From Aureimonas sp. SA4125 (lineage in GTDB: Bacteria > Pseudomonadota > Alphaproteobacteria > Rhizobiales > Rhizobiaceae): a stretch of 64,000 nucleotides of DNA. Below, piece after piece: positions 1-64,000 of this stretch. The stretch covers positions 1,860,001-1,924,000 of the forward strand of contig NZ_AP025032.1 in assembly GCF_019973775.1 (NCBI RefSeq), read 5' to 3'. The translations under genes and the position numbers were made by a program. Position 1 is the first letter of the stretch; each line of letters opens with the position of its first letter. The notes below the pieces were generated by a model, which ran no database searches, was not told the origin of the DNA, and worked only from the letters and a program-made list of their open reading frames with translations.

Positions 1-1
1 G

Positions 2-298
2 CAGGCGCTCGGCTGGACGGTGGAATTGGCCGTCCTGCCTGATTCCGTCACCGTCGACGTGCGTGATGCGCACGGCGACCGGGTGGCCACCCGCGTCGAC
101 GTGGAGATGACGCGCCCGACCACGAACCGCGACGATCACTTTCTCCACGCCGACGAGACGCTCGGTCCCGTGCGCCTGCCGACCGCGCTGAAGCCCGGCG
201 CCTGGGATGCGACGGTGTCGCTGGTGGACAGCGCCGGCGAAACCTTCCTGACCACCCGGCGCGTCGTCATCGGCGCACCGGCCCCGGTGCGGCCATGA
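2..298 (+). CDS. fixH: FixH-like protein, C-terminal part (gene enters from left edge)
   Basis: The reading frame is open from the first bases and stops at 296-298, so only about the last 98 residues are present. FixH is a small membrane-anchored protein needed with FixG, FixI and FixS to assemble the cbb3-type cytochrome oxidase. What is visible is the soluble beta-rich C-terminal domain, ending in a threonine/arginine-rich strand (TTRRVVIG). The N-terminal membrane anchor lies outside the window. The stop overlaps the start of the following fixI by 4 bp (ATGA), the usual fixGHIS arrangement, and this context is the main support. Confidence 0.85.
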   Translation, partial: QALGWTVELAVLPDSVTVDVRDAHGDRVATRVDVEMTRPTTNRDDHFLHADETLGPVRLPTALKPGAWDATVSLVDSAGETFLTTRRVVIGAPAPVRP

Positions 299-2604
299 GC
301 TGCTGCAGCGACGCAGGGGCGCTCGACCCCCGCCTTATCGCCGATCCCGAGCAGCTGCGCGCCGAGGAGTTCCGCCATTCCGGCCACCGTCACGAGGACG
401 GCTCCATCCACTATCTTCTCGTTGCGCCCGGCATCCACTGCGGCGCCTGCATCGGCCGCATCGAGGGCGCGTTGAAGTCCCTGCCAGGCGTGCGCTCGGC
501 CCGCGTCAACTTTTCCACCCGCCGCGTCCTCGTCACCGCCGATGCCACCCAGGCCGAGCCATTCGCGATCGTGCGCGCCGTCGAATCGCTCGGCTATGCC
601 GTCACGCTCGGAACGGACGATGCCGGCACGGGCGCTGATCCGGTCCTTGCCGAACTGATGCGCGCGCTGGTCGTCGCGGGTTTCGCCGCGGCCAACGTGA
701 TGCTGCTCTCGGTCTCCGTCTGGTCTGGAGCGGAGGGCGCGACGCGCACCCTCTTCCAGCTCATTTCCGGCGTCGTCGCCGTCCCTGCCGTCCTCTATGC
801 CGGCCGTCCGTTCTATCGTTCGGCGCTCGGCGCAATACGTAACGGCCATGTGAATATGGACGTGCCGATCTCGCTCGGCGTGCTCCTGACGCTGGTGATG
901 AGCATCTACGAGGCGCTTTTCGGCGGCGGCGAGACCTGGTTCGACGCCTCGCTGACGCTGCTCTTCTTCCTCCTCATCGGCCGTGTGCTCGACCACGCGA
1001 TGCGCGAGCGGGCCCGCAGCGGCATCGCCAGCCTCGGCCGGATCGCCTCCCGCGGCGCCATGCGCGTCGGCGCGGACGGTGGGCTGGACTATGTCGGCAT
1101 CGAAGCGGTTCGTCCCGGCATGACCTTGCACGTGGCTGTCGGTGAACGCTTCCCCGTGGACGGCGTATTGTCGGGCGGGGTGACCGAGGCCGATCGCTCG
1201 CTCGCGACAGGCGAGAGCGCGCCCGTTCGTCTCGGGCCCGGCGATCCCGTCGAGGCGGGCGCCCTGAACCTCCTGGCGCCGGTGACGCTGACGGCGACGG
1301 CTGATGCCGAACACAGCCTCATCCGGGAAATGCTGCGCCTGATGGAAGCGGCCGAGCAGGGCAAGGCGGCCTATGTCCGTCTCGCCGACCGCGCCGCCGC
1401 TTTGTATGCGCCCGTGGTGCATGTCGCCGCATTGCTGACCTTCGTCGGCTGGATGGCGTTGACGGGCGACGGCCACATGGCGCTGACCGCGGCGATCGCC
1501 GTCCTCATCATCACCTGTCCCTGCGCGCTCGCGCTGGCCGTCCCCGTCACCCAGGTCGTCGGCGCCGGCATCCTGATGCGGCGCGGCGTTCTGATGCGCA
1601 CGGGCTCCGCCTTCGAGCGCATGGCGGAGGTCCGGCAGGCGGTCTTCGACAAGACCGGAACGCTGACACTGCCAAGCCTCTCGGTCGACGGAGGGCAGGT
1701 CGCCGGCGAGGATCTGCGGCGGGCCGCAGCGCTTGCCCGGGAAAGCCGTCATCCGCTGTCGGTCGCCGTCTGCGCCCTGGCCCGGTCGCGTGCACTGCCG
1801 GGGACCGAAGCGTCTGGCACCTCGGAAACGCCGGGGGAGGGCCTCGAGGGAACGGTCGACGGAAAGCGGAGCCGCTTGGGACGATGGGATTTCGTCCGCG
1901 TCATCGCGGCCGACGACGCTGCGGCGGAACGCGACGGGCTCTGGTATGCGCGCGAGGGCGGGACGATGATCCGTCTCCCGGTGCGCTCGGTCCTGCGGCC
2001 GGATGCGCTGGCGACCATGGCCGTGCTCGACGAAGCCGGCATCCCGCGCCACATCCTCTCCGGCGACAGCGCCGAGGCCGTGGCCCTCACCGCCGCCGAC
2101 CTCGGCTTCGAGCCGGCGCGGACGGCGGCGCGGCTCACGCCCGCTGCCAAGGCCGCACGGATCGGGGCCCTGGCCTCCACCGGCGGCCCGGTCCTCTTCG
2201 TCGGCGACGGTATCAACGACGCGCCGGCCCTCGGCACCGCCCATGTCTCGATCACCCCGGCGGACGCCGCGGAAGTCGGCCGGGCGAATGCCGATTTCGT
2301 CTTCACCGGCCAGTCGCTGCAGGGCGTCGGCGACGTCTTCCGGGTGTCGCATGCCGTCATCGACTGCGTCCGCCAGAATTTCGGTCTGGCGATCGGCTAC
2401 AATCTCATCGCCGTGCCGCTGGCCGTTCTCGGCTTCGTCACCCCGCTTGTCGCCGCCATCGCAATGTCGAGCTCATCCCTCGTCGTCGTCGGCAATGCGC
2501 TGCGGCTGCAATGGCAGTTTCGCCGTGCCGGAGACGCCGCCACCCCGGCCGGGCCGACGTCGGCCACGTCGTCAATGGCCACCGTCCAGTGGGCACAGCA
2601 ATGA
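295..2604 (+). CDS. fixI: Copper-translocating P-type ATPase of cbb3 oxidase assembly
   Basis: A 769-residue CcoI/FixI-type P1B ATPase of the inner membrane, which delivers copper for maturation of the cbb3 oxidase. The N-terminal heavy-metal domain has a CGAC motif at about residues 49-52. The intramembrane metal site CPC is at about 408-410, the phosphorylated aspartate is in DKTGT at about 452, and the hinge motif GDGINDAP is near 637. Membrane helices precede and follow these motifs as in the family, and length is normal. It overlaps fixH upstream and fixS downstream by 4 bp each, so the genes are translationally coupled. All catalytic motifs look intact. Confidence 0.95.
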   Translation: MSCCSDAGALDPRLIADPEQLRAEEFRHSGHRHEDGSIHYLLVAPGIHCGACIGRIEGALKSLPGVRSARVNFSTRRVLVTADATQAEPFAIVRAVESLGYAVTLGTDDAGTGADPVLAELMRALVVAGFAAANVMLLSVSVWSGAEGATRTLFQLISGVVAVPAVLYAGRPFYRSALGAIRNGHVNMDVPISLGVLLTLVMSIYEALFGGGETWFDASLTLLFFLLIGRVLDHAMRERARSGIASLGRIASRGAMRVGADGGLDYVGIEAVRPGMTLHVAVGERFPVDGVLSGGVTEADRSLATGESAPVRLGPGDPVEAGALNLLAPVTLTATADAEHSLIREMLRLMEAAEQGKAAYVRLADRAAALYAPVVHVAALLTFVGWMALTGDGHMALTAAIAVLIITCPCALALAVPVTQVVGAGILMRRGVLMRTGSAFERMAEVRQAVFDKTGTLTLPSLSVDGGQVAGEDLRRAAALARESRHPLSVAVCALARSRALPGTEASGTSETPGEGLEGTVDGKRSRLGRWDFVRVIAADDAAAERDGLWYAREGGTMIRLPVRSVLRPDALATMAVLDEAGIPRHILSGDSAEAVALTAADLGFEPARTAARLTPAAKAARIGALASTGGPVLFVGDGINDAPALGTAHVSITPADAAEVGRANADFVFTGQSLQGVGDVFRVSHAVIDCVRQNFGLAIGYNLIAVPLAVLGFVTPLVAAIAMSSSSLVVVGNALRLQWQFRRAGDAATPAGPTSATSSMATVQWAQQ

Positions 2605-2753
2605 CGAGCCTTCTCATCCTCATCCCCGTGGCGCTTGCCCTCGGCCTCGTTGGTCTCGGTGCCTTCTTCTGGGCCTATCGCAGCGGCCAGTTCGAGGACC
2701 CCGAGGGCGACGCGCTGCGGATCCTGTCGGACGACGACCCGCCAAAACCCTGA
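2601..2753 (+). CDS. fixS: Cbb3 oxidase maturation protein FixS/CcoS
   Basis: A 50-residue protein with one N-terminal membrane helix (LLILIPVALALGLVGLGAFF) followed by the family's WAYRSGQFEDPEGDALRIL signature and a short acidic tail. CcoS/FixS proteins are needed for cofactor insertion into cbb3 oxidase. The start ATG overlaps the fixI stop (ATGA). It is the last gene of the operon; the 179 bp downstream contain no convincing gene. Confidence 0.93.
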   Translation: MTSLLILIPVALALGLVGLGAFFWAYRSGQFEDPEGDALRILSDDDPPKP

Positions 2754-2932
2754 GTTCGTCCCGCTGACGTGCCGGTCGCCATGATCGGGGACATTTGTGT
2801 CCGACGACAGCGCTGCGTCGCAGCGCGATCAATCGCCCTCGGTCGAACAAACTGTTTTCTTCCGCCGCCGCCGTCGGCAGAGTGGCGCCGCGATTCGATG
2901 GGCAGTGACAGCCGTCGACGGGAGAGGCGCGC

Positions 2933-3580
2933 ATGCGGAAAGACAGGGGCGGAGAGTTCAACTGGCCCTATTCGGTGGCCGAGCTCTGGGCCGACGGCAT
3001 TGTCCACGCCCTCGGCGTGGTGCTGGCGCTGTCGGGCGCCGTGGTTTTCCTGGTCGTCATGTCGGGGCGGGCGAGCGCGACGGAGCTCATGACCTGCGGC
3101 GTCTATCTCGCCACGCTCGTCCTGTCGATCGCTGCCTCCGCGGCCTACAATGTCTGGCCGGTGTCGCGGACGAAATGGCTGCTGCGGCGGCTCGACCACT
3201 CCGCCATCTTCCTCCTCATCGCCGGAACCTACACCCCGTTCATCGCCAAGATGGGCCTGTGGTGGATGCTGGCCGGGGTCTGGGTCGTCGCCGCCATCGG
3301 CGTCTTCCTGAAGCTGTTCAGGCCGGGACGATACGATCGCCTGGCGATCCTTCTGTATCTCGCGCTCGGCTGGAGCGGCATCGTCACCTACGAACACATG
3401 GTGGAGTCGCTGCCGCCGAGCGTGCGCGAACTGATCCTTGCCGGCGGCCTCGTCTATTCGCTCGGCATCATCTTCCACGTCTGGGAAAAACTGCGCTTCC
3501 AGAACGTCATCTGGCACGGCTTCGTCCTCGTCGCCGCGTCCATCCACTTCGTTGCCGTCTGGTACTCCGTCACCGCCTGA
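2933..3580 (+). CDS. Hemolysin III / PAQR-family membrane protein
   Basis: 215 residues with about seven predicted membrane helices. It carries the HlyIII signature: an early ELWADGIVHALG segment, SAAYNVWP, the RRLDHSAIFLLIAGTYTPF block and a C-terminal HFVAVW. The histidines and aspartate of these blocks form the presumed metal site of the family. The physiological role of bacterial HlyIII proteins is poorly known; haemolysin activity should not be assumed. The start ATG follows a purine-rich GGGAGAGG stretch. It stands alone between the fix genes and a convergent efflux operon. Confidence 0.88.
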   Translation: MRKDRGGEFNWPYSVAELWADGIVHALGVVLALSGAVVFLVVMSGRASATELMTCGVYLATLVLSIAASAAYNVWPVSRTKWLLRRLDHSAIFLLIAGTYTPFIAKMGLWWMLAGVWVVAAIGVFLKLFRPGRYDRLAILLYLALGWSGIVTYEHMVESLPPSVRELILAGGLVYSLGIIFHVWEKLRFQNVIWHGFVLVAASIHFVAVWYSVTA

Positions 3581-3654
3581 GTCACGGTAGGACCCGAGGC
3601 GTGACGAGGCTTCCAGCGGTGCCTCGCCCCAGGGGGAAAGATGTGCCTGCCGCC

Positions 3655-6600
3655 TTATTCCGCCGCCTGCTGCATGCCGGCAGGCGAGGGGCGGTCGGGG
3701 CCATCGCCCGAGGAGAATTCGGTCACGCGTTTCCAGGTCGTGTCCTTCTCGTCCGCCTTCTCCGGCTTCGAAGGCGCCGCGGCAACGGCGGATGCCGGGA
3801 CGATTGCCTCGGCATGGTCGGCCGAGTGTTCATCCGACGCATTGGGGCTCAGCATCCAGCCGAACACGCGGCCGACGAGATGGCTGAGGTCGTCCATCAG
3901 CGTGTAGACCGTCGGGATGAAGACCAGCGACAGGACGGTCGAGACGAGGAGGCCGCCGATCACCGCGATCGCCATCGGCGCGCGGAACTCGCCGCCCTCG
4001 CCGGACGCCATCGCCGCCGGCACCATGCCCGCCGCCATGGCCAGCGTCGTCATGATGATCGGCCGGGCACGCTTGCGGCCAGCATCGATGATCGCATCGT
4101 GCTGCGGCATGCCGTGCTTCTCCTGCTCCACCGCGAAGTCGACCAGCATGATCGAGTTCTTCGTGACGATGCCCATCAGCATCAGGATGCCGATCACCAC
4201 CGGCATCGACACAGCCGTGTGAGTGAGGAGGAGGGCACCGACCACGCCGCCGACCGAGAGCGGCAGCGAGGCAAGGATGGTGATTGGCACGAAGACGCTG
4301 CCGAAGAGGAGGATCAGGACGACCAGCACCATCATGATGCCGGCGCCCATGGCGGAGGCAAAGCCCGTGAAGACCTCCGCCTGGATCTCGGCGTCGCCGA
4401 CCTCCTGCATGCGCACGCCCGCCGGCATGTCGGTGATCGCCGGAAAGGTCTTGATGCGCTCGCTGCCCTGGCCGATCTCGAAGCCCGGCATCATGCTGGT
4501 GCCGACCTTCACGAGGCGTTCGCGGTCGTAGCGGTCGATCGTCGAGGGTCCCTGGCCGAAACCGATGTCGGCGACGCTTTCGAGCGGCACGGACGCGCCG
4601 GTGCCGGTCAGGACGCGAAGGTTGCGGATCGTTGCCAGATCGTGGCGCGCCGACTCGCGCAGCTCGACACGGATCGGCACCTGCCTTGTGCCGACATTGA
4701 ACTTGGCAAGGTTCGCGCCGACGTCTCCGATCGTGGCGACGCGCACGGTCTCGGAGATCGCTTCCGGCGCGATGGCCAGATCCGCCGCCTGGTCGAGACG
4801 GGGGCGGATGCGGATCTCCGGCCGGGCGAAGGAGGCCATGGCGGAGGGGTTGGAGAACATCGGGTCGCGCCGCATCTGGCTTTCCAGATCGGCGGCGACC
4901 TCGGCGACCGCGTCGCCGTCCGAACCGAGGATGCCGATCGAGAGCTCACGCTCGCCGCGGTCGTTGACGTAGAAGGAGCGGATGTCGGGAATGGCCGCGA
5001 GCTTGGCGGCGACGACGGGTTCGAGATCTCCCTGGCTGCGCGTGCGCTCGAACTTGCGCACGAGGTTGATGGTGATGCCGGCGCGGCGGATTTCCAGCGT
5101 GCCGGTGGGGCTCGCCCCGCCGATGACGAGGACGCTGCGCACTTCCGGCAGTTCTCGGATGCTGGCGACGACTTCGTCGGTGACGGCCTGGGTCCGGTCC
5201 AGCGTCGAGCCGGGCGGCAATTCGAAGGAGACGACGATGCGCGAGGCATCTTCCTTCGGAATGAAGCCCGTCGGCAGGTATTTGATGCTGTCCATCGCCC
5301 AGAAGAACAGCCCCAGTCCGACCGCCAGCGTCACCCAGCGCATGCCGAAGGGAACGTGCACCCGCGTCCGCTCGCCGTCCTTGCGCCGCCGCTTGAACGG
5401 CGTCCAGATCCAGAAGGTGTGCATCGTGCCGCGCAGGAAGCTGGTGTAGGCGCGCATGATGAGGCCGTCGTGGTGCTCGGCCGGATGCGGCATGGCGATA
5501 TAGGCAAACAGCGCTGCGACGATGACGACGCCGCCGGCGACGGCAAGGCCGTATTCGCGTGCCTCGTCGAGCGACACGGGCGGCAGCATGCCCGCATAGG
5601 AGCGCAGCATGCTCGCCGCCGTTCCGTTGCCGAGATCGGCATCCGGCAGGAAAGCGAGGCCGAAGAGGGCAGCGATTCCCAGGGCGCCCGGAATGCCGAA
5701 CCAGAGGAGCCTTCGCCCGAACAGCCGCCAGAAGCCCGGACCCGTGGCGGCGTGCGGCCTGAAGAAATAGGCGGCGAGCATCGGCGTGATGAGACGCGCG
5801 ACGAGCAGCGAGAAGAACACAGCCACCGCGACCGTCAGGCCAAACTGCTTGAAATACTGGCCGGCGACGCCGGGCATGAAGGAGACCGGTGCGAAGACGG
5901 CGATGATCGTCATGGTGATGGCGATGACGGCAAGACCGATCTCGTCTGCGGCCTCCATCGAGGCACGATAGGGCGGCTTGCCCATCGCCATGTGGCGCTC
6001 GATGTTCTCGATCTCGACGATGGCGTCGTCGACGAGAATGCCGGTGACGAGCGTCACGGCGAGAAGGCTGACGAGGTTCAGCGAAAAGTCCATCATCGAC
6101 ATCGCCCAGAATGTCGGGATGGCGGCGAGCGGCAGGGTGATCGCGGCGACCGCGGTCGCCCGCCAGTCGCGCAGGAAGATCAGGACGACAATGACGGCGA
6201 GAAGCGCACCCTCGACGAGCGTCTCCATGGCGGATTCGAAATTGCCGTAGGTGTAGGTGACGCTGTCGTCGATCTTGGCGAAGATGACGTCCGGATATTG
6301 CGTCGCCAGTTCCGCGACCTTGTCGGCGGCGGCGTCCGCGACGGTCGTGTCGCTGGCCCCCTTGGCCCGGTAGAGCGAGAAGGCGACGACGGGCTCGCCG
6401 TCGAGGCGGGCGAAGGAGCGCGGCTCCTCCCAGGAATCGACGACCTCGCCGAGTTCCGACAGCCGCACCTCGCGGCCGCCCGGGAGAAAAATCCGCGTCG
6501 CGGCGAGACCCGCAACGCTGTCCGCCGCCGCCAGCGTCCGGATGGCCTGCTCCTGGCCGCCGAATTCACCGCGACCGCCGGAGAGGTCGACATTGGTCGC

Positions 6601-7230
6601 GCGCAGCTGCGCGTTGATGCCGGCAGCAGTGACGCCGAGCGCCGCCAGCCGGTCGGGATCGAGCCGCACCTGGATCTCGCGCTCGACGCCGCCGACGCGC
6701 TCGACACGGCCGACTCCCTTCAGCCCCTGAAGGGCGCGCACGACGGTATCGTCGACGAACCAGGAGAGCTGCTCGGGCGTCTTGCCAAGGGAAGAGGCGG
6801 CATAGGTGACGATCGACTGGTTCTCGACCTCGATGCGCTGGATGATCGGTTCCTCGATCGTCCGCGGCAGGTCGGAACGGACCTTGGCGATGGCGTCCTT
6901 GACGTCGTTCAGCGCACGGTCGGTATCGATCTCCAGCCGGAACTCGGCGGCGCTCACCGACTGTCCGTCGGTCACGGTCGAGGTGATGTGCTTGATGCCG
7001 GAGACGCCGGCGATGGCGTCCTCGACCTTCTTCGTCACCTGCGTCTCGAGCTCGGACGGCGCCGAGCCCGACTGCGTCACCGTGACGGCGATGACCGGCA
7101 CGTCGATATTCGGAAAGCGGGTGATCGGCAGCGCGAAGAAGCTGACGATGCCGAGCGCGACCAGGACGACGAAGAGCAGGATCGGCGGAACCGGGTTGCG
7201 GATCGCCCAGGCGGAGATATTCCAGTTCAT
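3655..7230 (-). CDS. RND-family multidrug efflux transporter, inner-membrane pump
   Basis: 1191 residues of the HAE-1/AcrB-MexF class of proton-driven inner-membrane exporters. The N-terminus (ISAWAIRNPVPPILLFV) is the first helix. The proton-relay aspartates are seen in GILVDDAIVEIENIERHM, and the second half repeats the fold (LMGIVTKNSIMLVDFA). It is longer than AcrB (about 1050) because of roughly 90 extra residues before LPTGFIPKED. These carry two additional hydrophobic stretches, and there is also a charged C-terminal tail of about 60 residues. It overlaps the adaptor gene by 4 bp. No outer-membrane channel gene is adjacent. Confidence 0.94.
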   Translation of the reverse strand: MNWNISAWAIRNPVPPILLFVVLVALGIVSFFALPITRFPNIDVPVIAVTVTQSGSAPSELETQVTKKVEDAIAGVSGIKHITSTVTDGQSVSAAEFRLEIDTDRALNDVKDAIAKVRSDLPRTIEEPIIQRIEVENQSIVTYAASSLGKTPEQLSWFVDDTVVRALQGLKGVGRVERVGGVEREIQVRLDPDRLAALGVTAAGINAQLRATNVDLSGGRGEFGGQEQAIRTLAAADSVAGLAATRIFLPGGREVRLSELGEVVDSWEEPRSFARLDGEPVVAFSLYRAKGASDTTVADAAADKVAELATQYPDVIFAKIDDSVTYTYGNFESAMETLVEGALLAVIVVLIFLRDWRATAVAAITLPLAAIPTFWAMSMMDFSLNLVSLLAVTLVTGILVDDAIVEIENIERHMAMGKPPYRASMEAADEIGLAVIAITMTIIAVFAPVSFMPGVAGQYFKQFGLTVAVAVFFSLLVARLITPMLAAYFFRPHAATGPGFWRLFGRRLLWFGIPGALGIAALFGLAFLPDADLGNGTAASMLRSYAGMLPPVSLDEAREYGLAVAGGVVIVAALFAYIAMPHPAEHHDGLIMRAYTSFLRGTMHTFWIWTPFKRRRKDGERTRVHVPFGMRWVTLAVGLGLFFWAMDSIKYLPTGFIPKEDASRIVVSFELPPGSTLDRTQAVTDEVVASIRELPEVRSVLVIGGASPTGTLEIRRAGITINLVRKFERTRSQGDLEPVVAAKLAAIPDIRSFYVNDRGERELSIGILGSDGDAVAEVAADLESQMRRDPMFSNPSAMASFARPEIRIRPRLDQAADLAIAPEAISETVRVATIGDVGANLAKFNVGTRQVPIRVELRESARHDLATIRNLRVLTGTGASVPLESVADIGFGQGPSTIDRYDRERLVKVGTSMMPGFEIGQGSERIKTFPAITDMPAGVRMQEVGDAEIQAEVFTGFASAMGAGIMMVLVVLILLFGSVFVPITILASLPLSVGGVVGALLLTHTAVSMPVVIGILMLMGIVTKNSIMLVDFAVEQEKHGMPQHDAIIDAGRKRARPIIMTTLAMAAGMVPAAMASGEGGEFRAPMAIAVIGGLLVSTVLSLVFIPTVYTLMDDLSHLVGRVFGWMLSPNASDEHSADHAEAIVPASAVAAAPSKPEKADEKDTTWKRVTEFSSGDGPDRPSPAGMQQAAE

Positions 7231-8441
7231 CCCTTGGCCTCCGGATCGATCTCGACCGCCGTCACGGCGTCGCCGTTCCGGACAAAGGTGCCGGCGAGCG
7301 CCACGACCCGCTCGCCTTCCTTGATGCCGCCGGTGATCTCGATATCGCCGCCGCTGGAAATGCCTGTCGTGACGTCCCGGCTTTCGATCGTGCCGTCGTT
7401 CACGACCTGGACGAGCGCCTTGTCGCCGTCGACGACGACGGCCGTCTGCGGCACGGTGACGCCGCGGCTGCGGGCGATCTCGACGGTGCCGCGCGCGAAC
7501 ATGCCGGTGCGCAGGCTGGGAGAGGGATCGAGCGCGATGAGGACGCGCCCCAGCCGGGTCGTCTCGTCGACCTTGGGCGAGACGAGGCGGACATGTCCGA
7601 CGAGGGGTTCGGAGGAGCCGGCGAGCGAGACGCTCACGGCCTGATCCCTCTTCAGCGACGCAAGCACCGTCTCGCTGACCGCGGCGTCGAGTTCGATCAA
7701 TCCGTCGCGGGCGATCTCGAACAGGGCGCCACCGGCTGCGGATGCGATCGCGCCGAGGCGGGCGGAGCGCGACAGGACCAGCCCGTCCGTCGGCGCCTTG
7801 ATCTCGGCCTTGGCCTTTCTCAGTTCGAGCTGCCGCCTGTTGGCGTCGAGCACCGCCTTGTCCGCGACGGCGACGGCGACACCCTGGCGGGCGCTTGCGA
7901 GCTGCGCCCGGGCGCCTGCGGCGGCCGAGACGCGCTGCTCGAGGACGTCCTGGCCGACGATGCCTTTCGTGGCGAGCGGACGCGATCGGGCGAGCGCGGC
8001 ATCGGCCTCGATCGCGGCGGCCTCGGCCTGCGCGATCTGGCTCTCCGCCTGCGCGATGGCGGCATCGGCGCGGGCGAGCTGCGAGACGTTCTGCGCCAGA
8101 TCGGTTTCGATCAGGTCGGTCGACAGGCGCGCGAGGACCTCGCCGGCCGACACCCTGTCGCCCTCGTCGGCAAGGAGCGCCTCGATCCGGAGACCGTCGA
8201 CATCGGCGCCGACCATCACCGTCTCGCGCGGAACCAGCGTGCCGGTGATGGTGACCCGGGCGACGAGTTCACGCACGGTCGCCGGCACGACCGAGACGCT
8301 CGGCGCCGGAGGGGCGACACCGACCGGTGCGACACCCGCCGGTGCGGGGTTTGCGGGCGCGGCTTCCTGGGCTGCCGCCGGCATCCCGGCAAAGGCGAGG
8401 ACAGCAACAAGGGGCAGGATGATCCGATTACGAACGGACAT
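7227..8441 (-). CDS. Periplasmic adaptor (membrane fusion) subunit of the RND pump
   Basis: 404 residues when started at the ATG at 8441, which is preceded by a good GAGGAAAT ribosome site; an upstream in-frame ATG is less likely. An N-terminal signal peptide ends near AAAQEA. An HlyD/AcrA-type architecture follows: a barrel-sandwich half (VGADVDGLRIEALLADEGD), an alanine/glutamate-rich helical hairpin, the second lipoyl half (IKAPTDGLVLSRSARLG) and a beta-barrel. It would bridge the RND pump to an outer-membrane channel. It is coupled to the pump gene by an ATGA overlap and lies 68 bp downstream of the TetR regulator. Confidence 0.93.
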   Translation of the reverse strand: MSVRNRIILPLVAVLAFAGMPAAAQEAAPANPAPAGVAPVGVAPPAPSVSVVPATVRELVARVTITGTLVPRETVMVGADVDGLRIEALLADEGDRVSAGEVLARLSTDLIETDLAQNVSQLARADAAIAQAESQIAQAEAAAIEADAALARSRPLATKGIVGQDVLEQRVSAAAGARAQLASARQGVAVAVADKAVLDANRRQLELRKAKAEIKAPTDGLVLSRSARLGAIASAAGGALFEIARDGLIELDAAVSETVLASLKRDQAVSVSLAGSSEPLVGHVRLVSPKVDETTRLGRVLIALDPSPSLRTGMFARGTVEIARSRGVTVPQTAVVVDGDKALVQVVNDGTIESRDVTTGISSGGDIEITGGIKEGERVVALAGTFVRNGDAVTAVEIDPEAKG

Positions 8442-8509
8442 GATTTCCTCAACCATCTGCGGGCCGATCCGCCATTTGAAAGTCGCCATTGCGCCCAAAA
8501 GAAGGGCCG

Positions 8510-9190
8510 TCATTTCTCGTCAGACGCCCTGCGCCGCGGCTCGCCGAGGACACCGACGACGCTGCGTCGCAGATACGGCTCGACCAGCTCGAGGTCGAAG
8601 TCGGGCTCGATCTGCAAGCGCATCACGAGCCCGTCGCCGAGCGAGAACAGGACGAAGAGCGCGGTCTCGACATCGACATGCGCGTCGATCTCGCCCTCGG
8701 TCTGGGCCTCGACGAGGCTCTGGCGGAAGGCATCGCGGACCTCTCTTTCCACCTCGTGGAATCGCTTGCCGACAGCAGTGTTGCGGATGCTCTCCGAACA
8801 GATCTCCACCATCAGGCCGCCGGTCGCGGGATCGCGGGTGCTGCGCAGGTAGTCCATGGCAACCGCGGTGATGCGATCGACGATGCTGCCGCCGGCCGAC
8901 AGGCCCTGCATGCAGGCGGCAGCCTGACCGCGCTCCTCCTCGGCGATCGCCTCGATGATGGCATCCTTGGCCGGAAAATAGCGGTAAAGCGCGCCCGGGC
9001 TCATCTGTGCCTCGGCGCAGATCTGCTGCATCGATGCCCCATGGAACCCGGATCGCGCAAAGCACGCTCGTGCGGCCGCAAGCACATGCAGCCGCCGCTG
9101 ATCGTGCGCCGTCACCGGCTCGGGATCGTCGAGATGGAAAACCAAGGGCAGGCCTTCGTCAGGAAAGGGAGAGCGAATGATCGTTCTCAT
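8510..9190 (-). CDS. TetR-family transcriptional regulator
   Basis: The N-terminal helix-turn-helix is clear (AARACFARSGFHGASMQQI, then a GALYRYFPAKDAI recognition segment), followed by a ligand-binding helical domain with a TetR_C-type pattern. It is first in the same transcriptional direction as the adaptor and pump, so it probably represses its own operon until a substrate binds. The start is uncertain: ATG 9190 is used here, but a GTG close to the HTH or an ATG further upstream is possible because none has a strong ribosome site. Confidence 0.88.
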   Translation of the reverse strand: MRTIIRSPFPDEGLPLVFHLDDPEPVTAHDQRRLHVLAAARACFARSGFHGASMQQICAEAQMSPGALYRYFPAKDAIIEAIAEEERGQAAACMQGLSAGGSIVDRITAVAMDYLRSTRDPATGGLMVEICSESIRNTAVGKRFHEVEREVRDAFRQSLVEAQTEGEIDAHVDVETALFVLFSLGDGLVMRLQIEPDFDLELVEPYLRRSVVGVLGEPRRRASDEK

Positions 9191-9402
9191 ACACCAGCAG
9201 GGCCCGGCGGTCGAGTCCATGGGCGCGCGGAAGGCCGCGGCAAAGCACGCGGCAGGCTCCTGCCAGAAGGGTCGGTCTATCCGTCGGAAAACTCCGGACA
9301 TTTCATCCGCGCCGCCTTGGCACGCGGAATTTCTGCGGCACGGACGGCCGCCGGCGCAGTCAGGCAGCCGAGCCGTTCGCCGGCCGGATTTCTCGTCGGC
9401 TC

Positions 9403-10656
9403 CTAGCGGAAGATCGACGCGAAGCGGCCCACCGGGTTTCTGGACATCTTCGCGACCACGACGAGCTTCTTGATCTCGCCGCGCCGGAAGGCCGCGAGGA
9501 AACGCTTGTAGTCCTTGATCGAAACGCAGCCGTTTGAATCGCCGCCTTTGCCCAGCATGTAGGTGTGGGCCAGAAGACCGTTGCGGTTGTGAATCGCCTT
9601 CTGGCCGCCGACCGGGTTGAGCCGGATCGCCGCCACGCCGTGGAAAAGGCTTTCGCGCATGCTGAGCGTGTAGGTGTGGGGCGGGGTCGGGCCACGCATC
9701 TTCTTGTGCGCGTAACTCGGATCGTCGCGCATCATGCCGAGCCCGGAATGCGCCTCGAGCTTCTCGCCGTTGGGCAGATAGACCATCGCGGCGCTGATGT
9801 CGTAGACGGCGACGCCCTTGCCGGGCGTCGCGAAGGTGCGGCCCCTGAACGGCGGGGGGACATCGTCGTCGCCGGCATCCGGGCGGGCGTAGGCAAGCAC
9901 GGGGACCTTCGGCTCGCGGCGTGCGGGACGGGTCGCGGCGACGGGCCGGTCGGCGTCTCTGATCCGGTGCCGCGGCCGGGCGCGGGGAGTCGGGACGCTG
10001 GCTGCTTCCAGCTCCGGCGCCGGATGGGCGATGACGCTGCTTGGAAGCCGCGATGGTTCGAGCAGCGCCACCTCGACCTGCGGGCCATTGTCGGTCGCGC
10101 CCGGCGGAGAGACGATCGTCGCGGGAACGGCAGCGCTGGCGATGGCGAAAGCCGGCTCCTGTGCGAGATCCAGAGCGATCCTGCGGCTGTCGGTCTGTGC
10201 CATGCGGTAGCCGGCCGACGGCATGAAGGATGTCGGCTGGCCGGCCGGGCCGAAAAGTCGGTGCGACAAGCCCGGCATGGTCATCGCCATGGTGACCGGC
10301 TTCGGCTCGGCCCGGCCGGTCTGCAAGGTGGCAGGCTGGGGAATGGAGAGGCGGTGCGCAACCGGCTGCAGCGGCGACAGCACGCGCATCGATTTGTCGT
10401 GGGCGCGAGACGACCTCGCCGCGTTCGCGGAACCTGCGGCAGGGGGCACCGATGCGGCTGCGACGGCGTGCGCGGGTGCGATGGCATACGGCACGGTCCG
10501 CGCCGCGACCGCGACGAGACCGGCCGACAGCGTGAAGCCGGCGGCGACTGCCCAGATCAGGCCCGAACGCTTGCGGAAAGGAGTGGGGCGCGGCGGCTCT
10601 TCCGACAACTGTGGCTTTGTCCAGAAAGGTGCGACAGCGTCGAAGCGGGATGTCAT
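9403..10656 (-). CDS. DUF2778 (Tlde1-like) L,D-transpeptidase-fold protein with N-terminal anchor
   Basis: 417 residues: a short cytoplasmic N-terminus, one membrane helix at about 33-55, a long proline/alanine-rich linker, and a C-terminal DUF2778 domain from about residue 265. The domain ends in the L,D-transpeptidase-type nucleophile motif SNGCVSIKDY (Cys377), preceded by a histidine in HTYMLGKGGD. In Salmonella the Tlde1 member is a type VI secretion effector that cuts or exchanges peptidoglycan peptides. In Rhizobiales such anchored versions are chromosomal and may simply be envelope enzymes. No T6SS genes are in the window. Confidence 0.82.
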   Translation of the reverse strand: MTSRFDAVAPFWTKPQLSEEPPRPTPFRKRSGLIWAVAAGFTLSAGLVAVAARTVPYAIAPAHAVAAASVPPAAGSANAARSSRAHDKSMRVLSPLQPVAHRLSIPQPATLQTGRAEPKPVTMAMTMPGLSHRLFGPAGQPTSFMPSAGYRMAQTDSRRIALDLAQEPAFAIASAAVPATIVSPPGATDNGPQVEVALLEPSRLPSSVIAHPAPELEAASVPTPRARPRHRIRDADRPVAATRPARREPKVPVLAYARPDAGDDDVPPPFRGRTFATPGKGVAVYDISAAMVYLPNGEKLEAHSGLGMMRDDPSYAHKKMRGPTPPHTYTLSMRESLFHGVAAIRLNPVGGQKAIHNRNGLLAHTYMLGKGGDSNGCVSIKDYKRFLAAFRRGEIKKLVVVAKMSRNPVGRFASIFR

Positions 10657-11006
10657 GGGGCGCGCCAGGAAACTCGAGAGGAACCGATCATGCGACCAGC
10701 CATCCGGCGGTCACGAGCCCGCGACCAATCCGCCGCTGAGGGCAGAATCGCAGCTTATGGTTACCAAGCCGTTCCACCGGCAGGATAACGCCGGGCCGCA
10801 GGAGATCTGGCGGCGGCTCGGCTCGACGTTTCGCGCCAAGGACGCACCAGACCCTGTCGGTCGGCGCACCGGGTGCGCCCGACCGTGCGTCCGACCGTGC
10901 GTCCGCCCCCGGCAAACCAGGCGTCCAGGCCGGTCCGCGTCGAGTATTGACTGTGACACCCCATCCTGCGGTTTGTGACGATCCCGTGAACTCTTCGGAA
11001 AACCCT
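10657..11006. other. Intergenic stretch with a short tandem repeat
   Basis: 350 bp between divergent genes. It holds a perfect tandem 12-mer (GACCGTGCGTCC twice) near 10881-10905. A TTGACT hexamer near 10946 could be the -35 element of the small gene that follows, but I see no convincing -10. No gene with coding character was found here. Confidence 0.4.
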
Positions 11007-11312
11007 ATGCCCAGTCTGATCGAAACCATTGCCGCGACCGTCCACGAACTGGCGACGCCGGAAATGAAACCCAAGAACCTGATCAAGGCGGTCCGCGAAA
11101 AATACCCCGACGCCAAGAAGCAGGATATCGTCAGAGCCGCCTTCTACGCGGTGATCTCCCGCGCAGACGCCGATCCGGAAAAGGCCGACCGTCTGCAGGC
11201 GATGGCCATCCGCGAACGCAATGCCGACGCCGACGATTGCAAGCCCGCGACAAAGAAGCCACCGCGCAAGCGCAAGGCCGCTCTTGCCAAAGCGGAAGCG
11301 AAGGCGGACTGA
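11007..11312 (+). CDS. Small conserved protein of unknown function
   Basis: 101 residues from ATG 11007. The first 65 residues form a compact helical domain (an EMKPKNLIKAVREKYPDAKK segment, then IVRAAFYAVISRADADP). The C-terminal 30 residues are a lysine-rich basic tail (KPPRKRKAALAKAEAKAD), suggesting nucleic-acid or envelope binding. I do not recognise a characterised family; similar small proteins occur in Rhizobiales. A start further upstream at 10947 would add a poorly conserved-looking segment and is not preferred. Confidence 0.6.
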   Translation: MPSLIETIAATVHELATPEMKPKNLIKAVREKYPDAKKQDIVRAAFYAVISRADADPEKADRLQAMAIRERNADADDCKPATKKPPRKRKAALAKAEAKAD

Positions 11313-11324
11313 GCGGCGTCCGCC
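11303..11324 (+). terminator. Possible hairpin at the 3' end of the small gene
   Basis: GGCGGAC at 11303-11309 pairs with GTCCGCC at 11318-11324 across a short loop containing the stop codon. There is no T-run after it, so it may stabilise or attenuate rather than terminate. Confidence 0.3.
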
Positions 11325-11513
11325 GCATCCCTCGGAGCCCCCGACCGTTCAGTGTGTTTGCCCGGACGGCGCCGTTGGGCGGATCAGGTTTTTCTGAAGG
11401 GTTCCGGCGGTCGCTCGGCGAAGCGGCCACGCAGCGGGTTCCGAGTCTGGACAATGGGCCGAATAGTTCGCATGAGACGCGGCAGCTCGAATGGGTTGAG
11501 GTGAGGGCTTCTG

Positions 11514-12830
11514 ATGCGGCTTGTCATGGTGGGTTCGGGTTATGTGGGTCTCGTTTCGGGCGCCTGCTTTGCCGATTTCGGACATGACGTCATCTGCGTC
11601 GACAAGATGCAGGACAAGATCGACGCGCTGAACGCGGGACGCATGCCGATCTACGAGCCAGGGCTCGAGGCATTGGTGAGCGCCAACAGGTCCGCCGGTC
11701 GCTTGAGCTTCACCACCGATCTGGCGCGTTCGGTGGCGCAGGCCGAGGTCGTGTTCATCGGCGTCGGCACGCCGTCGCGGCGCGGCGACGGCCATGCCGA
11801 CCTCACCTATGTCCATGCCGCCGCACGCGAGATCGCGCGATCGGTAACGGGTTTTACCGTCGTGGTGACGAAGTCGACCGTTCCCGTCGGGACCGGCGAT
11901 GAGGTCGAGCGGATCATCCGCGAGGAAAACCCCGACGCCGACGTCATCGTCGTCTCCAATCCGGAATTCCTGCGCGAGGGCGCCGCCATCGCCGATTTCA
12001 AGCGCCCCGATCGGATCGTCGTCGGGACGGAGGATCCGCGCGGCGTGGCGGTCATGCGCGACGTCTACCGGCCGCTCTTCCTCAACGAGGCGCCGCTGCT
12101 GTTCTGCGAGCGCCGGACGTCGGAACTCATCAAGTATGCCGCCAACGCGTTCCTCGCGATGAAGGTCACTTTCATCAACGAGATGGCGGACCTTTGCGAA
12201 AAGGTCGGCGCGGACGTCCAGAAGGTCGCCAAGGGCATCGGTCTCGACAAGCGTATCGGCGACAAGTTCCTGCACGCCGGCCCGGGCTACGGCGGTTCCT
12301 GCTTTCCCAAGGACACGCTGGCGCTGGTGAAGACGGCGCAGGACCACGGCAGTCCCGTCCGCCTGATCGAGACGACGGTGAGCATCAACGACCAGCGCAA
12401 GCGCGCGATGGCGCTGAAGGTGATCGCCGCCTGCGGCGGCAGCGTGCGCGGCAAGACCATCGCCGTCCTCGGCCTCTCCTTCAAGCCCAACACGGACGAC
12501 ATGCGCGACGCGCCGTCGCTGACGATCATCCAGGCGCTGCAGGACGGCGGCGCCCGCGTCACGGCCTATGATCCCGAAAGCATGGAGGCGGCGGGCGCCA
12601 TGGTCGAGAACGTCGTCTTCGGCCGCAGCGCCTACGAGATCGCCCAGGATGCGGAGGCGCTCGTCGTCGTCACCGAGTGGGACGCGTTCCGCGCGCTCGA
12701 CTTCGAGCGCATCAAGGGGGTGATGCGTGACCCGCTGCTCGTCGACCTGCGCAACATCTATTCCAGCGCCGACGTGACGCGGCACGGATTCCGCTATATC
12801 GGCGTCGGGCGCGGCAGCACGGCCGGCTGA
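11514..12830 (+). CDS. ugd: UDP-glucose 6-dehydrogenase
   Basis: 438 residues, typical length. It oxidises UDP-glucose to UDP-glucuronate with two NAD+, supplying acidic sugars for exopolysaccharide, capsule or LPS. The N-terminal Rossmann fold carries GSGYVGLVSGACFADFGHDV, the catalytic cysteine is in GYGGSCFPKD (Cys263), and the C-terminal UDP-binding domain has GLSFKPNTDDMRDAPS. The ATG is preceded by GAGGTGAGGG. Closest by recall is the rhizobial RkpK type. It is monocistronic, with no polysaccharide genes beside it here. Confidence 0.95.
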   Translation: MRLVMVGSGYVGLVSGACFADFGHDVICVDKMQDKIDALNAGRMPIYEPGLEALVSANRSAGRLSFTTDLARSVAQAEVVFIGVGTPSRRGDGHADLTYVHAAAREIARSVTGFTVVVTKSTVPVGTGDEVERIIREENPDADVIVVSNPEFLREGAAIADFKRPDRIVVGTEDPRGVAVMRDVYRPLFLNEAPLLFCERRTSELIKYAANAFLAMKVTFINEMADLCEKVGADVQKVAKGIGLDKRIGDKFLHAGPGYGGSCFPKDTLALVKTAQDHGSPVRLIETTVSINDQRKRAMALKVIAACGGSVRGKTIAVLGLSFKPNTDDMRDAPSLTIIQALQDGGARVTAYDPESMEAAGAMVENVVFGRSAYEIAQDAEALVVVTEWDAFRALDFERIKGVMRDPLLVDLRNIYSSADVTRHGFRYIGVGRGSTAG

Positions 12831-13059
12831 GGATCACCGCGAAATGCCGAGCCTGCACATTCCTTCCAATTATCGGTCGAGGAGGCACGCAGGATGATCG
12901 AGTTCCAGGCCAGCAGCTGCCGGCAAGGATAAGTTCGCCCGCATCAACAACGTCTGAGCATTGACGGAGGGATGGCGCCGGCCAGCCCATGACCTAAAGT
13001 GCGGCTGTCGTCCGGTCGTCGCCCGCCGGGCTCTGCTGCATCCTGCCTGGAACGGAACC

Positions 13060-13773
13060 GTGCCGCCTGTCGTCAAGAGAACCCAGACCGACCTCATCCG
13101 AGAGGCCATCGCGGACCGGATCGTGCAGGGCTATTTCCGTCCCGGGGAAGCGCTGGACGAAACGGTCCTCGCCGCCGAGTTCGGCGTGTCGCGAACGCCG
13201 ATCCGGGAAGCGCTGCGCCAGCTCGAAGCGTATGGGCTGGCGCAATCGCGCCCGCATCGCGGCACGATCGTCGCCTCGATGTGCGATACGCAGCTCGACG
13301 AAGTCTTCTTCGTCATGGCCGAGCTCGAGGCGCTGTGCGCGCGTTTGTGCGCGGAAAACCTCCTCGGCCGGGAAGCCGATGCGCTGGCGATCCTGCACGA
13401 GGCGGGCGCGGCCCATGTCGCGGCCAACGCGGTCGAAGCCTTCCGCACACACAATGAGCGCTTCCACAACGCCATCTATGCCGGGGCCGGCAACGCGTTC
13501 CTGGAGGAAAGCACCGTCGCCGTCCGCCGCCGGCTGGCGCCGTTCCGCAAGGTCCAGTTCGACGCCTTTCACCGCATCGCCGAATCCCAGCGCGAGCATG
13601 GGCTGGTGGTGGCGGCGATCCTGAGGGGCGACGGCGAGGCTGCCGCAGAGGCGATGCGCGCCCATCTCGGCAAGGTCCGCCGCACCGTCGACCGGGTGAC
13701 GGACTATGTGGCGCCGCGCGAGCTTGCGCCGGAACGGCCAGCCGAGACGCGCGCCCGCATGCCGCCGGCCTGA
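13060..13773 (+). CDS. GntR-family regulator, FCD subfamily
   Basis: 237 residues from a GTG at 13060; an earlier in-frame ATG at 12961 would add a non-conserved 33 residues. An N-terminal winged helix (VLAAEFGVSRTPIREALRQL) is followed by the all-helical FCD ligand domain with its metal-ligand histidines (for example HNERFHNAIY and the later HLGKVRR). It is convergent with, and only 4 bp from, the end of the eight-gene operon 13778-21251. It is therefore the likely regulator of that operon, sensing a substrate or intermediate acid. Confidence 0.88.
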   Translation: MPPVVKRTQTDLIREAIADRIVQGYFRPGEALDETVLAAEFGVSRTPIREALRQLEAYGLAQSRPHRGTIVASMCDTQLDEVFFVMAELEALCARLCAENLLGREADALAILHEAGAAHVAANAVEAFRTHNERFHNAIYAGAGNAFLEESTVAVRRRLAPFRKVQFDAFHRIAESQREHGLVVAAILRGDGEAAAEAMRAHLGKVRRTVDRVTDYVAPRELAPERPAETRARMPPA

Positions 13774-13777
13774 AGGG

Positions 13778-14122
13778 CTATTCGCCGAGTATCCGTACGG
13801 GTTTTGCCCAGGAGATGAGGACGAGGCAGCCCTGCTCGGACCAGACGCTGTGGACGCTGCCGACAGGGTTCACGACGACCGTCCCGGCTTCGTAGGTGCC
13901 GTGTTCGTCGCTTTGGCTGCCGTCGATGACGACGATGCTCTCGAGGCCGACATGCTCGTGGCGGGGCACCGATGCGCCGGGCGCATAGCGCAGGAGAGCG
14001 AGCCCCGGCCCCCCGTCCACGGAGCGCTGCAGGTGGCAGATGGTGACGCCGTCGCGAAAGGCCTCGAACACCAGACCGTCGAGATTGCCGAGGGCAAGGC
14101 CCGGCAGGACGAGCGGCGTCAT
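13778..14122 (-). CDS. Small cupin-domain protein
   Basis: 114 residues forming one cupin barrel. The metal-binding motif is seen as [17 protein letters not shown] with the second motif near [15 protein letters not shown]. It is the last gene of the operon and overlaps the preceding isochorismatase-fold gene by 4 bp. Single-domain cupins in catabolic operons are often isomerases, hydrolases or sensors; the substrate cannot be read from sequence. Confidence 0.8.
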
Positions 14123-14784
14123 GCCGTCAGCCCGGAAACGACCGCCGCGGTCGGTGCGACCCAGCCGACGATGGCGCCCTGCGCCCGGATCATCTCGATC
14201 GCCGCCTGCTTGAAGGCGGGAAAATAACTCTCCGTGGCGTCCTCGGCGAGAAGGCATTCGTAGCCGCGGTCGTTCGCCTCGCGCATCGTCGTCTGCACGC
14301 AAACCTCGGTGGTGACGCCGGCGAAGACGAGCTGGCGGATCCCCAGCCGCTCCAGTTCCGCTCCGAGCCGCGTCGCATGGAAGGCCCCCTTGCCGGGCTT
14401 GTCGATCACCAGTTCACCCGGCAGCGGCGCCAGCGCGGCGACGATGTCGGCGCCGGGCTCGCCCCTGATGAGGATCCGGCCCATCGGACCCTCGTCGCCG
14501 ATCCGCAGGGCCGCGTTGCCGCGCAGGCGCTTGGCCGGAGGGCAGTCCGAGAGGTCAGGCGCATGGCATTCGCGCGTGTGGATCACCGGCCGTCCGGCAT
14601 CGCGGAATCCCGCGATGAGAGCGGCGACGGTCGGCACGATCGCCTCCAGGCGCGAGACGTCGTTTCCCAGACTGGCGCCGAAGCCGCCTGGCTCCAGGAA
14701 ATCGCGCTGCATGTCGATGACGACGAGAGCGACGACATCGCGGTCGAGCGGGAACGGGAAGGGCGTCGCCTCGATCGCGGGCAT
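14119..14784 (-). CDS. Isochorismatase-fold cysteine amidohydrolase (second paralogue)
   Basis: 221 residues with the Asp-Lys-Cys triad of the family: Asp24 in VVIDMQRDF, Lys129 in [10 protein letters not shown] and Cys162 in [14 protein letters not shown]. Overall similarity is clear to the biuret-hydrolase-like protein encoded one gene upstream, but the substrate-pocket stretches differ, so it probably acts on a different C-N bond in the same pathway. The start codon overlaps the stop of the transporter ATPase gene and its own stop overlaps the cupin start. Confidence 0.87.
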
Positions 14785-16358
14785 CAGGCGTGCCCGGCCA
14801 TGTGCGAACCGATCGCGTGGATGTCGGCGCCGGCGCCACCCGCGGTCTCGAAGACAACATGGCCGTCGAGCATCACGAGGATGCGGTCGGAGAGGGCGAC
14901 GATCTCGTCGAGATCCTCGCTGACGAGGAGCACCGCCGTCCCCTCGTTGCGCGCCGTCATGAGCTGGGCGCGGATGTCGGCGACGGCGCCGAAGTCGAGC
15001 CCGAAGCAGGGATTGGCGGCGACGAGGAGGTCGGTCTCGCCGGAAAGTTCACGTGCCAGCACCGCGCGCTGGACATTGCCGCCGGACAGCGTGCCGATCG
15101 GGCTCGATGGCGAGCGCGTCTTGATCTGGTAGGCGGCAATCAGCCGGTGCGCGTCGGCGGCAAAGCGCTGCCGGTCGAGAAACCAGGTCTTCGTCCCGTC
15201 CGGGGCGGTGTCGAAGGTGCGGAAGGCAAGGTTTTCGGCCACCGACATGCGGCCGACGCAGGCATTCTTCAGGGGCTCCTCCGGCAGGCAGCGAACTTTC
15301 CGCGCCTGCGCCTCGCTGCGGGTCGCGGCATAGGGCTGGCCGGCCACGGTCATCGTGCCGCCGTCCGGCGCGCTCTGGCCCGACAGGACCTCGACCAGCC
15401 GCTTCTGGCCGTTGCCGGAAATGCCGGCAACGCCGACGATCTCCCCGGCATGGACGTCGAGGGCCTCGATGGCGATCGAGCCGCGCGTCTGCGGGTCGCC
15501 GGAAACGAGGTTGCGGATCGACAGCACCGGGCCGGGCGCAGCGACCGTCGCCACGCGGCCGGGCACGTCGGGCAGCGTCCGCTCGCCGATCATCATGGCG
15601 GCCATTTCGCCGGTCGACAGGTCCGCGACGAGGCCGCTGCCGACATGCTGGCCGCGGCGCAGCACCGTCACCCGGTCGCAGTAGGCTGTGACCTCCTTGA
15701 ACTTGTGGGTGATCAGGAGCACCGACATGCCGGTTCCGATCGCCAGACTGCGCAGGAAGCCGAGCACTTCCGAGGCTTCGTCGGGCGTCAGCACCGAAGT
15801 CGGCTCGTCGAGGACGAGGACGCGGCTGCCGAGATAGAGCTGCTTCAGGATTTCCGTCTTCTGCCGCTCGCCGGCCGACAGCGCCTCGACCGGGGTGTCG
15901 AGCGGCACCTTCAGCGGCATGGTCGTGAGAAACTCGGCCAGCGCCCGGCGCTCGCTTTTCCAGTCGATGACGGCGGGCACCTCGGCCCGCGCCATCACCA
16001 TGTTCTCGAGCACCGTCATCGCCGGCACCAGCGTGAAATGCTGGTAGACCATGCCGATGCCCAGACGCCGTGCGTCGCGCGGGCTGTCGATGGTCTGCTC
16101 GCGGCCATCGAGGATCACGGCGCCTTCCTCCGGCCTGTAGTAGCCGAGGATGCACTTCACCAGGGTCGACTTGCCCGCACCGTTCTCGCCGAGGAGAGCG
16201 TGGAATTCGCCGGGCATCAGCGCGATGGATACGCTCTCCAGCGCGGTAAAGCTGCCGAAGCGCTTGGTGATGCCGACGGCCTCCAGCAGCGGGCGCGGGC
16301 CCGTCACTGTCGCGCTGGCAGGAGGCAGGGCGGAGGCCGTCGCGGGGAGTGCGCTCAT
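14784..16358 (-). CDS. ABC importer ATPase, double-domain (BMP-type)
   Basis: 524 residues with two nucleotide-binding halves as in sugar and nucleoside importers of the RbsA/YufO type. The N-terminal Walker A is GENGAGKST with signature [15 protein letters not shown] and Walker [14 protein letters not shown]. The C-terminal half has [10 protein letters not shown] and [17 protein letters not shown], with a degenerate Walker B. It energises the two permeases encoded upstream. The gene overlaps the biuret-hydrolase-like gene by 4 bp. Confidence 0.93.
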
Positions 16359-17062
16359 CCGATCGCCTCGATCAGGCTGGCGCTGGTGGCGACGGCCCCG
16401 AAGACCCCGCCCTGCATGGTTACCATCTTGATCGCCGCATCATGGTTGCCGCGGTCCGTCGCCGCGCAGCAGTCCACGACGATCAGGCATTCGAAGCCGC
16501 GGTCGTTGGCCTCGCGCATGGTGGTGTGGACGCAGACATCGGTGGTGATGCCGGTGAGGACGAGATTGGTGATGCGGCGCTGGTGAAGGATGAGTTCGAG
16601 ATCGGTCGCGCAGAACGAGCCTTTGCCCGGCTTGTCGATGATGACTTCGCCCGCGATCGGGGCAAGCTCCGGGATGATCTCCCAGCCCGGCTCGCCCCGC
16701 ACGAGAATCCGCCCGCACGGGCCGGGATCGCCGATGCCCGCGCCCATCTGGCGCGAGCGCCAGCGCTTGTTCGCCGGCAGGTCCGCAAGGTCGGCACGAT
16801 GCCCTTCCCGGGTGTGGATGACGGAATAGCCCTTCGCCCGCATCGCCGCGAGCAGCCGCCGGATCGGTTCGATCGGCGCGCGCGTCAGCGACAGGTCGTA
16901 ACCCATCGCGTCGACATAGCCGCCGACACCGCAGAAATCGGTCTGCATGTCGATGATGACGAGGGCCGTGTTGTCTGGCCTCAGCGAGCCGTCATAGGGC
17001 CAGGCATAGGGATAGGAGTCGACCGTCAGGCCATTGCCGGGAGAGACTGCCAGCGTGCTCAT
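16355..17062 (-). CDS. biuH: Biuret amidohydrolase-like isochorismatase-fold enzyme
   Basis: 235 residues. From memory it matches the Rhizobium leguminosarum biuret hydrolase BiuH along its whole length, including [17 protein letters not shown], the PANKRWRS segment, [17 protein letters not shown] and [19 protein letters not shown]. The triad is Asp38, Lys144 and Cys177, a constant offset of two from the BiuH numbering I recall (36/142/175). BiuH hydrolyses biuret to allophanate and ammonia. The related guanylurea hydrolase is close enough that the substrate remains open. No cyanuric-acid or allophanate hydrolase gene is adjacent. Confidence 0.82.
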
Positions 17063-17065
17063 CGC

Positions 17066-18082
17066 CTACTCCGCCGCGTCGTCGAAGCGCTGGCCAAAGG
17101 TCCGGACGGGCTTGGGAAAGCCGCAGGAAGTGCCGTCGGTCACCGCCACCTCCTCCTCCCAGGGCACGGCATAGCTGCCCGCGACGAGATCGTGCATGTA
17201 GGTGTAGGGGCAGTCCTGCGCGCCGCCCTTCACCGCGACATAGCCGCGATGGCCGAGCTGGTAGATGTTGTTCTCGACGCCCCAGCCCTTGCGCGCCTCG
17301 CGCACGAGGTCCGGCCGCACCTCGGCCGTGATGATCTCGTTGACCCGTCCGGTCGTACCATGCGCCAGCACCGCGCCGTCGAAGTCGACGATCATGCCTT
17401 CGCCCATGGAATCGAAGCTGCCATCCGAGCCGCACATGCAGACATTGGCCGTGATCATGAGGTTGCAGAAGGAGTTGGACTGGTTGGTGAAACGCCAGGA
17501 CTCGCGGATCGGCGCGGTATAGCCGGCGGTGCGCAGCATGATCTCGGCGCCCTTGTAGGCGCATTCCCGCGCCATTTCCGGGAACATGCCGTCATGGCAG
17601 ATGATCAATGCGAGCTTGCAGCCGTTCGGCCCGTCAATGACAGGGACGCCGAGATCGCCTGGCTCCCAGGGTTCGACCGGGACCCAGGGGTGGAGCTTGC
17701 GGTAGTTCAGCTGGATCTCGCCCGCATCGTCGATGACGAGGCCGGTATTGTAGGGCATGCCGCCCGGATTGAACTCCATGATGGAGAAGCAGCCCCAGAT
17801 CCGGTTCGCCTTGCAGGCCGCCTTGAAGGCGGCGACCTCGGGGCCGTCGATCCGGCACATGATCGCCGGGTTGATGTCCATGGACAGGCCGTGCAGCGAA
17901 TATTCGGGGAAGACGACGAGGTCCATGGTGCCGAGATTGCGCCGGGCCTTGGCGACCATGTCGACGATCACCTGCGTCTGCCGCTTCAGGTCCTCGGGTG
18001 TGACGACCGTCGGAAGCTGCAGTTGCACGCAGCCGATGACGACGCCGTTCGCCGATTTGTTCAGTCCGCCGAGGCCGTTCAT
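17066..18082 (-). CDS. amiF: Formamidase (nitrilase superfamily, AmiF-like)
   Basis: 338 residues resembling the AmiF formamidase of Helicobacter pylori along its length (for example SIMEFNPGGMPYNTGLVIDD and WGVENNIYQLGHRGYVA). The nitrilase triad is visible: Glu60 in VVFPEYS, Lys129 in NYRKLHPW and Cys162 in LIICHDGMFPE. It would hydrolyse formamide to formate and ammonia, although the closely related aliphatic amidases act on short amides. It lies 3 bp upstream of the biuret-hydrolase-like gene and 9 bp downstream of the permease gene. Confidence 0.87.
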   Translation of the reverse strand: MNGLGGLNKSANGVVIGCVQLQLPTVVTPEDLKRQTQVIVDMVAKARRNLGTMDLVVFPEYSLHGLSMDINPAIMCRIDGPEVAAFKAACKANRIWGCFSIMEFNPGGMPYNTGLVIDDAGEIQLNYRKLHPWVPVEPWEPGDLGVPVIDGPNGCKLALIICHDGMFPEMARECAYKGAEIMLRTAGYTAPIRESWRFTNQSNSFCNLMITANVCMCGSDGSFDSMGEGMIVDFDGAVLAHGTTGRVNEIITAEVRPDLVREARKGWGVENNIYQLGHRGYVAVKGGAQDCPYTYMHDLVAGSYAVPWEEEVAVTDGTSCGFPKPVRTFGQRFDDAAE

Positions 18083-18091
18083 GGCGTTCTC

Positions 18092-19012
18092 CTATTTTGT
18101 GATCGAAAGCTCGCGTGGCGCGCCTTGCAGGCTGCGTTTCGGCGAGGAGGTGATGATGAGGATGGCCAGCGTCAGGACATAAGGGGCGGCGTAGAAGAGG
18201 TAGTAGCCCTGGTTGACGCCGACCGATTGCAGCGCCGGCCCGAGCGCGCCGGCCCCGCCGAAGAGGAGCGCCGCGCCGAGGCAGGCGAGGGGGTTCCAGC
18301 GGGCGAAGATGACGAGCGCCACCGCCATCAGTCCCTGGCCGGAGGAGATGCCCTCGTTCCAGCTGCCGGGGTAGTAGAGCGACAGATAGGCGCCGGCGAC
18401 GCCGGCCATGAAGCCGCCGAAGGCGGTGGCGGCGATGCGCACGGCAAGGATCGGATAGCCCATCGCCCGCGCCGCGTCGTCGCTGTCGCCGACCATTCTG
18501 AGGATCAGCCCGATCCGCGTCGTGCGGAACATCCAGAAGAGCGCGACGGCCATGGCGATGCCGATGAGGAACAGCGGGTTGATCTCGAGCGCCGCGCGCA
18601 CCTGCGGCACGTCGGACCAGAAACCGAAGGGAACCGAGGGGAGGAGGGGTGCCGCCGGCTGCACCAGCGGCTTGCCGAAGAAGAAGGCAAGGCCGGAACC
18701 GAGGATCATCAGCGCGATGCCGACGGCGATGTCGTTGACCCGCGGCAGGCTGCAGAGAAAACCGTGCAGGAGACCGAACAGCACGCCCGCGAGACCGGCG
18801 ACGAGAACCCCGATCCAGGGCGAGCCCGAGAGGTAGGAGCCGCCATAGCCGGCCATGGCGCCGAAGACGAGCGTGCCCTCGAGCCCGAGATTGATGCGGC
18901 CGCTCTTTTCGGTGACGCATTCCCCGAGGCTGACGAAGAGGAAGGGTGTCGAGACGCGGATGGCGCCGCCGAGAATGGCGAGCGGCACGCCCCAGAGACC
19001 GATGTCGTTCAT
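18092..19012 (-). CDS. ABC importer permease (BMP-type, second subunit)
   Basis: 306 residues, hydrophobic throughout, of the BPD_transp_2 (RbsC/YufQ-like) class. It shows the typical START-TPFLFVSLGECVTEKSGRINLGLEGT segment in pieces, and the cytoplasmic coupling region with GDSDDAARAMGYP. The ATG at 19012 overlaps the stop of the first permease gene. It pairs with the 368-residue permease to form the membrane channel. Confidence 0.9.
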   Translation of the reverse strand: MNDIGLWGVPLAILGGAIRVSTPFLFVSLGECVTEKSGRINLGLEGTLVFGAMAGYGGSYLSGSPWIGVLVAGLAGVLFGLLHGFLCSLPRVNDIAVGIALMILGSGLAFFFGKPLVQPAAPLLPSVPFGFWSDVPQVRAALEINPLFLIGIAMAVALFWMFRTTRIGLILRMVGDSDDAARAMGYPILAVRIAATAFGGFMAGVAGAYLSLYYPGSWNEGISSGQGLMAVALVIFARWNPLACLGAALLFGGAGALGPALQSVGVNQGYYLFYAAPYVLTLAILIITSSPKRSLQGAPRELSITK

Positions 19013-20115
19013 GCCGCCCTCCCGCGTGCCGCTCGGCCGAAGACGACCAGCCGGCCGAACAGGGTCTCGCTGATCAGGATGGAGACGAAGAGGATGCCCT
19101 GCAGCACGAGGACGGTCGCATCCGGCAGGCCCATGCGCCGCTGCACCAGTCCGCCGGCCGCGGCGAGCCCGCCGATCAGGAGCGCCATGGGCACGATGGC
19201 CAGCGGGTTCTGCCGGGCGAGAAAGGCGATGAGGATGCCGGTATAGCCGTAGCCGGCGATCAGCGAGGCGTTGGCGCTGCCGTGGATGGCCGCGACCTCG
19301 ATCATTCCGGCAAGGCCGGCCGCCGCTCCGCCGGCTGCGGTGAAGGCAAGGATCAGCCTGCCGACGCCGAGGCCCTGCACCGCCGCGGCGCGCGCATTGC
19401 CGCCGGCGATGCGCGCGGCAAAGCCGAAGGTGGTGCGCTGGATGACGACGCTGGCGGCGATGCAGGCGAGGATGCCGATGACGATGCCCCAGTGGACCGA
19501 GAGGCCGGGAATCGCCCCGATCGCAAAGTCCGGGTCGAGCGGAGGGGTCGAGGGCTTGTTGAGGCTGCCGGGATCGCGGAAGGGACCCTCGACGAGGTGG
19601 TTGAAGAGGGCGATGGCGATATAGGCGAGGAGGAGGCTCGAGATCGTCTCGTTGACGCCGCGATAGTGCCGGAGCGCCCCGGCCGCACAGATCCAGGCGC
19701 CGCCGGCGATCATGCCGGCGATCGCCATGCCGATTATGCCGGCGAAGGCGGGCAGGCCCGACAGCGTGCCGGCCGCGACGGCGGCGGCGAGGCCGCCCAG
19801 CACGAAAGCCCCTTCGCCGCCGATGACGACGAGGCCGAGCTGCGCCGGCAGCGCCACGCACAGCGCCGTCAGGATCAGGGGGGCCGCCCGCTGCAGGGTG
19901 TTCTGCAGCGAAAACCAGGTGCCGAAGCCGCCGCGCCAGACGAGCGAATAGAGCTCGACCGGCGATTTCCCGATGGCCGCGATGAAGGCGCCGAAGACGG
20001 CAAGTCCCGCAGCCAGCGCGATGACCGGGATGAGAACCGCCTCGATCCGGCGGGCGGCGGTTTCACCCGTCAGCCGCTCGGCAAGGCGGGGCGGGGAGGC
20101 GGCGACGGCGCTCAT
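19009..20115 (-). CDS. ABC importer permease (BMP-type, first subunit)
   Basis: 368 residues with about nine membrane helices, BPD_transp_2 family (YufP-like). A short cytoplasmic N-terminus precedes the first helix (VLIPVIALAAGLAVFGAFIA), and the coupling region is around the AGGNARAAAVQGLGVGRL segment. It begins 17 bp after the end of the binding-protein gene and overlaps the second permease gene by 4 bp. Confidence 0.9.
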   Translation of the reverse strand: MSAVAASPPRLAERLTGETAARRIEAVLIPVIALAAGLAVFGAFIAAIGKSPVELYSLVWRGGFGTWFSLQNTLQRAAPLILTALCVALPAQLGLVVIGGEGAFVLGGLAAAVAAGTLSGLPAFAGIIGMAIAGMIAGGAWICAAGALRHYRGVNETISSLLLAYIAIALFNHLVEGPFRDPGSLNKPSTPPLDPDFAIGAIPGLSVHWGIVIGILACIAASVVIQRTTFGFAARIAGGNARAAAVQGLGVGRLILAFTAAGGAAAGLAGMIEVAAIHGSANASLIAGYGYTGILIAFLARQNPLAIVPMALLIGGLAAAGGLVQRRMGLPDATVLVLQGILFVSILISETLFGRLVVFGRAARGRAA

Positions 20116-20132
20116 CGGCGACTATTCCGGCT

Positions 20133-21251
20133 TCACGACGTCGAGCCGAGGACGCCCTCGACGAGATAGTCCATGCTCTCCAGCTCGATCGCCGTCTCGG
20201 GATAGTCGGTGCCGGCCGCGACGACCTCCTTGCCCTGGTTGTCCTTCAGCGGACCCTTGATGACGGCAAAGCCGCCCTTCATCATTTCTGCCTTGACGGC
20301 GTCGGCCTGTTTGCGGGCGGCGTCGCCGACGGCGGAGCCGTAGGGGCTGGTCTTGACGAAACCCTCGGCAAGGCCGCCGCGGACGAAATTCTCGAGCGGC
20401 TCGCCCTTCTGGGCGGCCTCGACGAAGTTCCTGTAGACGGTGGCCCAGTCCCATTCGGCGCCGGTCAGGTAGTGTTCGGGTGCGAGTTCTGCCTGGCTGG
20501 TGTGGTAGCCGCAGACGAAGGCGCCGCGCTTGGCGGCCGTCTGGACGAGCACCTTCGGTCCGTCGACATGGCAGGTGATGACGTCGGCGCCCTGGTCGAT
20601 CAGCGCGTTCGTCGCCTCGGCCTCCTTCACCGGCATCGACCAGTCGCCGGTGAAGATCACCTGGGTCTGGATCGTCGGGTCGACGCTGCGGGCGCCGAGG
20701 GTGAAGGAGTTGATGTTGAGGAGGACCTGCGGGATCGGCTTGGCGGCGACGAAGCCGAGCTTCTTCGACTTCGTCTGGTGGCCGGCGATGATGCCGCTGA
20801 GATACTGCGCCATGCCGATATAGCCGAAATAGGAACCGGCGTTCTTCGGATCGCTGTCCTTGTTCCAGAGCCCGCCGCAGTGGCGGAACTGGACATCCGG
20901 ATTGGCCTTGGCCGAGTCGACCACGAACGGGCTGAAATAGCCGAACGAGGTCGGGAAGATCAGCGAAGCACCATCGAGCTCGATCATGCTCTGCATGGTC
21001 TGCGTCACCGCGTCGGTTTCCGCGACGTTCTCCTCCTCGATGACCGTGATCCCGGCCATGTCCTTGATCGCTGCGGCGCCCTGGGCATGCGCCTGATTGT
21101 AGCCGAAGTCGTCGCGCGGCCCGACATAGACGAAGCCGACGGTCAGGTCGGCAGCGAGTGCCGGATTGATTCGCATGAAGCCCGGGAGGGCGGCGAAGGC
21201 CGCGCCCGTCTGAAGCAGACGGCGGCGGGAGAAAGGCATTGAGATCGGCAT
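20133..21251 (-). CDS. BMP-family substrate-binding lipoprotein-like/periplasmic protein
   Basis: 372 residues from ATG 21251, which has an AGGGG ribosome site; a longer frame upstream is not needed. The N-terminus is a twin-arginine-type signal (SRRRLLQTGAAFAALPGF). The mature part begins with DLTVGFVYVGPRDDFGYNQA, the classic start of BMP/PnrA binding proteins, which usually carry nucleosides. Here the operon partners are amidohydrolases, so the ligand may be another nitrogen compound. It is the first gene of the eight-gene operon. Confidence 0.9.
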   Translation of the reverse strand: MPISMPFSRRRLLQTGAAFAALPGFMRINPALAADLTVGFVYVGPRDDFGYNQAHAQGAAAIKDMAGITVIEEENVAETDAVTQTMQSMIELDGASLIFPTSFGYFSPFVVDSAKANPDVQFRHCGGLWNKDSDPKNAGSYFGYIGMAQYLSGIIAGHQTKSKKLGFVAAKPIPQVLLNINSFTLGARSVDPTIQTQVIFTGDWSMPVKEAEATNALIDQGADVITCHVDGPKVLVQTAAKRGAFVCGYHTSQAELAPEHYLTGAEWDWATVYRNFVEAAQKGEPLENFVRGGLAEGFVKTSPYGSAVGDAARKQADAVKAEMMKGGFAVIKGPLKDNQGKEVVAAGTDYPETAIELESMDYLVEGVLGSTS

Positions 21252-21290
21252 GGTGCACCCCTGAAATGACGGTAATCGACGTGTTCGGCT

Positions 21291-21304
21291 GATTGCATGC
21301 AATC
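21291..21304. promoter_or_regulatory. Perfect palindrome upstream of the BMP operon (candidate GntR operator)
   Basis: GATTGCATGCAATC is a perfect 14-bp palindrome, 40 bp before the operon's first ATG. FCD-type GntR regulators commonly bind short AT-flanked palindromes of this size, and one is encoded at the far end of the operon. The rest of the 21252-21639 interval shows no gene I can support. Confidence 0.5.
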
Positions 21305-21639
21305 TCGGTGCCAAAGCCGTGATGGCGCGATTTCAGGGAGGCGGGCACAGAGGCGGAGGCTATTGACGATGTCGGCGCCTAAAAAACAGCCATCGGTGCC
21401 CGGTTTCCGTCACTGCGATCTTCGGAGCGTGCGGAAGCGAGGTCCTTTCTGGTGCCAGCTGCCTCCTATGCTCATCGGACCCCGCCCACAGACGAGGCGC
21501 AGGCCGCTCCGCCGTCGAGAAATGATCGAGGAGGGCCGTCTGCGGACCGCCCCGTCGCACCGTCCGGGCGGTCGTGAGGCGCCATCGGAAATGAGTCGGT
21601 GGCCTCGGATCGCTTTCGTGACCGGCGCATTCACCGTAG

Positions 21640-21903
21640 ATGACAAGCCGAATGATCTATCGAAGCGCAAATGGGGACGACTGGCTGCTCGCGACCGACG
21701 AGTCGGGCGTCCGCACCGTGGTCCACCGTGCCAATCCCGCGTCGGGCGGGACGCAGACGACGATGCCGGTCGAGGAGTTTCTCGAGCGGGGAGGCGGCAG
21801 TCCGGAGGCAGCGGCGGTTCGGGCGGCGCTGGCGGCGCCACCGGCCGACGATGGTATCGGTCGGAACGAGGATGGCGCCCCGGGACTCAGCCGGGTGCCG
21901 TGA
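21640..21903 (+). CDS. Small conserved hypothetical protein
   Basis: 87 residues. The opening MIYRSANGDDWLLATDESG and the mid segment VHRANPASGG, EEFLERGG resemble a family of short proteins of unknown function that I recall from Bradyrhizobium-type genomes. It is soluble and has no signal peptide. Its stop overlaps the GTG start of the 2'-5' RNA ligase-like gene (GTGA), so the two are likely co-translated. Confidence 0.62.
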   Translation: MTSRMIYRSANGDDWLLATDESGVRTVVHRANPASGGTQTTMPVEEFLERGGGSPEAAAVRAALAAPPADDGIGRNEDGAPGLSRVP

Positions 21904-22451
21904 CGGGCGCAGCTGGCGACGTGGTGCGCACGGACGCCGGGTCTGGCGCCCCCTTGATCCTCACGCTGCGGTTCGACGACGCGAGCTTTGCGCACTTCCA
22001 CGGCATGCGGCGGCGCCACTTTCCGCCCGAGCGGAATTTCATCCCTGCGCATCTGACCTTGTTCCACCATCTGCCCGGTGATCGATATGCCGAAATAGCA
22101 GAGGCTGTCGCGTCGCGGGCGGCGCGCCTGGAGCCTTTCCCGCTGGCGATCAGGGGCTTGCGCTTTCTCGGGCAGGGGACGGCCTATGCGATCGACAGTC
22201 CGCCCCTCGCCGCCCTTCGGGGCGAGTTCGCGGCACGCTGGGCGCCGCATCTGACGCGCCAGGACATGCAGGGGTTTCGCCCGCATGTCACGATCCAGAA
22301 CAAGGTCCCGCCGCCGGCATCCCGGACCCTCTTCGAGGCGCTGTCGGCATCGTTCCTGCCGTTCGAAGCGACCGCGACCGGTCTGCTCCTCTGGCACTAT
22401 CGCGGGGGGCCATGGGAGGCAGCAGGAGAGTTTGCCTTTTCCGGCGGGTAA
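21900..22451 (+). CDS. 2'-5' RNA ligase-family (2H phosphoesterase) protein
   Basis: 183 residues from a GTG overlapping the previous stop. Two HxT motifs define the 2H phosphoesterase superfamily: HLT in PAHLTLFHHLPG and HVT in FRPHVTIQNKV, about 100 residues apart as expected. Members act on 2'-5' or cyclic phosphodiester bonds in RNA or small nucleotides. The true substrate is unknown. An upstream in-frame extension exists but reads through non-coding-looking sequence. Confidence 0.78.
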   Translation: MTGAAGDVVRTDAGSGAPLILTLRFDDASFAHFHGMRRRHFPPERNFIPAHLTLFHHLPGDRYAEIAEAVASRAARLEPFPLAIRGLRFLGQGTAYAIDSPPLAALRGEFAARWAPHLTRQDMQGFRPHVTIQNKVPPPASRTLFEALSASFLPFEATATGLLLWHYRGGPWEAAGEFAFSGG

Positions 22452-22675
22452 AAGTTCTTTCGGTCCGTCATTTCCTTGGGGCGCGACGAGATCCAGGACT
22501 TCGGGGCCGTGTCGCATGGCGGCGACATCGCCGTCTCTCACCCGCATCCTGAAAAGCCAGCCGGGGCGGGAGTACGGCGGGGCAGGTGGTTGAAGCGACG
22601 CGGAGATACGGCGACGTCAGCGGTCCCTCCGGCGGGTCCCGGCCTGCTCGCGACCGCGTCTCGCAGCGGCGGCGA

Positions 22676-23965
22676 TCAGCGTTCGAACTGCTGACGGGCA
22701 GGGCGCAGGGCCGCTGCGCGCCGATGTCCCTCCAGGCCCTCGCTGGCGCTCTGCCGGATCGCCGCTGGCGCCACGGCGGCAACGCCTGCCGGTTCCAGCC
22801 ATTGATGCGTGCAGATCTTGACGTAGGAACCGACCCAGAGACCGCCGGTGTACCGGCCGGCACCCATGGTCGGCAGCGTGTGGTTCGTGCCGCAGCACTT
22901 GTCGGAATAGACCACGCTCGCCGCCGTGCCGATGAACAGGGAGCCGTAATTGCTGAGACGCAGCGCGAAGGCGCGGGGATCGAGCGTGTGCACCTGCAGG
23001 TGTTCGGCGGCGATGTGGTCGGAATAGGCGATCATGTCCGCCTCGTCCGTGCAGAACACCACCTCGCCCATGCGCCGCCACGCCTCGCCGGCGACCGAAG
23101 CGGTCGGCAGATCGAGGAGCTGCCGTTCGACCTCGGCGATGACCGCCTCGCCGAGCGATCGGTCGGTGGTGATCAGCCCGACGCGGGTGCGCACGTCGTG
23201 CTCGGCCTGCGCGAGAAGGTCGGTGGCGATCATCTCGGCATCACCGGTGGCATCGGCGACGACGTAGATCTCGCTCGGGCCGGCGAGCTGGTCGATGCCG
23301 ACCGGGCCGAAGACCTGGCGCTTGGCCTCGTTGACGAAGGCGTTGCCAGGCCCGACGATCTTGTCGACGGCGGGGATGGTTTCGGTGCCATAGGCCATGG
23401 CGGCGATCGCCTGGGCGCCGCCGATGCGAAAGATCCGGTCAGCCCCGGCAAGATGGCATCCCGCGATCATCGCGGGATGGGCACCCGGCGGCAGGCAGGC
23501 GATCACCTCCGCGCATCCCGCGACCTTGGCCGGCACGATGGTCATCACCGGGGCCGACAGAAGCGGATAGCGCCCGCCGGGCACGTAGCAGCCGACGCGG
23601 CGGATCGGGATCACGCGATGGCCGAGATGCAGGCCCGGCAGCGGCTCGACCTCGAGCGGCAGGATCGTCGCCAGCTGCGCCTCGGCAAAGGCGCGGACAT
23701 TGGCGATGGCGAATTCCGTGTCGGCACGGGTCTGCGGATCGAGGTCGGCCAGGGCCTGCGCCCGCTCCTCCTGCGTGACCTCGAAAGCCTCCATCTCGAT
23801 CTTGTCGAACTCGGCTGCGTAGCGCCGGACGGCCGCGTCGCCTTCGGTCCGGACGGCGGCAATGATCGCCTTCACGATGGTCTCAACCGCAAGCCCGTCG
23901 GCGTTTCCCGATTCCGGGGTCTTCAGCGACTGGATGCGGGAGAAGAGATCGACTGAAGCGGACAT
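22676..23965 (-). CDS. HisD-family NAD-dependent alcohol dehydrogenase (HpsN-like)
   Basis: 429 residues of the histidinol dehydrogenase fold: [51 protein letters not shown], the zinc-ligand segment LLAQAEHD and the C-terminal GTNHTLPT. It is not in a histidine operon. It resembles, from memory, the sulfopropanediol 3-dehydrogenase HpsN branch rather than biosynthetic HisD. It is divergent from an XRE-cupin regulator and a PotDABC-like importer, suggesting a catabolic substrate brought in by that importer. About 220 bp separate it from the RNA-ligase-like gene; I see no gene there. Confidence 0.82.
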
Positions 23966-24062
23966 GCGCGTGGGCCCCGGGAGATGAAACGCCCGAAGGC
24001 TCGCAAAGCGCAGCTTGCTTCACAAGCAGGAAGGCCGCATACGTTCAATATTCTCACCAACA

Positions 24063-24078
24063 GTGCAAAAATCTGCAC
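24063..24078. promoter_or_regulatory. Inverted repeat in the divergent hisD-like/XRE promoter region
   Basis: GTGCA and TGCAC arms are separated by six bases (AAAATC), and a further TTGCGGTGCAA motif lies 25 bp on. They sit between the two divergent start codons, the expected place for the operator of the adjacent XRE-cupin regulator. Confidence 0.4.
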
Positions 24079-24123
24079 AACAAACCGGCAGGCCATTTTG
24101 CGGTGCAACCAGGGGGGCGGATC

Positions 24124-24672
24124 TTGCCGGCGATCGGAGCGGGAATAAGGGAATTGCGGCGGCGCCGGCAATTGTCGACGCGGCAGCTGGCGGTGCGCTC
24201 CGGCATCTCGCACTCGACCATCTCGCTCCTGGAGCGCGATCGGCTCAGCCCTTCCGTCGATACGCTGAGCGCCATCCTCGAAGCCATGGGGTCGACGCTC
24301 ACCGGATTTTTCTCCGAAGTGGCGGCTAGCCTCCCGCATTCGCCCTTCTACCGCCGCGACGATCTCGCCGAGATCGGCCGCAGCGACGGCATCTCCTACC
24401 GCATGGTCGGGATCAACCATCCGAACAGGCATCTCCTGATGCTACATGAGCGATACGCGCCGGGGGCCGATACCGGGAAGGCGTTCTCGCATACCGCGCA
24501 GGAGGCGGGGGTGGTGATCCGCGGGGCGGTCGAGGTGACGGTCGGGGCGGAGATGCGGACACTTGGCGTCGGCGACGCCTACTACTTCGACAGCCAGACG
24601 CCCCATCAATTCAGAAATGCGAGCGGCGAGACCGCGGAGATCATCAGCGCCATCACCCCGCCGACCTATTGA
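24124..24672 (+). CDS. XRE-family regulator with C-terminal cupin domain
   Basis: An N-terminal helix-turn-helix (LRRRRQLSTRQLAVRSGISH, then STISLLERDRLSPSVDTL) joins a C-terminal cupin sensor domain (residues ~100-180, with GVVIRGAVEVTVG and the FDSQTPHQFRN metal-site strand). This PuuR-like layout usually regulates amine or amino-acid uptake and breakdown. I prefer the TTG at 24124 because AGGGGGGCG lies just before it; a GTG at 24103 is the alternative. It is upstream of and codirectional with the importer genes. Confidence 0.88.
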   Translation: MPAIGAGIRELRRRRQLSTRQLAVRSGISHSTISLLERDRLSPSVDTLSAILEAMGSTLTGFFSEVAASLPHSPFYRRDDLAEIGRSDGISYRMVGINHPNRHLLMLHERYAPGADTGKAFSHTAQEAGVVIRGAVEVTVGAEMRTLGVGDAYYFDSQTPHQFRNASGETAEIISAITPPTY

Positions 24673-24857
24673 GCCGGGCGGATGAACTGGCCCGATAAGC
24701 TGGCCGAAAATCGGCAAGACATGCCGTTTTCAGGAAAGTGAGGCGCTGACCGATTGACGTATCGTTGACTATATTCACCGGCGTTCTTTCGGTTCTGCGC
24801 ACCCGCCGGCTTTTGTGGTTCAGTCAGGCATTGCCGAACTCAACTGAGGAAACTGTG

Positions 24858-25907
24858 ATGCACAAGACCACATTCATCAAAACGATCGGCGGCGCTTTGC
24901 TCGGCAGCCTTCTGGCCCTCAATCCGGCTGCGGCCCGCGACCTCACGGTCGTGTCCTGGGGCGGCAACTATCAGGACGCCCAGCGCGAGATCTACTTCAA
25001 GCCCTTCGCCGAGAAGTCCGGCAAGCCGGTGCTCGACGAGTCCTGGGATGGCGGCTACGGCGTTCTCGCCGCCAAGCTCCAGGCCGGAACGCCGAACTGG
25101 GACCTCGTCCAGGTGGAGACCGAGGAACTGGCGCTCGGTTGCGCCGACGGCATCTACGAGACGGTCGACTGGGAAAAATTCGGCGGCAAGGACAAGTTCA
25201 TCGACTCCGCCGTCAGCGACTGCGGCGTCGGCGCCATCGTCTGGTCCACCGGCCTCAGCTACGATGCCGACAAGCTGACGACTGCGCCCGCGAGCTGGGC
25301 CGACTTCTTCGACACCACGAAGTTCCCCGGCAAGCGCGGCCTGCGCAAGGGCCCGAAATACTCGCTGGAATTCGCCCTCATCGCCGACGGCGTGCCGCTT
25401 GCGGACGTCTACAAGGTGCTGGCGACCCCGGAGGGTGTCGATCGCGCCTTCGCCAAGCTCGACACCATCAAGGGCGACATCACCTGGTGGGAGTCAGGCG
25501 CCCAGCCGATCCAGTTGCTCGCCTCCGGCGAGGTGGTCATGACCTCGGCCTATAACGGCCGCCTGACCGGCATCAACAAGTCGGAAGGCAAGAACTTCCA
25601 GATCGTCTGGCCCGGCAGCATCTATGCGGTCGACAGCTGGGTGGTCTTGAAGGGCTCGCCCAACAAGGACGCCGCCTTCGACCTCGTCGCCTTCGCCAGC
25701 GCGCCGGAGAACCAGACGAAACTCCCCGACTTCATCGCCTACGGCCTGCCGAACAAGGCCGCGGGCGAGGCCCTGAAGCCCGAGGTCGCCGCCACCCTGC
25801 CGACCGCGCCTGCCAATCTCGACGTGGCGATGCCGCTCGATGGCGATTTCTGGGTCGACAACATCGAGGCGATCACCACGCGCTTCAACGCCTGGGTCGC
25901 ACAGTAA
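24858..25907 (+). CDS. PotD-type periplasmic binding protein of an ABC importer
   Basis: 349 residues from ATG 24858 with GAGGA eight bases upstream. A signal peptide ends at NPAAA-RD, and the mature protein starts LTVVSWGGNYQDAQREIYF, typical of the spermidine/putrescine (SBP_bac_8) family. The ligand is a guess: polyamine, but related proteins bind other small cations and sulfonates. A TTGACG/TTGACT region near 24752-24771 could hold the promoter. Confidence 0.9.
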   Translation: MHKTTFIKTIGGALLGSLLALNPAAARDLTVVSWGGNYQDAQREIYFKPFAEKSGKPVLDESWDGGYGVLAAKLQAGTPNWDLVQVETEELALGCADGIYETVDWEKFGGKDKFIDSAVSDCGVGAIVWSTGLSYDADKLTTAPASWADFFDTTKFPGKRGLRKGPKYSLEFALIADGVPLADVYKVLATPEGVDRAFAKLDTIKGDITWWESGAQPIQLLASGEVVMTSAYNGRLTGINKSEGKNFQIVWPGSIYAVDSWVVLKGSPNKDAAFDLVAFASAPENQTKLPDFIAYGLPNKAAGEALKPEVAATLPTAPANLDVAMPLDGDFWVDNIEAITTRFNAWVAQ

Positions 25908-25916
25908 GTGCAAGCG

Positions 25917-25979
25917 TCGCCGCCGCGCTGCGGCGGCGATCACCACCTTCCGCCGCAGGCACGTGGCTTGCGGCGGAAG
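25917..25979 (+). promoter_or_regulatory. Two strong hairpins between binding-protein and ATPase genes
   Basis: A 10-bp stem (TCGCCGCCGC with GCGGCGGCGA, 25917-25939) is followed by an 11-bp stem (CTTCCGCCGCA with TGCGGCGGAAG, 25947-25979). Neither has a T-run. Such intercistronic stems usually protect the upstream mRNA so that binding protein is made in excess over the membrane and ATPase subunits. Confidence 0.5.
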
Positions 25980-26010
25980 ACAACGAACCGCGACGACAGG
26001 TGGGCCGAGA

Positions 26011-27081
26011 TTGACGCATTCCTACATCCACTTCCACGAGGTCTCGAAGAGCTACGGCCCGATCCAGGTGATCGAGCAGTTGAACCTGGAAGTCGAGAAG
26101 GGCGAGTTCCTGTCGCTGCTCGGGCCTTCGGGCTCCGGCAAGACCACGATCCTGATGATGCTCGCCGGCTTCGAAGCGCCGTCCGCCGGCACGATCTGGC
26201 TCGACGGCCAGCGCATCCATGAACTGCCGCCGCACCAGCGTGGCATGGGCGTGGTGTTCCAGAACTACGCGCTGTTCCCGCACATGACGGTCGCCGAAAA
26301 CGTCGCCTTTCCCCTGCAGATGCGCGGCCTGCCCCGGGCCGAGATCGCCACGCGCGTCGCCGCGGCGCTCGACCGCGTGCAACTCGCCCATCTCGGCAGC
26401 CGCAAGCCCGAGCAGCTCTCCGGCGGGCAGCAGCAGCGCGTCGCCTTGACCCGCGCCTTGGTCTTCGAGCCGAAGGTGGTGCTGATGGATGAGCCGCTGG
26501 GCGCGCTGGACAAGCAGTTGCGTGAGCAGATGCAACTGGAGATCCGTGCGCTGCACCGCCGCCTCGGCCTCTCCATCGTCTTCGTGACCCACGACCAGAG
26601 CGAGGCGCTGACCATGTCGGACCGCGTTGCGATCTTCGACAGGGGCCGTATCGCGCAGATCGGCCGGGCATCGGACGTCTACGACCGGCCAGCCAGCCAG
26701 TTCGTCTCGCAATTCATCGGCGAGACCAATCTTCTCCCCGGCACCGTCTCCGGCCGCGCCGGCGGGGACATGTCGATCGACCTCGGCGGCTTGCGCATCA
26801 TGGCCTCGCCCCCGGTCGCGCCGCCGGCGGATGCAGGCGCCGTGGTCGTCTCGATCCGACCGGAGCGACTGGCGCTGGGCGAGGCTGCCGCTGGCCACGT
26901 CAATCGTCTGGATGCGATGGTCGACGACGTCGTCTACCAGGGCGACCACCTGCGCCTGCATCTGTCCGCCGGCGCGCTGAAGCTCGTCGCCCGTTCCGAG
27001 CGCGCCGGTGCGGCGCCGGGGATCGGCAGCACCACGGCGGTCGGTTTCGCCGCGGCCGACTGCTCGGTCTTTCCAGAATGA
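26011..27081 (+). CDS. PotA-type ABC importer ATPase
   Basis: 356 residues from a TTG at 26011. Walker A is GPSGSGKTT, the Q-loop is in VVFQNYALFPHMTV, the signature is LSGGQQQRVALTRAL and Walker B is VVLMDEPLGALD, followed by the switch histidine in FVTHDQSEALTMSDR. A C-terminal TOBE regulatory domain follows (VVVSIRPERLALG). Its stop overlaps the first permease start by 4 bp. Confidence 0.92.
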   Translation: MTHSYIHFHEVSKSYGPIQVIEQLNLEVEKGEFLSLLGPSGSGKTTILMMLAGFEAPSAGTIWLDGQRIHELPPHQRGMGVVFQNYALFPHMTVAENVAFPLQMRGLPRAEIATRVAAALDRVQLAHLGSRKPEQLSGGQQQRVALTRALVFEPKVVLMDEPLGALDKQLREQMQLEIRALHRRLGLSIVFVTHDQSEALTMSDRVAIFDRGRIAQIGRASDVYDRPASQFVSQFIGETNLLPGTVSGRAGGDMSIDLGGLRIMASPPVAPPADAGAVVVSIRPERLALGEAAAGHVNRLDAMVDDVVYQGDHLRLHLSAGALKLVARSERAGAAPGIGSTTAVGFAAADCSVFPE

Positions 27082-28259
27082 ACCGGGCCGCATCCGGCCG
27101 TCTGACAGCGGCAGCGCTCGTTTCGCCGATGATCCTGTTTCTCGCCGTGTTCTTCTTCTGGCCGCTCTGGACGATGATTTCCGTCTCGGTGCATGACGAC
27201 GCGATCGCCCGCGCACTGCCCCTGACGGCGTCAGCCATCGGCGAATGGGACGGCGAGGGCCTGCCGGGTCGGGAGGTCGAGACCGCGCTCCTGGCCGATC
27301 TCAAGGCGAGCGAGGCGAGCGTCGTCGGCCCGGCGGTGCGCCGGCTCAACAGCGACGTCGCGGGTTTTCGCTCGCTGATGGGCAAGACGACCAGCGCCGC
27401 GAAGGACGCTGCCGACGTGAACGCGGTGGACTTCGCCGGCATCGACCCAAGATGGGCCGATCCGCGCTTCTGGTCGGCGATCCGCAGCGGCGCCTCGGCC
27501 TATACCGACCGCAATCTGCTGGCCTCGCTCGACCTCACGCGGAATGCGGCGGGATCGATCGAGAACATGCCGGCGGGAAGCTCGGCCAACCGGCTGATCA
27601 TCTGGCGCACCTTCTCGATCGCCGGCCTGATCACTCTCTGCACCCTGGCGATCGGCCTGCCCTATGCCATGCTCGCTGCCGCCACCACCGGCTGGAAGCG
27701 CAACGCGCTCCTGCTCGCCGTTCTCCTGCCGCTGTGGACATCGCTCCTGGTGCGCACCGCTGCCTGGTTCATCCTCCTCCAGGACCAGGGCATCATCAAC
27801 CGGACTCTCATCGATCTCGGCCTGATCTCCGGACCCCTGCCGCTGATCTTCAACCGTGTCGGCGTGATCATCGCGATGACGCACGTGCTGCTGCCCTTCA
27901 TGGTGCTCCCGATCTACAGCGTCATCTCGACCATCCCGAAATCGCTGATGCCGGCAGCCGCCTCGATGGGCGCGAGCCCCTTGCGCGCCTTCTGGCGCAT
28001 CCTGTTGCCGCTGAGCGTCCCCGGCATCCTCGCCGGCTCGCTGCTCGTCTTCATGGTGGCGCTCGGCTACTACATCACCCCGGCCCTGGTCGGCGGGCCG
28101 AACGACCAGATGATCTCCTCGGTCATCGCCTTCTATGCCCTGCAGACCGCCAACTGGGGCATGGCCGGTGCGCTCGGCCTCATTCTCCTCGTCGTCACCA
28201 CCATCCTCTATCTCGTCTACGGACGGCTATCGCGCTCCGGCGCGCCGACGGGAGCCTGA
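27078..28259 (+). CDS. PotB-type permease with a large periplasmic insertion
   Basis: 393 residues, about 100 longer than E. coli PotB. Helix 1 (LVSPMILFLAVFFFWPLW) is followed by roughly 140 mostly polar residues before helix 2 (FSIAGLITLCTLAIGLPYAM), so the extra length lies outside the membrane. The EAA coupling loop is ASMGASPLRAFWRILLP. Long inserts here are known in some rhizobial members of the family. It is coupled to the ATPase gene upstream and is one base before the next permease. Confidence 0.9.
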   Translation: MNRAASGRLTAAALVSPMILFLAVFFFWPLWTMISVSVHDDAIARALPLTASAIGEWDGEGLPGREVETALLADLKASEASVVGPAVRRLNSDVAGFRSLMGKTTSAAKDAADVNAVDFAGIDPRWADPRFWSAIRSGASAYTDRNLLASLDLTRNAAGSIENMPAGSSANRLIIWRTFSIAGLITLCTLAIGLPYAMLAAATTGWKRNALLLAVLLPLWTSLLVRTAAWFILLQDQGIINRTLIDLGLISGPLPLIFNRVGVIIAMTHVLLPFMVLPIYSVISTIPKSLMPAAASMGASPLRAFWRILLPLSVPGILAGSLLVFMVALGYYITPALVGGPNDQMISSVIAFYALQTANWGMAGALGLILLVVTTILYLVYGRLSRSGAPTGA

Positions 28260-28260
28260 C

Positions 28261-29058
28261 ATGCTGCGCAGCTTCCAAGCCGTCTTCGGCGTCGCCGCCA
28301 TGGCCTTCCTGCTCCTGCCGCTGGTGTCGATCCTGCCGCTCGCCTTCACCTCCAGCATCTTCCTGAACTATCCGATCCCCTCGGTATCGCTGCGCTGGTT
28401 CGAAATGCTGGCGGAGGCCGATGTCTGGCGCATGTCGATCGTCAACAGCCTGATCATCGGCCTGTCGGCGACGCTGCTCTCGGTCGTCATCGGCACCATG
28501 GCAGCGCTCGGCCTGCATGGCGCGCGGCTGCCCTTTCCAGATCTTCTGCGCACCATCTTCCTCTTGCCCATGGTCGTGCCGGCGGTCGTGCTCGGCGTCG
28601 GCCTGCAGATCTCGCTGGTCAGGCTGGGCCTTGCAAACTCTTATCTCGGCGTGATCCTCGCGCACACTGTGCTCTGCGTGCCCTTCGTCATCGTCAGCGT
28701 CTCGACCGCCCTGCAGGGCATCGATCCCCGCATCGGCCGCGCTGCCGCCAGCCTCGGCGCGTCGCCCGTCACCGTGTTCCGCCGCGTGACGCTGCCGCTG
28801 GCTCTGCCCGGAATGGTCACCGGCGCGGTGTTTTCCTTTGCCACGTCGCTCGACGAGGTGGTGCTGACGCTGTTCGTCGCCGGCCCGAACCAGCGCACCC
28901 TCGCGCGGCAGATGTTCTCCTCGATCCGCGAGAACATTAGCCCCGTGGTCGCGGCCGCGGCAGCGCTCCTGATCGTGGGAACGCTCCTCCTGGCCGGTCT
29001 CTCCGTCCTGCTGAACCGCAAGAAGCGCAAGATCGGGACCGCGGGCGCGCCGGAATAG
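28261..29058 (+). CDS. PotC-type permease
   Basis: 265 residues with six predicted helices, the last gene of the importer operon. The EAA loop is AASLGASPVTVFRRVTLPLA. The ATG at 28261 follows directly on the stop of the preceding permease. No terminator with a T-run is visible downstream. The 215 bp to the aquaporin gene end contain no gene I can support. Confidence 0.92.
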   Translation: MLRSFQAVFGVAAMAFLLLPLVSILPLAFTSSIFLNYPIPSVSLRWFEMLAEADVWRMSIVNSLIIGLSATLLSVVIGTMAALGLHGARLPFPDLLRTIFLLPMVVPAVVLGVGLQISLVRLGLANSYLGVILAHTVLCVPFVIVSVSTALQGIDPRIGRAAASLGASPVTVFRRVTLPLALPGMVTGAVFSFATSLDEVVLTLFVAGPNQRTLARQMFSSIRENISPVVAAAAALLIVGTLLLAGLSVLLNRKKRKIGTAGAPE

Positions 29059-29273
29059 AGTTTACGCGGCCCAGTATCGCCTCACGCTGTCGCGGATCAT
29101 CGTGCCGGTCTCGCCCAGAATCGCTGATCTCTCGACGGGGGGGCGGCTTGTCGCGCCACCGGTCTGATGAGAAGACGGCGACGATAACCGCGGCCCTGCA
29201 GGGCCTTGAACGCGGTCTCCCCGCCACGCCAATCACGAAAGGCTGCGGATGATTTGTCTGTGACGCGGGCCGT

Positions 29274-30011
29274 CTACGCCGCGCGTTCCTCGACGACGAT
29301 CGTATCGACGATGCCGGCCGGCTCGTAGAGCCACTTGGCGAGCGCGCCGGCGACCATCGCCCCGAGGATCGGTGCGATCCAGAACAGCCAGAGTTGTCCG
29401 ACATACTCGCCGCCGGCGAAGAGAGCCGGCCCCGTGCTGCGCGCCGGGTTGACCGACGTATTGGTGACCGGGATCAAGATCAGGTGGATCAGCACCAGGG
29501 CAAAGCCGATCGGGATGCCCGCAAAGCCTGTCGCGGCTCCCTTGGACGTCGTCCCGATGATGATGAACAGGAAGAAGAAGGTGGCGAGGAACTCGGCGAG
29601 GAAGCCGGCCCCGAGCGAGAACTTTCCGGGACTCAACTCGCCGTATCCATTGGACGCGAACCCGCCCGGCACCCAGTCGGCACGGCCTGACGCGATCACG
29701 TACAAAATGCCGGCGCCGAGGATGGCTCCCAAGACCTGGGCGACGATGTAGGGCAGGACATGCTTGTTGGCGCAGCGTCCCGCCGACCAGAGCCCCAGCG
29801 TGACGGCAGGATTGAAATGGCCGCCGGATATGTGGCCGACGGCATAGGCCATGGTCAGCACCGTCAGGCCGAAGGCGAAGGCGACGCCGAGAAAGCCGAT
29901 ACCCAGTTCCGGAAAGGCGGCCGACAGCACCGCCGCCCCGCATCCGCCGAAGGTTAGCCAAAACGTGCCGAAGAACTCGGCGCTGCCCCGGCGAAGCATG
30001 TCATTGTCCAT
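29274..30011 (-). CDS. aqpZ: Aquaporin Z-type water channel
   Basis: 245 residues, six helices and two half-helices. The first NPA box is in [12 protein letters not shown] (67-69) and the second in [14 protein letters not shown] (188-190). The selectivity-filter neighbourhood (histidine in loop, arginine after the second NPA) fits water-specific AqpZ rather than glycerol facilitators. It appears monocistronic. Confidence 0.93.
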
Positions 30012-30145
30012 TGGTCACGTCCCCTGATCACTTCCGCTTGATCGCGGTCAGGAGACGCCGAAAGTCCCGCTGCGTCAAGCTTCGAAAAGGTGACCTTTGC
30101 GGCACGGGGCGTTTGAGCCCGCGCTACCCGCTTGCGCCCGTCATG

Positions 30146-30769
30146 TCATTGCCTGGTGACGATCCGGCGGCCCAGGACGGCCTTCGAAAGGATGGCGCCG
30201 GCTGCCACGACGATGAACACGCAGAGCACCTGCTTCGATGTCTGTCCCATGACACCGTCGATAAGGACGGCGTGGACGACACTGCCGATCACGATCGCCA
30301 CGGCAAGAACGCTGTGGGCGGCCTGCCAGAGGCGAGGGCGCAGTTTTCGCCGGAAGGCCGCAAGGCACGCCGTCAGGATCACGGCCCAGAGGCCAATGAC
30401 CCCGTAGACGGCGAAAGGGGTCGGTGACGCCAGGAGAAGCGCGTCGACGATGTCCTCGGGACTGGTGAGGTACAGCCCGCCGACATGCAGCACGACGAGA
30501 CCGGTGATCGCCGCGCCGACCCACCGGTGCCATCGCCTCTGCGCCAGCGCATGCCCGAGGGGCAGAAGGCCACTGATCAGGAGAGGCTGCAGAAGCAGGA
30601 GCACGAGGGCGACGACGCCCGCCATGCCGCCGATGATCCAGAGCGCGTCGCGACTGGCTTGCAGTGGACTGGCCAGGGCGACGGCCAGCGGCACGACGGC
30701 GACCCCGGCCACGACCAGCCAGACCGCCGCGCGCCTGAAAAATTCAGCTGCCGGCGGCGTCATCGGCAA
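30146..30769 (-). CDS. Ferric-reductase-like transmembrane protein
   Basis: 207 residues with six predicted helices and the paired histidines expected of haem ligation (HRWVGAAITGLVVLHVGGLY and WQAAHSVLAVAIVIGSVVHA). This is the membrane domain only, with no FAD/NAD domain as in full ferric reductases. It may therefore pass electrons to or from a partner, like MsrQ-type proteins. The start overlaps by 26 bp the 3' end of the exported dioxygenase-fold gene. Confidence 0.8.
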   Translation of the reverse strand: MPMTPPAAEFFRRAAVWLVVAGVAVVPLAVALASPLQASRDALWIIGGMAGVVALVLLLLQPLLISGLLPLGHALAQRRWHRWVGAAITGLVVLHVGGLYLTSPEDIVDALLLASPTPFAVYGVIGLWAVILTACLAAFRRKLRPRLWQAAHSVLAVAIVIGSVVHAVLIDGVMGQTSKQVLCVFIVVAAGAILSKAVLGRRIVTRQ

Positions 30770-31259
30770 CCGGGGCGAGGTTGAAGTCGACCTGGATGCT
30801 CGTGTCTTCGCGGCTCTGCAGCAGCGGCCGCAGGAACACCGGGGCGAACAGTTCGTCGTCGTAGGACATGTGGATGTGCGCCTGGCCGAAATTGGGAACG
30901 ACCGGGGAGGTTTCCAGACGGAACGTCCCGTCTGCCGCCGTCATCACGCTCCCGCGGTTGCTGGCCTCGCCCTCGCCGCCGCGCTCGGTCGAGGCCCAGA
31001 TCTGCACCCGGACATTCCCGAGCCCTTCGCAGGTCCCCGCTTTTCTGACGGTGCCCGACACCACGAAACCCTTGCCGAGATCGTCGACGAGCGGCGCGTC
31101 GGGGACGAAATTGTTCTTGCCGCCACGCATCGTCTCCGTCGCGGCGCACTCCACTGCCGCGGCAGTCTGCGCGGCCGCTGGCACCGTCATCGCGCCGATG
31201 GCGAGAAAGAAAGCGCCCGCAAGCAGGGCTGCGGGCTGGTCGTTTCGAGCGCTGGTCAT
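30744..31259 (-). CDS. Exported intradiol-dioxygenase-fold protein
   Basis: 171 residues from ATG 31259, with a signal peptide ending VPAAAQ. The mature part follows the protocatechuate 3,4-dioxygenase beta-sandwich pattern: FVVSGTVRKAGTCEGLGNVR, VQIWASTERGG, MTAADGTFRLETSPVV and a C-terminal AHIHMSYDDE. One histidine pair is visible, but I do not clearly see both iron-ligand tyrosines, so catalysis is not assured. It is co-transcribed with the ferric-reductase-like membrane protein. Confidence 0.75.
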   Translation of the reverse strand: MTSARNDQPAALLAGAFFLAIGAMTVPAAAQTAAAVECAATETMRGGKNNFVPDAPLVDDLGKGFVVSGTVRKAGTCEGLGNVRVQIWASTERGGEGEASNRGSVMTAADGTFRLETSPVVPNFGQAHIHMSYDDELFAPVFLRPLLQSREDTSIQVDFNLAPVADDAAGS

Positions 31260-31515
31260 TCGTGCGTGTCTCCGGCGTAGAGGGTTGGGATGCCGACCGA
31301 TTCCATCAACCTGGTTCGGTACTCGACCCCGATCTTGTCTTATTGCGCCAGAACATAGGTCAACGTGAGGCATGCCGCTCGTACCTCCCGGACTATTGAC
31401 CACGCCGTTAGCGAAATCAGTCAACCTGAAGGTCTCAATGGTCTAAGTTTTGACACTGCTATCGGCTGCAACATTATGGGCGGAGACGCAGAGAGTTAGC
31501 CCGCTTTCCGCGTAG

Positions 31516-31776
31516 CTATTTCCTTAAAGAGTCGACCACAGACAACACGCCGCTCGATAGAATTTTTGGCTTCTGGCGAGAGCGTTTCGCCAGCCGAATC
31601 TCCCCGGCCTGGCGGCTTATTTTGCAAAATTGAGATAGTTCATCGGCCGAGTCGTAATCTCTAAGGATCCAGTCGGGTAAAAGGAAGTAGGAGGCAAAAA
31701 CGTTTGCTTGCCATTCTGCGCTGCAGTATGTAGGTAGCTTTTTCTGTAGTTTATATTTGTCTGGGGCGCGATTTAT
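31516..31776 (-). pseudogene. 3' fragment of an ImmA/IrrE-type metallopeptidase gene
   Basis: About 87 codons remain, AT-richer than the flanks. The stretch YCSAEWQANVFASYFLLPDW followed by ELSQFCKISRQAGEIRLAKR matches the conserved second half of ImmA/IrrE peptidases, which cleave phage-type or stress repressors. The HExxH zinc motif and everything upstream are missing: the frame runs into the end of the IS630 element at 31777. The remainder is not found on the other side of the element. Confidence 0.7.
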
Positions 31777-31777
31777 A

Positions 31778-32932
31778 CCAACGTGCGCCGTTTCTGACTC
31801 GTATGGGATTCCCAGATCGAGGAAAGTCTGAATCATTGAGGCAAACGGAGGTTTGCCATGGTGAGACCCATTCCGCTGCGCGTTGATTTTGACGGTCTTG
31901 GCCTGCGTCGTCTGGCGCGGGAGACCAAGGACGCCAACCAGGCGCGCCGTCTTCTGGCGCTTGCGACGATCTACGATGGAGGCTCTCGTTCCCAGGCGGC
32001 CGAAGTGGGCAGCGTCACTGTGCAGATCGTGCGTGACTGGGTCGTACGGTTCAACGAACGAGGTCCTGTGGGTCTCGTCAACGTCAAGGCGCCGGGCAGT
32101 TCCTCCAAGCTGAATGACAAGCAGCGCCATGCCTTGGCGAAGATTGTGGAGAGCGGCCCGATCCCGGCGATCCACGGCGTCGTGCGCTGGCGGCGCAAGG
32201 ATCTGGCGCAGTGGATCTATGAGGAATTCGCCATCTCGTTGGACGAGACCACGGTCGGGCGCGAACTGAAGGCGCTTGGCTTTGCCAAGCTCTCGGCGCG
32301 TCCGCGCCACTATGCGCAGAACGAGTTCGAGGTGGATGCTTTCAAAAAAACTTCCCCGCCGAACTGGCAGCCATCCAGGCCAAGCTCCCGAAGGGTACCG
32401 AGATCGAGCTCTGGTGGGCTGATGAAACCCGCATAGGGCAAAAGAACAAGATCACCCGCCGTTGGGCCCGGCGCGGCACGAGACCGTCCGCGCCGCAGGA
32501 CCAACGCACCATGTGGGCCTATATCTTCGGCGCCGTCTGCCCGCAGAAGGGCAAGGGTGCCGGCCTCGTCCTGCCCTACTGCGACACCGGCGCGATGAAC
32601 CAGCACCTGGCGGAGATCTCACGCGCCGTCGATCCTGGCGCCCATGCCGTGCTGATCCTCGATCGCGCCGGCTGGCACATGACGCCCAAGCTCGTCGTGC
32701 CCGAAAACATCACGCTGCTCTTCCTACCGCCTCACGCGCCTGAGTTGAACCCGGTCGAGAACGTCTGGCAGTTCATGCGCGACAACTGGCTCTCAAACCG
32801 CATCTTCATCGACTACGACGACATCGTCACACACTGCTGCGAGGCCTGGAATAAGCTCGTCGACCAACCCTGGAAAATCATCTCCATCGGCATGCGTGAC
32901 TGGGCACACAGGTTCTGATCAGCGCTTGTTGG
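31778..32932 (+). mobile_element. IS630-family insertion sequence
   Basis: About 1155 bp bounded by TA dinucleotides (31776-31777 and 32933-32934), the target of IS630/Tc1-type elements. The imperfect terminal repeats are CCAACGTGCGCC on the left and, reading inward from the right, CCAACAAGCGCT. It contains one transposase gene. The flanking genes are both missing their 5' ends, so the site is a rearrangement junction rather than a simple insertion. Confidence 0.85.
31858..32918 (+). CDS. IS630 transposase, probably made by -1 frameshifting
   Basis: The N-terminal helix-turn-helix half (31858 to about 32350, with SRSQAAEVGSVTVQIVRDWV) is in one frame. The DDE catalytic half (ADETRIGQ, LILDRAGWH, PELNPVENVWQFMRDNW) is in the -1 frame and ends at 32918. 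The switch falls on seven consecutive A at 32344-32350 (TTC AAA AAA A). Reading with a -1 slip gives about 353 continuous residues, the normal size. The element may therefore be active. Confidence 0.82.
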
Positions 32933-33456
32933 TATGACGTCGTCACTTCGTTGGCTGGCCGATCGCATGCCGGGAATCCCGACGATCTACGTCCCGGGAA
33001 ATCACGACTTCTACCGCAACGGCGGTCCGGACGGCTTCACGATCAACAGCGAGATCGACGACGGACGGGAGCTGGCTGCGAAGACCGGGGTCCATCTTCT
33101 GATCGACGACACCATCGAGTTGGCCGGATACAGGTTCCTCGGCTCGACACTGTGGACGGATCTTCGCGCTTGCCACTCGCGTGACCTAGCCCATGCGTGC
33201 GGCGAGGCCCGCCGAGGGATGAACGATTACAGACGCATCCATCGCGCCTCGTCCACAAGGCGGTCGCGCAGGCTGCAACCTAGCGACACGCTCGCCATGC
33301 ACCGCCGATCGTGGATTTTCCTGTCCGACCAGTTCCGGGCGGGCGATGCCTCGCGCACCATCGTCGTCACACACCACGCGCCCAGCATAGCTTCTCTCCG
33401 GGATCCGTTCGAGCCCCTGAACCAGTGCTACGCCTCTGACCTCAACGCCGAGATTC

Positions 33457-34832
33457 GGTCGTGTCCGTCAACGTGGTGGAAATTGGGGTGTAACTGAAGC
33501 GGCTCGGTTTCAGGCGGCTGCGGTGGAAATACGTACGGTTTCGGGCTTGGTGCTGTTGGACATGAGTTCGGCCATGGGTTCGGTCTGCATGTAGCGGTTT
33601 TGCGTCTGCCATTCGTCGTTGGCCTCGAGGAGGACGGCGCCGATGAGGCGGATGATGGAGCCCTCGTTCGGGAAGATGCCGACGACATCGGCGCGCCGCT
33701 TCACCTCCTTGTTCAGGCGCTCCAGGGAATTGGTCGAATGGATCCGGGTCCGATGCTGACCGGGAAAGTCCAGATGCGCCAGCACGTCGGTCTCGCTGTC
33801 GTCGATGAAGCTGCCGAGCTTGGGACACTTTCCCCGGAGCTGGTCGGCGACGTGGCGCAGCGCCTGGGCCGCGCCGGCGCGATCGGGTTGGATGAAGGCC
33901 TGGCGCAGGGCCGCAGCCGCCATGCTTTGCTGCGCCTTCGGGACATAGGACAGGGCGTTGCGCATCCAGTGGACGCGGCAGCGCTGCCAGGAGGCGCTGA
34001 ACACCCGGCGGATGGCGGCCTTCAGCCCTTCATGGGCATCCGATATCACGAGCTTCACGCCGGAAAGGCCGCGGCGCACGAGGCTCTTGAGGAAGGTCGA
34101 CCAGAAGGTCTCCGCTTCCGAGGGCCCGATGTGAAGGCCGACGATCTCGCGCTTGCCGTCGGTGTTGACGGCGACAGCGATTATTGCCGCCACCGAGACG
34201 ATACGGCCGCCTTCGCGCTGCTTCAGGTAGGTCGCGTCGAGCCAGAGATAGGGCCAGTCGCCGGTGAGCGGGCGATCGAGAAAGCCGCCGACGCGGTCGT
34301 CGATATCTTTGCACAGCTTCGACACCGTGCTCTTGCCGATCCCCGACAGTCCCATGGCCTGCACCAGATCGTCGACGCGACGCGTGGACACGCCGCTGAT
34401 CCAGGCCTCCTGGATGACCGCGACAAGCGCCTTCTCCGAGAGCTTTCTCGGTTCCAGGAACGGCGGAAAGTAGCTGCCTTGTCGAAGCTTGGGGATGCGA
34501 AGCTGCAAGGAGCCAAGCCGGGTATCGAACGAGCGGTCCCGGTAGCCGTTGCGATAGGTCGCCCGTTCCAGGGTGCGTTCATGGCGCCCGGCGCCGATCA
34601 TGCCCTCCACGTCGGCCTCCATGAGAAGCTGCATCACGCTCTCGGCTATCGTCCTCAGGAAATCGCCGTCTCCGGCTTTTGCCAGAAGCTCGGCAAGCGG
34701 TAATCTGTCCTCGGTCATCGGGTGCTCCGGTCAGGTTGAAGTCTCGCAACTCCACCTTAGCCGGCCAATCCGGTGGCCACCTCCGTCGCACCATCTGAGA
34801 TCCGAGTTTCCACCACCAGCGCGGACACTACC
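33457..34832 (-). mobile_element. IS256-family element, copy A
   Basis: 1376 bp, flanked by perfect 8-bp duplications CGAGATTC (33449-33456 and 34833-34840). The ends read GGTCGTGTCCG on the left and, inward from the right, GGTAGTGTCCGCG, continuing into a shared GTGGTGGAAA block. It interrupts the metallophosphoesterase gene. Slightly divergent from the other three copies. Confidence 0.93.
33510..34718 (-). CDS. IS256 (mutator-type) transposase, copy A
   Basis: 402 residues of the Transposase_mut family, with the first catalytic aspartate in LWLDATYLKQREGG, the second near LVISDAHEGLKAAI and the glutamate in STNSLERLNKEVKRR. It differs from the other copies at scattered positions and in its last residues (TVRISTAAA). 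Intact. Confidence 0.95.
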   Translation of the reverse strand: MTEDRLPLAELLAKAGDGDFLRTIAESVMQLLMEADVEGMIGAGRHERTLERATYRNGYRDRSFDTRLGSLQLRIPKLRQGSYFPPFLEPRKLSEKALVAVIQEAWISGVSTRRVDDLVQAMGLSGIGKSTVSKLCKDIDDRVGGFLDRPLTGDWPYLWLDATYLKQREGGRIVSVAAIIAVAVNTDGKREIVGLHIGPSEAETFWSTFLKSLVRRGLSGVKLVISDAHEGLKAAIRRVFSASWQRCRVHWMRNALSYVPKAQQSMAAAALRQAFIQPDRAGAAQALRHVADQLRGKCPKLGSFIDDSETDVLAHLDFPGQHRTRIHSTNSLERLNKEVKRRADVVGIFPNEGSIIRLIGAVLLEANDEWQTQNRYMQTEPMAELMSNSTKPETVRISTAAA

Positions 34833-35149
34833 CGAGATTCTCATGTGGCGACCGGCTTTGTGGGTCCATGGCCACATCCACCAGGCCTGCGACCATCGCA
34901 TCGGGGACACGCGCATCCTCTGCAATCCGGCAGGCAGGGCGGAGGAAAATACCGGCTTCGACGCCGGCCTCGTCGTGACGATGGTCGCATGACGCACGGA
35001 CCCACCGATAGGAACGGACGAATGCCCCACCACCCGATGCTCAAACCGAAACCGCTCGTCGGCATCTCGCCGACCGTGACCCGCCGGAGGTAGCTCAGCC
35101 CCTCCGGTGCATCCTTGCATGAGCCGCAAAGCGGCATCGGAGTGATCAT

Positions 35150-35782
35150 ATGAACACCGTCTACGAAGTCCATTTTCCCGACCACCATGTCGATGCGCTG
35201 GAGGTGTCGGTCGCAAAGGCCGCCGCCAGTCGCATGGCGTTGTCGACCTTTCACCTCCAGACATGCAGCGAACGCCCGATGTTTCGGACGATTTGCGCTC
35301 GCGACCTGGCGCTCCTCCTGAACATCGACGTCAATGTCGCCGACTTCCGCTGCTTGCCAGGCATAGTCGAGGGCACCGATGCCAGTGGAGACAAGCTGCG
35401 GCACGTCCCCGACTTCCTGGTGACGTACGAGAATGGTGACCGGGTCTTCCTCGACGCAGACGGCCCAGCCCGCTTCCGTCCCCTGGACCCCGGCGTCGGC
35501 TACTCATCGATCGGAGAGGACGAGATCCGGACCGAGCCCCGGATGACAAACGCACGCGAGGCCTTCCGGTATTCGCTGCACCAGGTGTCGATGTCCGACC
35601 GTCTACGACTTCAGGCAGCCCTGCGCGACAATCCATCAATTTCCCTCGTCGAGGCATCGACCGCGATCCGCATGTCCGACGACGAATTCGCCTGCATCAT
35701 TGCTCTGGCCGTGAAGCGCGTCCTTCACATCGACTGGTCCGAAGTGATCGGGCCGGACACCCGCGTGAGGCTCGCACGATGA
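35150..35782 (+). CDS. TnsA-N-like protein of unknown function
   Basis: 210 residues, soluble. The middle follows the pattern of TnsA-type endonuclease domains: ARDLALLLNIDVNVADFRCL, then RHVPDFLVTYENGDRVFLDA. The aspartate of PDFLV is kept, but the lysine normally found where DAD occurs is not, so nuclease activity is doubtful. The C-terminal third looks like a small helical, winged-helix-type domain. It overlaps the AAA+/M41 gene by 4 bp, so the two proteins are probably made together. I do not know a characterised homologue. Confidence 0.65.
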   Translation: MNTVYEVHFPDHHVDALEVSVAKAAASRMALSTFHLQTCSERPMFRTICARDLALLLNIDVNVADFRCLPGIVEGTDASGDKLRHVPDFLVTYENGDRVFLDADGPARFRPLDPGVGYSSIGEDEIRTEPRMTNAREAFRYSLHQVSMSDRLRLQAALRDNPSISLVEASTAIRMSDDEFACIIALAVKRVLHIDWSEVIGPDTRVRLAR

Positions 35783-37779
35783 CCGTCGACAAGCTCAGGC
35801 ACGACCCCATCATCGGGGCGTTGGACTTTGATTTTTGCGAAGACGGCGTCGAAGGCGATGAATCGACGGAAGCCTATCTAAAGGACATGCTCGCCAGAGC
35901 CGTCCTGGCCCTCCGACCATCCCAGTTCGTGATCTTCGAGGCGCTTCTTGCCGCCGACAGCACGAAGGCAATCAAGCGGCTCGAGGCGGGCGGCAGGATC
36001 TGCGTCGTCATGCGTGTCCCATCCGAAGCGTGGAGCGATTGCACGACGAAGAGCCTCGACACGTTCGTGACCCATCTGGCGCTTGGCACGCAGAATCCGC
36101 ATCTCGCCTCGATCAAGGTCCACGTTCCCGAGAAGCCTAGCCACAGGGCTCGGAACAAGGCGCCGCTCGTAAACGTGCCGCAGGTGCTGATCGGGATTCA
36201 AGTGAGCCATGTTGCCGTGGTGGTCGAGCCCGGGCACGATCTGCCGGACCTGTTCAAGGTGATCGCCGACATCACGCACGATCTGACGAGAATTCCTACG
36301 GAGCACTTCGTGGCAGCTCTCCGGCGTCGGTATCCCGACGGCGACATCACCTGGCCGAAGTCGCTCGACGTCGCCGGTGTGAGCCCAGTCCCGCTCGACT
36401 TCGCCTGCAGCCGCGGCGAAAATGTCACCGACTGTCTCGAACTTCTCGATGTTCTGGTTCGCCAGGAGCTCGAGGCGTCAGGGAGGTCGCCCCTCTCCGC
36501 CACCGGACCGGCACTTGCCGATTTACATGGCTATGGCGAAGCCAAGGAATGGGGCATGCGCCTGGTCGCCGACCTTGCGGAATTCGGCAAGGGCACGTTG
36601 CCTTGGTCCGAGATCGATGGCGGTTGCCTGCTCGTCGGGCCGCCCGGCACCGGCAAGACGCTCTTCGCGTCCGCCCTCGCCAAGTCCGCCGGCGTCAACT
36701 TCATCTCGACTTCCTACGCCGAATGGCAATCGGCAAAGGAAGGCCATTCCGGCGATGTCATCCGCACGATGCGCGAGCGTTTTGCAGCGGCGGCCAGCGC
36801 CGCGCCGGCGATCCTCTTCATCGACGAGATCGACAGCATGGTCGCTCGGGGAACCAGTGCCCGCCATGATGACTGGTGGCGCATGATGGTCAACGCGCTG
36901 CTGGAATGTCTCGACGGCACCGGTCGAAGGGAAGGCGTCGTCGTCATCGCCGCCTGCAACGATGCGGATTCGCTGGATCCCGCGATGGTTCGCTCCGGTC
37001 GGCTCGACCGGCGCTTCCGGGTCGAGCTGCCGGACGAGGCCGACCTCATCAGGATCTTCCAGCATCATCTCCCCGGCATCGCCGCCGCCGACATCGAGCC
37101 GGCGGCGATCGCATTGGCCGGATCAACCTCGGGCGCGGATGCGGCAAGGCTAGCACGCGAAGCGAGAAGCGCCGCCAGAAGGGAAAACCGAGAAGTGACC
37201 TCCGTCGATCTGATGACCGCGGCCCTGCCGATCGACCTTCGCCCTTGCGGTCTGCGAAACGTTGTCGCCGTTCATGAAGCTGGGCATGCCATCGTCTGCA
37301 TGCTGATGGGAAACATGCCTCGCTCCCTGTCCATCGTCCAAAACGGTGACGCCGGAGGCGGCGTAGCGGTCAATCAGCAGATCAACGAGAACCGAATCGA
37401 AGACTACGACAATGTCGTTCGGCAGCTGCTCGGCGGTCGTGCTGCCGAGGAACTGATCTTCGGAAAGGTCTCCGCAGGAGCTGGAGGTGGAAGCGATTCC
37501 GATCTCGGACGGGTCACGGCGATCATCTCGAATGTCCATGCCCGACTAGGTCTTGGGTCGAACCTGATGTCGACGGACGGCATCGAAGGCGACTTCGTCG
37601 AAGGCCGGATCAGGCGTCTCTACGCCGAAACGCAGATGATGCTGGCAGGAGAGAGGGAAGCGCTGTCCGCCTTGGCTTCGCTGGCTCTCATGCGTCGCGT
37701 TCTCGGGAACCGTGAACTCCGAGCATTTGCCGACGAGTGGGAACTTTTCGATCCTTATCGAGCCTGCCGCACCATGTGA
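35779..37779 (+). CDS. Soluble AAA+ / M41 FtsH-like zinc metalloprotease
   Basis: 666 residues. A unique N-terminal region of about 240 residues, without membrane helices, precedes an AAA+ module with Walker A GPPGTGKT (287-294), Walker B ILFIDEID (345-352), and the second region of homology with arginine fingers in RSGRLDRRFRVELP. The M41 protease domain follows: zinc motif HEAGH (499-503), LLGGRAAEELIFG and the third-ligand segment SDSDLGRVT. FtsH itself is membrane-anchored; this one is not. It would be an ATP-dependent protease with an unusual adaptor-like N-terminus. Confidence 0.85.
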   Translation: MTVDKLRHDPIIGALDFDFCEDGVEGDESTEAYLKDMLARAVLALRPSQFVIFEALLAADSTKAIKRLEAGGRICVVMRVPSEAWSDCTTKSLDTFVTHLALGTQNPHLASIKVHVPEKPSHRARNKAPLVNVPQVLIGIQVSHVAVVVEPGHDLPDLFKVIADITHDLTRIPTEHFVAALRRRYPDGDITWPKSLDVAGVSPVPLDFACSRGENVTDCLELLDVLVRQELEASGRSPLSATGPALADLHGYGEAKEWGMRLVADLAEFGKGTLPWSEIDGGCLLVGPPGTGKTLFASALAKSAGVNFISTSYAEWQSAKEGHSGDVIRTMRERFAAAASAAPAILFIDEIDSMVARGTSARHDDWWRMMVNALLECLDGTGRREGVVVIAACNDADSLDPAMVRSGRLDRRFRVELPDEADLIRIFQHHLPGIAAADIEPAAIALAGSTSGADAARLAREARSAARRENREVTSVDLMTAALPIDLRPCGLRNVVAVHEAGHAIVCMLMGNMPRSLSIVQNGDAGGGVAVNQQINENRIEDYDNVVRQLLGGRAAEELIFGKVSAGAGGGSDSDLGRVTAIISNVHARLGLGSNLMSTDGIEGDFVEGRIRRLYAETQMMLAGEREALSALASLALMRRVLGNRELRAFADEWELFDPYRACRTM

Positions 37780-37781
37780 CC

Positions 37782-37813
37782 AGTCGACCCGGCCGCTTTA
37801 GGTCGGGTCGACT
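37782..37813 (+). terminator. Hairpin after the AAA+/M41 gene
   Basis: AGTCGACCCG pairs with CGGGTCGACT across a 12-base loop, three bases after the stop codon. The T-run is weak (TTC), so termination is likely but not certain. Confidence 0.5.
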
Positions 37814-37926
37814 TCAAGAAAGCGGCTTCTTACGCCCGTCAAGCAATGTCTGCCATGCTCGTATGCGCTGATGGTCGGCCCCGAGCATCAGCTGAAAATT
37901 GTCTCGTATGTGCGACAATCAGCACT

Positions 37927-38610
37927 CTAAGCATCGACAATCGATGCGTCGGCTTTCCGGTAAGCTATCCCGCGACTGGAATACGCAGGGTTGCCGTCAC
38001 CGGTATCGCGATTACGAAAAACGTCATGAACCGAAATGGCGCCGGACGAGCTTTTGTGGAAAGCTTCGATGGAGGCGAACGAAAGAACGTTTGCGTCGAA
38101 AGGACGCAAAAGGCGACATAGCGCCTCCCTATTTGCCGGATCCTCGTCGATGACGACTATGTCTGGCTTGCGGTGGGAGCGAGCGATTCCGGCCACCCGC
38201 CCTGTCAGAAGAGACTCCCTTGCTGCCAAGTCTCCCTGCGTGTCATCGGGAACGAAAAGGTAGCCTCTGCCTGACACTGTCTTGATCCGATCGCGCTCCT
38301 CGCCCAGCGCCTTGCGCAGGCAGGTAATCTGAAACCTGAGATTGCTCTCGTCGACGATGGTGGACGGCCAGACATATCGCGCCATGACCTCCTTGCTGAC
38401 GATCTGCCCCTGGTGCGTGAGGAGCAGCACGAGGAGATCGAAGGCACGGGCTCCCAGGCAAACGACATTGCCGTCGAGGAGCAACGTGCGAGCATTCGGG
38501 AGAGCAACGTATCTGCCGAACGATAGCTCGGCACCGACATTCGTCAGCGGACCTGCCGGCTGTTCCTCGATGAGATCGACCACGCTTTTGAGTGTTGCGC
38601 CGGTGTGCAT
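37927..38610 (-). CDS. Winged-helix regulator fused to a truncated receiver domain
   Basis: 227 residues. Residues ~25-125 form an OmpR/CadC-type winged helix (ARAFDLLVLLLTHQGQIVSKE, SNLRFQITCLRKALGEE, VSGRGYLFVP). Residues ~148-190 start a response-regulator receiver (KPDIVVIDEDPANREALCRL) but stop before the phospho-accepting aspartate would appear; the last 35 residues do not look like a receiver. The domain order is reversed compared with OmpR. Its DNA-binding domain resembles that of the broken large regulator at 40462-45831. Probably degenerate at its 3' end. Confidence 0.7.
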   Translation of the reverse strand: MHTGATLKSVVDLIEEQPAGPLTNVGAELSFGRYVALPNARTLLLDGNVVCLGARAFDLLVLLLTHQGQIVSKEVMARYVWPSTIVDESNLRFQITCLRKALGEERDRIKTVSGRGYLFVPDDTQGDLAARESLLTGRVAGIARSHRKPDIVVIDEDPANREALCRLLRPFDANVLSFASIEAFHKSSSGAISVHDVFRNRDTGDGNPAYSSRGIAYRKADASIVDA

Positions 38611-38901
38611 ACCAATCTCCTCATCTCAATTTTTCGGGAAAAGGCGCGTGCGAGGATGTCTCGACACCGCTCTATCCAATTCCGGTGCCCGCATCCTGCA
38701 ACTCCAAACCTCCCTTTCAAAGTTATGCGTTGTCATGCGGCGTTAAACGAAGCCACGTCGTGGATGGCGCGAAGCACTGCCGAGTTGCGGCAGGGAGCGC
38801 TTCCAGCCACTGCTGGCTTAGGCGACTCGAGCCATCACTTACACAGGTTCGGACTCAGCGAAGCGGCTAGGGCCCGCCCGCCAAACAGGCGTCATGCGGG
38901 T

Positions 38902-40218
38902 TCATCGGTTCGGCTGCACCCGAAAATCAAAATCACCTTTTGTGCGGGCGATGGTCTTCAGCCGGACGGCGACGATCAGGGAAAGGAGAAATCCGATCAT
39001 GATCACTAGCAGCGGCATGTCGTAGCCCTGTGCAAGGTCATAGGAATAACCGACGAGCGCGGGCCCCAGCGCGCATCCCAACAGGAACATGCCGCAAATT
39101 CCTCCTAAAACGGTACCGTATCGATCTTCCGGGAAGTAACGGAGCGCATAGAACGGCAGCAGATCCGCCTCCGCTCCCATGACGAACCCTAGCATCAGAG
39201 CCGCAGCGATTCCGAACGATCCGGCATCCACGAACATCACCAGGGAACTGAGCAATGCCACGGTGATCACGACGATCGCCAGATGGTCGACCGGCACACG
39301 ATCGAGCAAGTAACCGATAAGCAGCCGGCCTGCGATCGCCGCAAGCCCGATCAAGCCGGCTGTGTTCGCTGCCTGAAGGGCGGTCTCGCCGGTGTCGATG
39401 AGTATGGGTACGAAGTGTACGACGAGGCCGGCGCTGGGAATCGCGAGAAGGAGAAAAAGGCCGCAGATCTCCCAGAAAAGACGGCTTCGCCACACCGATG
39501 GCAAATGTCGCCCTTTCGGGATTTCGGGATCCGGTCCACCGATGTGTTTCCTAGCAACCAGATGACGGCGGATCGGCAATAGGACAAATGCGAGAAAGAC
39601 AGCGACCCCCAGGGGAAAAAGACTTAGCCACTGATAAGCCGATCGCCATCCCTGCTCTTGAATGATGGGCATCACCGCCGGCGGAATGATGAGCGCACCG
39701 AACCCGGCCCCGGTCATCACGATGCCCAACGCGATTCCGCGGCGCCGTTCGCATACGGCCAGTATAAGCTTGCTGAAGCAGAGTCCGGTCGCACCGCTGC
39801 CCAAGAGCGCCAGGAGGATGGAGAAGCCGATATAGGTTTCGAGGCTTTCGCTATATTGGCCGATCAGAAAAAGACCAAGAGCGAGCCCGACAAGGGAGCA
39901 CAGTGCCAAGGCGAGCGCGCCGTATCGATCCAGGATCATGCCAAGAAGCGGCGTCATGGCAGCTGATGCCAATGTGCAGAATAAGGGGCCGAGGGAAGCC
40001 TGCCCTCGAGTCAATCCTAGCTGCTCTGAAATCGGCAGTATGAAAAGCCCCGCAGTGTACAGGTAGGTTGCGCTGAAGCCGACGGTCAACCCAAGGAAGC
40101 CGCAAAAGACGACGATCACACGCCAAGGGTCGCTTAGACGCTCTGATGAAAAACCAAGCGCCTCCGAAGACACTGGATTATGACTGCGGGCCATGGGCAT
40201 AACTCTCGAAGAATTCAA
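38902..40218 (-). CDS. MFS transporter (monocarboxylate/oxalate-formate antiporter-like)
   Basis: 438 residues with twelve predicted helices. The MFS loop motif after helix 2 appears as GMILDRYGALALALC, and the repeat in the second half as GRLLIGYLLDRVPVDHLAI. The substrate is not evident; the general look is of the OxlT/MCT branch. It lies 243 bp downstream, on the same strand, of the IS-broken regulator, which may have controlled it. The 291 bp after it contain no gene I can support. Confidence 0.85.
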   Translation of the reverse strand: MNSSRVMPMARSHNPVSSEALGFSSERLSDPWRVIVVFCGFLGLTVGFSATYLYTAGLFILPISEQLGLTRGQASLGPLFCTLASAAMTPLLGMILDRYGALALALCSLVGLALGLFLIGQYSESLETYIGFSILLALLGSGATGLCFSKLILAVCERRRGIALGIVMTGAGFGALIIPPAVMPIIQEQGWRSAYQWLSLFPLGVAVFLAFVLLPIRRHLVARKHIGGPDPEIPKGRHLPSVWRSRLFWEICGLFLLLAIPSAGLVVHFVPILIDTGETALQAANTAGLIGLAAIAGRLLIGYLLDRVPVDHLAIVVITVALLSSLVMFVDAGSFGIAAALMLGFVMGAEADLLPFYALRYFPEDRYGTVLGGICGMFLLGCALGPALVGYSYDLAQGYDMPLLVIMIGFLLSLIVAVRLKTIARTKGDFDFRVQPNR

Positions 40219-42138
40219 CCCTGCTGAAGTCTGTGATCTAAAATGGAGTATCGGTTAGGTATCTTCTGATCGAATTTCACCGCATATGAGAATAGCTAAC
40301 CTGGAGGAGAGTTTTCGTGAGAACTACACAATTCATACTTCCAATCAATCCGATTGCACAATCGGGGGCAGCACTCCGTTCCGCCGACTGAACGATACCG
40401 AATGCCCGAGAGGACCGTCGGACATTTGAAGTAAAACGTGCGCGTTCATCTATCGATGCTCTCATGCGGAGGATTCGAGAATTGTTCGAGCCCTGATGAG
40501 GTCGGATGTTCCGAAACCTTCTGTGAACCGCCCATAGATTTCGCCAAGGACTTGAACACTGGTACCGTTGCCATCATCGAAACCCAGGCGGGCGAGGCTG
40601 GTTGCTGCGCGTAGTTCAAATGACAGCGCGCCTTGACGCTTCGCAAGTGCAAGAGATCTTGTAAATCTGTCACGAGCGGCAATGTTTGCGCCAGGCCCAC
40701 CCCCAATTAGAATAATCTCGCCTTCAAGGCGTATCAACTCAGCCAAGAACCATTGCTCGTCGAGACGCTCACATAGTTCGATTGCCTTGCCTATGTGAGC
40801 CAGACCGGCAGCGACATTTCCCGCTCCTGCATCAGCATATGCCAGTTCTCCCAGGAACCTCGTATGATGCATTCCGAACGACCCTTCTGGCACCCCGACT
40901 AATGCTTCAGAAAGAATTGTTGCAGCCCCAGTCGCATCTCCCTGCCGACTTAACAAGGCTCCCTTCCAGCACAGTCCGAAGTACTTCCATGGTCCGTTTT
41001 GATCTACGACCGAAATTTCAAGCAAATTTTCAATGTAAGTCTCAGCGGCGAGGAAATCGCCCGTTATCACCGATATTCTACAAGCTGAATATGCAAGGGC
41101 GTAGGCGGTAGAAATGTCATGATGAACGTTTTGTGCGATTTCGACGCTTCGTGATGCTATTGTCTTAGCATGATCGGGAAATCCTAGTACCCAAAGTGTC
41201 TTTGATAGATTTACACATGCGAGTACAGTCTGATCAATACGGAAGCGTAGTACATCCATACTATATCCTCCCTTTAAATAGGCTTCATAGACTTCCCGCT
41301 GGTACTTGCAGGCCTCTTTGAATTGGCCATAATAAAACATTTCAATCGCGTGCATTCGCTTGGCATGAAGCGCATCTTCGACGGAGGGAGACAACCCCGC
41401 CAGAGCTTCAAAGCGCTCGTGCAACCGCCTAACTTCCCGCATTTTGCCTTCTCTGAAGGAGACGCTCCACATGCTACCGATCGCCCGCAGCTGATAGTCG
41501 ATGTCGCAGTTCTTCTCTGCTGCCGAAAGGCAGTCGCGCCACGCCTCGTAGGCTTTCGGTCCACCGCCCGAGGTGTACAAAAGTGACATTCCAAGGCCGG
41601 CAAGAAGTTGCACTTCGAACTGTGCATCAGGTGCGAGGCCAGCCGGACGATCTGACAGGGCGGATTGAACGCGACTGCGGCACTCTTCATTCAACGAGAG
41701 GTGCGTCAAGAGTGGTACAGCAACCGTTGTAAGGGCATCTCGAAGCCGCCATTCGCGGCTGGAAGACGCCCAGTCCAGGGCTGCACGGAGATTGTCCAAC
41801 TGCGACTTATATGCCTCGACCCATTGTAAACTCGACCATCCACTGGATCGGACGCTTGCGCTCTGGAAGTAGGTAAGAAAATATTCGGCGTGGCGGCGGC
41901 TGACCTGCTCGAGTTCAGCAAGGTCAACCAGTCGCGCCCGCCCATAGGCACGGGCGGACTCCAGCAGCCGATAGGTGACCGTTTCGCCCGAGACATCGGC
42001 TGCTACGAGGGAAACGGCAACCAGAGCCGCAATTGACTCTCCCATCTCGGTACGTGAGCTTGCGCCGTCCGAGGCAACGGCATTTCCCGCCTCCAACGTG
42101 AAGCTGCCCGCAAGGACGCTTAGTCGTAAGCGTCGTCC

Positions 42139-43671
42139 TCAAGCCACGTCGGCGAGCGCGTCCGTGGGCCTAAACTGCCATGGCATGAGATCATCGATGC
42201 CGCTGTTGGGATGGCCCTTTACGATCAGCGTGATGACGGCGGTCATGTAGGCCTGTGGATCGACGCCGTTGAGCTTGCAGGTTTCGATCAGCGAAGCGAT
42301 GACGGCCCAGTGGCCGGCCCCGCCGTCGGAGCCTGCGAACAGGGCGTTCTTACGGGTCAGGGCCAGCGGGCGGATCGAGCGCTCGACGGTGTTGTTGTCG
42401 ATTTCCACACGGCCGTCGCCTGTAAAGAGGCAAAGGCCTTCCCAACGTGAGAGCGTGTAGCGGATCGCCTCGGCGAGCTTGGTCTTCTGGCTGATGAGCG
42501 CGAGCTTCTCGCGCAGGAATAGCTCGATCGCGTCGAGGACGGGCCTCGTTCTTTCCTGGCGTGCGTGACGGCGGACCTCGGCCGGTCGTCCCCGGATCTC
42601 GGTCTCGATCCGGTAGAGCGCAGCGATGCGCTCCAGCATCTCGGCCGCGATCGGTGCGGGGCCGGCGGCGGCGAGTTCGTAGAACCGTCGGCGGACATGC
42701 GCCCAACAGAAGGCGAGCCGGACATCCCCTTTCTCGGCCAGCACCTTGTAGCCGCCATAGCCGTCGACCTGGAGGATGCCGGCAAACCCCTTGAGATGGG
42801 CGATGGGCCGCTCGGCCTTGCGGTCGGGCGCATAGACATAGGCAACGGCGGGCGGGTCGCCGCCCTGCCATGGCCGATCGTCCCGGGCATAGGCGAAGAG
42901 CTGCCCGGTCTTTGTCCGGCCGCGACCGGGATCGAGCACCGGCGCCGTGGTCTCGTCAGCAAATAATTTCGATGATGCCTTGAGGTGGCCCAACAGCCGC
43001 TCGTGGATGGGACGCAGCAGGAAGGCAGCTCGACCGACCCAGTCGGCGAGCGTCGAGCGGTCGAGATGGACGCCCTGGCGGGCGTAAATCTGCGCCTGGC
43101 GATAGAGCGGCAGATGGTCGGCAAATTTGGAGACGAGGACGTGGGCGACGGTAGCCTCGGTGGGCATGCCGCCCTCGATCAGCCGTGCCGGCGCCGGCGC
43201 CTGGACGACAACGCCCTCGCAGGCCCGGCAGCCATAGCGGGGCCGACGGGTGACGAGCACCCGGAACTGGGCCGGCACGATGTCGAGCCGCTCGGCGACG
43301 TCCTCGCCGATGACATGCAGGGCATGGCGGCAGCACGGGCAGGCCTTGTCCTCGATGTCGACGACCATCTCGATCCGAGGCAGGTGGGCAGGCAGCGAGC
43401 CTCGATTTGCCCGGCGCTTGGCGGCGCGCTCTGTCCGAACGTCCGGAGCCGCGGCCTCTGCGGCCGCCTCGTCATCGGCTGCGGCCTGCTCGACCTCTTC
43501 GAGGCCCAGCAGAAGCTGATCTTCCGGCAGCGTCTCGGCCCGGCGTCCGAAGCGGTGGCGCTGCAATTCCTTGATGATTTGCTCGAGACGTTCAGCCCGC
43601 AGACGCTCGGTGATCAGCATCGCCTTGAGCGTGCCGGGATCGTCGGGAAGCGTGTCGGCAGCGGGTGTCAT
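42139..43671 (-). CDS. tnpC: IS66 transposase TnpC
   Basis: 510 residues: N-terminal coiled helix (ERLRAERLEQIIKELQRHRF), zinc-finger-like CPCCRHAL and CRACEG segments, and the DDE domain with LFADETTAPVLDPGRG, QVDGYGGYKVL and the terminal block VEIDNNTVERSIRPLALTRK. Length and motifs are those of a complete IS66 transposase. Confidence 0.95.
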   Translation of the reverse strand: MTPAADTLPDDPGTLKAMLITERLRAERLEQIIKELQRHRFGRRAETLPEDQLLLGLEEVEQAAADDEAAAEAAAPDVRTERAAKRRANRGSLPAHLPRIEMVVDIEDKACPCCRHALHVIGEDVAERLDIVPAQFRVLVTRRPRYGCRACEGVVVQAPAPARLIEGGMPTEATVAHVLVSKFADHLPLYRQAQIYARQGVHLDRSTLADWVGRAAFLLRPIHERLLGHLKASSKLFADETTAPVLDPGRGRTKTGQLFAYARDDRPWQGGDPPAVAYVYAPDRKAERPIAHLKGFAGILQVDGYGGYKVLAEKGDVRLAFCWAHVRRRFYELAAAGPAPIAAEMLERIAALYRIETEIRGRPAEVRRHARQERTRPVLDAIELFLREKLALISQKTKLAEAIRYTLSRWEGLCLFTGDGRVEIDNNTVERSIRPLALTRKNALFAGSDGGAGHWAVIASLIETCKLNGVDPQAYMTAVITLIVKGHPNSGIDDLMPWQFRPTDALADVA

Positions 43672-43728
43672 GCCAGAAGTGAATCACCTCCCAACGCCTG
43701 CGGCAACAGGCTTTTGTGTCCCCAGAGG

Positions 43729-44094
43729 TCAGCCTGATGACGACGGGACGCGGCTGGTCTGGACCTCGTGGACTCGGCGCCAGTCGAGGCCTTCGAGCAG
43801 CGCCGATAGCTGCGCCGCGGTCAGGTGCATGACGCTGTCCTGGGCCTTCGGCCAGCGGAACTGGCCGTCCTCCAGCCGCTTGGCGACCAGCACCACGCCG
43901 GTGCCGTCCCAGAATACCAGCTTGATCCGGTCGGCCCGCTTGGCCCGGAAGACGTAGACCGTGCCCGAGAATGGATCGGCGCCCATCGTCTCGCGCACCA
44001 GCGCCGCCAGTCCTTCCGCGCCCTTGCGGAAGTCGACGGGCTTGGTTGCCACCATCACCCGGACCGCGCCCGTCGGCCCGATCACGAACCACAC
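43729..44094 (-). CDS. tnpB: IS66 accessory protein TnpB
   Basis: 121 residues of the IS66 Orf2 family, recognised by TKPVDFRKGAEGLAALV and VYVFRAKRADRIKLVFWDGT. Needed for transposition in studied members; role unknown. It overlaps tnpA by 13 bp. Confidence 0.94.
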   Translation of the reverse strand: MWFVIGPTGAVRVMVATKPVDFRKGAEGLAALVRETMGADPFSGTVYVFRAKRADRIKLVFWDGTGVVLVAKRLEDGQFRWPKAQDSVMHLTAAQLSALLEGLDWRRVHEVQTSRVPSSSG

Positions 44095-44516
44095 TTCAGC
44101 GCCGAGATCACCGCCGCTATCGTCGTTGGGCTCGCGTCGGGGCCAATGCGAACAACGACGCCACAGAGCTCCAGTTCGATCCCGCCGCCGCTTCGAGCCG
44201 CAGCCCGCTTGCGGCGCGGCGGCTTCGGCGAATTGTGCGGCACGACACTCGAGGGCGGTTCGACGATGACGGGCACGAAAGCCGGCGAGGCCGCCGAGCC
44301 CGCATCGAACACACGGCGTGCCTCACGCCGCCACCCAAAAATCTGCTGCGGCAATAGCCCGTGCCGACGGGCCACTTCCGAAACCGCCGCGCCTGACACC
44401 AAGGTCTCCTCCAGGATCCGTGCCTTGTCGTCCGCCGACCAGCGACGCCGTCCCCCAGCCCCGTTGATCACCTCGACCCGGCGCATCGGCTTAAGCGTAA
44501 TGTCAAATCCAGACAC
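44082..44516 (-). CDS. tnpA: IS66 accessory protein TnpA
   Basis: 144 residues: a helix-turn-helix of the transposase_8 type (WSADDKARILEETLVSGAAV then RRHGLLPQQIFGWRRE) and a proline/arginine-rich tail. First gene of the element. Confidence 0.93.
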   Translation of the reverse strand: MSGFDITLKPMRRVEVINGAGGRRRWSADDKARILEETLVSGAAVSEVARRHGLLPQQIFGWRREARRVFDAGSAASPAFVPVIVEPPSSVVPHNSPKPPRRKRAAARSGGGIELELCGVVVRIGPDASPTTIAAVISALKCGS

Positions 44517-45853
44517 AGAACGATCCTCTTCAAGATCGTCAGACTCGCCTGTCAGGCCACAGCGCGAAAGGTGGAGCCGGGATGACGCTTACGCTTAGTC
44601 GTCGAAATACCAGTTGCGATGCAGGCGATAGCAACTGGTAGCTCCAGTCGAATACTGCATTCAAGGTTCGGTGGCGCGGTGGTGCAGTTCGCAGTCCTGT
44701 AGACAAAAGCCGAAAGCGATCATCGAGCTCTGTGGCTACGCCTCGTATGCCGAAGGTGCCGACCCTTGCTGTTGCAAGCTCGATCGCAAGCGCCATACCA
44801 TCCAGCCGGCGGCATATCTCGCCGACGGCTTGTACGTCCTCATCACGCAGCTCGTAGGAGCCGAGCGCAGCATTGGTCCGGTCGACGAACAACTGGACAG
44901 CCGAAAAGCTCATCGCATCCGCAGCCGTTAGCGCCGAGCCCTCGGGAGGGACGTCCAACGGGCCGAGAGGATGGACGCGCTCTCCCTTTGCCCCAAGGGG
45001 CTCGCGGCTTGTTGCCAGAATCTGGACCTGCGGAGCACGAGACAGGATCGCCTCTGAAAGTGTCGCTGCCGCCTCGATGACCTGTTCGCAATTATCCAGG
45101 AGAAGCAGGAGCTGCTTGTCCCGCAGAAAAGCAATGATAGCCGGAACGGGGTCGCTAGATATCACGGGAAGTCCAAGTGATGATGCGACCACGCCGGGAA
45201 CGAGAGCTGGATCGACGATCGACGAGAGGTCGACGAACCATGCCCCGTCCTTTCGATTCCGGCGCAGGGCAGCCGATGCCGTCAAGGCGACAGTGGTTTT
45301 TCCGATTCCGCCGGGGCCCACGATCGTGATCAGCCGGCGGTCGGGCAGTTCCGCAGTCAGGTGCTCAATGAAAGTCTCACGACCGAAGATCCTTACCAGA
45401 ACTGTTGGCAGCTCGTTCCCATCTGTCCCTGGCAGCTCGCCGGCATCGCGTCTCCCGCCCTGAAGCTGCACAGAAACGGGAGCGGCAAAGCTATAGCCTC
45501 GCCCGGCGTTGTTGATAATGAAACGGCGTCCATCCTTGCCATCGCCAAGCAACTTGCGAAGGCTCGCGATCTGCACGCGGAGGCTCCCCTCTTGCACGAT
45601 GACATCCGGCCAGGCACGCGCAAGCAGATCCTCTTTGCTGACCACACCGCCGGCACCGCGAACCAATGCTGAGAGAATGTCAAAAGCACGGCCACCCAGC
45701 GGTACGGGTTCACCGCCTTCGACAAGAAGCCTACGCGACGGAAACATTGTGAACGCGCCGAAGCTAATTATTTCCTCGGCTTCTCCGGATGTAGATATGG
45801 CGGAGGATGCAGCAGTATCATTATGTACCACAGCTCGATCCTCAAGGCGGATC

Positions 45854-47228
45854 GGTAGTGTCCGCGCTCGTGGTGGAAATTCCGACATTGAAAGGTGTGG
45901 CTGAGGCGGTCACCGGATAGGGCGGCTAAGGTGGAGTTGCGAGACTTCAACCTGACCGGAGAACCCGATGACCGAGGACAGACTACCGCTTGCCGAGCTT
46001 TTTGCGAAAGCCGGGGACGGCGATTTCCTGAGAACGATAGCCGAGAGCGTGATGCAGCTCCTTATGGAGGTCGACGTTGAAGGCATGATCGGCGCCGGGC
46101 GCCACGAACGGACGCAGGAACGGGCGACTTATCGCAATGGCTACCGCGACCGCTCGCTCGACACGCGGCTCGGCTCGTTGCAGCTTCGGATACCCAAGCT
46201 TCGGCAGGGCAGCTACTTCCCGCCGTTCCTGGAGCCGAGAAAGCTCTCGGAGAAGGCCTTGGTTGCCGTCATTCAGGAAGCTTGGATCAGCGGCGTTTCC
46301 ACCCGGCGGGTCGACGATCTGGTACAGGCCATGGGGCTGTCGGGGATCGGCAAGAGCACCGTATCGAAGCTGTGCAAAGACATCGACGAACGCGTCGGCG
46401 GCTTCCTCGACCGTCCTCTCACTGGCGACTGGCCCTACCTCTGGCTGGATGCGACCTACCTGAAGCAGCGCGAGGGTGGACGCATCGTTTCGGTCGCCGC
46501 CATAATCGCCGTGGCCGTGAACACGGACGGCAAGCGCGAGATCGTCGGCCTTCACATCGGCCCCTCGGAAGCGGAGACGTTTTGGTCGAGCTTCCTCAAG
46601 AGCCTCGTGCGCCGCGGCCTGTCCGGCGTGAAGCTCGTGATCTCGGATGCTCACGAAGGGCTGAAAGCCGCCATTCGCCGGGTGTTCAGCGCCTCCTGGC
46701 AGCGCTGCCGGGTGCATTGGATGCGCAACGCCCTGTCGTATGTCCCGAAGGCGCAGCAGAGCATGGCGGCGGCCGCGCTGCGCCAAGCCTTCGCCCAGCC
46801 CGATCGTGCTAGCGCCAGCCAGGCGCTGCGCCACGTCGCCGACCAGCTTCGGGGAAAGTGTCCAAAGCTCGGGGCCTTCATCGACAACAGCGAGACCGAC
46901 GTGCTGGCGCACATGGATTTTCCCAGTCAGCACCGGACCCGGATCCATTCGACGAATTCCCTGGAGCGCCTGAACAAGGAGGTGAAGCGGCGTGCCGACG
47001 TCGTCGGAATCTTCCCGAACGAGGGATCCATCATCCGGCTCATCGGCGCCGTCCTTCTCGAGGCCAACGACGAATGGCAGATCCAGAACCGCTACATGCA
47101 GACCGAACCCATGGCCGACCTCATGGCCATGGGCAACACTGCAAAACCCGAACAGATTTCCACCGAAGTCGCCTGAAACGGAGCCGCTTCAGCTACACTC
47201 AATTTCCACCACGTTGACGGACACGACC
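45854..47228 (+). mobile_element. IS256-family element, copy B
   Basis: 1375 bp with perfect 8-bp duplications GGCGGATC (45846-45853 and 47229-47236). Ends GGTAGTGTCCGCG and, inward from the right, GGTCGTGTCCGTC. It lies just upstream of the large regulator's start. Opposite orientation to copies A, C and D. Confidence 0.95.
45968..47176 (+). CDS. IS256 transposase, copy B
   Basis: 402 residues, translation identical to copies C and D. Catalytic segments LWLDATYLKQREGG, LVISDAHEGLKAAI and STNSLERLNKEVKRR are intact. Confidence 0.95.
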   Translation: MTEDRLPLAELFAKAGDGDFLRTIAESVMQLLMEVDVEGMIGAGRHERTQERATYRNGYRDRSLDTRLGSLQLRIPKLRQGSYFPPFLEPRKLSEKALVAVIQEAWISGVSTRRVDDLVQAMGLSGIGKSTVSKLCKDIDERVGGFLDRPLTGDWPYLWLDATYLKQREGGRIVSVAAIIAVAVNTDGKREIVGLHIGPSEAETFWSSFLKSLVRRGLSGVKLVISDAHEGLKAAIRRVFSASWQRCRVHWMRNALSYVPKAQQSMAAAALRQAFAQPDRASASQALRHVADQLRGKCPKLGAFIDNSETDVLAHMDFPSQHRTRIHSTNSLERLNKEVKRRADVVGIFPNEGSIIRLIGAVLLEANDEWQIQNRYMQTEPMADLMAMGNTAKPEQISTEVA

Positions 47229-47236
47229 GGCGGATC

Positions 47237-47748
47237 TGCTTTAAGTGGCGATTTCTTGCTACTAGTCGACGCCCGGGAGCCGATCTGGTTCAAGTCAGGC
47301 AAGCCAACAGGCTGGTGGTTCGGCCAGCGCGTCAGGAGGGACTTCATGCTAGACATCATCTCAGATCCCCACTTCAATTGTGCAAGCGGAATGCTCCGTC
47401 AGGCCCGCGTCTCGATCCCGCAGCTCGCGGAAGAAGGCAGACTAGCCATAGCCGAAATCAGAGGTGCATTGAACGCAAATTGCTTACATCCAGGAGGCGA
47501 GTAAGCCATCTCGCGTGCTAGGCCTCCCTGTCACGAATAGCTGCAGTCTAAAAATGTACTGCACCTTGGCTAGGCCTCCAATGGGAAATGCCATCGCGAG
47601 GCACCGGGAGCATGGAGGCATACGACGCGACAACATTGAAACTCAGGACGCGCCGTTTCGCAATGGACTCGATGATAACCTTGCCGCCCGCTGCTAGGTT
47701 GTTTTCAGTCAATAGCCCCCCGGGACCGCCAACTATGAGGTTGGCGCG
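47237..47748. other. 512-bp stretch without a supportable gene
   Basis: Two codirectional open stretches exist (around 47346-47504 and 47515-47697), but neither shows a recognisable domain or a good start. A GAGG precedes the ATG of the DUF2188 protein. The base composition is lower in GC than the core half of the window. Probably remnant or promoter sequence. Confidence 0.35.
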
Positions 47749-48249
47749 ATGGCCAAAGCCTCGAAGGGAAAAGCCGCCAGTCCCTACCGATTGGTTGGCA
47801 AGACCTACGACGGGGTAAGGGTTCTCGCGCCGAAGGCGAAGTCGAAGACCTTTACCGAGCCCCAGGTGAAGCGGGCAATCCGAAAAGCACTGGATGAAGT
47901 CGGAGGGGCGTCGACCGCTATACCGCTTAGAGAGACGGACGCCCTTCGTGTCGAGCAGCGTGCCGACGGGAAGTTCGGTGTGAAGCGGAAAGGCACCAAG
48001 CGGGCGAGCACCGTCGTCGATACCCAGACGGATGCCATCACGAACGCGAAGGACTGGATCCTGGAAAGGCGCCGATCGCGAAGCGCGTCCGTAGATCGAA
48101 CGCCGGAAAGAAGGGCACGTGGCGCGAGGCGTGAAACGCCCGGCGGGGCGTCAGGCGAAAGAGAAGACTCGGTCCTGAACGACCTCGACGTCTTCATCGA
48201 CTGCCCATTCGACGACACCTACAATGCGATCTTCAATGCCATCGTCTAA
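47749..48249 (+). CDS. DUF2188-domain protein fused by decay to an effector-like N-terminus
   Basis: 166 codons. Residues ~66-105 match DUF2188 (RVEQRADGKFGVKRKGTKRA, then a TDAITNAKDWI helix). After about residue 107 the frame becomes arginine-rich and unlike the domain; a +1 shift there would instead give a natural ending (NAGKKGTWREA then stop near 48135). The last 25 codons (DLDVFIDCPFDDTYNAIFNA) belong to the next, broken gene. I therefore read this as a small DUF2188 gene with a frameshift, not as a true fusion. Confidence 0.5.
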   Translation: MAKASKGKAASPYRLVGKTYDGVRVLAPKAKSKTFTEPQVKRAIRKALDEVGGASTAIPLRETDALRVEQRADGKFGVKRKGTKRASTVVDTQTDAITNAKDWILERRRSRSASVDRTPERRARGARRETPGGASGEREDSVLNDLDVFIDCPFDDTYNAIFNAIV

Positions 48250-48334
48250 ACGGTGGTCAGAGCCGGGTATCGCAGAGGTGGCTCGGTTTGTCTGAACAGG
48301 CTCGGCGGCCTGATAAGTGGATCGTCTGCCGGGT

Positions 48335-49159
48335 TTATGCCGCTGCGAGAAGCGGCTGGTTGAAGTAGGCGTGGTCCGGGGTCTTCCGGCCCAAGCTCGA
48401 GTGCGGGCGTCCGCCGTTGTAGAAGTCGAGGTATCGGGCGAGCGAGGCCCGGGCATGGCTGACCGTCTCATAGGCCCGGAGATAGACCTCCTCGTATTTC
48501 ACTGATTTCCAGAGCCGCTCGACGAAGACGTTGTCGCGCCAGGCGCCCTTGCCGTCCATGCTGATCTTGATCTCCCTGTCCAACAGGACCTTCGTGAAGT
48601 CGATGCTGGTGAACTGCGAGCCCTGATCCGTGTTGAAGATTTCGGGTTTCCCAAAACGGGCCAAGGCCTCCTCCACCGCCTCGATGCAGAAGTCCGCCTG
48701 CATCGAGATCGAAAGCCGCCAGCTCAGCACCCGCCGGCTGAACCAGTCGACGACGGCGGCGAGATAGACGAAGCCGCGGGCCATCGGGATGTAGGTAATG
48801 TCCATCGCCCAGACCTGGTTCGGCCGCATCACCGGCAGCTTGCGCAGGAGATAGGGATAGATCTTGTGGCCCGGCGCCGGCTTTGACGTGTTCGGCCGAC
48901 GGTAGATCGCCTCAATCGCCATCCGCTTCATCAGCGTTGCGACACGCAGGCGGCCGACAACAATGCCCTCCAAAGTCAAGAGGTCGCGAAGCATGCGGCT
49001 GCCGGCGAAGGGATATTCCAAATGCAGTTCGTCTATCCGTCGCATGAGTGCGAGATCGGCGGCAGAGACAGCGCGTGGCAGGTAGTAGACGCTTCCCCGG
49101 CTGATGCCGAGTTCGCGTGCCTGCCCGGCAACCGGCAGAGGATGGGAGCGGTCGATCAT
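48335..49159 (-). CDS. IS3 transposase OrfB (DDE catalytic subunit)
   Basis: 274 residues from ATG 49159. An N-terminal helix-turn-helix-like HTH_21 (YPFAGSRMLRDLL) precedes the rve integrase core: WAMDITYIPMARGFVYLAAV, FNTDQGSQFTS and the glutamate in WRDNVFVERLWKSVKYEEVY. It lies in the -1 frame relative to OrfA and overlaps it by ATGA, so either frameshifting or coupled re-initiation could express it. Confidence 0.94.
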   Translation of the reverse strand: MIDRSHPLPVAGQARELGISRGSVYYLPRAVSAADLALMRRIDELHLEYPFAGSRMLRDLLTLEGIVVGRLRVATLMKRMAIEAIYRRPNTSKPAPGHKIYPYLLRKLPVMRPNQVWAMDITYIPMARGFVYLAAVVDWFSRRVLSWRLSISMQADFCIEAVEEALARFGKPEIFNTDQGSQFTSIDFTKVLLDREIKISMDGKGAWRDNVFVERLWKSVKYEEVYLRAYETVSHARASLARYLDFYNGGRPHSSLGRKTPDHAYFNQPLLAAA

Positions 49160-49470
49160 CGTCTTGCGCTCGGCAACAGTCCGGCCTTGTCGAGCGCGCC
49201 TTCCAAAAAATCGTTGGCCAATGTCAGCTCCCCGATCTTGGCATGCAGCGTCTTCACGTCGATGACTGGGGCGGCGGCGATTGCGGTCGTTTCTGATCCG
49301 AAAACTCCGGCGGCGCCCTCCAGAAGCTGAGAGCGCCACTGCGTGATCTGATTGGGATGCACGTCGAACTGCTGCGCCAATTCGGCCAGCGTCTTCTCGC
49401 CGCGCACTGCTGCCAGCGCCACCTTTGCTTTGAAGGTAGGGCTGTGGTTCCGCCTCGGTCTCTTGGTCAT
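49156..49470 (-). CDS. IS3 transposase OrfA (HTH subunit)
   Basis: 104 residues, transposase_8 family: FKAKVALAAVRGEKTLAELA, QFDVHPNQITQWRSQLL, then a leucine-rich coiled helix (LTLANDFLEGALDKAGLL). DNA-binding half of the IS3 transposase. Confidence 0.94.
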   Translation of the reverse strand: MTKRPRRNHSPTFKAKVALAAVRGEKTLAELAQQFDVHPNQITQWRSQLLEGAAGVFGSETTAIAAAPVIDVKTLHAKIGELTLANDFLEGALDKAGLLPSARR

Positions 49471-49946
49471 CGTCTCTCCTGGTCGCGGCCATCCTGGCCG
49501 TCTTCAGGCAGACAATCCACTCAGCCCGCTGTGCAGATTTGCCGAGCCACCTCTCGCGCCCGATGTGCTTTGGAGACCGATGACGGTGGTGAAAACCGGC
49601 TCGACAAGATCATCAAGATCGTCGGAGAGTGCAGGTTCGCCGTCCATGACATCTCGCGCACGGGACAAGCGGCGATCCTCCGCTCCCACGTTTCAACATG
49701 CCCCTCGAACTCGGTCTTTGGATGGGCGCCCGGCATCTTGGCGACATTCGACAACAGCAGAAGAGTTGCATCGTCTTCGACGTAGAGCCTTACCGTTTTC
49801 AGTGTTTTATCTCGGATATTTGCTGTCAGGACATCCATGCCCACGAAGGCAAGATCCCAAAGCTGATCACGGAGTTGTCCGGCTGGCTCAGGCACCTGCC
49901 GGGCGGTGTGCACCCGGGCGGTGGAGAGGCAAACTGAAGGAGTATC

Positions 49947-51321
49947 GGTCGTGTCCGTCAACGTGGTGGAAATTGAGTGTAGCTGAAGCGGCTCCGTTTC
50001 AGGCGACTTCGGTGGAAATCTGTTCGGGTTTTGCAGTGTTGCCCATGGCCATGAGGTCGGCCATGGGTTCGGTCTGCATGTAGCGGTTCTGGATCTGCCA
50101 TTCGTCGTTGGCCTCGAGAAGGACGGCGCCGATGAGCCGGATGATGGATCCCTCGTTCGGGAAGATTCCGACGACGTCGGCACGCCGCTTCACCTCCTTG
50201 TTCAGGCGCTCCAGGGAATTCGTCGAATGGATCCGGGTCCGGTGCTGACTGGGAAAATCCATGTGCGCCAGCACGTCGGTCTCGCTGTTGTCGATGAAGG
50301 CCCCGAGCTTTGGACACTTTCCCCGAAGCTGGTCGGCGACGTGGCGCAGCGCCTGGCTGGCGCTAGCACGATCGGGCTGGGCGAAGGCTTGGCGCAGCGC
50401 GGCCGCCGCCATGCTCTGCTGCGCCTTCGGGACATACGACAGGGCGTTGCGCATCCAATGCACCCGGCAGCGCTGCCAGGAGGCGCTGAACACCCGGCGA
50501 ATGGCGGCTTTCAGCCCTTCGTGAGCATCCGAGATCACGAGCTTCACGCCGGACAGGCCGCGGCGCACGAGGCTCTTGAGGAAGCTCGACCAAAACGTCT
50601 CCGCTTCCGAGGGGCCGATGTGAAGGCCGACGATCTCGCGCTTGCCGTCCGTGTTCACGGCCACGGCGATTATGGCGGCGACCGAAACGATGCGTCCACC
50701 CTCGCGCTGCTTCAGGTAGGTCGCATCCAGCCAGAGGTAGGGCCAGTCGCCAGTGAGAGGACGGTCGAGGAAGCCGCCGACGCGTTCGTCGATGTCTTTG
50801 CACAGCTTCGATACGGTGCTCTTGCCGATCCCCGACAGCCCCATGGCCTGTACCAGATCGTCGACCCGCCGGGTGGAAACGCCGCTGATCCAAGCTTCCT
50901 GAATGACGGCAACCAAGGCCTTCTCCGAGAGCTTTCTCGGCTCCAGGAACGGCGGGAAGTAGCTGCCCTGCCGAAGCTTGGGTATCCGAAGCTGCAACGA
51001 GCCGAGCCGCGTGTCGAGCGAGCGGTCGCGGTAGCCATTGCGATAAGTCGCCCGTTCCTGCGTCCGTTCGTGGCGCCCGGCGCCGATCATGCCTTCAACG
51101 TCGACCTCCATAAGGAGCTGCATCACGCTCTCGGCTATCGTTCTCAGGAAATCGCCGTCCCCGGCTTTCGCAAAAAGCTCGGCAAGCGGTAGTCTGTCCT
51201 CGGTCATCGGGTTCTCCGGTCAGGTTGAAGTCTCGCAACTCCACCTTAGCCGCCCTATCCGGTGACCGCCTCAGCCACACCTTTCAATGTCGGAATTTCC
51301 ACCACGAGCGCGGACACTACC
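49947..51321 (-). mobile_element. IS256-family element, copy C
   Basis: 1375 bp with perfect 8-bp duplications GGAGTATC (49939-49946 and 51322-51329). Inserted directly behind the stop of the TIR-like pseudogene. Inverted relative to copy B, which lies 2.7 kb away. Confidence 0.95.
49999..51207 (-). CDS. IS256 transposase, copy C
   Basis: 402 residues, identical in translation to copies B and D; all three catalytic segments present. Confidence 0.95.
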   Translation of the reverse strand: MTEDRLPLAELFAKAGDGDFLRTIAESVMQLLMEVDVEGMIGAGRHERTQERATYRNGYRDRSLDTRLGSLQLRIPKLRQGSYFPPFLEPRKLSEKALVAVIQEAWISGVSTRRVDDLVQAMGLSGIGKSTVSKLCKDIDERVGGFLDRPLTGDWPYLWLDATYLKQREGGRIVSVAAIIAVAVNTDGKREIVGLHIGPSEAETFWSSFLKSLVRRGLSGVKLVISDAHEGLKAAIRRVFSASWQRCRVHWMRNALSYVPKAQQSMAAAALRQAFAQPDRASASQALRHVADQLRGKCPKLGAFIDNSETDVLAHMDFPSQHRTRIHSTNSLERLNKEVKRRADVVGIFPNEGSIIRLIGAVLLEANDEWQIQNRYMQTEPMADLMAMGNTAKPEQISTEVA

Positions 51322-51329
51322 GGAGTATC

Positions 51330-51774
51330 AGTCGTTTAAACGGATTCTCCCCGATATCTGTAAGGAGATGAACATGACCGTCGCAGAACTCAGTTCAACG
51401 ATTTCAACACGTTCCTGACACAGTATGTCGCCACCCTCAAGAAAGCTCCCGTCTATGCGCCAATGGTTGAATGCCGGTGTTCGTTGCGGCCAGCTAACCG
51501 CCACAAGGGCTACCAATTTGATATCCGGCGGTTGCTGATCACGACCGTTGAGCCCGGATCATCGGCTCTCGGCAAAGGTTCGTCTTCTCTTCGGAGGTGC
51601 TGTGCAAGCCCTTTCGTCCAAATGAACTATTCTCCTTCGAGGAGGTCGCCCTCTCTCTCAGATAAGGATGGCAGCCGCTTTGCGCCGACAGCGTTAGCCG
51701 AGCGGTGGCAAGCGCGAGAGGGAGGGGTCCGGCTGCCCGAAGCCTAAAGCCAGTCGGCACTTGAGAAAACGTTA
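51330..51774. other. 445-bp stretch with a decayed short reading frame
   Basis: A TAAGGAG ribosome-site-like motif precedes ATGs at 51368/51374, giving MTVAELSSTISTRS before a stop. A +1 shift continues as FNDFNTFLTQYVATLKKAP, which looks coding. I take this as the remnant of a small gene; no family recognised. The remaining sequence up to the DUF305 gene shows nothing. Confidence 0.35.
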
Positions 51775-52218
51775 TTAGTTTGCGTTTTGAGCTAAAGCCT
51801 CGACGCGTGCCGTCATTTCTTTGATCTCCTTCGTCTGAGCGTCGATGATCATCCGCGCAGTCTCCTTCGACTGCTCGTCTTTACCCAGTTTCAGCTCCAC
51901 CTCGCTCATGGCAATGCCGCCCTGGTGATGGACGATCATGCCGCAGTTGAAGGCAAGGTCGGGGTCCTTGATCATCGTCGCTGCCATCATGGCGCCGTGC
52001 ATCTTCATCATCGCGTTCATGTTCGCTGCCTGGACTTCGTCCATCCCGGACATCCCGTCCATCGCCGCGGGCGGCTTCGGAGCCCCCATCGAACCGGCAG
52101 CTTTGGTGCAGACGGTCGGCAGTTCAAAGGCCGCATCAGGCATGGCGATGCTTTCCTTCACCCAGGCCGCGATGGGGAGGGCGGCAATGACGAGAGCCAA
52201 AATGGTGATCCTGCGCAT
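51775..52218 (-). CDS. DUF305-family exported protein
   Basis: 147 residues from ATG 52218 (GGAGAAA upstream). A signal-anchor (ITILALVIAALPIAAWV) is followed by a methionine/histidine-rich helical domain: MNAMMKMHGAMMAATMIKDP, FNCGMIVHHQGGIAMSEVEL. DUF305 proteins include CopM-type copper-binding periplasmic proteins; the Met/His clusters here fit metal binding. It stands alone, but a metal-type MerR regulator and a ZIP transporter occur further along. Confidence 0.85.
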   Translation of the reverse strand: MRRITILALVIAALPIAAWVKESIAMPDAAFELPTVCTKAAGSMGAPKPPAAMDGMSGMDEVQAANMNAMMKMHGAMMAATMIKDPDLAFNCGMIVHHQGGIAMSEVELKLGKDEQSKETARMIIDAQTKEIKEMTARVEALAQNAN

Positions 52219-52391
52219 GACGTTTCTCCATTGCCCCTCGGGGCGTTCGACAGTGAATTGCGGTAAGACGTCTAGCCGTTGACCGGCTTGGTGCACTGCA
52301 GCGCCGAGAACCGCACGGTCACCGATCAGGTGGTCGTGGCTTTGGTTTCGTAGATGGCTATTCTACGAGAGAGCGCGAATGGCGGGTGACC

Positions 52392-52856
52392 CTAGAAGCC
52401 GAAATGTGTCAGGTCTGGATGGTACTCGGGCCGCGGCCCGAGTGGCCAATGAAACCTCCTGTCAGCCTCCGCAATGGGATGCTCGTTGATGCTGCAGTGC
52501 CTCGCACGCATCAGCCCGTCGACCGCAAACTCCCAGTTTTCATTGCCGTAGGCACGGAACCACTGTCCGCTGTCGTCGTGGTATTCGTACGCATAGCGCA
52601 CTGCGATGCGATCGCCTTCGAAGGCCCAGAGCTCCTTGATCAGGCGGTAGTCCAGCTCCCTGTTCCACTTGCGTGCGAGGAAGGCCTGTACGTCGTCACG
52701 TCCGTTGAGGAACTCGGCCCGATTCCGCCACCGCGTGTCCTCCGTGTAGGCAAGCGCTACCGTTGCTGGATCGCGGCTGTTCCAGCTGTTCTCGGCGAAA
52801 CGGACCTTCTCGATGGCAGATACTTCGGTGAACGGAGGCAAAGGCGGGCGGTACAT
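52392..52856 (-). CDS. DUF1348 (NTF2-like fold) protein
   Basis: 154 residues, the full length of the family, starting [20 protein letters not shown] and containing [35 protein letters not shown] and a C-terminal [18 protein letters not shown]. These small NTF2-fold proteins are of unknown function. The IS21 element begins at the very first base of the start codon, so the native promoter has been displaced. Confidence 0.87.
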
Positions 52857-52938
52857 GTCAAACGGCGTTCAAATCTGACCCCGGATCGGCGTCCAATTTT
52901 GACCCCCTTGGCGTAAGGGCTGCGGTCGACCTGAGCGA

Positions 52939-53670
52939 TTAAACCCGGTTCTTGAAGCGCCAGCTCTCGTTGCCGGTCTCCACGATATCGCAGTGATGCG
53001 TCAGGCGGTCGAGGAGCGCGGTGGTCATCTTGGCGTCGCCAAAGACCGAGGGCCACTCGCCGAAGGCCAGGTTGGTGGTAACGATCACCGAGGTTTGCTC
53101 GTAGAGCCGGCTCACCAGATGGAAGAGAAGTTGCCCTCCCGACTGGGCGAAGGGCAGATAGCCGAGTTCGTCGAGCACGATGAAGTCCATGCGGGTGAGG
53201 TAATCGGCCATTCGGCCCTGGCGGCCGGACCGCCCCTCCGCCTCGAGCTTGTTCACGAGATCGACGACGTTGAAGAACCGGCCGCGGGCGCCACCCCGGA
53301 TGCAGGCCCTTGCGATCGCGATCGCCAAATGGGTCTTGCCCGTTCCGGTTCCGCCGATCAGCACGGCGTTGCGCTGATGGGCGATGAAGTTGCCGGAGGC
53401 GAGATCGCGCACCAGCGTCTCGTTGATCGGCGTCTCGTCGAAGACGAAGTCGTCGATGTCCCGGGCGAGAGGCAGCTTGGCAATGGTGATCTGGTACTTG
53501 ATCGAGCGTGCCTGCTTCTCGGAGATCTCCGCCGACAGGAGATCGCCAACGACCCGCTGCGGTTCGTGCTGGCGCTTCACGGCGGTGGCGATGATCTCGT
53601 CGAAGGCGGCCTTCATGCCGTAGAGCTTGAGCTCGCCCATGGTGGCGAGGATCTCGGACCTTTCCATCAC
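52939..53670 (-). CDS. istB: IS21 helper ATPase IstB
   Basis: 243 residues, DnaC-like AAA+: Walker [16 protein letters not shown], Walker [13 protein letters not shown] and sensor ILLVTTNL-type segment [12 protein letters not shown]. It regulates IstA and target choice. Overlaps istA by 4 bp. Confidence 0.95.
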
Positions 53671-55166
53671 ACTGCCCTCCTGAGGTTGTCGTAACGGGCG
53701 CAGTCGGCCGCTGGCTCATGGCGAAGGCGCAGCGCATCCGGCGTCATAATGGTGATCGTGCGCGTCGGCTCCCGGGCCCGCGCCAGGATGTTGAGAATGA
53801 CATCGGCGGAGTGAACGCCTTCGCCGAGCGCTTCGGCACAGGCGGCCTCGACGGCGGGCAGTCCGTCACTCAATACCGCAGCGAGGATGCTGACCATTTG
53901 GCGGCCGCCGTCGGGCGTGGTGCCAAGCTTGCGACGCACACGCTCGAGATGGGCTGGCAGGATCCAGTCCTTGAACGGGGCACCGTTGCGAAGCGCGCCG
54001 GGCTTCCTCGCCAGCACCGGGACATAATGCCAGGGATCGTAGACCGTCTGATCACGGCCGAAGCAGCGGGGATGCTCTCCGACAATGCGCCCGTCCTGGC
54101 GCAGCTCGATCCGATCGGCATAGGCCCGGACCTCGGCAGGGCGTCCGACGGCGCTGGCGGCAACGGAGTAGCGGTTGTTGTCGAAGCGCACGAGGCAGGT
54201 CTTCGACACCGAGGCCGGCACGGCATGGAAGCCATCGAAGCGGCCGCGATAGGGCACAAGGCTTGGACGCTCTTGCTCGAACATCTCCCAGACCGTCCGG
54301 TCGCGGAACTCGGGATGGCGGTGTGCCTTGGCGAAGGCGATGGTGCGATCGAGCAGCCAGGCGTTCAGCTCCTCGTAGCTCTTGACCCGCAGCCGTGGCG
54401 TGAAGAAGCGCTCGCGTACCAGACCGACCTGGTTCTCAACCTGTCCCTTCTCCCAGCCCGACGCCGGCGTGCAGGCTACCGGGTCGACGAGGTAGTGGCC
54501 GCACATCTGGAGGAAACGCCTGTTATAGGCGCGCTCACGGCCAACGAAGATCGTCTCCACCGCCGTCTTCATGTTGTCGTAGATGCCCCGCGTGCAGGCG
54601 CCCTTGAAGAAAGCGAACGCCCGGTCGTGGGAGTCGAACACCATCTCCTGGCTCTCTCGCGGATAGGCTCGGACGAACAGCATGCGGGAATGGCAGAGCC
54701 GCACGTGGGCGACCTTCACCGTCACCGTCGTGCCATTGATCAGCACGACCTCGTGGCTCCAGTCGAACTGGTAGGCTTCGCCCGGATCGAAGCTCAGCGG
54801 CACGAAGGCCGATGCCGACAGCGAGGACTGATCGCGTTGCCAGCCCCGAGCATAGCGGCGTACGGCATCATAGCCGCCCTCGTAGCCCAGCCTACGCAAC
54901 TCCTCGAACACCCGGATCAGTGTCAGGCGTTCCCGGGCCGGTCGGGCATTGTTCGTTGCCAGCATCCGGTCAAGCTCAGGCTTCCAGGCACCGAGCTTGG
55001 GTCTTGGCTGAACGGAGCGCTCATAGTCGAAGGCCGTCTCGTTCGAGCGGAGAACCTTCCGGACCGTGTTGCGAGAGACATGGAGCTCGCGGACAATCTC
55101 CTTGATCGTCCGGCCACGCACGAAAAACTCGCGCCGGATGCGCGCAACTGTATCCACGCCCTTCAT
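53667..55166 (-). CDS. istA: IS21 transposase IstA
   Basis: 499 residues: N-terminal helix-turn-helix ([20 protein letters not shown]), then the rve DDE core ([43 protein letters not shown]) and a C-terminal beta domain. Complete. Confidence 0.95.
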
Positions 55167-55282
55167 CCCCCGCCCGCCCGTCTTCCAGAGGAAAACGCGG
55201 ACTCTTCAGATCCATCGGATGGGGGTCAATTTTGGACGCCTATGACCCCGCCTAGGGGGTCAAAATTGCACGCCGAATGACA

Positions 55283-55588
55283 GATCCCGTCGGCCAGGCC
55301 GCGTGGTGGTCGTCGATCACCAGCGCGTTGCGGTGGCGGATCGGCTGGTGGCGCTAGGGATGGCGATGTGGCTCCGGCCCCTCCCAGCCCGTGTGCTGGT
55401 GTCTGTAGTCTTTGTCGTGGACGTGCGGGGGTGTCGTGTTCGAAGGCATGGTGGACGTGCTCGACCTCGACAGAATTGCTTGCGCGCCAGAGTCCCTGCG
55501 CTTCGGCTACGCCAGCCCCGGCGCCCACGGCCATGACTAGGAAGGTCGGGCCGATGCCGATCGTAGTGCCGAGCCCGCCGGCGGCGGG
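55283..55588. other. Stretch between IS21 and merR, probably a remnant
   Basis: About 306 bp. On the minus strand an ATG at 55449 opens a short histidine-rich reading frame (PPHVHDKDYRHQHTGWEG) that stops at 55354, suggesting the start of a metal-efflux protein that once followed merR. It cannot be followed further, and IS21 cuts the region. Confidence 0.35.
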
Positions 55589-56011
55589 TCAATGTGTCTG
55601 TGTGAGACATTCGGCATGGTCGCCGAGAACTTCGATGACCCGGCAATCCTCGACGGTGCCGCTGTGGCACTCGGCCATCCTGGCCACCTCGGTACGGAGG
55701 GCCGTCAGCCTGGCGATCTTGTGGTCGATGTCGGCAAGATGGGTGCGCGCGATCTCGTCTGCCCGCTCGCAAGACGTGGACGGATGCCCGGACAGGGCGA
55801 GCAACTGCCGGATGGGCTCGATCTCGAAGCCCAGCTCGCGAGCATGCCTGATGAACCGCAGCCGTTGCAGGTCGTCGCGATCGTAAAGACGTCGGTTGCC
55901 CTCCGTCCGCGGAAGGGAGGGCAACAGGCCGATGCTCTCGTAGTACCGGATGGTCGGAACCTTGATCCCGGTCTCGGCGGACGCGACACCGATTGCTACC
56001 GCTTTCGTCAT
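55589..56011 (-). CDS. MerR-family metal-responsive regulator
   Basis: 140 residues from ATG 56011. The MerR helix-turn-helix wing is clear (ETGIKVPTIRYYESIGLLP, RLYDRDDLQRLRFIRHAREL), followed by the dimerisation helix. C-terminal cysteines at CERADEIA, TVEDCRVIEV and the end of HAEC resemble the Zn/Cd/Pb-sensing branch. A perfect dyad lies just before the start codon. The expected efflux target gene is not intact on either side. Confidence 0.9.
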   Translation of the reverse strand: MTKAVAIGVASAETGIKVPTIRYYESIGLLPSLPRTEGNRRLYDRDDLQRLRFIRHARELGFEIEPIRQLLALSGHPSTSCERADEIARTHLADIDHKIARLTALRTEVARMAECHSGTVEDCRVIEVLGDHAECLTQTH

Positions 56012-56021
56012 GGCAACTTCT

Positions 56022-56038
56022 CCTCCAGCCGCTGGAGG
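56022..56038. promoter_or_regulatory. Perfect MerR-type dyad overlapping the merR ribosome site
   Basis: CCTCCAGC, one central base, GCTGGAGG: an 8-1-8 perfect dyad, 11 bp before the merR start. Its inner arm contains the GGAGG that serves as the merR ribosome site. MerR operators have this dyad between unusually spaced -35 and -10 elements; I could not place the hexamers with confidence. Confidence 0.6.
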
Positions 56039-56255
56039 ATTACCTTCTCGCGTGTCGCCGCACAAGGGATCCGGTCTCGGCAGATAAGGTCGTTCCGCGC
56101 GACTTACCAAGTTCGCTAAAATGCTAAGCGACGCTTTCGAGGGGCGATAACCACCCTCGACGCCATGACCAACTTGCTTAAAAAGCGAGACAAATTCGCC
56201 CGGCAACGTCAATCGGCTGGTGCGAGCGTGCTCCTGACAACTAGGAGCCCCGGCA

Positions 56256-56834
56256 GTGCTATCGCTACTACGTCTCTCGTTAATCTCCATGCTTCTCACG
56301 CCCGTTGCGGCATTTGCGGGCATGCCCTTGCAGGGCAAGACGTCGCAACCAGTCGGCCATTACGAGTTCTGCAAGAGCTACGCCGACCGCTGCGGCCCGA
56401 ACCAGGACGCCCGGCCGATCGAGTTGACGCCGCCGGTTCAGGCGAAACTCGACGAGGTCAACGACGCCGTGAACATCGGCATCCTGCCGAAGACGGACGA
56501 GGAAATATATGGCGTGCCTGAGAAGTGGGTCTACCCGACCACAGAGGGGGACTGCGAGGACTACGCGCTCCTGAAGCAGTACATGCTCGAGCGGGCGGGG
56601 TATCCACGGTCATCGTTGCTCCTGACCGTTCTCCGCCAGGCGAACGGGGCCGGGCATGCCGTCCTCACCGTCACTACCGACAAGGGCGATCTCGTCCTCG
56701 ACAACCTCGAGGAGGAAATCCGCGACTGGGCGATGACGACCTACACCTTCCTCAAGAGGCAGTCCGCCGAGGACTCCTCCAAGTGGGTGTCGATCGTCGA
56801 CGACCGTGAACTGGCGGTCGGCAGCGTCCGCTGA
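56256..56834 (+). CDS. Bacterial transglutaminase-like cysteine peptidase (exported)
   Basis: 192 residues from a GTG with AGGAG upstream. A signal peptide ends near AAFAG. The family triad is visible as Cys100 in TEGDCEDYALLK, His134 in GHAVLTV and Asp149 in LVLDNL. Periplasmic BTLCP proteins of Proteobacteria (LapG-like) cleave or modify envelope and adhesin proteins. Its last 94 bp overlap the 3' end of the convergent gene. Confidence 0.88.
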   Translation: MLSLLRLSLISMLLTPVAAFAGMPLQGKTSQPVGHYEFCKSYADRCGPNQDARPIELTPPVQAKLDEVNDAVNIGILPKTDEEIYGVPEKWVYPTTEGDCEDYALLKQYMLERAGYPRSSLLLTVLRQANGAGHAVLTVTTDKGDLVLDNLEEEIRDWAMTTYTFLKRQSAEDSSKWVSIVDDRELAVGSVR

Positions 56835-57781
56835 AGAGTGGCGGGCATCCGCTCCGGCGTGGCGACGCGATCGAAGATGCGGACGACCGTGCCTGCTTCC
56901 GGCGGCAGCACCAGCGCGGATAACCCGGCATCGTGCCTCATAACGAAATCCGTTTGCCCGGCATAGGCCTTCCACGCGCCCGAGGCGAACTCGTGGGCGC
57001 TGCCGAGGACGATGTATCGTACGACAGACCGGCTCTCGAAGACCGCGTGCTCGAAGCCGTTGGCCGCGGGCGGCCAGCAACAGACGACCACCTCGGGCTC
57101 CAGCTCCCGCAGCGCCGTCTCCGCATCCATCCCGGCGACGAACGGCGGGTAGTCGATGGCGTGATGCCAACTGCGGTCGTCGCTCGCCTCGATCACGACG
57201 CCCGTTTCCCGTAGGAGCCGCGACAGAGTGCCGTCGCCGGCAGCGATCTCGATCGCCCTTCGTCCGCCGATCAGAAGTTTCAATTCCCCGATCAGGCGAT
57301 CCGAGAAGAAGCAGTAGCTTCCCCGTGTCTGTGCGGCGAGGAGGAACCTGGCCTTCTCCGGGACCAGCGGCCAGAGAAACCTGAAGAGGCTCGATGACAC
57401 CGCCTTCCTGTTTCCGCGCCGGTCTTGGAAGAGGAGGCTTGTCAGGATGCGGGTCCGCCGCCCGTAGCGCATTTCGTCGGCACCGGCCCCCGAAACGGCG
57501 CCGATCGAAAGCTTCTCCAGAGCCAGTAGCGTCATCCGTTTCCCGACAAGCTGCCTCGTAGCGAGGAGGGGCCCCTGTCCCGGGGCCCATCGTTTCGTCT
57601 TGCCCGTCCGCTCTCCGGCGACGCCGCGCAGGAGAAGCCGATCCAGCGCCTCGGTGGACTTCCGGGCGAGAGCCTCGGCTAGATCGTGTTCGACGGCTGC
57701 CCAATCCTGCGGGCATCTCGTTCTCATTTGCTCGAGCGACGGCCGACCGGCGAGCCAGCGCACTGCTTCCTTGTGAGTCAT
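56741..57781 (-). CDS. Methyltransferase-fold-like protein of unknown function
   Basis: 346 residues from ATG 57781. The centre has a SAM-binding-like glycine loop (AIEIAAGDGTLSRLLRETGV) followed by an acidic strand end (VIEASDD) and VVVCCWPPAANGFE, a pattern of class I methyltransferases. The N-terminal 130 residues are helical and not recognised. The last 31 residues are encoded within the convergent transglutaminase-like gene, so the original stop may have been lost. Enzymatic role unknown. Confidence 0.62.
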   Translation of the reverse strand: MTHKEAVRWLAGRPSLEQMRTRCPQDWAAVEHDLAEALARKSTEALDRLLLRGVAGERTGKTKRWAPGQGPLLATRQLVGKRMTLLALEKLSIGAVSGAGADEMRYGRRTRILTSLLFQDRRGNRKAVSSSLFRFLWPLVPEKARFLLAAQTRGSYCFFSDRLIGELKLLIGGRRAIEIAAGDGTLSRLLRETGVVIEASDDRSWHHAIDYPPFVAGMDAETALRELEPEVVVCCWPPAANGFEHAVFESRSVVRYIVLGSAHEFASGAWKAYAGQTDFVMRHDAGLSALVLPPEAGTVVRIFDRVATPERMPATLQRTLPTASSRSSTIDTHLEESSADCLLRKV

Positions 57782-57861
57782 CCGCACGACGATCTCCCGA
57801 CGGGGTTCGACGGCCTCGTCCGGCAACGGTGTCGCAAGGACCCGTTGCCGGAGGGGCGGTC

Positions 57862-58641
57862 TCAGGAGAGGCTGTCGAGGAGTGCCGATATCTGCTCGGG
57901 CTTCAGCGCGCCGATGTATTTCTTGCCGTTGACGAAGAAGGTCGGGGTCGAATTTACGCCCATCACGGACTCGCCGCGCTCCTTCACCTTCACGATCTTC
58001 GCTTGCAGCTCCTTGTCGGAGAGGCAGGCCTTGAAGCTCTCTTCGGTGAACCCCGCGAGCTTCGATATCGACAGGAGCTTCACGGAAGCGTCGTCGGCGT
58101 GGGCCCAGTCCTCGCCCTTCTGGAAGAGGACGTCGATCATTGCCTGACGATTGTCGTTCGGGGCGCAGCGGGCGAGCATGAACGCCGCCGTCGCCCGCGG
58201 ATCGAACGGGAACTCCCGGAGGATGAGCTTGGCCTTCCCGGTGTCGATCCAATCCCTCTTCAAGGTCGGATAGGTGTTGACGTGAAACGCCGCACAGTGA
58301 TCGCAGGTCATCGACGCGTACTCGATGATGGTGATCGGTGCCTCGGCCTTGCCGATCACGACGTCCGGAAGCGCCTGGGCGGCCATCAGAACGGCGACGT
58401 CGACTTCGCCCTGCATCTGCGGCAGATCGACCGATGGTTCGGATGTGGCGTTGCCAGTCGGCTGGGAAGAGGTAGTCGAGGCGGGCTCGACGGTTTGCGC
58501 CGCCGTTTCGTCGGCGGCTTCCTGTCCCGTACATCCGGACAGGACGAGGAGACCCAGGCCGCAGGCCGAGACAAGGCCGAAGCCGCTGGATCTGGTGAAG
58601 CGAAATCCGTCGCGCAGACGGTGGATGGTCGAGGACGTCAT
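57862..58641 (-). CDS. DsbA/DsbG-like thiol-disulfide lipoprotein
   Basis: 259 residues. A lipobox (LVLSGC, Cys37) and a flexible Ser/Thr/Glu-rich linker precede a thioredoxin-fold domain with active site CDHC (113-116), the inserted helical domain, and the cis-proline region NSTPTFFVNGKKYIG. It would oxidise or isomerise disulfides in the periplasm while anchored to a membrane. It lies 80 bp upstream of the methyltransferase-like gene on the same strand. Confidence 0.9.
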   Translation of the reverse strand: MTSSTIHRLRDGFRFTRSSGFGLVSACGLGLLVLSGCTGQEAADETAAQTVEPASTTSSQPTGNATSEPSVDLPQMQGEVDVAVLMAAQALPDVVIGKAEAPITIIEYASMTCDHCAAFHVNTYPTLKRDWIDTGKAKLILREFPFDPRATAAFMLARCAPNDNRQAMIDVLFQKGEDWAHADDASVKLLSISKLAGFTEESFKACLSDKELQAKIVKVKERGESVMGVNSTPTFFVNGKKYIGALKPEQISALLDSLS

Positions 58642-58779
58642 GGTCCCTGCTCCCGAAAGGTAGTCCGCACGGATGGCGGACGCTGAATTGAGGACGTCGG
58701 CGCAGCCGGCTATGCCGGGCTTGCGGACGGATTCATTCGAATGGGGGAGACGATCGCCGTAGGGCGCGTCGCCGTCGGG

Positions 58780-59115
58780 TCAGACGGCGCGGCGGGGTGG
58801 CCTTTCGGCCGGGCCGCGTTCGCGGCCGAGCAGGAACTTCACGTTTGCGGGGATCGGGATGGACCGGACAGTTTCGTGGAACTCGCGCGTGGAGCACGCC
58901 ACGGCGGGAATCGCGACCGAGCAGTGCGCGACGTCCATGACGCCGGCAGCGTCGGCCGGGCGATCATGATCGGCGTCACCGAGCACCTCCAACGCATCCA
59001 AGCAGTATCCCTGGCCGCCGACGGCATGGTCGAGTGAATTCGCCGCCGCTCCATGGGCGACGGAGCAGACGAGCGCGGACAGGGAAAGGAAGAGGAGGAG
59101 GGCTAGCCTGATCAT
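58780..59115 (-). CDS. Small exported protein, unknown function
   Basis: 111 residues with a signal peptide (LALLLFLSLSALVCSVAHGA). The mature part has three cysteines (GYCLDAL, AHCSVAIP, VACSTRE), which could be clients of the neighbouring DsbA-like protein. No family recognised. The C-terminal 20 residues are basic and low in complexity. Confidence 0.55.
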   Translation of the reverse strand: MIRLALLLFLSLSALVCSVAHGAAANSLDHAVGGQGYCLDALEVLGDADHDRPADAAGVMDVAHCSVAIPAVACSTREFHETVRSIPIPANVKFLLGRERGPAERPPRRAV

Positions 59116-59210
59116 GCTCGACGGTGTTCCGGGGACGCGCCGACTCTAACCGAACGGGGCCGGATGTCCAACGACGACCGCAGCGGTGCCGGAACGGCCA
59201 AGCCTCGCAT

Positions 59211-60200
59211 CTAGTGATCGGCCTTGAACGGATCGGCGAGGGCGGCGTCCGGGCGGCTGACCTGGACGGCGTCGGCGGACGTCTCCTTAGCCAACTCCTT
59301 CGCGCCGAGCTTTTCCAGGATGTCCCGGAAGCGCGGGTTCATGCCGCCGTCCGAGTAGGCCATCGCAGAACCCGCCCGGTTCTCCGACAGCAGCGTCTGG
59401 ATCGTCTGCTTGTCCTTCTCTCGCTTCGCCAGCACTTCGGGGTCCGTACTCGAGGCCATCACGGGGCAGGCAGAGGTGGCGAGGATCGGACTGACGCCGT
59501 CCGCCGCCCGCGAGTCGAAGACGTATCGACCGCCGCAGGCCGCGACGTCCGGCTCCTTGCGCGTGACCTCGAAGACGTCGTAGCCGAGTTTGAGGTTGCG
59601 CCAGAATGCGATGTTCGGATCCATCCGGTGTCTTGCCATCTGCGCGGCGGACATGCGGAACGGGAATGCCTGAACCTGGAAGTCGCTCTGCCCGAGCGAG
59701 AAAGCCTTCTCGGCCGAAGCGTACACCTCAGAGACCCCTTCGTCGGTCATGGCGAAGCAGCCGGACGACGAGCAGGCGCCATGCACCATCAACGAGTCGC
59801 CGGTATAGCCAAGCGCTCTCTCGAGCGGGTTTGGGTACCCGAGATTGAAGGAGCGGTGGTACTTCGAGTTTGGGTTCATCAGGCTGGCCGTCACCTGGTA
59901 GAAGCCCTCGGGAGCCTGTCGGTCGCCGTTCGTCTTCTTCGGCCCGAGCTTGCCCGACCACCGACACATCGGGTGCGTCTTCAGGAGCGCGTAGCGGCCG
60001 TCCGCACCGAGCTTCCAGACCTCCAGTTCGCTCTCCTCCTTGAAGATGCGGACAAGGATGGATCCGGCGGGACGGGCTTTCGACGACTGTGCGACGGCGA
60101 CGGGAGAGACGGCGGTGTAGACGTCTTCGGTCACCGCGACGCATCCGCCGAGCAACAGCGCGGACATTGCGGCCGCCAGGGTCATGAATGGTTTCGGCAT
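59211..60200 (-). CDS. YafK-type L,D-transpeptidase-family lipoprotein
   Basis: 329 residues with a lipobox (LLLGGC, Cys20). The YkuD-type domain shows KKTNGDRQAPEGFYQV, the substrate-side NLGYPNPLERALGYTGD and the active site VHGACSSSGCFAMTD (His140, Cys148). The YafK/DpaA branch releases Braun-type lipoprotein from peptidoglycan rather than cross-linking it. A C-terminal extension of about 120 residues is helical and charged. Confidence 0.88.
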   Translation of the reverse strand: MPKPFMTLAAAMSALLLGGCVAVTEDVYTAVSPVAVAQSSKARPAGSILVRIFKEESELEVWKLGADGRYALLKTHPMCRWSGKLGPKKTNGDRQAPEGFYQVTASLMNPNSKYHRSFNLGYPNPLERALGYTGDSLMVHGACSSSGCFAMTDEGVSEVYASAEKAFSLGQSDFQVQAFPFRMSAAQMARHRMDPNIAFWRNLKLGYDVFEVTRKEPDVAACGGRYVFDSRAADGVSPILATSACPVMASSTDPEVLAKREKDKQTIQTLLSENRAGSAMAYSDGGMNPRFRDILEKLGAKELAKETSADAVQVSRPDAALADPFKADH

Positions 60201-60574
60201 CTGGGACGGCTCTCTGGCGAAGTTCGAATGCGACTGGATTGCGCCGAAGCTATCGACCGGGCAATGACCGAAGCTGGACCGTCGATGTCGCCAACGACCG
60301 GACTCTCATACTAGGGCATTCACGCTCGTCATTGATCGTCGCGACTGACTTAGCGGAAAACCGACGCCGTTAGGCATAGAACTTTTGGGACGAGCTGCGG
60401 GCGATGCTGGCCGAGCTTGGGTTCGCCTCTGGCTACGACCATGCCGAACCGCGTCCTTGGGCAAACGCCAGCTTGGTCGAGCATGAGAGCGCAGCTTCGG
60501 CGTGTTTCCCTTGTCCGGCGGCGAAACAACTGCGCTTGAACGGCCGTCGAGCGACGACGGTTTGTACCCAGCAT

Positions 60575-60601
60575 AATCGTGCCCTAAGTTGGGGTACGAT
60601 T
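60575..60601. promoter_or_regulatory. 27-bp near-perfect dyad (operator candidate)
   Basis: AATCGTGCCC and GGGTACGATT flank a seven-base spacer (TAAGTTG), one mismatch. It lies 19 bp before an ATG at 60620 that has a strong GGAGG site. The rest of the 60201-60574 interval shows no supportable gene. Confidence 0.45.
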
Positions 60602-60619
60602 AGTAAGTTGGAGGTCGCA

Positions 60620-60757
60620 ATGACGGAGCGAGGACTGACCGCCAACGAAGCAGCATTGGTGCTCGAGATCACCCACTCAGGGTTCATGCCGTGGGAGATG
60701 GCTCAGCGTGAAACCAAGCCATCGGTCGGCGACGATCCGATCAATCGCTTCAACTAG
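60620..60757 (+). CDS. Very short ORF behind an operator-like dyad
   Basis: 45 codons with a strong ribosome site (TTGGAGGTCGCA before the ATG). The start MTERGLTANEAALVLEIT reads like the first helices of a helix-turn-helix antitoxin or repressor, then diverges. It overlaps the 3' end of the opposite-strand 81-residue gene. Probably the 5' remnant of a regulator gene. Confidence 0.35.
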   Translation: MTERGLTANEAALVLEITHSGFMPWEMAQRETKPSVGDDPINRFN

Positions 60758-60922
60758 AAGATACTGCTTTCTATTGATCGTGGTCGGCTCGGGTGTCAGA
60801 AAGACCTGCCCCGAAGCTGTGAACCAACCCGCACCTGCGGAGAACGTATCACCTTCGTATTCACACCCCTGCTCCGCAAGGGCATCGTATACGTCCTTGG
60901 CGAGATAGAACATCTCGCTCAA
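60677..60922 (-). CDS. Small protein, second gene of a HicB-like unit
   Basis: 81 residues: MFYLAKDVYDALAEQGCEYE, then a beta-rich stretch (GAGWFTASGQVFLTPEPTTI). No family recognised. It overlaps the HicB-like gene by 4 bp, so the two are probably made together, as toxin-antitoxin or immunity-type pairs often are. Confidence 0.5.
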   Translation of the reverse strand: MSEMFYLAKDVYDALAEQGCEYEGDTFSAGAGWFTASGQVFLTPEPTTINRKQYLLVEAIDRIVADRWLGFTLSHLPRHEP

Positions 60923-61131
60923 GCGTAGGCGCGAACCTCATTCATACGCCTGCGTGCCTCCATGCGCGCCTTCATTCGCTCGATCATGTCGAGCGCCGGC
61001 TGCAAGGAGCCCTCCGCCAGAGCCCGGTCCGCGTTCACAACGTGGAGTTCCGGAACTTCGGGTGAGGTGAACATATGATGCCCACCGACGATTTCGTGAA
61101 CGATCGTAATGTCCGAAACACGCAGCGGCAT
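60919..61131 (-). CDS. HicB-like / DUF1902-type small protein
   Basis: 70 residues. VSDITIVHEIVGGHHMFTSP, EVPELHVVNADRALAE and a C-terminal ALDMIERMKARMEARRRMNE helix follow the half-RNase-H-like antitoxin-type pattern of short HicB relatives. AGAGGA precedes the start. It is first in a two-gene unit. Confidence 0.55.
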   Translation of the reverse strand: MPLRVSDITIVHEIVGGHHMFTSPEVPELHVVNADRALAEGSLQPALDMIERMKARMEARRRMNEVRAYA

Positions 61132-61790
61132 CCGTAAAATCCTCTGTTCAAGGAAAGATAATAGGCTTTTCCTTCGATATCTTCAATGCCCCGACCCTTG
61201 GCGCGATCCTAGCGTTTGCATCGAAGTCCCGGTAGATGCCGTGCACGCGATCCACAGCCTCCTGGATTTCGGACAACCACGGTCACAAAGGAGCTTCAGT
61301 TCTGGCTTTGGACGATCTTGGGCGAACGGACGTCCATTCCGTGACTGGACCTTAAAATTGACCCTCAGGATACCCGTAGACCCGCCGCCTTGTCGGTGGC
61401 AACAGCTACCTAATGGCGCAAAAGTCTTCGGTGACAGGGTGCTTCCTCTCGATCAAGCGTCGGTCGCCGTATGGCGCGTCTCTTGGCGGTTCACGGGAAG
61501 GGACGGCTCGAGGCTGACCTTTCCTATGTCGCTGTCGCAATCGTCCATCAGGCATGCTTGGTAACGCGAAACTTCAAGGACATGACGGGCAAGGGTGCGC
61601 TGCTTCTCGACCCTTTTACGGACCCTCCAACCAAAGGCTGATCGACGTTGACCTCTATGCGGGGGAGAGATGTGGCGTAGTTCGCAGGTCGACTCCGCTT
61701 CGTTCAAGTCGCGTGGGCAGAGCGTTCGCGGCGCCACCATCTTGGCGACCTGAAGCCCTTTCCTCGTTCAAATCGCGTGCAGTCAGTCCG
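61132..61790. other. 659-bp stretch without a supportable gene
   Basis: Open frames exist on both strands (for example 61109-61564), but none has a recognisable domain, good start or coding-like composition. Two GTTCAAGTCGCGTG-like copies near 61703 and 61766 form a degenerate direct repeat. Likely decayed sequence. Confidence 0.35.
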
Positions 61791-63165
61791 GGTCGTGTCC
61801 GTCAACGTGGTGGAAATTGAGTGTAGCTGAAGCGGCTCCGTTTCAGGCGACTTCGGTGGAAATCTGTTCGGGTTTTGCAGTGTTGCCCATGGCCATGAGG
61901 TCGGCCATGGGTTCGGTCTGCATGTAGCGGTTCTGGATCTGCCATTCGTCGTTGGCCTCGAGAAGGACGGCGCCGATGAGCCGGATGATGGATCCCTCGT
62001 TCGGGAAGATTCCGACGACGTCGGCACGCCGCTTCACCTCCTTGTTCAGGCGCTCCAGGGAATTCGTCGAATGGATCCGGGTCCGGTGCTGACTGGGAAA
62101 ATCCATGTGCGCCAGCACGTCGGTCTCGCTGTTGTCGATGAAGGCCCCGAGCTTTGGACACTTTCCCCGAAGCTGGTCGGCGACGTGGCGCAGCGCCTGG
62201 CTGGCGCTAGCACGATCGGGCTGGGCGAAGGCTTGGCGCAGCGCGGCCGCCGCCATGCTCTGCTGCGCCTTCGGGACATACGACAGGGCGTTGCGCATCC
62301 AATGCACCCGGCAGCGCTGCCAGGAGGCGCTGAACACCCGGCGAATGGCGGCTTTCAGCCCTTCGTGAGCATCCGAGATCACGAGCTTCACGCCGGACAG
62401 GCCGCGGCGCACGAGGCTCTTGAGGAAGCTCGACCAAAACGTCTCCGCTTCCGAGGGGCCGATGTGAAGGCCGACGATCTCGCGCTTGCCGTCCGTGTTC
62501 ACGGCCACGGCGATTATGGCGGCGACCGAAACGATGCGTCCACCCTCGCGCTGCTTCAGGTAGGTCGCATCCAGCCAGAGGTAGGGCCAGTCGCCAGTGA
62601 GAGGACGGTCGAGGAAGCCGCCGACGCGTTCGTCGATGTCTTTGCACAGCTTCGATACGGTGCTCTTGCCGATCCCCGACAGCCCCATGGCCTGTACCAG
62701 ATCGTCGACCCGCCGGGTGGAAACGCCGCTGATCCAAGCTTCCTGAATGACGGCAACCAAGGCCTTCTCCGAGAGCTTTCTCGGCTCCAGGAACGGCGGG
62801 AAGTAGCTGCCCTGCCGAAGCTTGGGTATCCGAAGCTGCAACGAGCCGAGCCGCGTGTCGAGCGAGCGGTCGCGGTAGCCATTGCGATAAGTCGCCCGTT
62901 CCTGCGTCCGTTCGTGGCGCCCGGCGCCGATCATGCCTTCAACGTCGACCTCCATAAGGAGCTGCATCACGCTCTCGGCTATCGTTCTCAGGAAATCGCC
63001 GTCCCCGGCTTTCGCAAAAAGCTCGGCAAGCGGTAGTCTGTCCTCGGTCATCGGGTTCTCCGGTCAGGTTGAAGTCTCGCAACTCCACCTTAGCCGCCCT
63101 ATCCGGTGACCGCCTCAGCCACACCTTTCAATGTCGGAATTTCCACCACGAGCGCGGACACTACC
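61791..63165 (-). mobile_element. IS256-family element, copy D
   Basis: 1375 bp, flanked by a perfect 9-bp duplication GTCAGTCCG (61782-61790 and 63166-63174), one base longer than at the other copies. Same orientation as copy C, 10.5 kb away. Confidence 0.95.
61843..63051 (-). CDS. IS256 transposase, copy D
   Basis: 402 residues, identical in translation to copies B and C; intact catalytic segments. Confidence 0.95.
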   Translation of the reverse strand: MTEDRLPLAELFAKAGDGDFLRTIAESVMQLLMEVDVEGMIGAGRHERTQERATYRNGYRDRSLDTRLGSLQLRIPKLRQGSYFPPFLEPRKLSEKALVAVIQEAWISGVSTRRVDDLVQAMGLSGIGKSTVSKLCKDIDERVGGFLDRPLTGDWPYLWLDATYLKQREGGRIVSVAAIIAVAVNTDGKREIVGLHIGPSEAETFWSSFLKSLVRRGLSGVKLVISDAHEGLKAAIRRVFSASWQRCRVHWMRNALSYVPKAQQSMAAAALRQAFAQPDRASASQALRHVADQLRGKCPKLGAFIDNSETDVLAHMDFPSQHRTRIHSTNSLERLNKEVKRRADVVGIFPNEGSIIRLIGAVLLEANDEWQIQNRYMQTEPMADLMAMGNTAKPEQISTEVA

Positions 63166-63360
63166 GTCAGTCCGCAGTCGGGATCGACCTCAACCTGTTC
63201 TACTGACGGACCCTTGCGTCCCCTTCCGAGAGAACTGCTTTATCTCTTCGGTCGATGGCATTTGGGGGGTGCCCATACGCCGGGATCTCCTGACTGTCTT
63301 GCGAACCGCCGTGCGAGGTCGCCTTCTCCTTCGCACGCTCACTCGGATTGGATATCTCGC

Positions 63361-64000
63361 ATGGCTACCTGGACGTTCACGTTGTTGCCCTGGGCGGCCC
63401 TGGTGATCGGTGCGACCTTCGCAAGCTTCCGACGCCCGAGCCCCGCGACGGCGAGCGCCGTACAGCATCTCGCCGCCGGCGTGGTGTTCGCCGCGGCGGC
63501 AACCGAGGTCCTGCCGGACGTCCAGCATGGTGGGTCGGCCCTTGCCATCGTCCTCGGGGGCAGCGCCGGCCTCGGGCTGATGTTCGCCATCAAAGCCGTC
63601 GGTTCCCGGCTTCCCGGAAAATGGTCCCTCGTTGCCCTGACGGGCATCGACATCCTCATCGACGGCGTGGTGCTCGGTATCGGCTTCGCGGCGGGGGCAA
63701 AGCAGGGCGCCCTGCTGCTGTTCGCTCTGACGCTTGAGATTCTCTTCCTCGGTCTCGCCGCCACCGAGGAGCTGCTTGAGAACCTCGGCTCGAAGGGCAA
63801 GGTGATCGCGGCCGTCGCCTTGGGCGGCGCCCTCCTACCTCTCGGGGCGGTGCTGGGCGGTCCCGTCCACGACTTGCCGCCCTTCTGGCTGACCGCTGCG
63901 CTGAGCTTCGCCCTCATCGCGCTGCTCTACCTGGTCACGGAAGAACTGCTCGTCGAGGCGCACCAAAAGCCGGACAGTCCCCTCGTCACCTCGTTGTTCT
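63361..64000 (+). CDS. ZIP-family metal transporter, cut by the window end
   Basis: About 213 codons are open from ATG 63361 to the end of the window with no stop. Hydrophobic helices alternate with ZIP signatures: LAAGVVFAAAATEVLPDVQH, the helix 4 motif GIDILIDGVVLGIGFAAG and the helix 5 motif LTLEILFLGLAATEELLENL. ZIP proteins import zinc, manganese or iron. The upstream interval (63175-63360) contains no gene, and a weak ribosome site precedes the ATG. IS256 copy D lies 195 bp upstream. Confidence 0.85.
   Translation, partial: MATWTFTLLPWAALVIGATFASFRRPSPATASAVQHLAAGVVFAAAATEVLPDVQHGGSALAIVLGGSAGLGLMFAIKAVGSRLPGKWSLVALTGIDILIDGVVLGIGFAAGAKQGALLLFALTLEILFLGLAATEELLENLGSKGKVIAAVALGGALLPLGAVLGGPVHDLPPFWLTAALSFALIALLYLVTEELLVEAHQKPDSPLVTSLF

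What the first reader, a model, noticed from the sequence alone, without database searches (positions are those of the whole stretch)
32934..37779. TnsA-N-like protein coupled to a soluble AAA+/M41 protease, with a broken metallophosphoesterase in front
The sequence shows a 4-bp overlap between a TnsA-like protein lacking the expected catalytic lysine and a 666-residue protein with intact Walker motifs and HEAGH but no membrane helix and a novel ~240-residue N-terminus. FtsH-family proteases are normally membrane-anchored. A codirectional metallophosphoesterase gene ends 157 bp upstream. Lying in an accessory region beside an ImmA/IrrE remnant, this could be a conserved three-gene stress, defence or mobile-element control module.
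Basis: partly seen in the sequence, partly recalled or inferred. Interest (0 to 1): 0.78.

Follow-up and report, generated by a model that had tools for sequence, protein, structure and literature searches.

The report
Transposon's pseudo-TnsA and protease pair
A damaged stretch of a bacterial genome keeps two intact genes, an inactive-looking relative of a transposon-cutting enzyme and a soluble protein-unfolding protease, whose relatives sit inside large Tn7-like jumping elements and may help those elements finish or control their jumps.

Summary
T1 (35150-35782, TnsA-like, 210 aa) overlaps A (35779-37779, soluble AAA+/M41 protease, 666 aa) by 4 bp. The metallophosphoesterase in front is a ruin, split by an IS256 with an 8-bp duplication and cut at its 5' end beside an IS630.

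Of 73 T1 loci found with a T1 profile, A follows T1 in 69 (six of these A genes are split or cut). T1 and A trees share 40 of 65 splits. T1 is a TnsA homologue (hhalign 97.4%, E 1.2e-11) whose Glu and Lys positions are Arg and Asp in 61 and 58 of 61 rows. A keeps its ATPase and protease residues in 56 of 56.

In 44 genomes, 35 of 70 T1 matches lie within 50 kb of a Tn7-like TnsB, 31 of 35 with the same side facing. I delimited two Tn7-like transposons (Jiella 26.2 kb, Rhizobium johnstonii 58.6 kb) with paired ends and 5-bp duplications at the 3' end of nrdJ; both contain T1-A. The window genome has no TnsB match, so its copy is probably a leftover.

Best mechanism (inferred, about 0.4): A remodels or clears the transposition complex, as ClpX is thought to do for CASTs, with T1 as adaptor. 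My limited literature searches found no description.

The parts
35150..35782 (+). T1: TnsA-like protein, 210 aa, degenerate nuclease site (Arg51 and Asp102 where TnsA has Glu and Lys; Asp88 kept) and a conserved C-terminal half
35779..37779 (+). A: soluble AAA+/M41 metalloprotease, 666 aa; own N-terminal domain (about 28-184), Walker A 287-294, Walker B Asp349-Glu350, Arg405/Arg408, HEAGH 499-503, third zinc ligand (by analogy) Asp575
35779..35782 (+). 4-bp stop/start overlap of T1 and A, also seen in several Aurantimonadaceae relatives
32934..33456 (+). metallophosphoesterase remnant, piece before the IS256; about 44 N-terminal residues missing
34833..34992 (+). metallophosphoesterase remnant, piece after the IS256
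33457..34832 (-). IS256-family element (transposase ORF 33510-34718) with 8-bp target duplication CGAGATTC
31858..32918 (+). IS630-family transposase in two ORFs (31858-32436, 32511-32918); its 3' end lies just before the truncated MPE

Best explanation
T1 and A are an accessory pair of a lineage of Tn7-like transposons in Hyphomicrobiales. The window copy is probably a remnant whose transposase genes are gone, in an IS-rich region. Shown: recurrence as a pair, congruent trees, location inside two delimited Tn7-like elements that lie at the 3' end of nrdJ, conserved ATPase and protease residues, and a degenerate TnsA-type active site. Inferred: A is the element's own unfoldase/protease. After or during transposition it pulls apart or degrades a component of the TnsA-TnsB-TnsC complex, the job ClpX is thought to do for MuA and for type I-F CASTs. 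T1, a non-cutting TnsA copy, keeps TnsA-like surfaces and works as the adaptor that brings A to TnsB/TnsC or competes with active TnsA. My confidence that the pair belongs to Tn7-like elements is about 0.9; in the remodelling mechanism, about 0.4.
For: T1 to TnsA homology: hhalign 97.4%, E 1.2e-11 over 161 columns. A follows T1 in 69 of 73 T1 loci. T1 and A trees share 40 of 65 splits, at most 2 in 500 label shuffles (trees). TnsB-, TniB- and TniQ-type genes identified beside a pair in L050/L051. 35 of 70 T1 matches lie within 50 kb of TnsB, 31 of 35 with the tnsA side facing T1-A. Two elements delimited with ends and 5-bp duplications GGCCG and CCTAT; TnsB, TnsC, TniQ, T1 and A all inside. 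Starting from TnsB rather than T1: a full A lies near the tns genes in 12 of 25 loci examined, in 8 of the 12 codirectional and 0.6-1.9 kb 5' of tnsA. Catalytic residues of A in 56 of 56 rows. ClpX precedent: PMC12326709, passages.
Against: No experiment and no direct evidence of contact with TnsB/TnsC. T1-A can lie up to 47 kb from TnsB among cargo-like genes (PIN, C5 methylase, FRG). 28 of 70 T1 matches have no TnsB on their contig (many contigs are short). The window genome has no TnsB match, nor have three other T1 genomes, and the Rhizobium pRL1 copy has none in the 49.9 kb read. In the class sample 0 of 15 TnsB loci carry a full A within the stretch read, at most 20 kb. A relatives exist with no T1 or TnsB in the stretch read.
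Confidence: 0.45

Rival explanations
1. T1-A is cargo: an anti-phage or anti-plasmid module carried by Tn7-like transposons. T1 senses or recognises a foreign nuclease/transposase or DNA, and A degrades the target or a host protein.
For: It sits among cargo that looks defensive (PIN, C5 methylase, FRG; a reverse-transcriptase-like protein beside A in L140, weak matches) and in an island with DUF1837, methylase and HNH genes. Copies without TnsB on the contig occur. Tn7-like cargo is rich in defence genes (PMC8649781, title and passages).
Against: No PADLOC model matches T1; A matches only over its ATPase domain. The partner is a TnsA relative and the orientation to the tns genes is biased. A lies just 5' of tnsA in several elements where no T1 was seen in the stretch read.
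Confidence: 0.25
2. Copy-number or exclusion control: T1 is a TnsA decoy that binds TnsB/TnsC, and A degrades them, which limits transposition or keeps out related elements.
For: T1 is TnsA-like without the active site. Stand-alone survivors would still protect a host, which could explain retention without transposase.
Against: No direct data. Some genomes hold several T1 and several TnsB matches, which argues against strict exclusion.
Confidence: 0.2
3. A host regulatory protease-substrate pair without a transposition role, which transposons picked up by chance.
For: Related soluble M41 proteins occur in other contexts without T1.
Against: Linkage and orientation to tns genes across several families and congruent T1 and A trees.
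Confidence: 0.07

Closest known systems
Tn7 and Tn7-like transposons (TnsA, TnsB, TnsC, TniQ)
   Same: Relatives of the pair lie inside elements with TnsB-, TnsC- and TniQ-type genes, 5'-TGT ends, 5-bp target duplications and insertion just 3' of a conserved gene.
   Different: The gene at the insertion site here is nrdJ, and the elements carry an AAA+/M41 protease plus a second, degenerate TnsA. The window locus itself has no transposase genes of this kind.
FtsH (AAA+/M41 membrane protease)
   Same: AAA and M41 domains with the catalytic residues.
   Different: No membrane helix, a different N-terminal domain, far below the FtsH cut-off (188 against 600 bits). The genome has a separate presumed FtsH.
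ClpX acting on MuA and on type I-F CASTs
   Same: An AAA+ unfoldase thought to act in transposition by removing the post-transposition complex; CAST part from PMC12326709 passages, MuA recalled.
   Different: ClpX is a host factor with separate ClpP (recalled). Here the enzyme is encoded by the element and carries its own protease domain.
TnsA endonuclease
   Same: Homologous over 161 columns, including part of the C-terminal half.
   Different: Glu and Lys positions replaced by Arg51 (61 of 61) and Asp102 (58 of 61).

Membership tests
Tn7-like transposon (window locus itself) | TnsB-type transposase | tested here: not met
   No TnsB match in the own genome, while two control genomes (G718, G719) matched in the same call;
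Tn7-like transposon (window locus itself) | paired ends and 5-bp target duplication around the module | tested here: inconclusive
   No convincing end beside T1-A in 170 kb; only a repeat pair just 3' of nrdJ, 83 kb away
Tn7-like transposon (relatives of the pair) | TnsB, TnsC and TniQ genes within delimited ends and a 5-bp duplication, with T1-A inside | tested here: met
   Jiella (26.2 kb, GGCCG) and R. johnstonii 3841 (58.6 kb, CCTAT). Two elements only were delimited
TnsA nuclease | sequence homology to TnsA | tested here: met
   hhalign 97.4%, E 1.2e-11; the direct search of PDB sequences with the T1 profile did not hit TnsA
TnsA nuclease | Glu, Asp and Lys active site | tested here: not met
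   Asp88 kept 59/61; Glu to Arg51 61/61; Lys to Asp102 58/61 (positions from the alignment)
FtsH | AAA plus M41 catalytic residues | tested here: met
   56 of 56 rows
FtsH | membrane anchor and FtsH-family score | tested here: not met
Known anti-phage defence system | match to a system-specific PADLOC model | tested here: not met
   A matched nine models, all over the ATPase domain (IetA, TRIP13, mad8, MkoA); T1 none; the MPE piece matched PDC-S10 weakly (19.7 bits)
ClpX-like transpososome remodeller | removes transposase from DNA after strand transfer | not testable with these tools
   needs biochemistry

The most novel reading that the evidence does not exclude
A lineage of Tn7-like transposons encodes its own dedicated AAA+ protease machine and a catalytically dead TnsA paralogue as its adaptor, so the element finishes or limits transposition without relying on host ClpX; in genomes like this one the pair outlives the transposase.
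Probability: 0.35. Interest if true: 0.87.

Novelty: new variant of a known kind. Interest (0 to 1): 0.74.

Why it matters
How transposition complexes are taken apart limits Tn7-like and CRISPR-associated transposases: ClpX raises type I-F CAST activity in human cells but is toxic (PMC12326709, passages). A transposon that carries its own AAA+ protease with a pseudo-TnsA partner would be a natural, co-evolved solution and a ready test case. It would also put a soluble FtsH relative into DNA transposition, and add nrdJ as an insertion site for Tn7-like elements.

Tried and rejected
A first genome-contig scan with the protease alone confirmed no relative; the T1 alignment worked. The viral-contig scan with T1 gave none. 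Phage records gave 64 matches to the protease, none covering 80% of it; the 15 rows listed cover only the AAA/M41 part and some are annotated ftsH, so I dropped a phage origin. Repeat searches for transposon ends beside T1-A failed; the ends came from comparing nrdJ flanks. I considered that T1-A might be an attachment site outside the element and rejected it, since both delimited elements contain it. In R. johnstonii a second left-end candidate (4 mismatches, against 5 for the one used) lies 7.6 kb further out but lacks the duplication. That the window copy sits at nrdJ like its relatives is unproven: nrdJ is 83 kb away in the same orientation, with repeats that look like a transposon end just 3' of it, but no second end was found. 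In the TnsB-first count, 9 of 34 TnsB matches were not examined, several contigs were short, and the TnsB profile was built mostly from T1-A loci, so the ranking is biased. Among the 15 class-sample TnsB stretches some are short (for example L205 10.4 kb, L211 3.7 kb), and an A further off would be missed. Six of the 69 A genes counted are split or cut short (L081, L094, L109, L111, L117, L130); in some loci a small gene lies between T1 and A; L134 was added by eye because its A ORF starts upstream of the T1 end. Four T1 loci lack A (L087, L089, L108, and L101 at a contig end); L143 had no T1 ORF and was left out. The 70 T1 matches include fragments, matches that hold a stop codon and near-identical genomes (G698/G705, G707/G708). 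Two of the five T1 matches are a fragment or hold a stop. In the listings and passages seen nothing describes this pairing; most subscription papers and supplements were not searched.
Full report
What is in the window. T1 (35150-35782) and A (35779-37779) are codirectional and overlap by 4 bp. A carries AAA and Peptidase_M41 domains, lies far below the FtsH cut-off (188 against 600 bits) and has no FtsH-like membrane helix; the genome has a presumed FtsH elsewhere. The AlphaFold model of A is confident (mean pLDDT 88.1, pTM 0.75) and shows a separate alpha/beta domain at about residues 28-184 before the ATPase; no fold search of it could be run. The MPE in front is dead: IS256 at 33457-34832 with an 8-bp duplication, and about 44 N-terminal residues missing beside an IS630.

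The pair is conserved. In Rhizobium plasmids T1-A is followed by an MPE that overlaps A by 4 bp, or has an MPE nearby on the other strand. A genome-contig scan with five T1 proteins gave 74 loci. 73 hold a T1 ORF; A starts within 600 bp of its end in 68 by my rule plus L134 by eye, 69 of 73, of which six are cut short or split. MPE is within the fetched flank in 15 of 73. A cluster of small proteins lies beside A in 16 loci; of two members scanned, one passes the DUF6634 cut-off and one falls just below. T1 and A trees agree: 40 of 65 splits shared, at most 2 in 500 shuffles (related hosts contribute to this). The window groups with eight Aurantimonadaceae loci in both trees, although treekit warns of its long branch in the T1 tree. 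A genome of the window's own genus, G722, has a contig of the same length as the Aureimonas glaciei contig of L140, so the window is probably Aureimonas; this is an inference.

What the proteins are. T1 matches a profile of 11 canonical-looking TnsA proteins with 97.4% probability, E 1.2e-11, 161 columns; that TnsA profile itself hits PseCAST TnsA constructs in the PDB (best E 1.4e-05). The T1 profile alone did not hit TnsA in the PDB. In the alignment the TnsA Glu and Lys positions fall on Arg51 (61 of 61 rows) and Asp102 (58 of 61) in T1, while the Asp is kept (59 of 61). That these residues are catalytic in Tn7 TnsA is recalled knowledge. Some TnsA-position genes in these elements also look degenerate, and I chose canonical-looking ones for the profile, so loss of the site is not unique to T1. 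A keeps Lys293, Asp349, Glu350, Arg405, Arg408, His499, Glu500, His503 and Asp575 in 56 of 56 rows.

The Tn7-like connection. Beside a pair in L050 and L051 lie an rve-like TnsB (weak Pfam hit, E 0.01), TniB/TnsC and TniQ; the second TnsA of L057 matches PF08722. TnsB lies within the fetched flank in 25 of 73 T1 loci, any of TnsB, TnsC and TniQ in 29. In 44 whole genomes (own genome and two controls included) there were 70 T1 and 68 TnsB matches; 40 of 44 genomes had a TnsB. 42 T1 share a contig with a TnsB and 35 lie within 50 kb: 21 divergent with TnsB upstream, 10 codirectional with TnsB downstream, 4 otherwise. The 31 of 35 with the tnsA side facing T1-A give a binomial p of 1.7e-06, which ignores relatedness.

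Two delimited elements. A conserved gene downstream of A in several loci is nrdJ, vitamin B12-dependent ribonucleotide reductase (NCBIfam NF005736, 2275 bits against 1737). In Jiella endophytica (L136 = G714) the ends TGTC[A/C]CGCGACA[T/C]ATA lie at 249963 and 276140, 26.2 kb apart, with the 5-bp duplication GGCCG, just 3' of nrdJ. Inside are A, T1, an MPE, TnsB, TnsC and TniQ. In R. johnstonii 3841 (L121 = G707) related ends (5 mismatches in 24) lie at 1990925 and 2049533, 58.6 kb apart, with the duplication CCTAT; TniQ, TnsC and TnsB lie towards one end and T1-A towards nrdJ.

Starting from the transposase instead. In a sample of 295 genomes of the order, TnsB matched 27 and T1 (E 1e-20) 5, the own genome among them. 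Of 34 TnsB matches I examined 25; a full A (over 400 bits; the own FtsH scores 263) lies near the tns genes in 12 of 25, in 8 of the 12 codirectional and 0.6-1.9 kb 5' of tnsA. None of the 19 loci has a T1 match above 36 bits. In the class sample, 15 TnsB loci held no full A in the stretches read. So A is frequent in this Hyphomicrobiales lineage and was not seen beside the TnsB genes sampled outside it.

The window copy. The own genome shows no TnsB match and no TniQ match (without a positive control). nrdJ lies 83 kb downstream in the same orientation, across a region with several IS256 copies. I could not find ends around T1-A. I read it as a remnant that kept two intact genes.

How it may work. 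An AAA+ protease with a TnsA relative as partner, inside an element of the kind whose CAST relatives are helped by ClpX (PMC12326709, passages read), points to remodelling or degradation of the transposition complex. Defence cargo and copy control remain open. Word counts and passages of two surveys of Tn7-like elements (PMC10293859, PMC8649781) show no protease component, and the listings hold nothing on this pairing, on DUF6634 or on nrdJ as a Tn7 site. That is a limited search.

Noticed in passing
L123 10633-10995, L072 12604-12963, L020 3693-4160: DUF6634 (PF20339), a small protein of unknown function, or close relatives sit beside the soluble AAA+/M41 gene in many elements, also where T1 is absent (L020); possible further adaptor. 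L072 falls just below the Pfam cut-off.
   Followed up: partly
own genome C1 1981144-1985037 (window coordinate about 121000, outside the window): Just 3' of the own nrdJ lies a pair of repeats 20 bp apart (CCAA[A/T]GTTGTAAAT) like a transposon end, followed by genes shared with a genome of the same genus (G723).
   Followed up: partly
window 33510-34718, 45968-47176, 49999-51207, 61843-63051: Several copies of one IS256-family element; the copy in the MPE is about 89% identical to the other three.
   Followed up: partly
L056 6659-9775: A 1038-aa ORF that matches the TnsB profile and overlaps a TnsA-like ORF, in an operon with TnsC and TniQ; its arrangement was not resolved.
   Followed up: no
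L050 6238-6828, L123 13572-14363, L124 13763-14353: TnsA-position genes directly before TnsB that also seem to lack Glu and Lys; such elements may transpose replicatively.
   Followed up: no
L061-L068: In six of these eight loci the soluble AAA+/M41 protein is a ~900-aa form (L062 has 749 aa, L066 is cut); several share conserved neighbours and none has TnsB in the stretch read.
   Followed up: no
L144 1-49901: Rhizobium leguminosarum pRL1: T1-A-MPE plus two hypothetical genes shared with L015, in an island with DUF1837, methylase, HNH and IS66 genes and no TnsB found.
   Followed up: partly
L140 3246-7034: A 1262-aa protein between A and nrdJ in Aureimonas glaciei with weak, sub-threshold matches to antiviral and group II intron reverse transcriptases.
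   Followed up: partly
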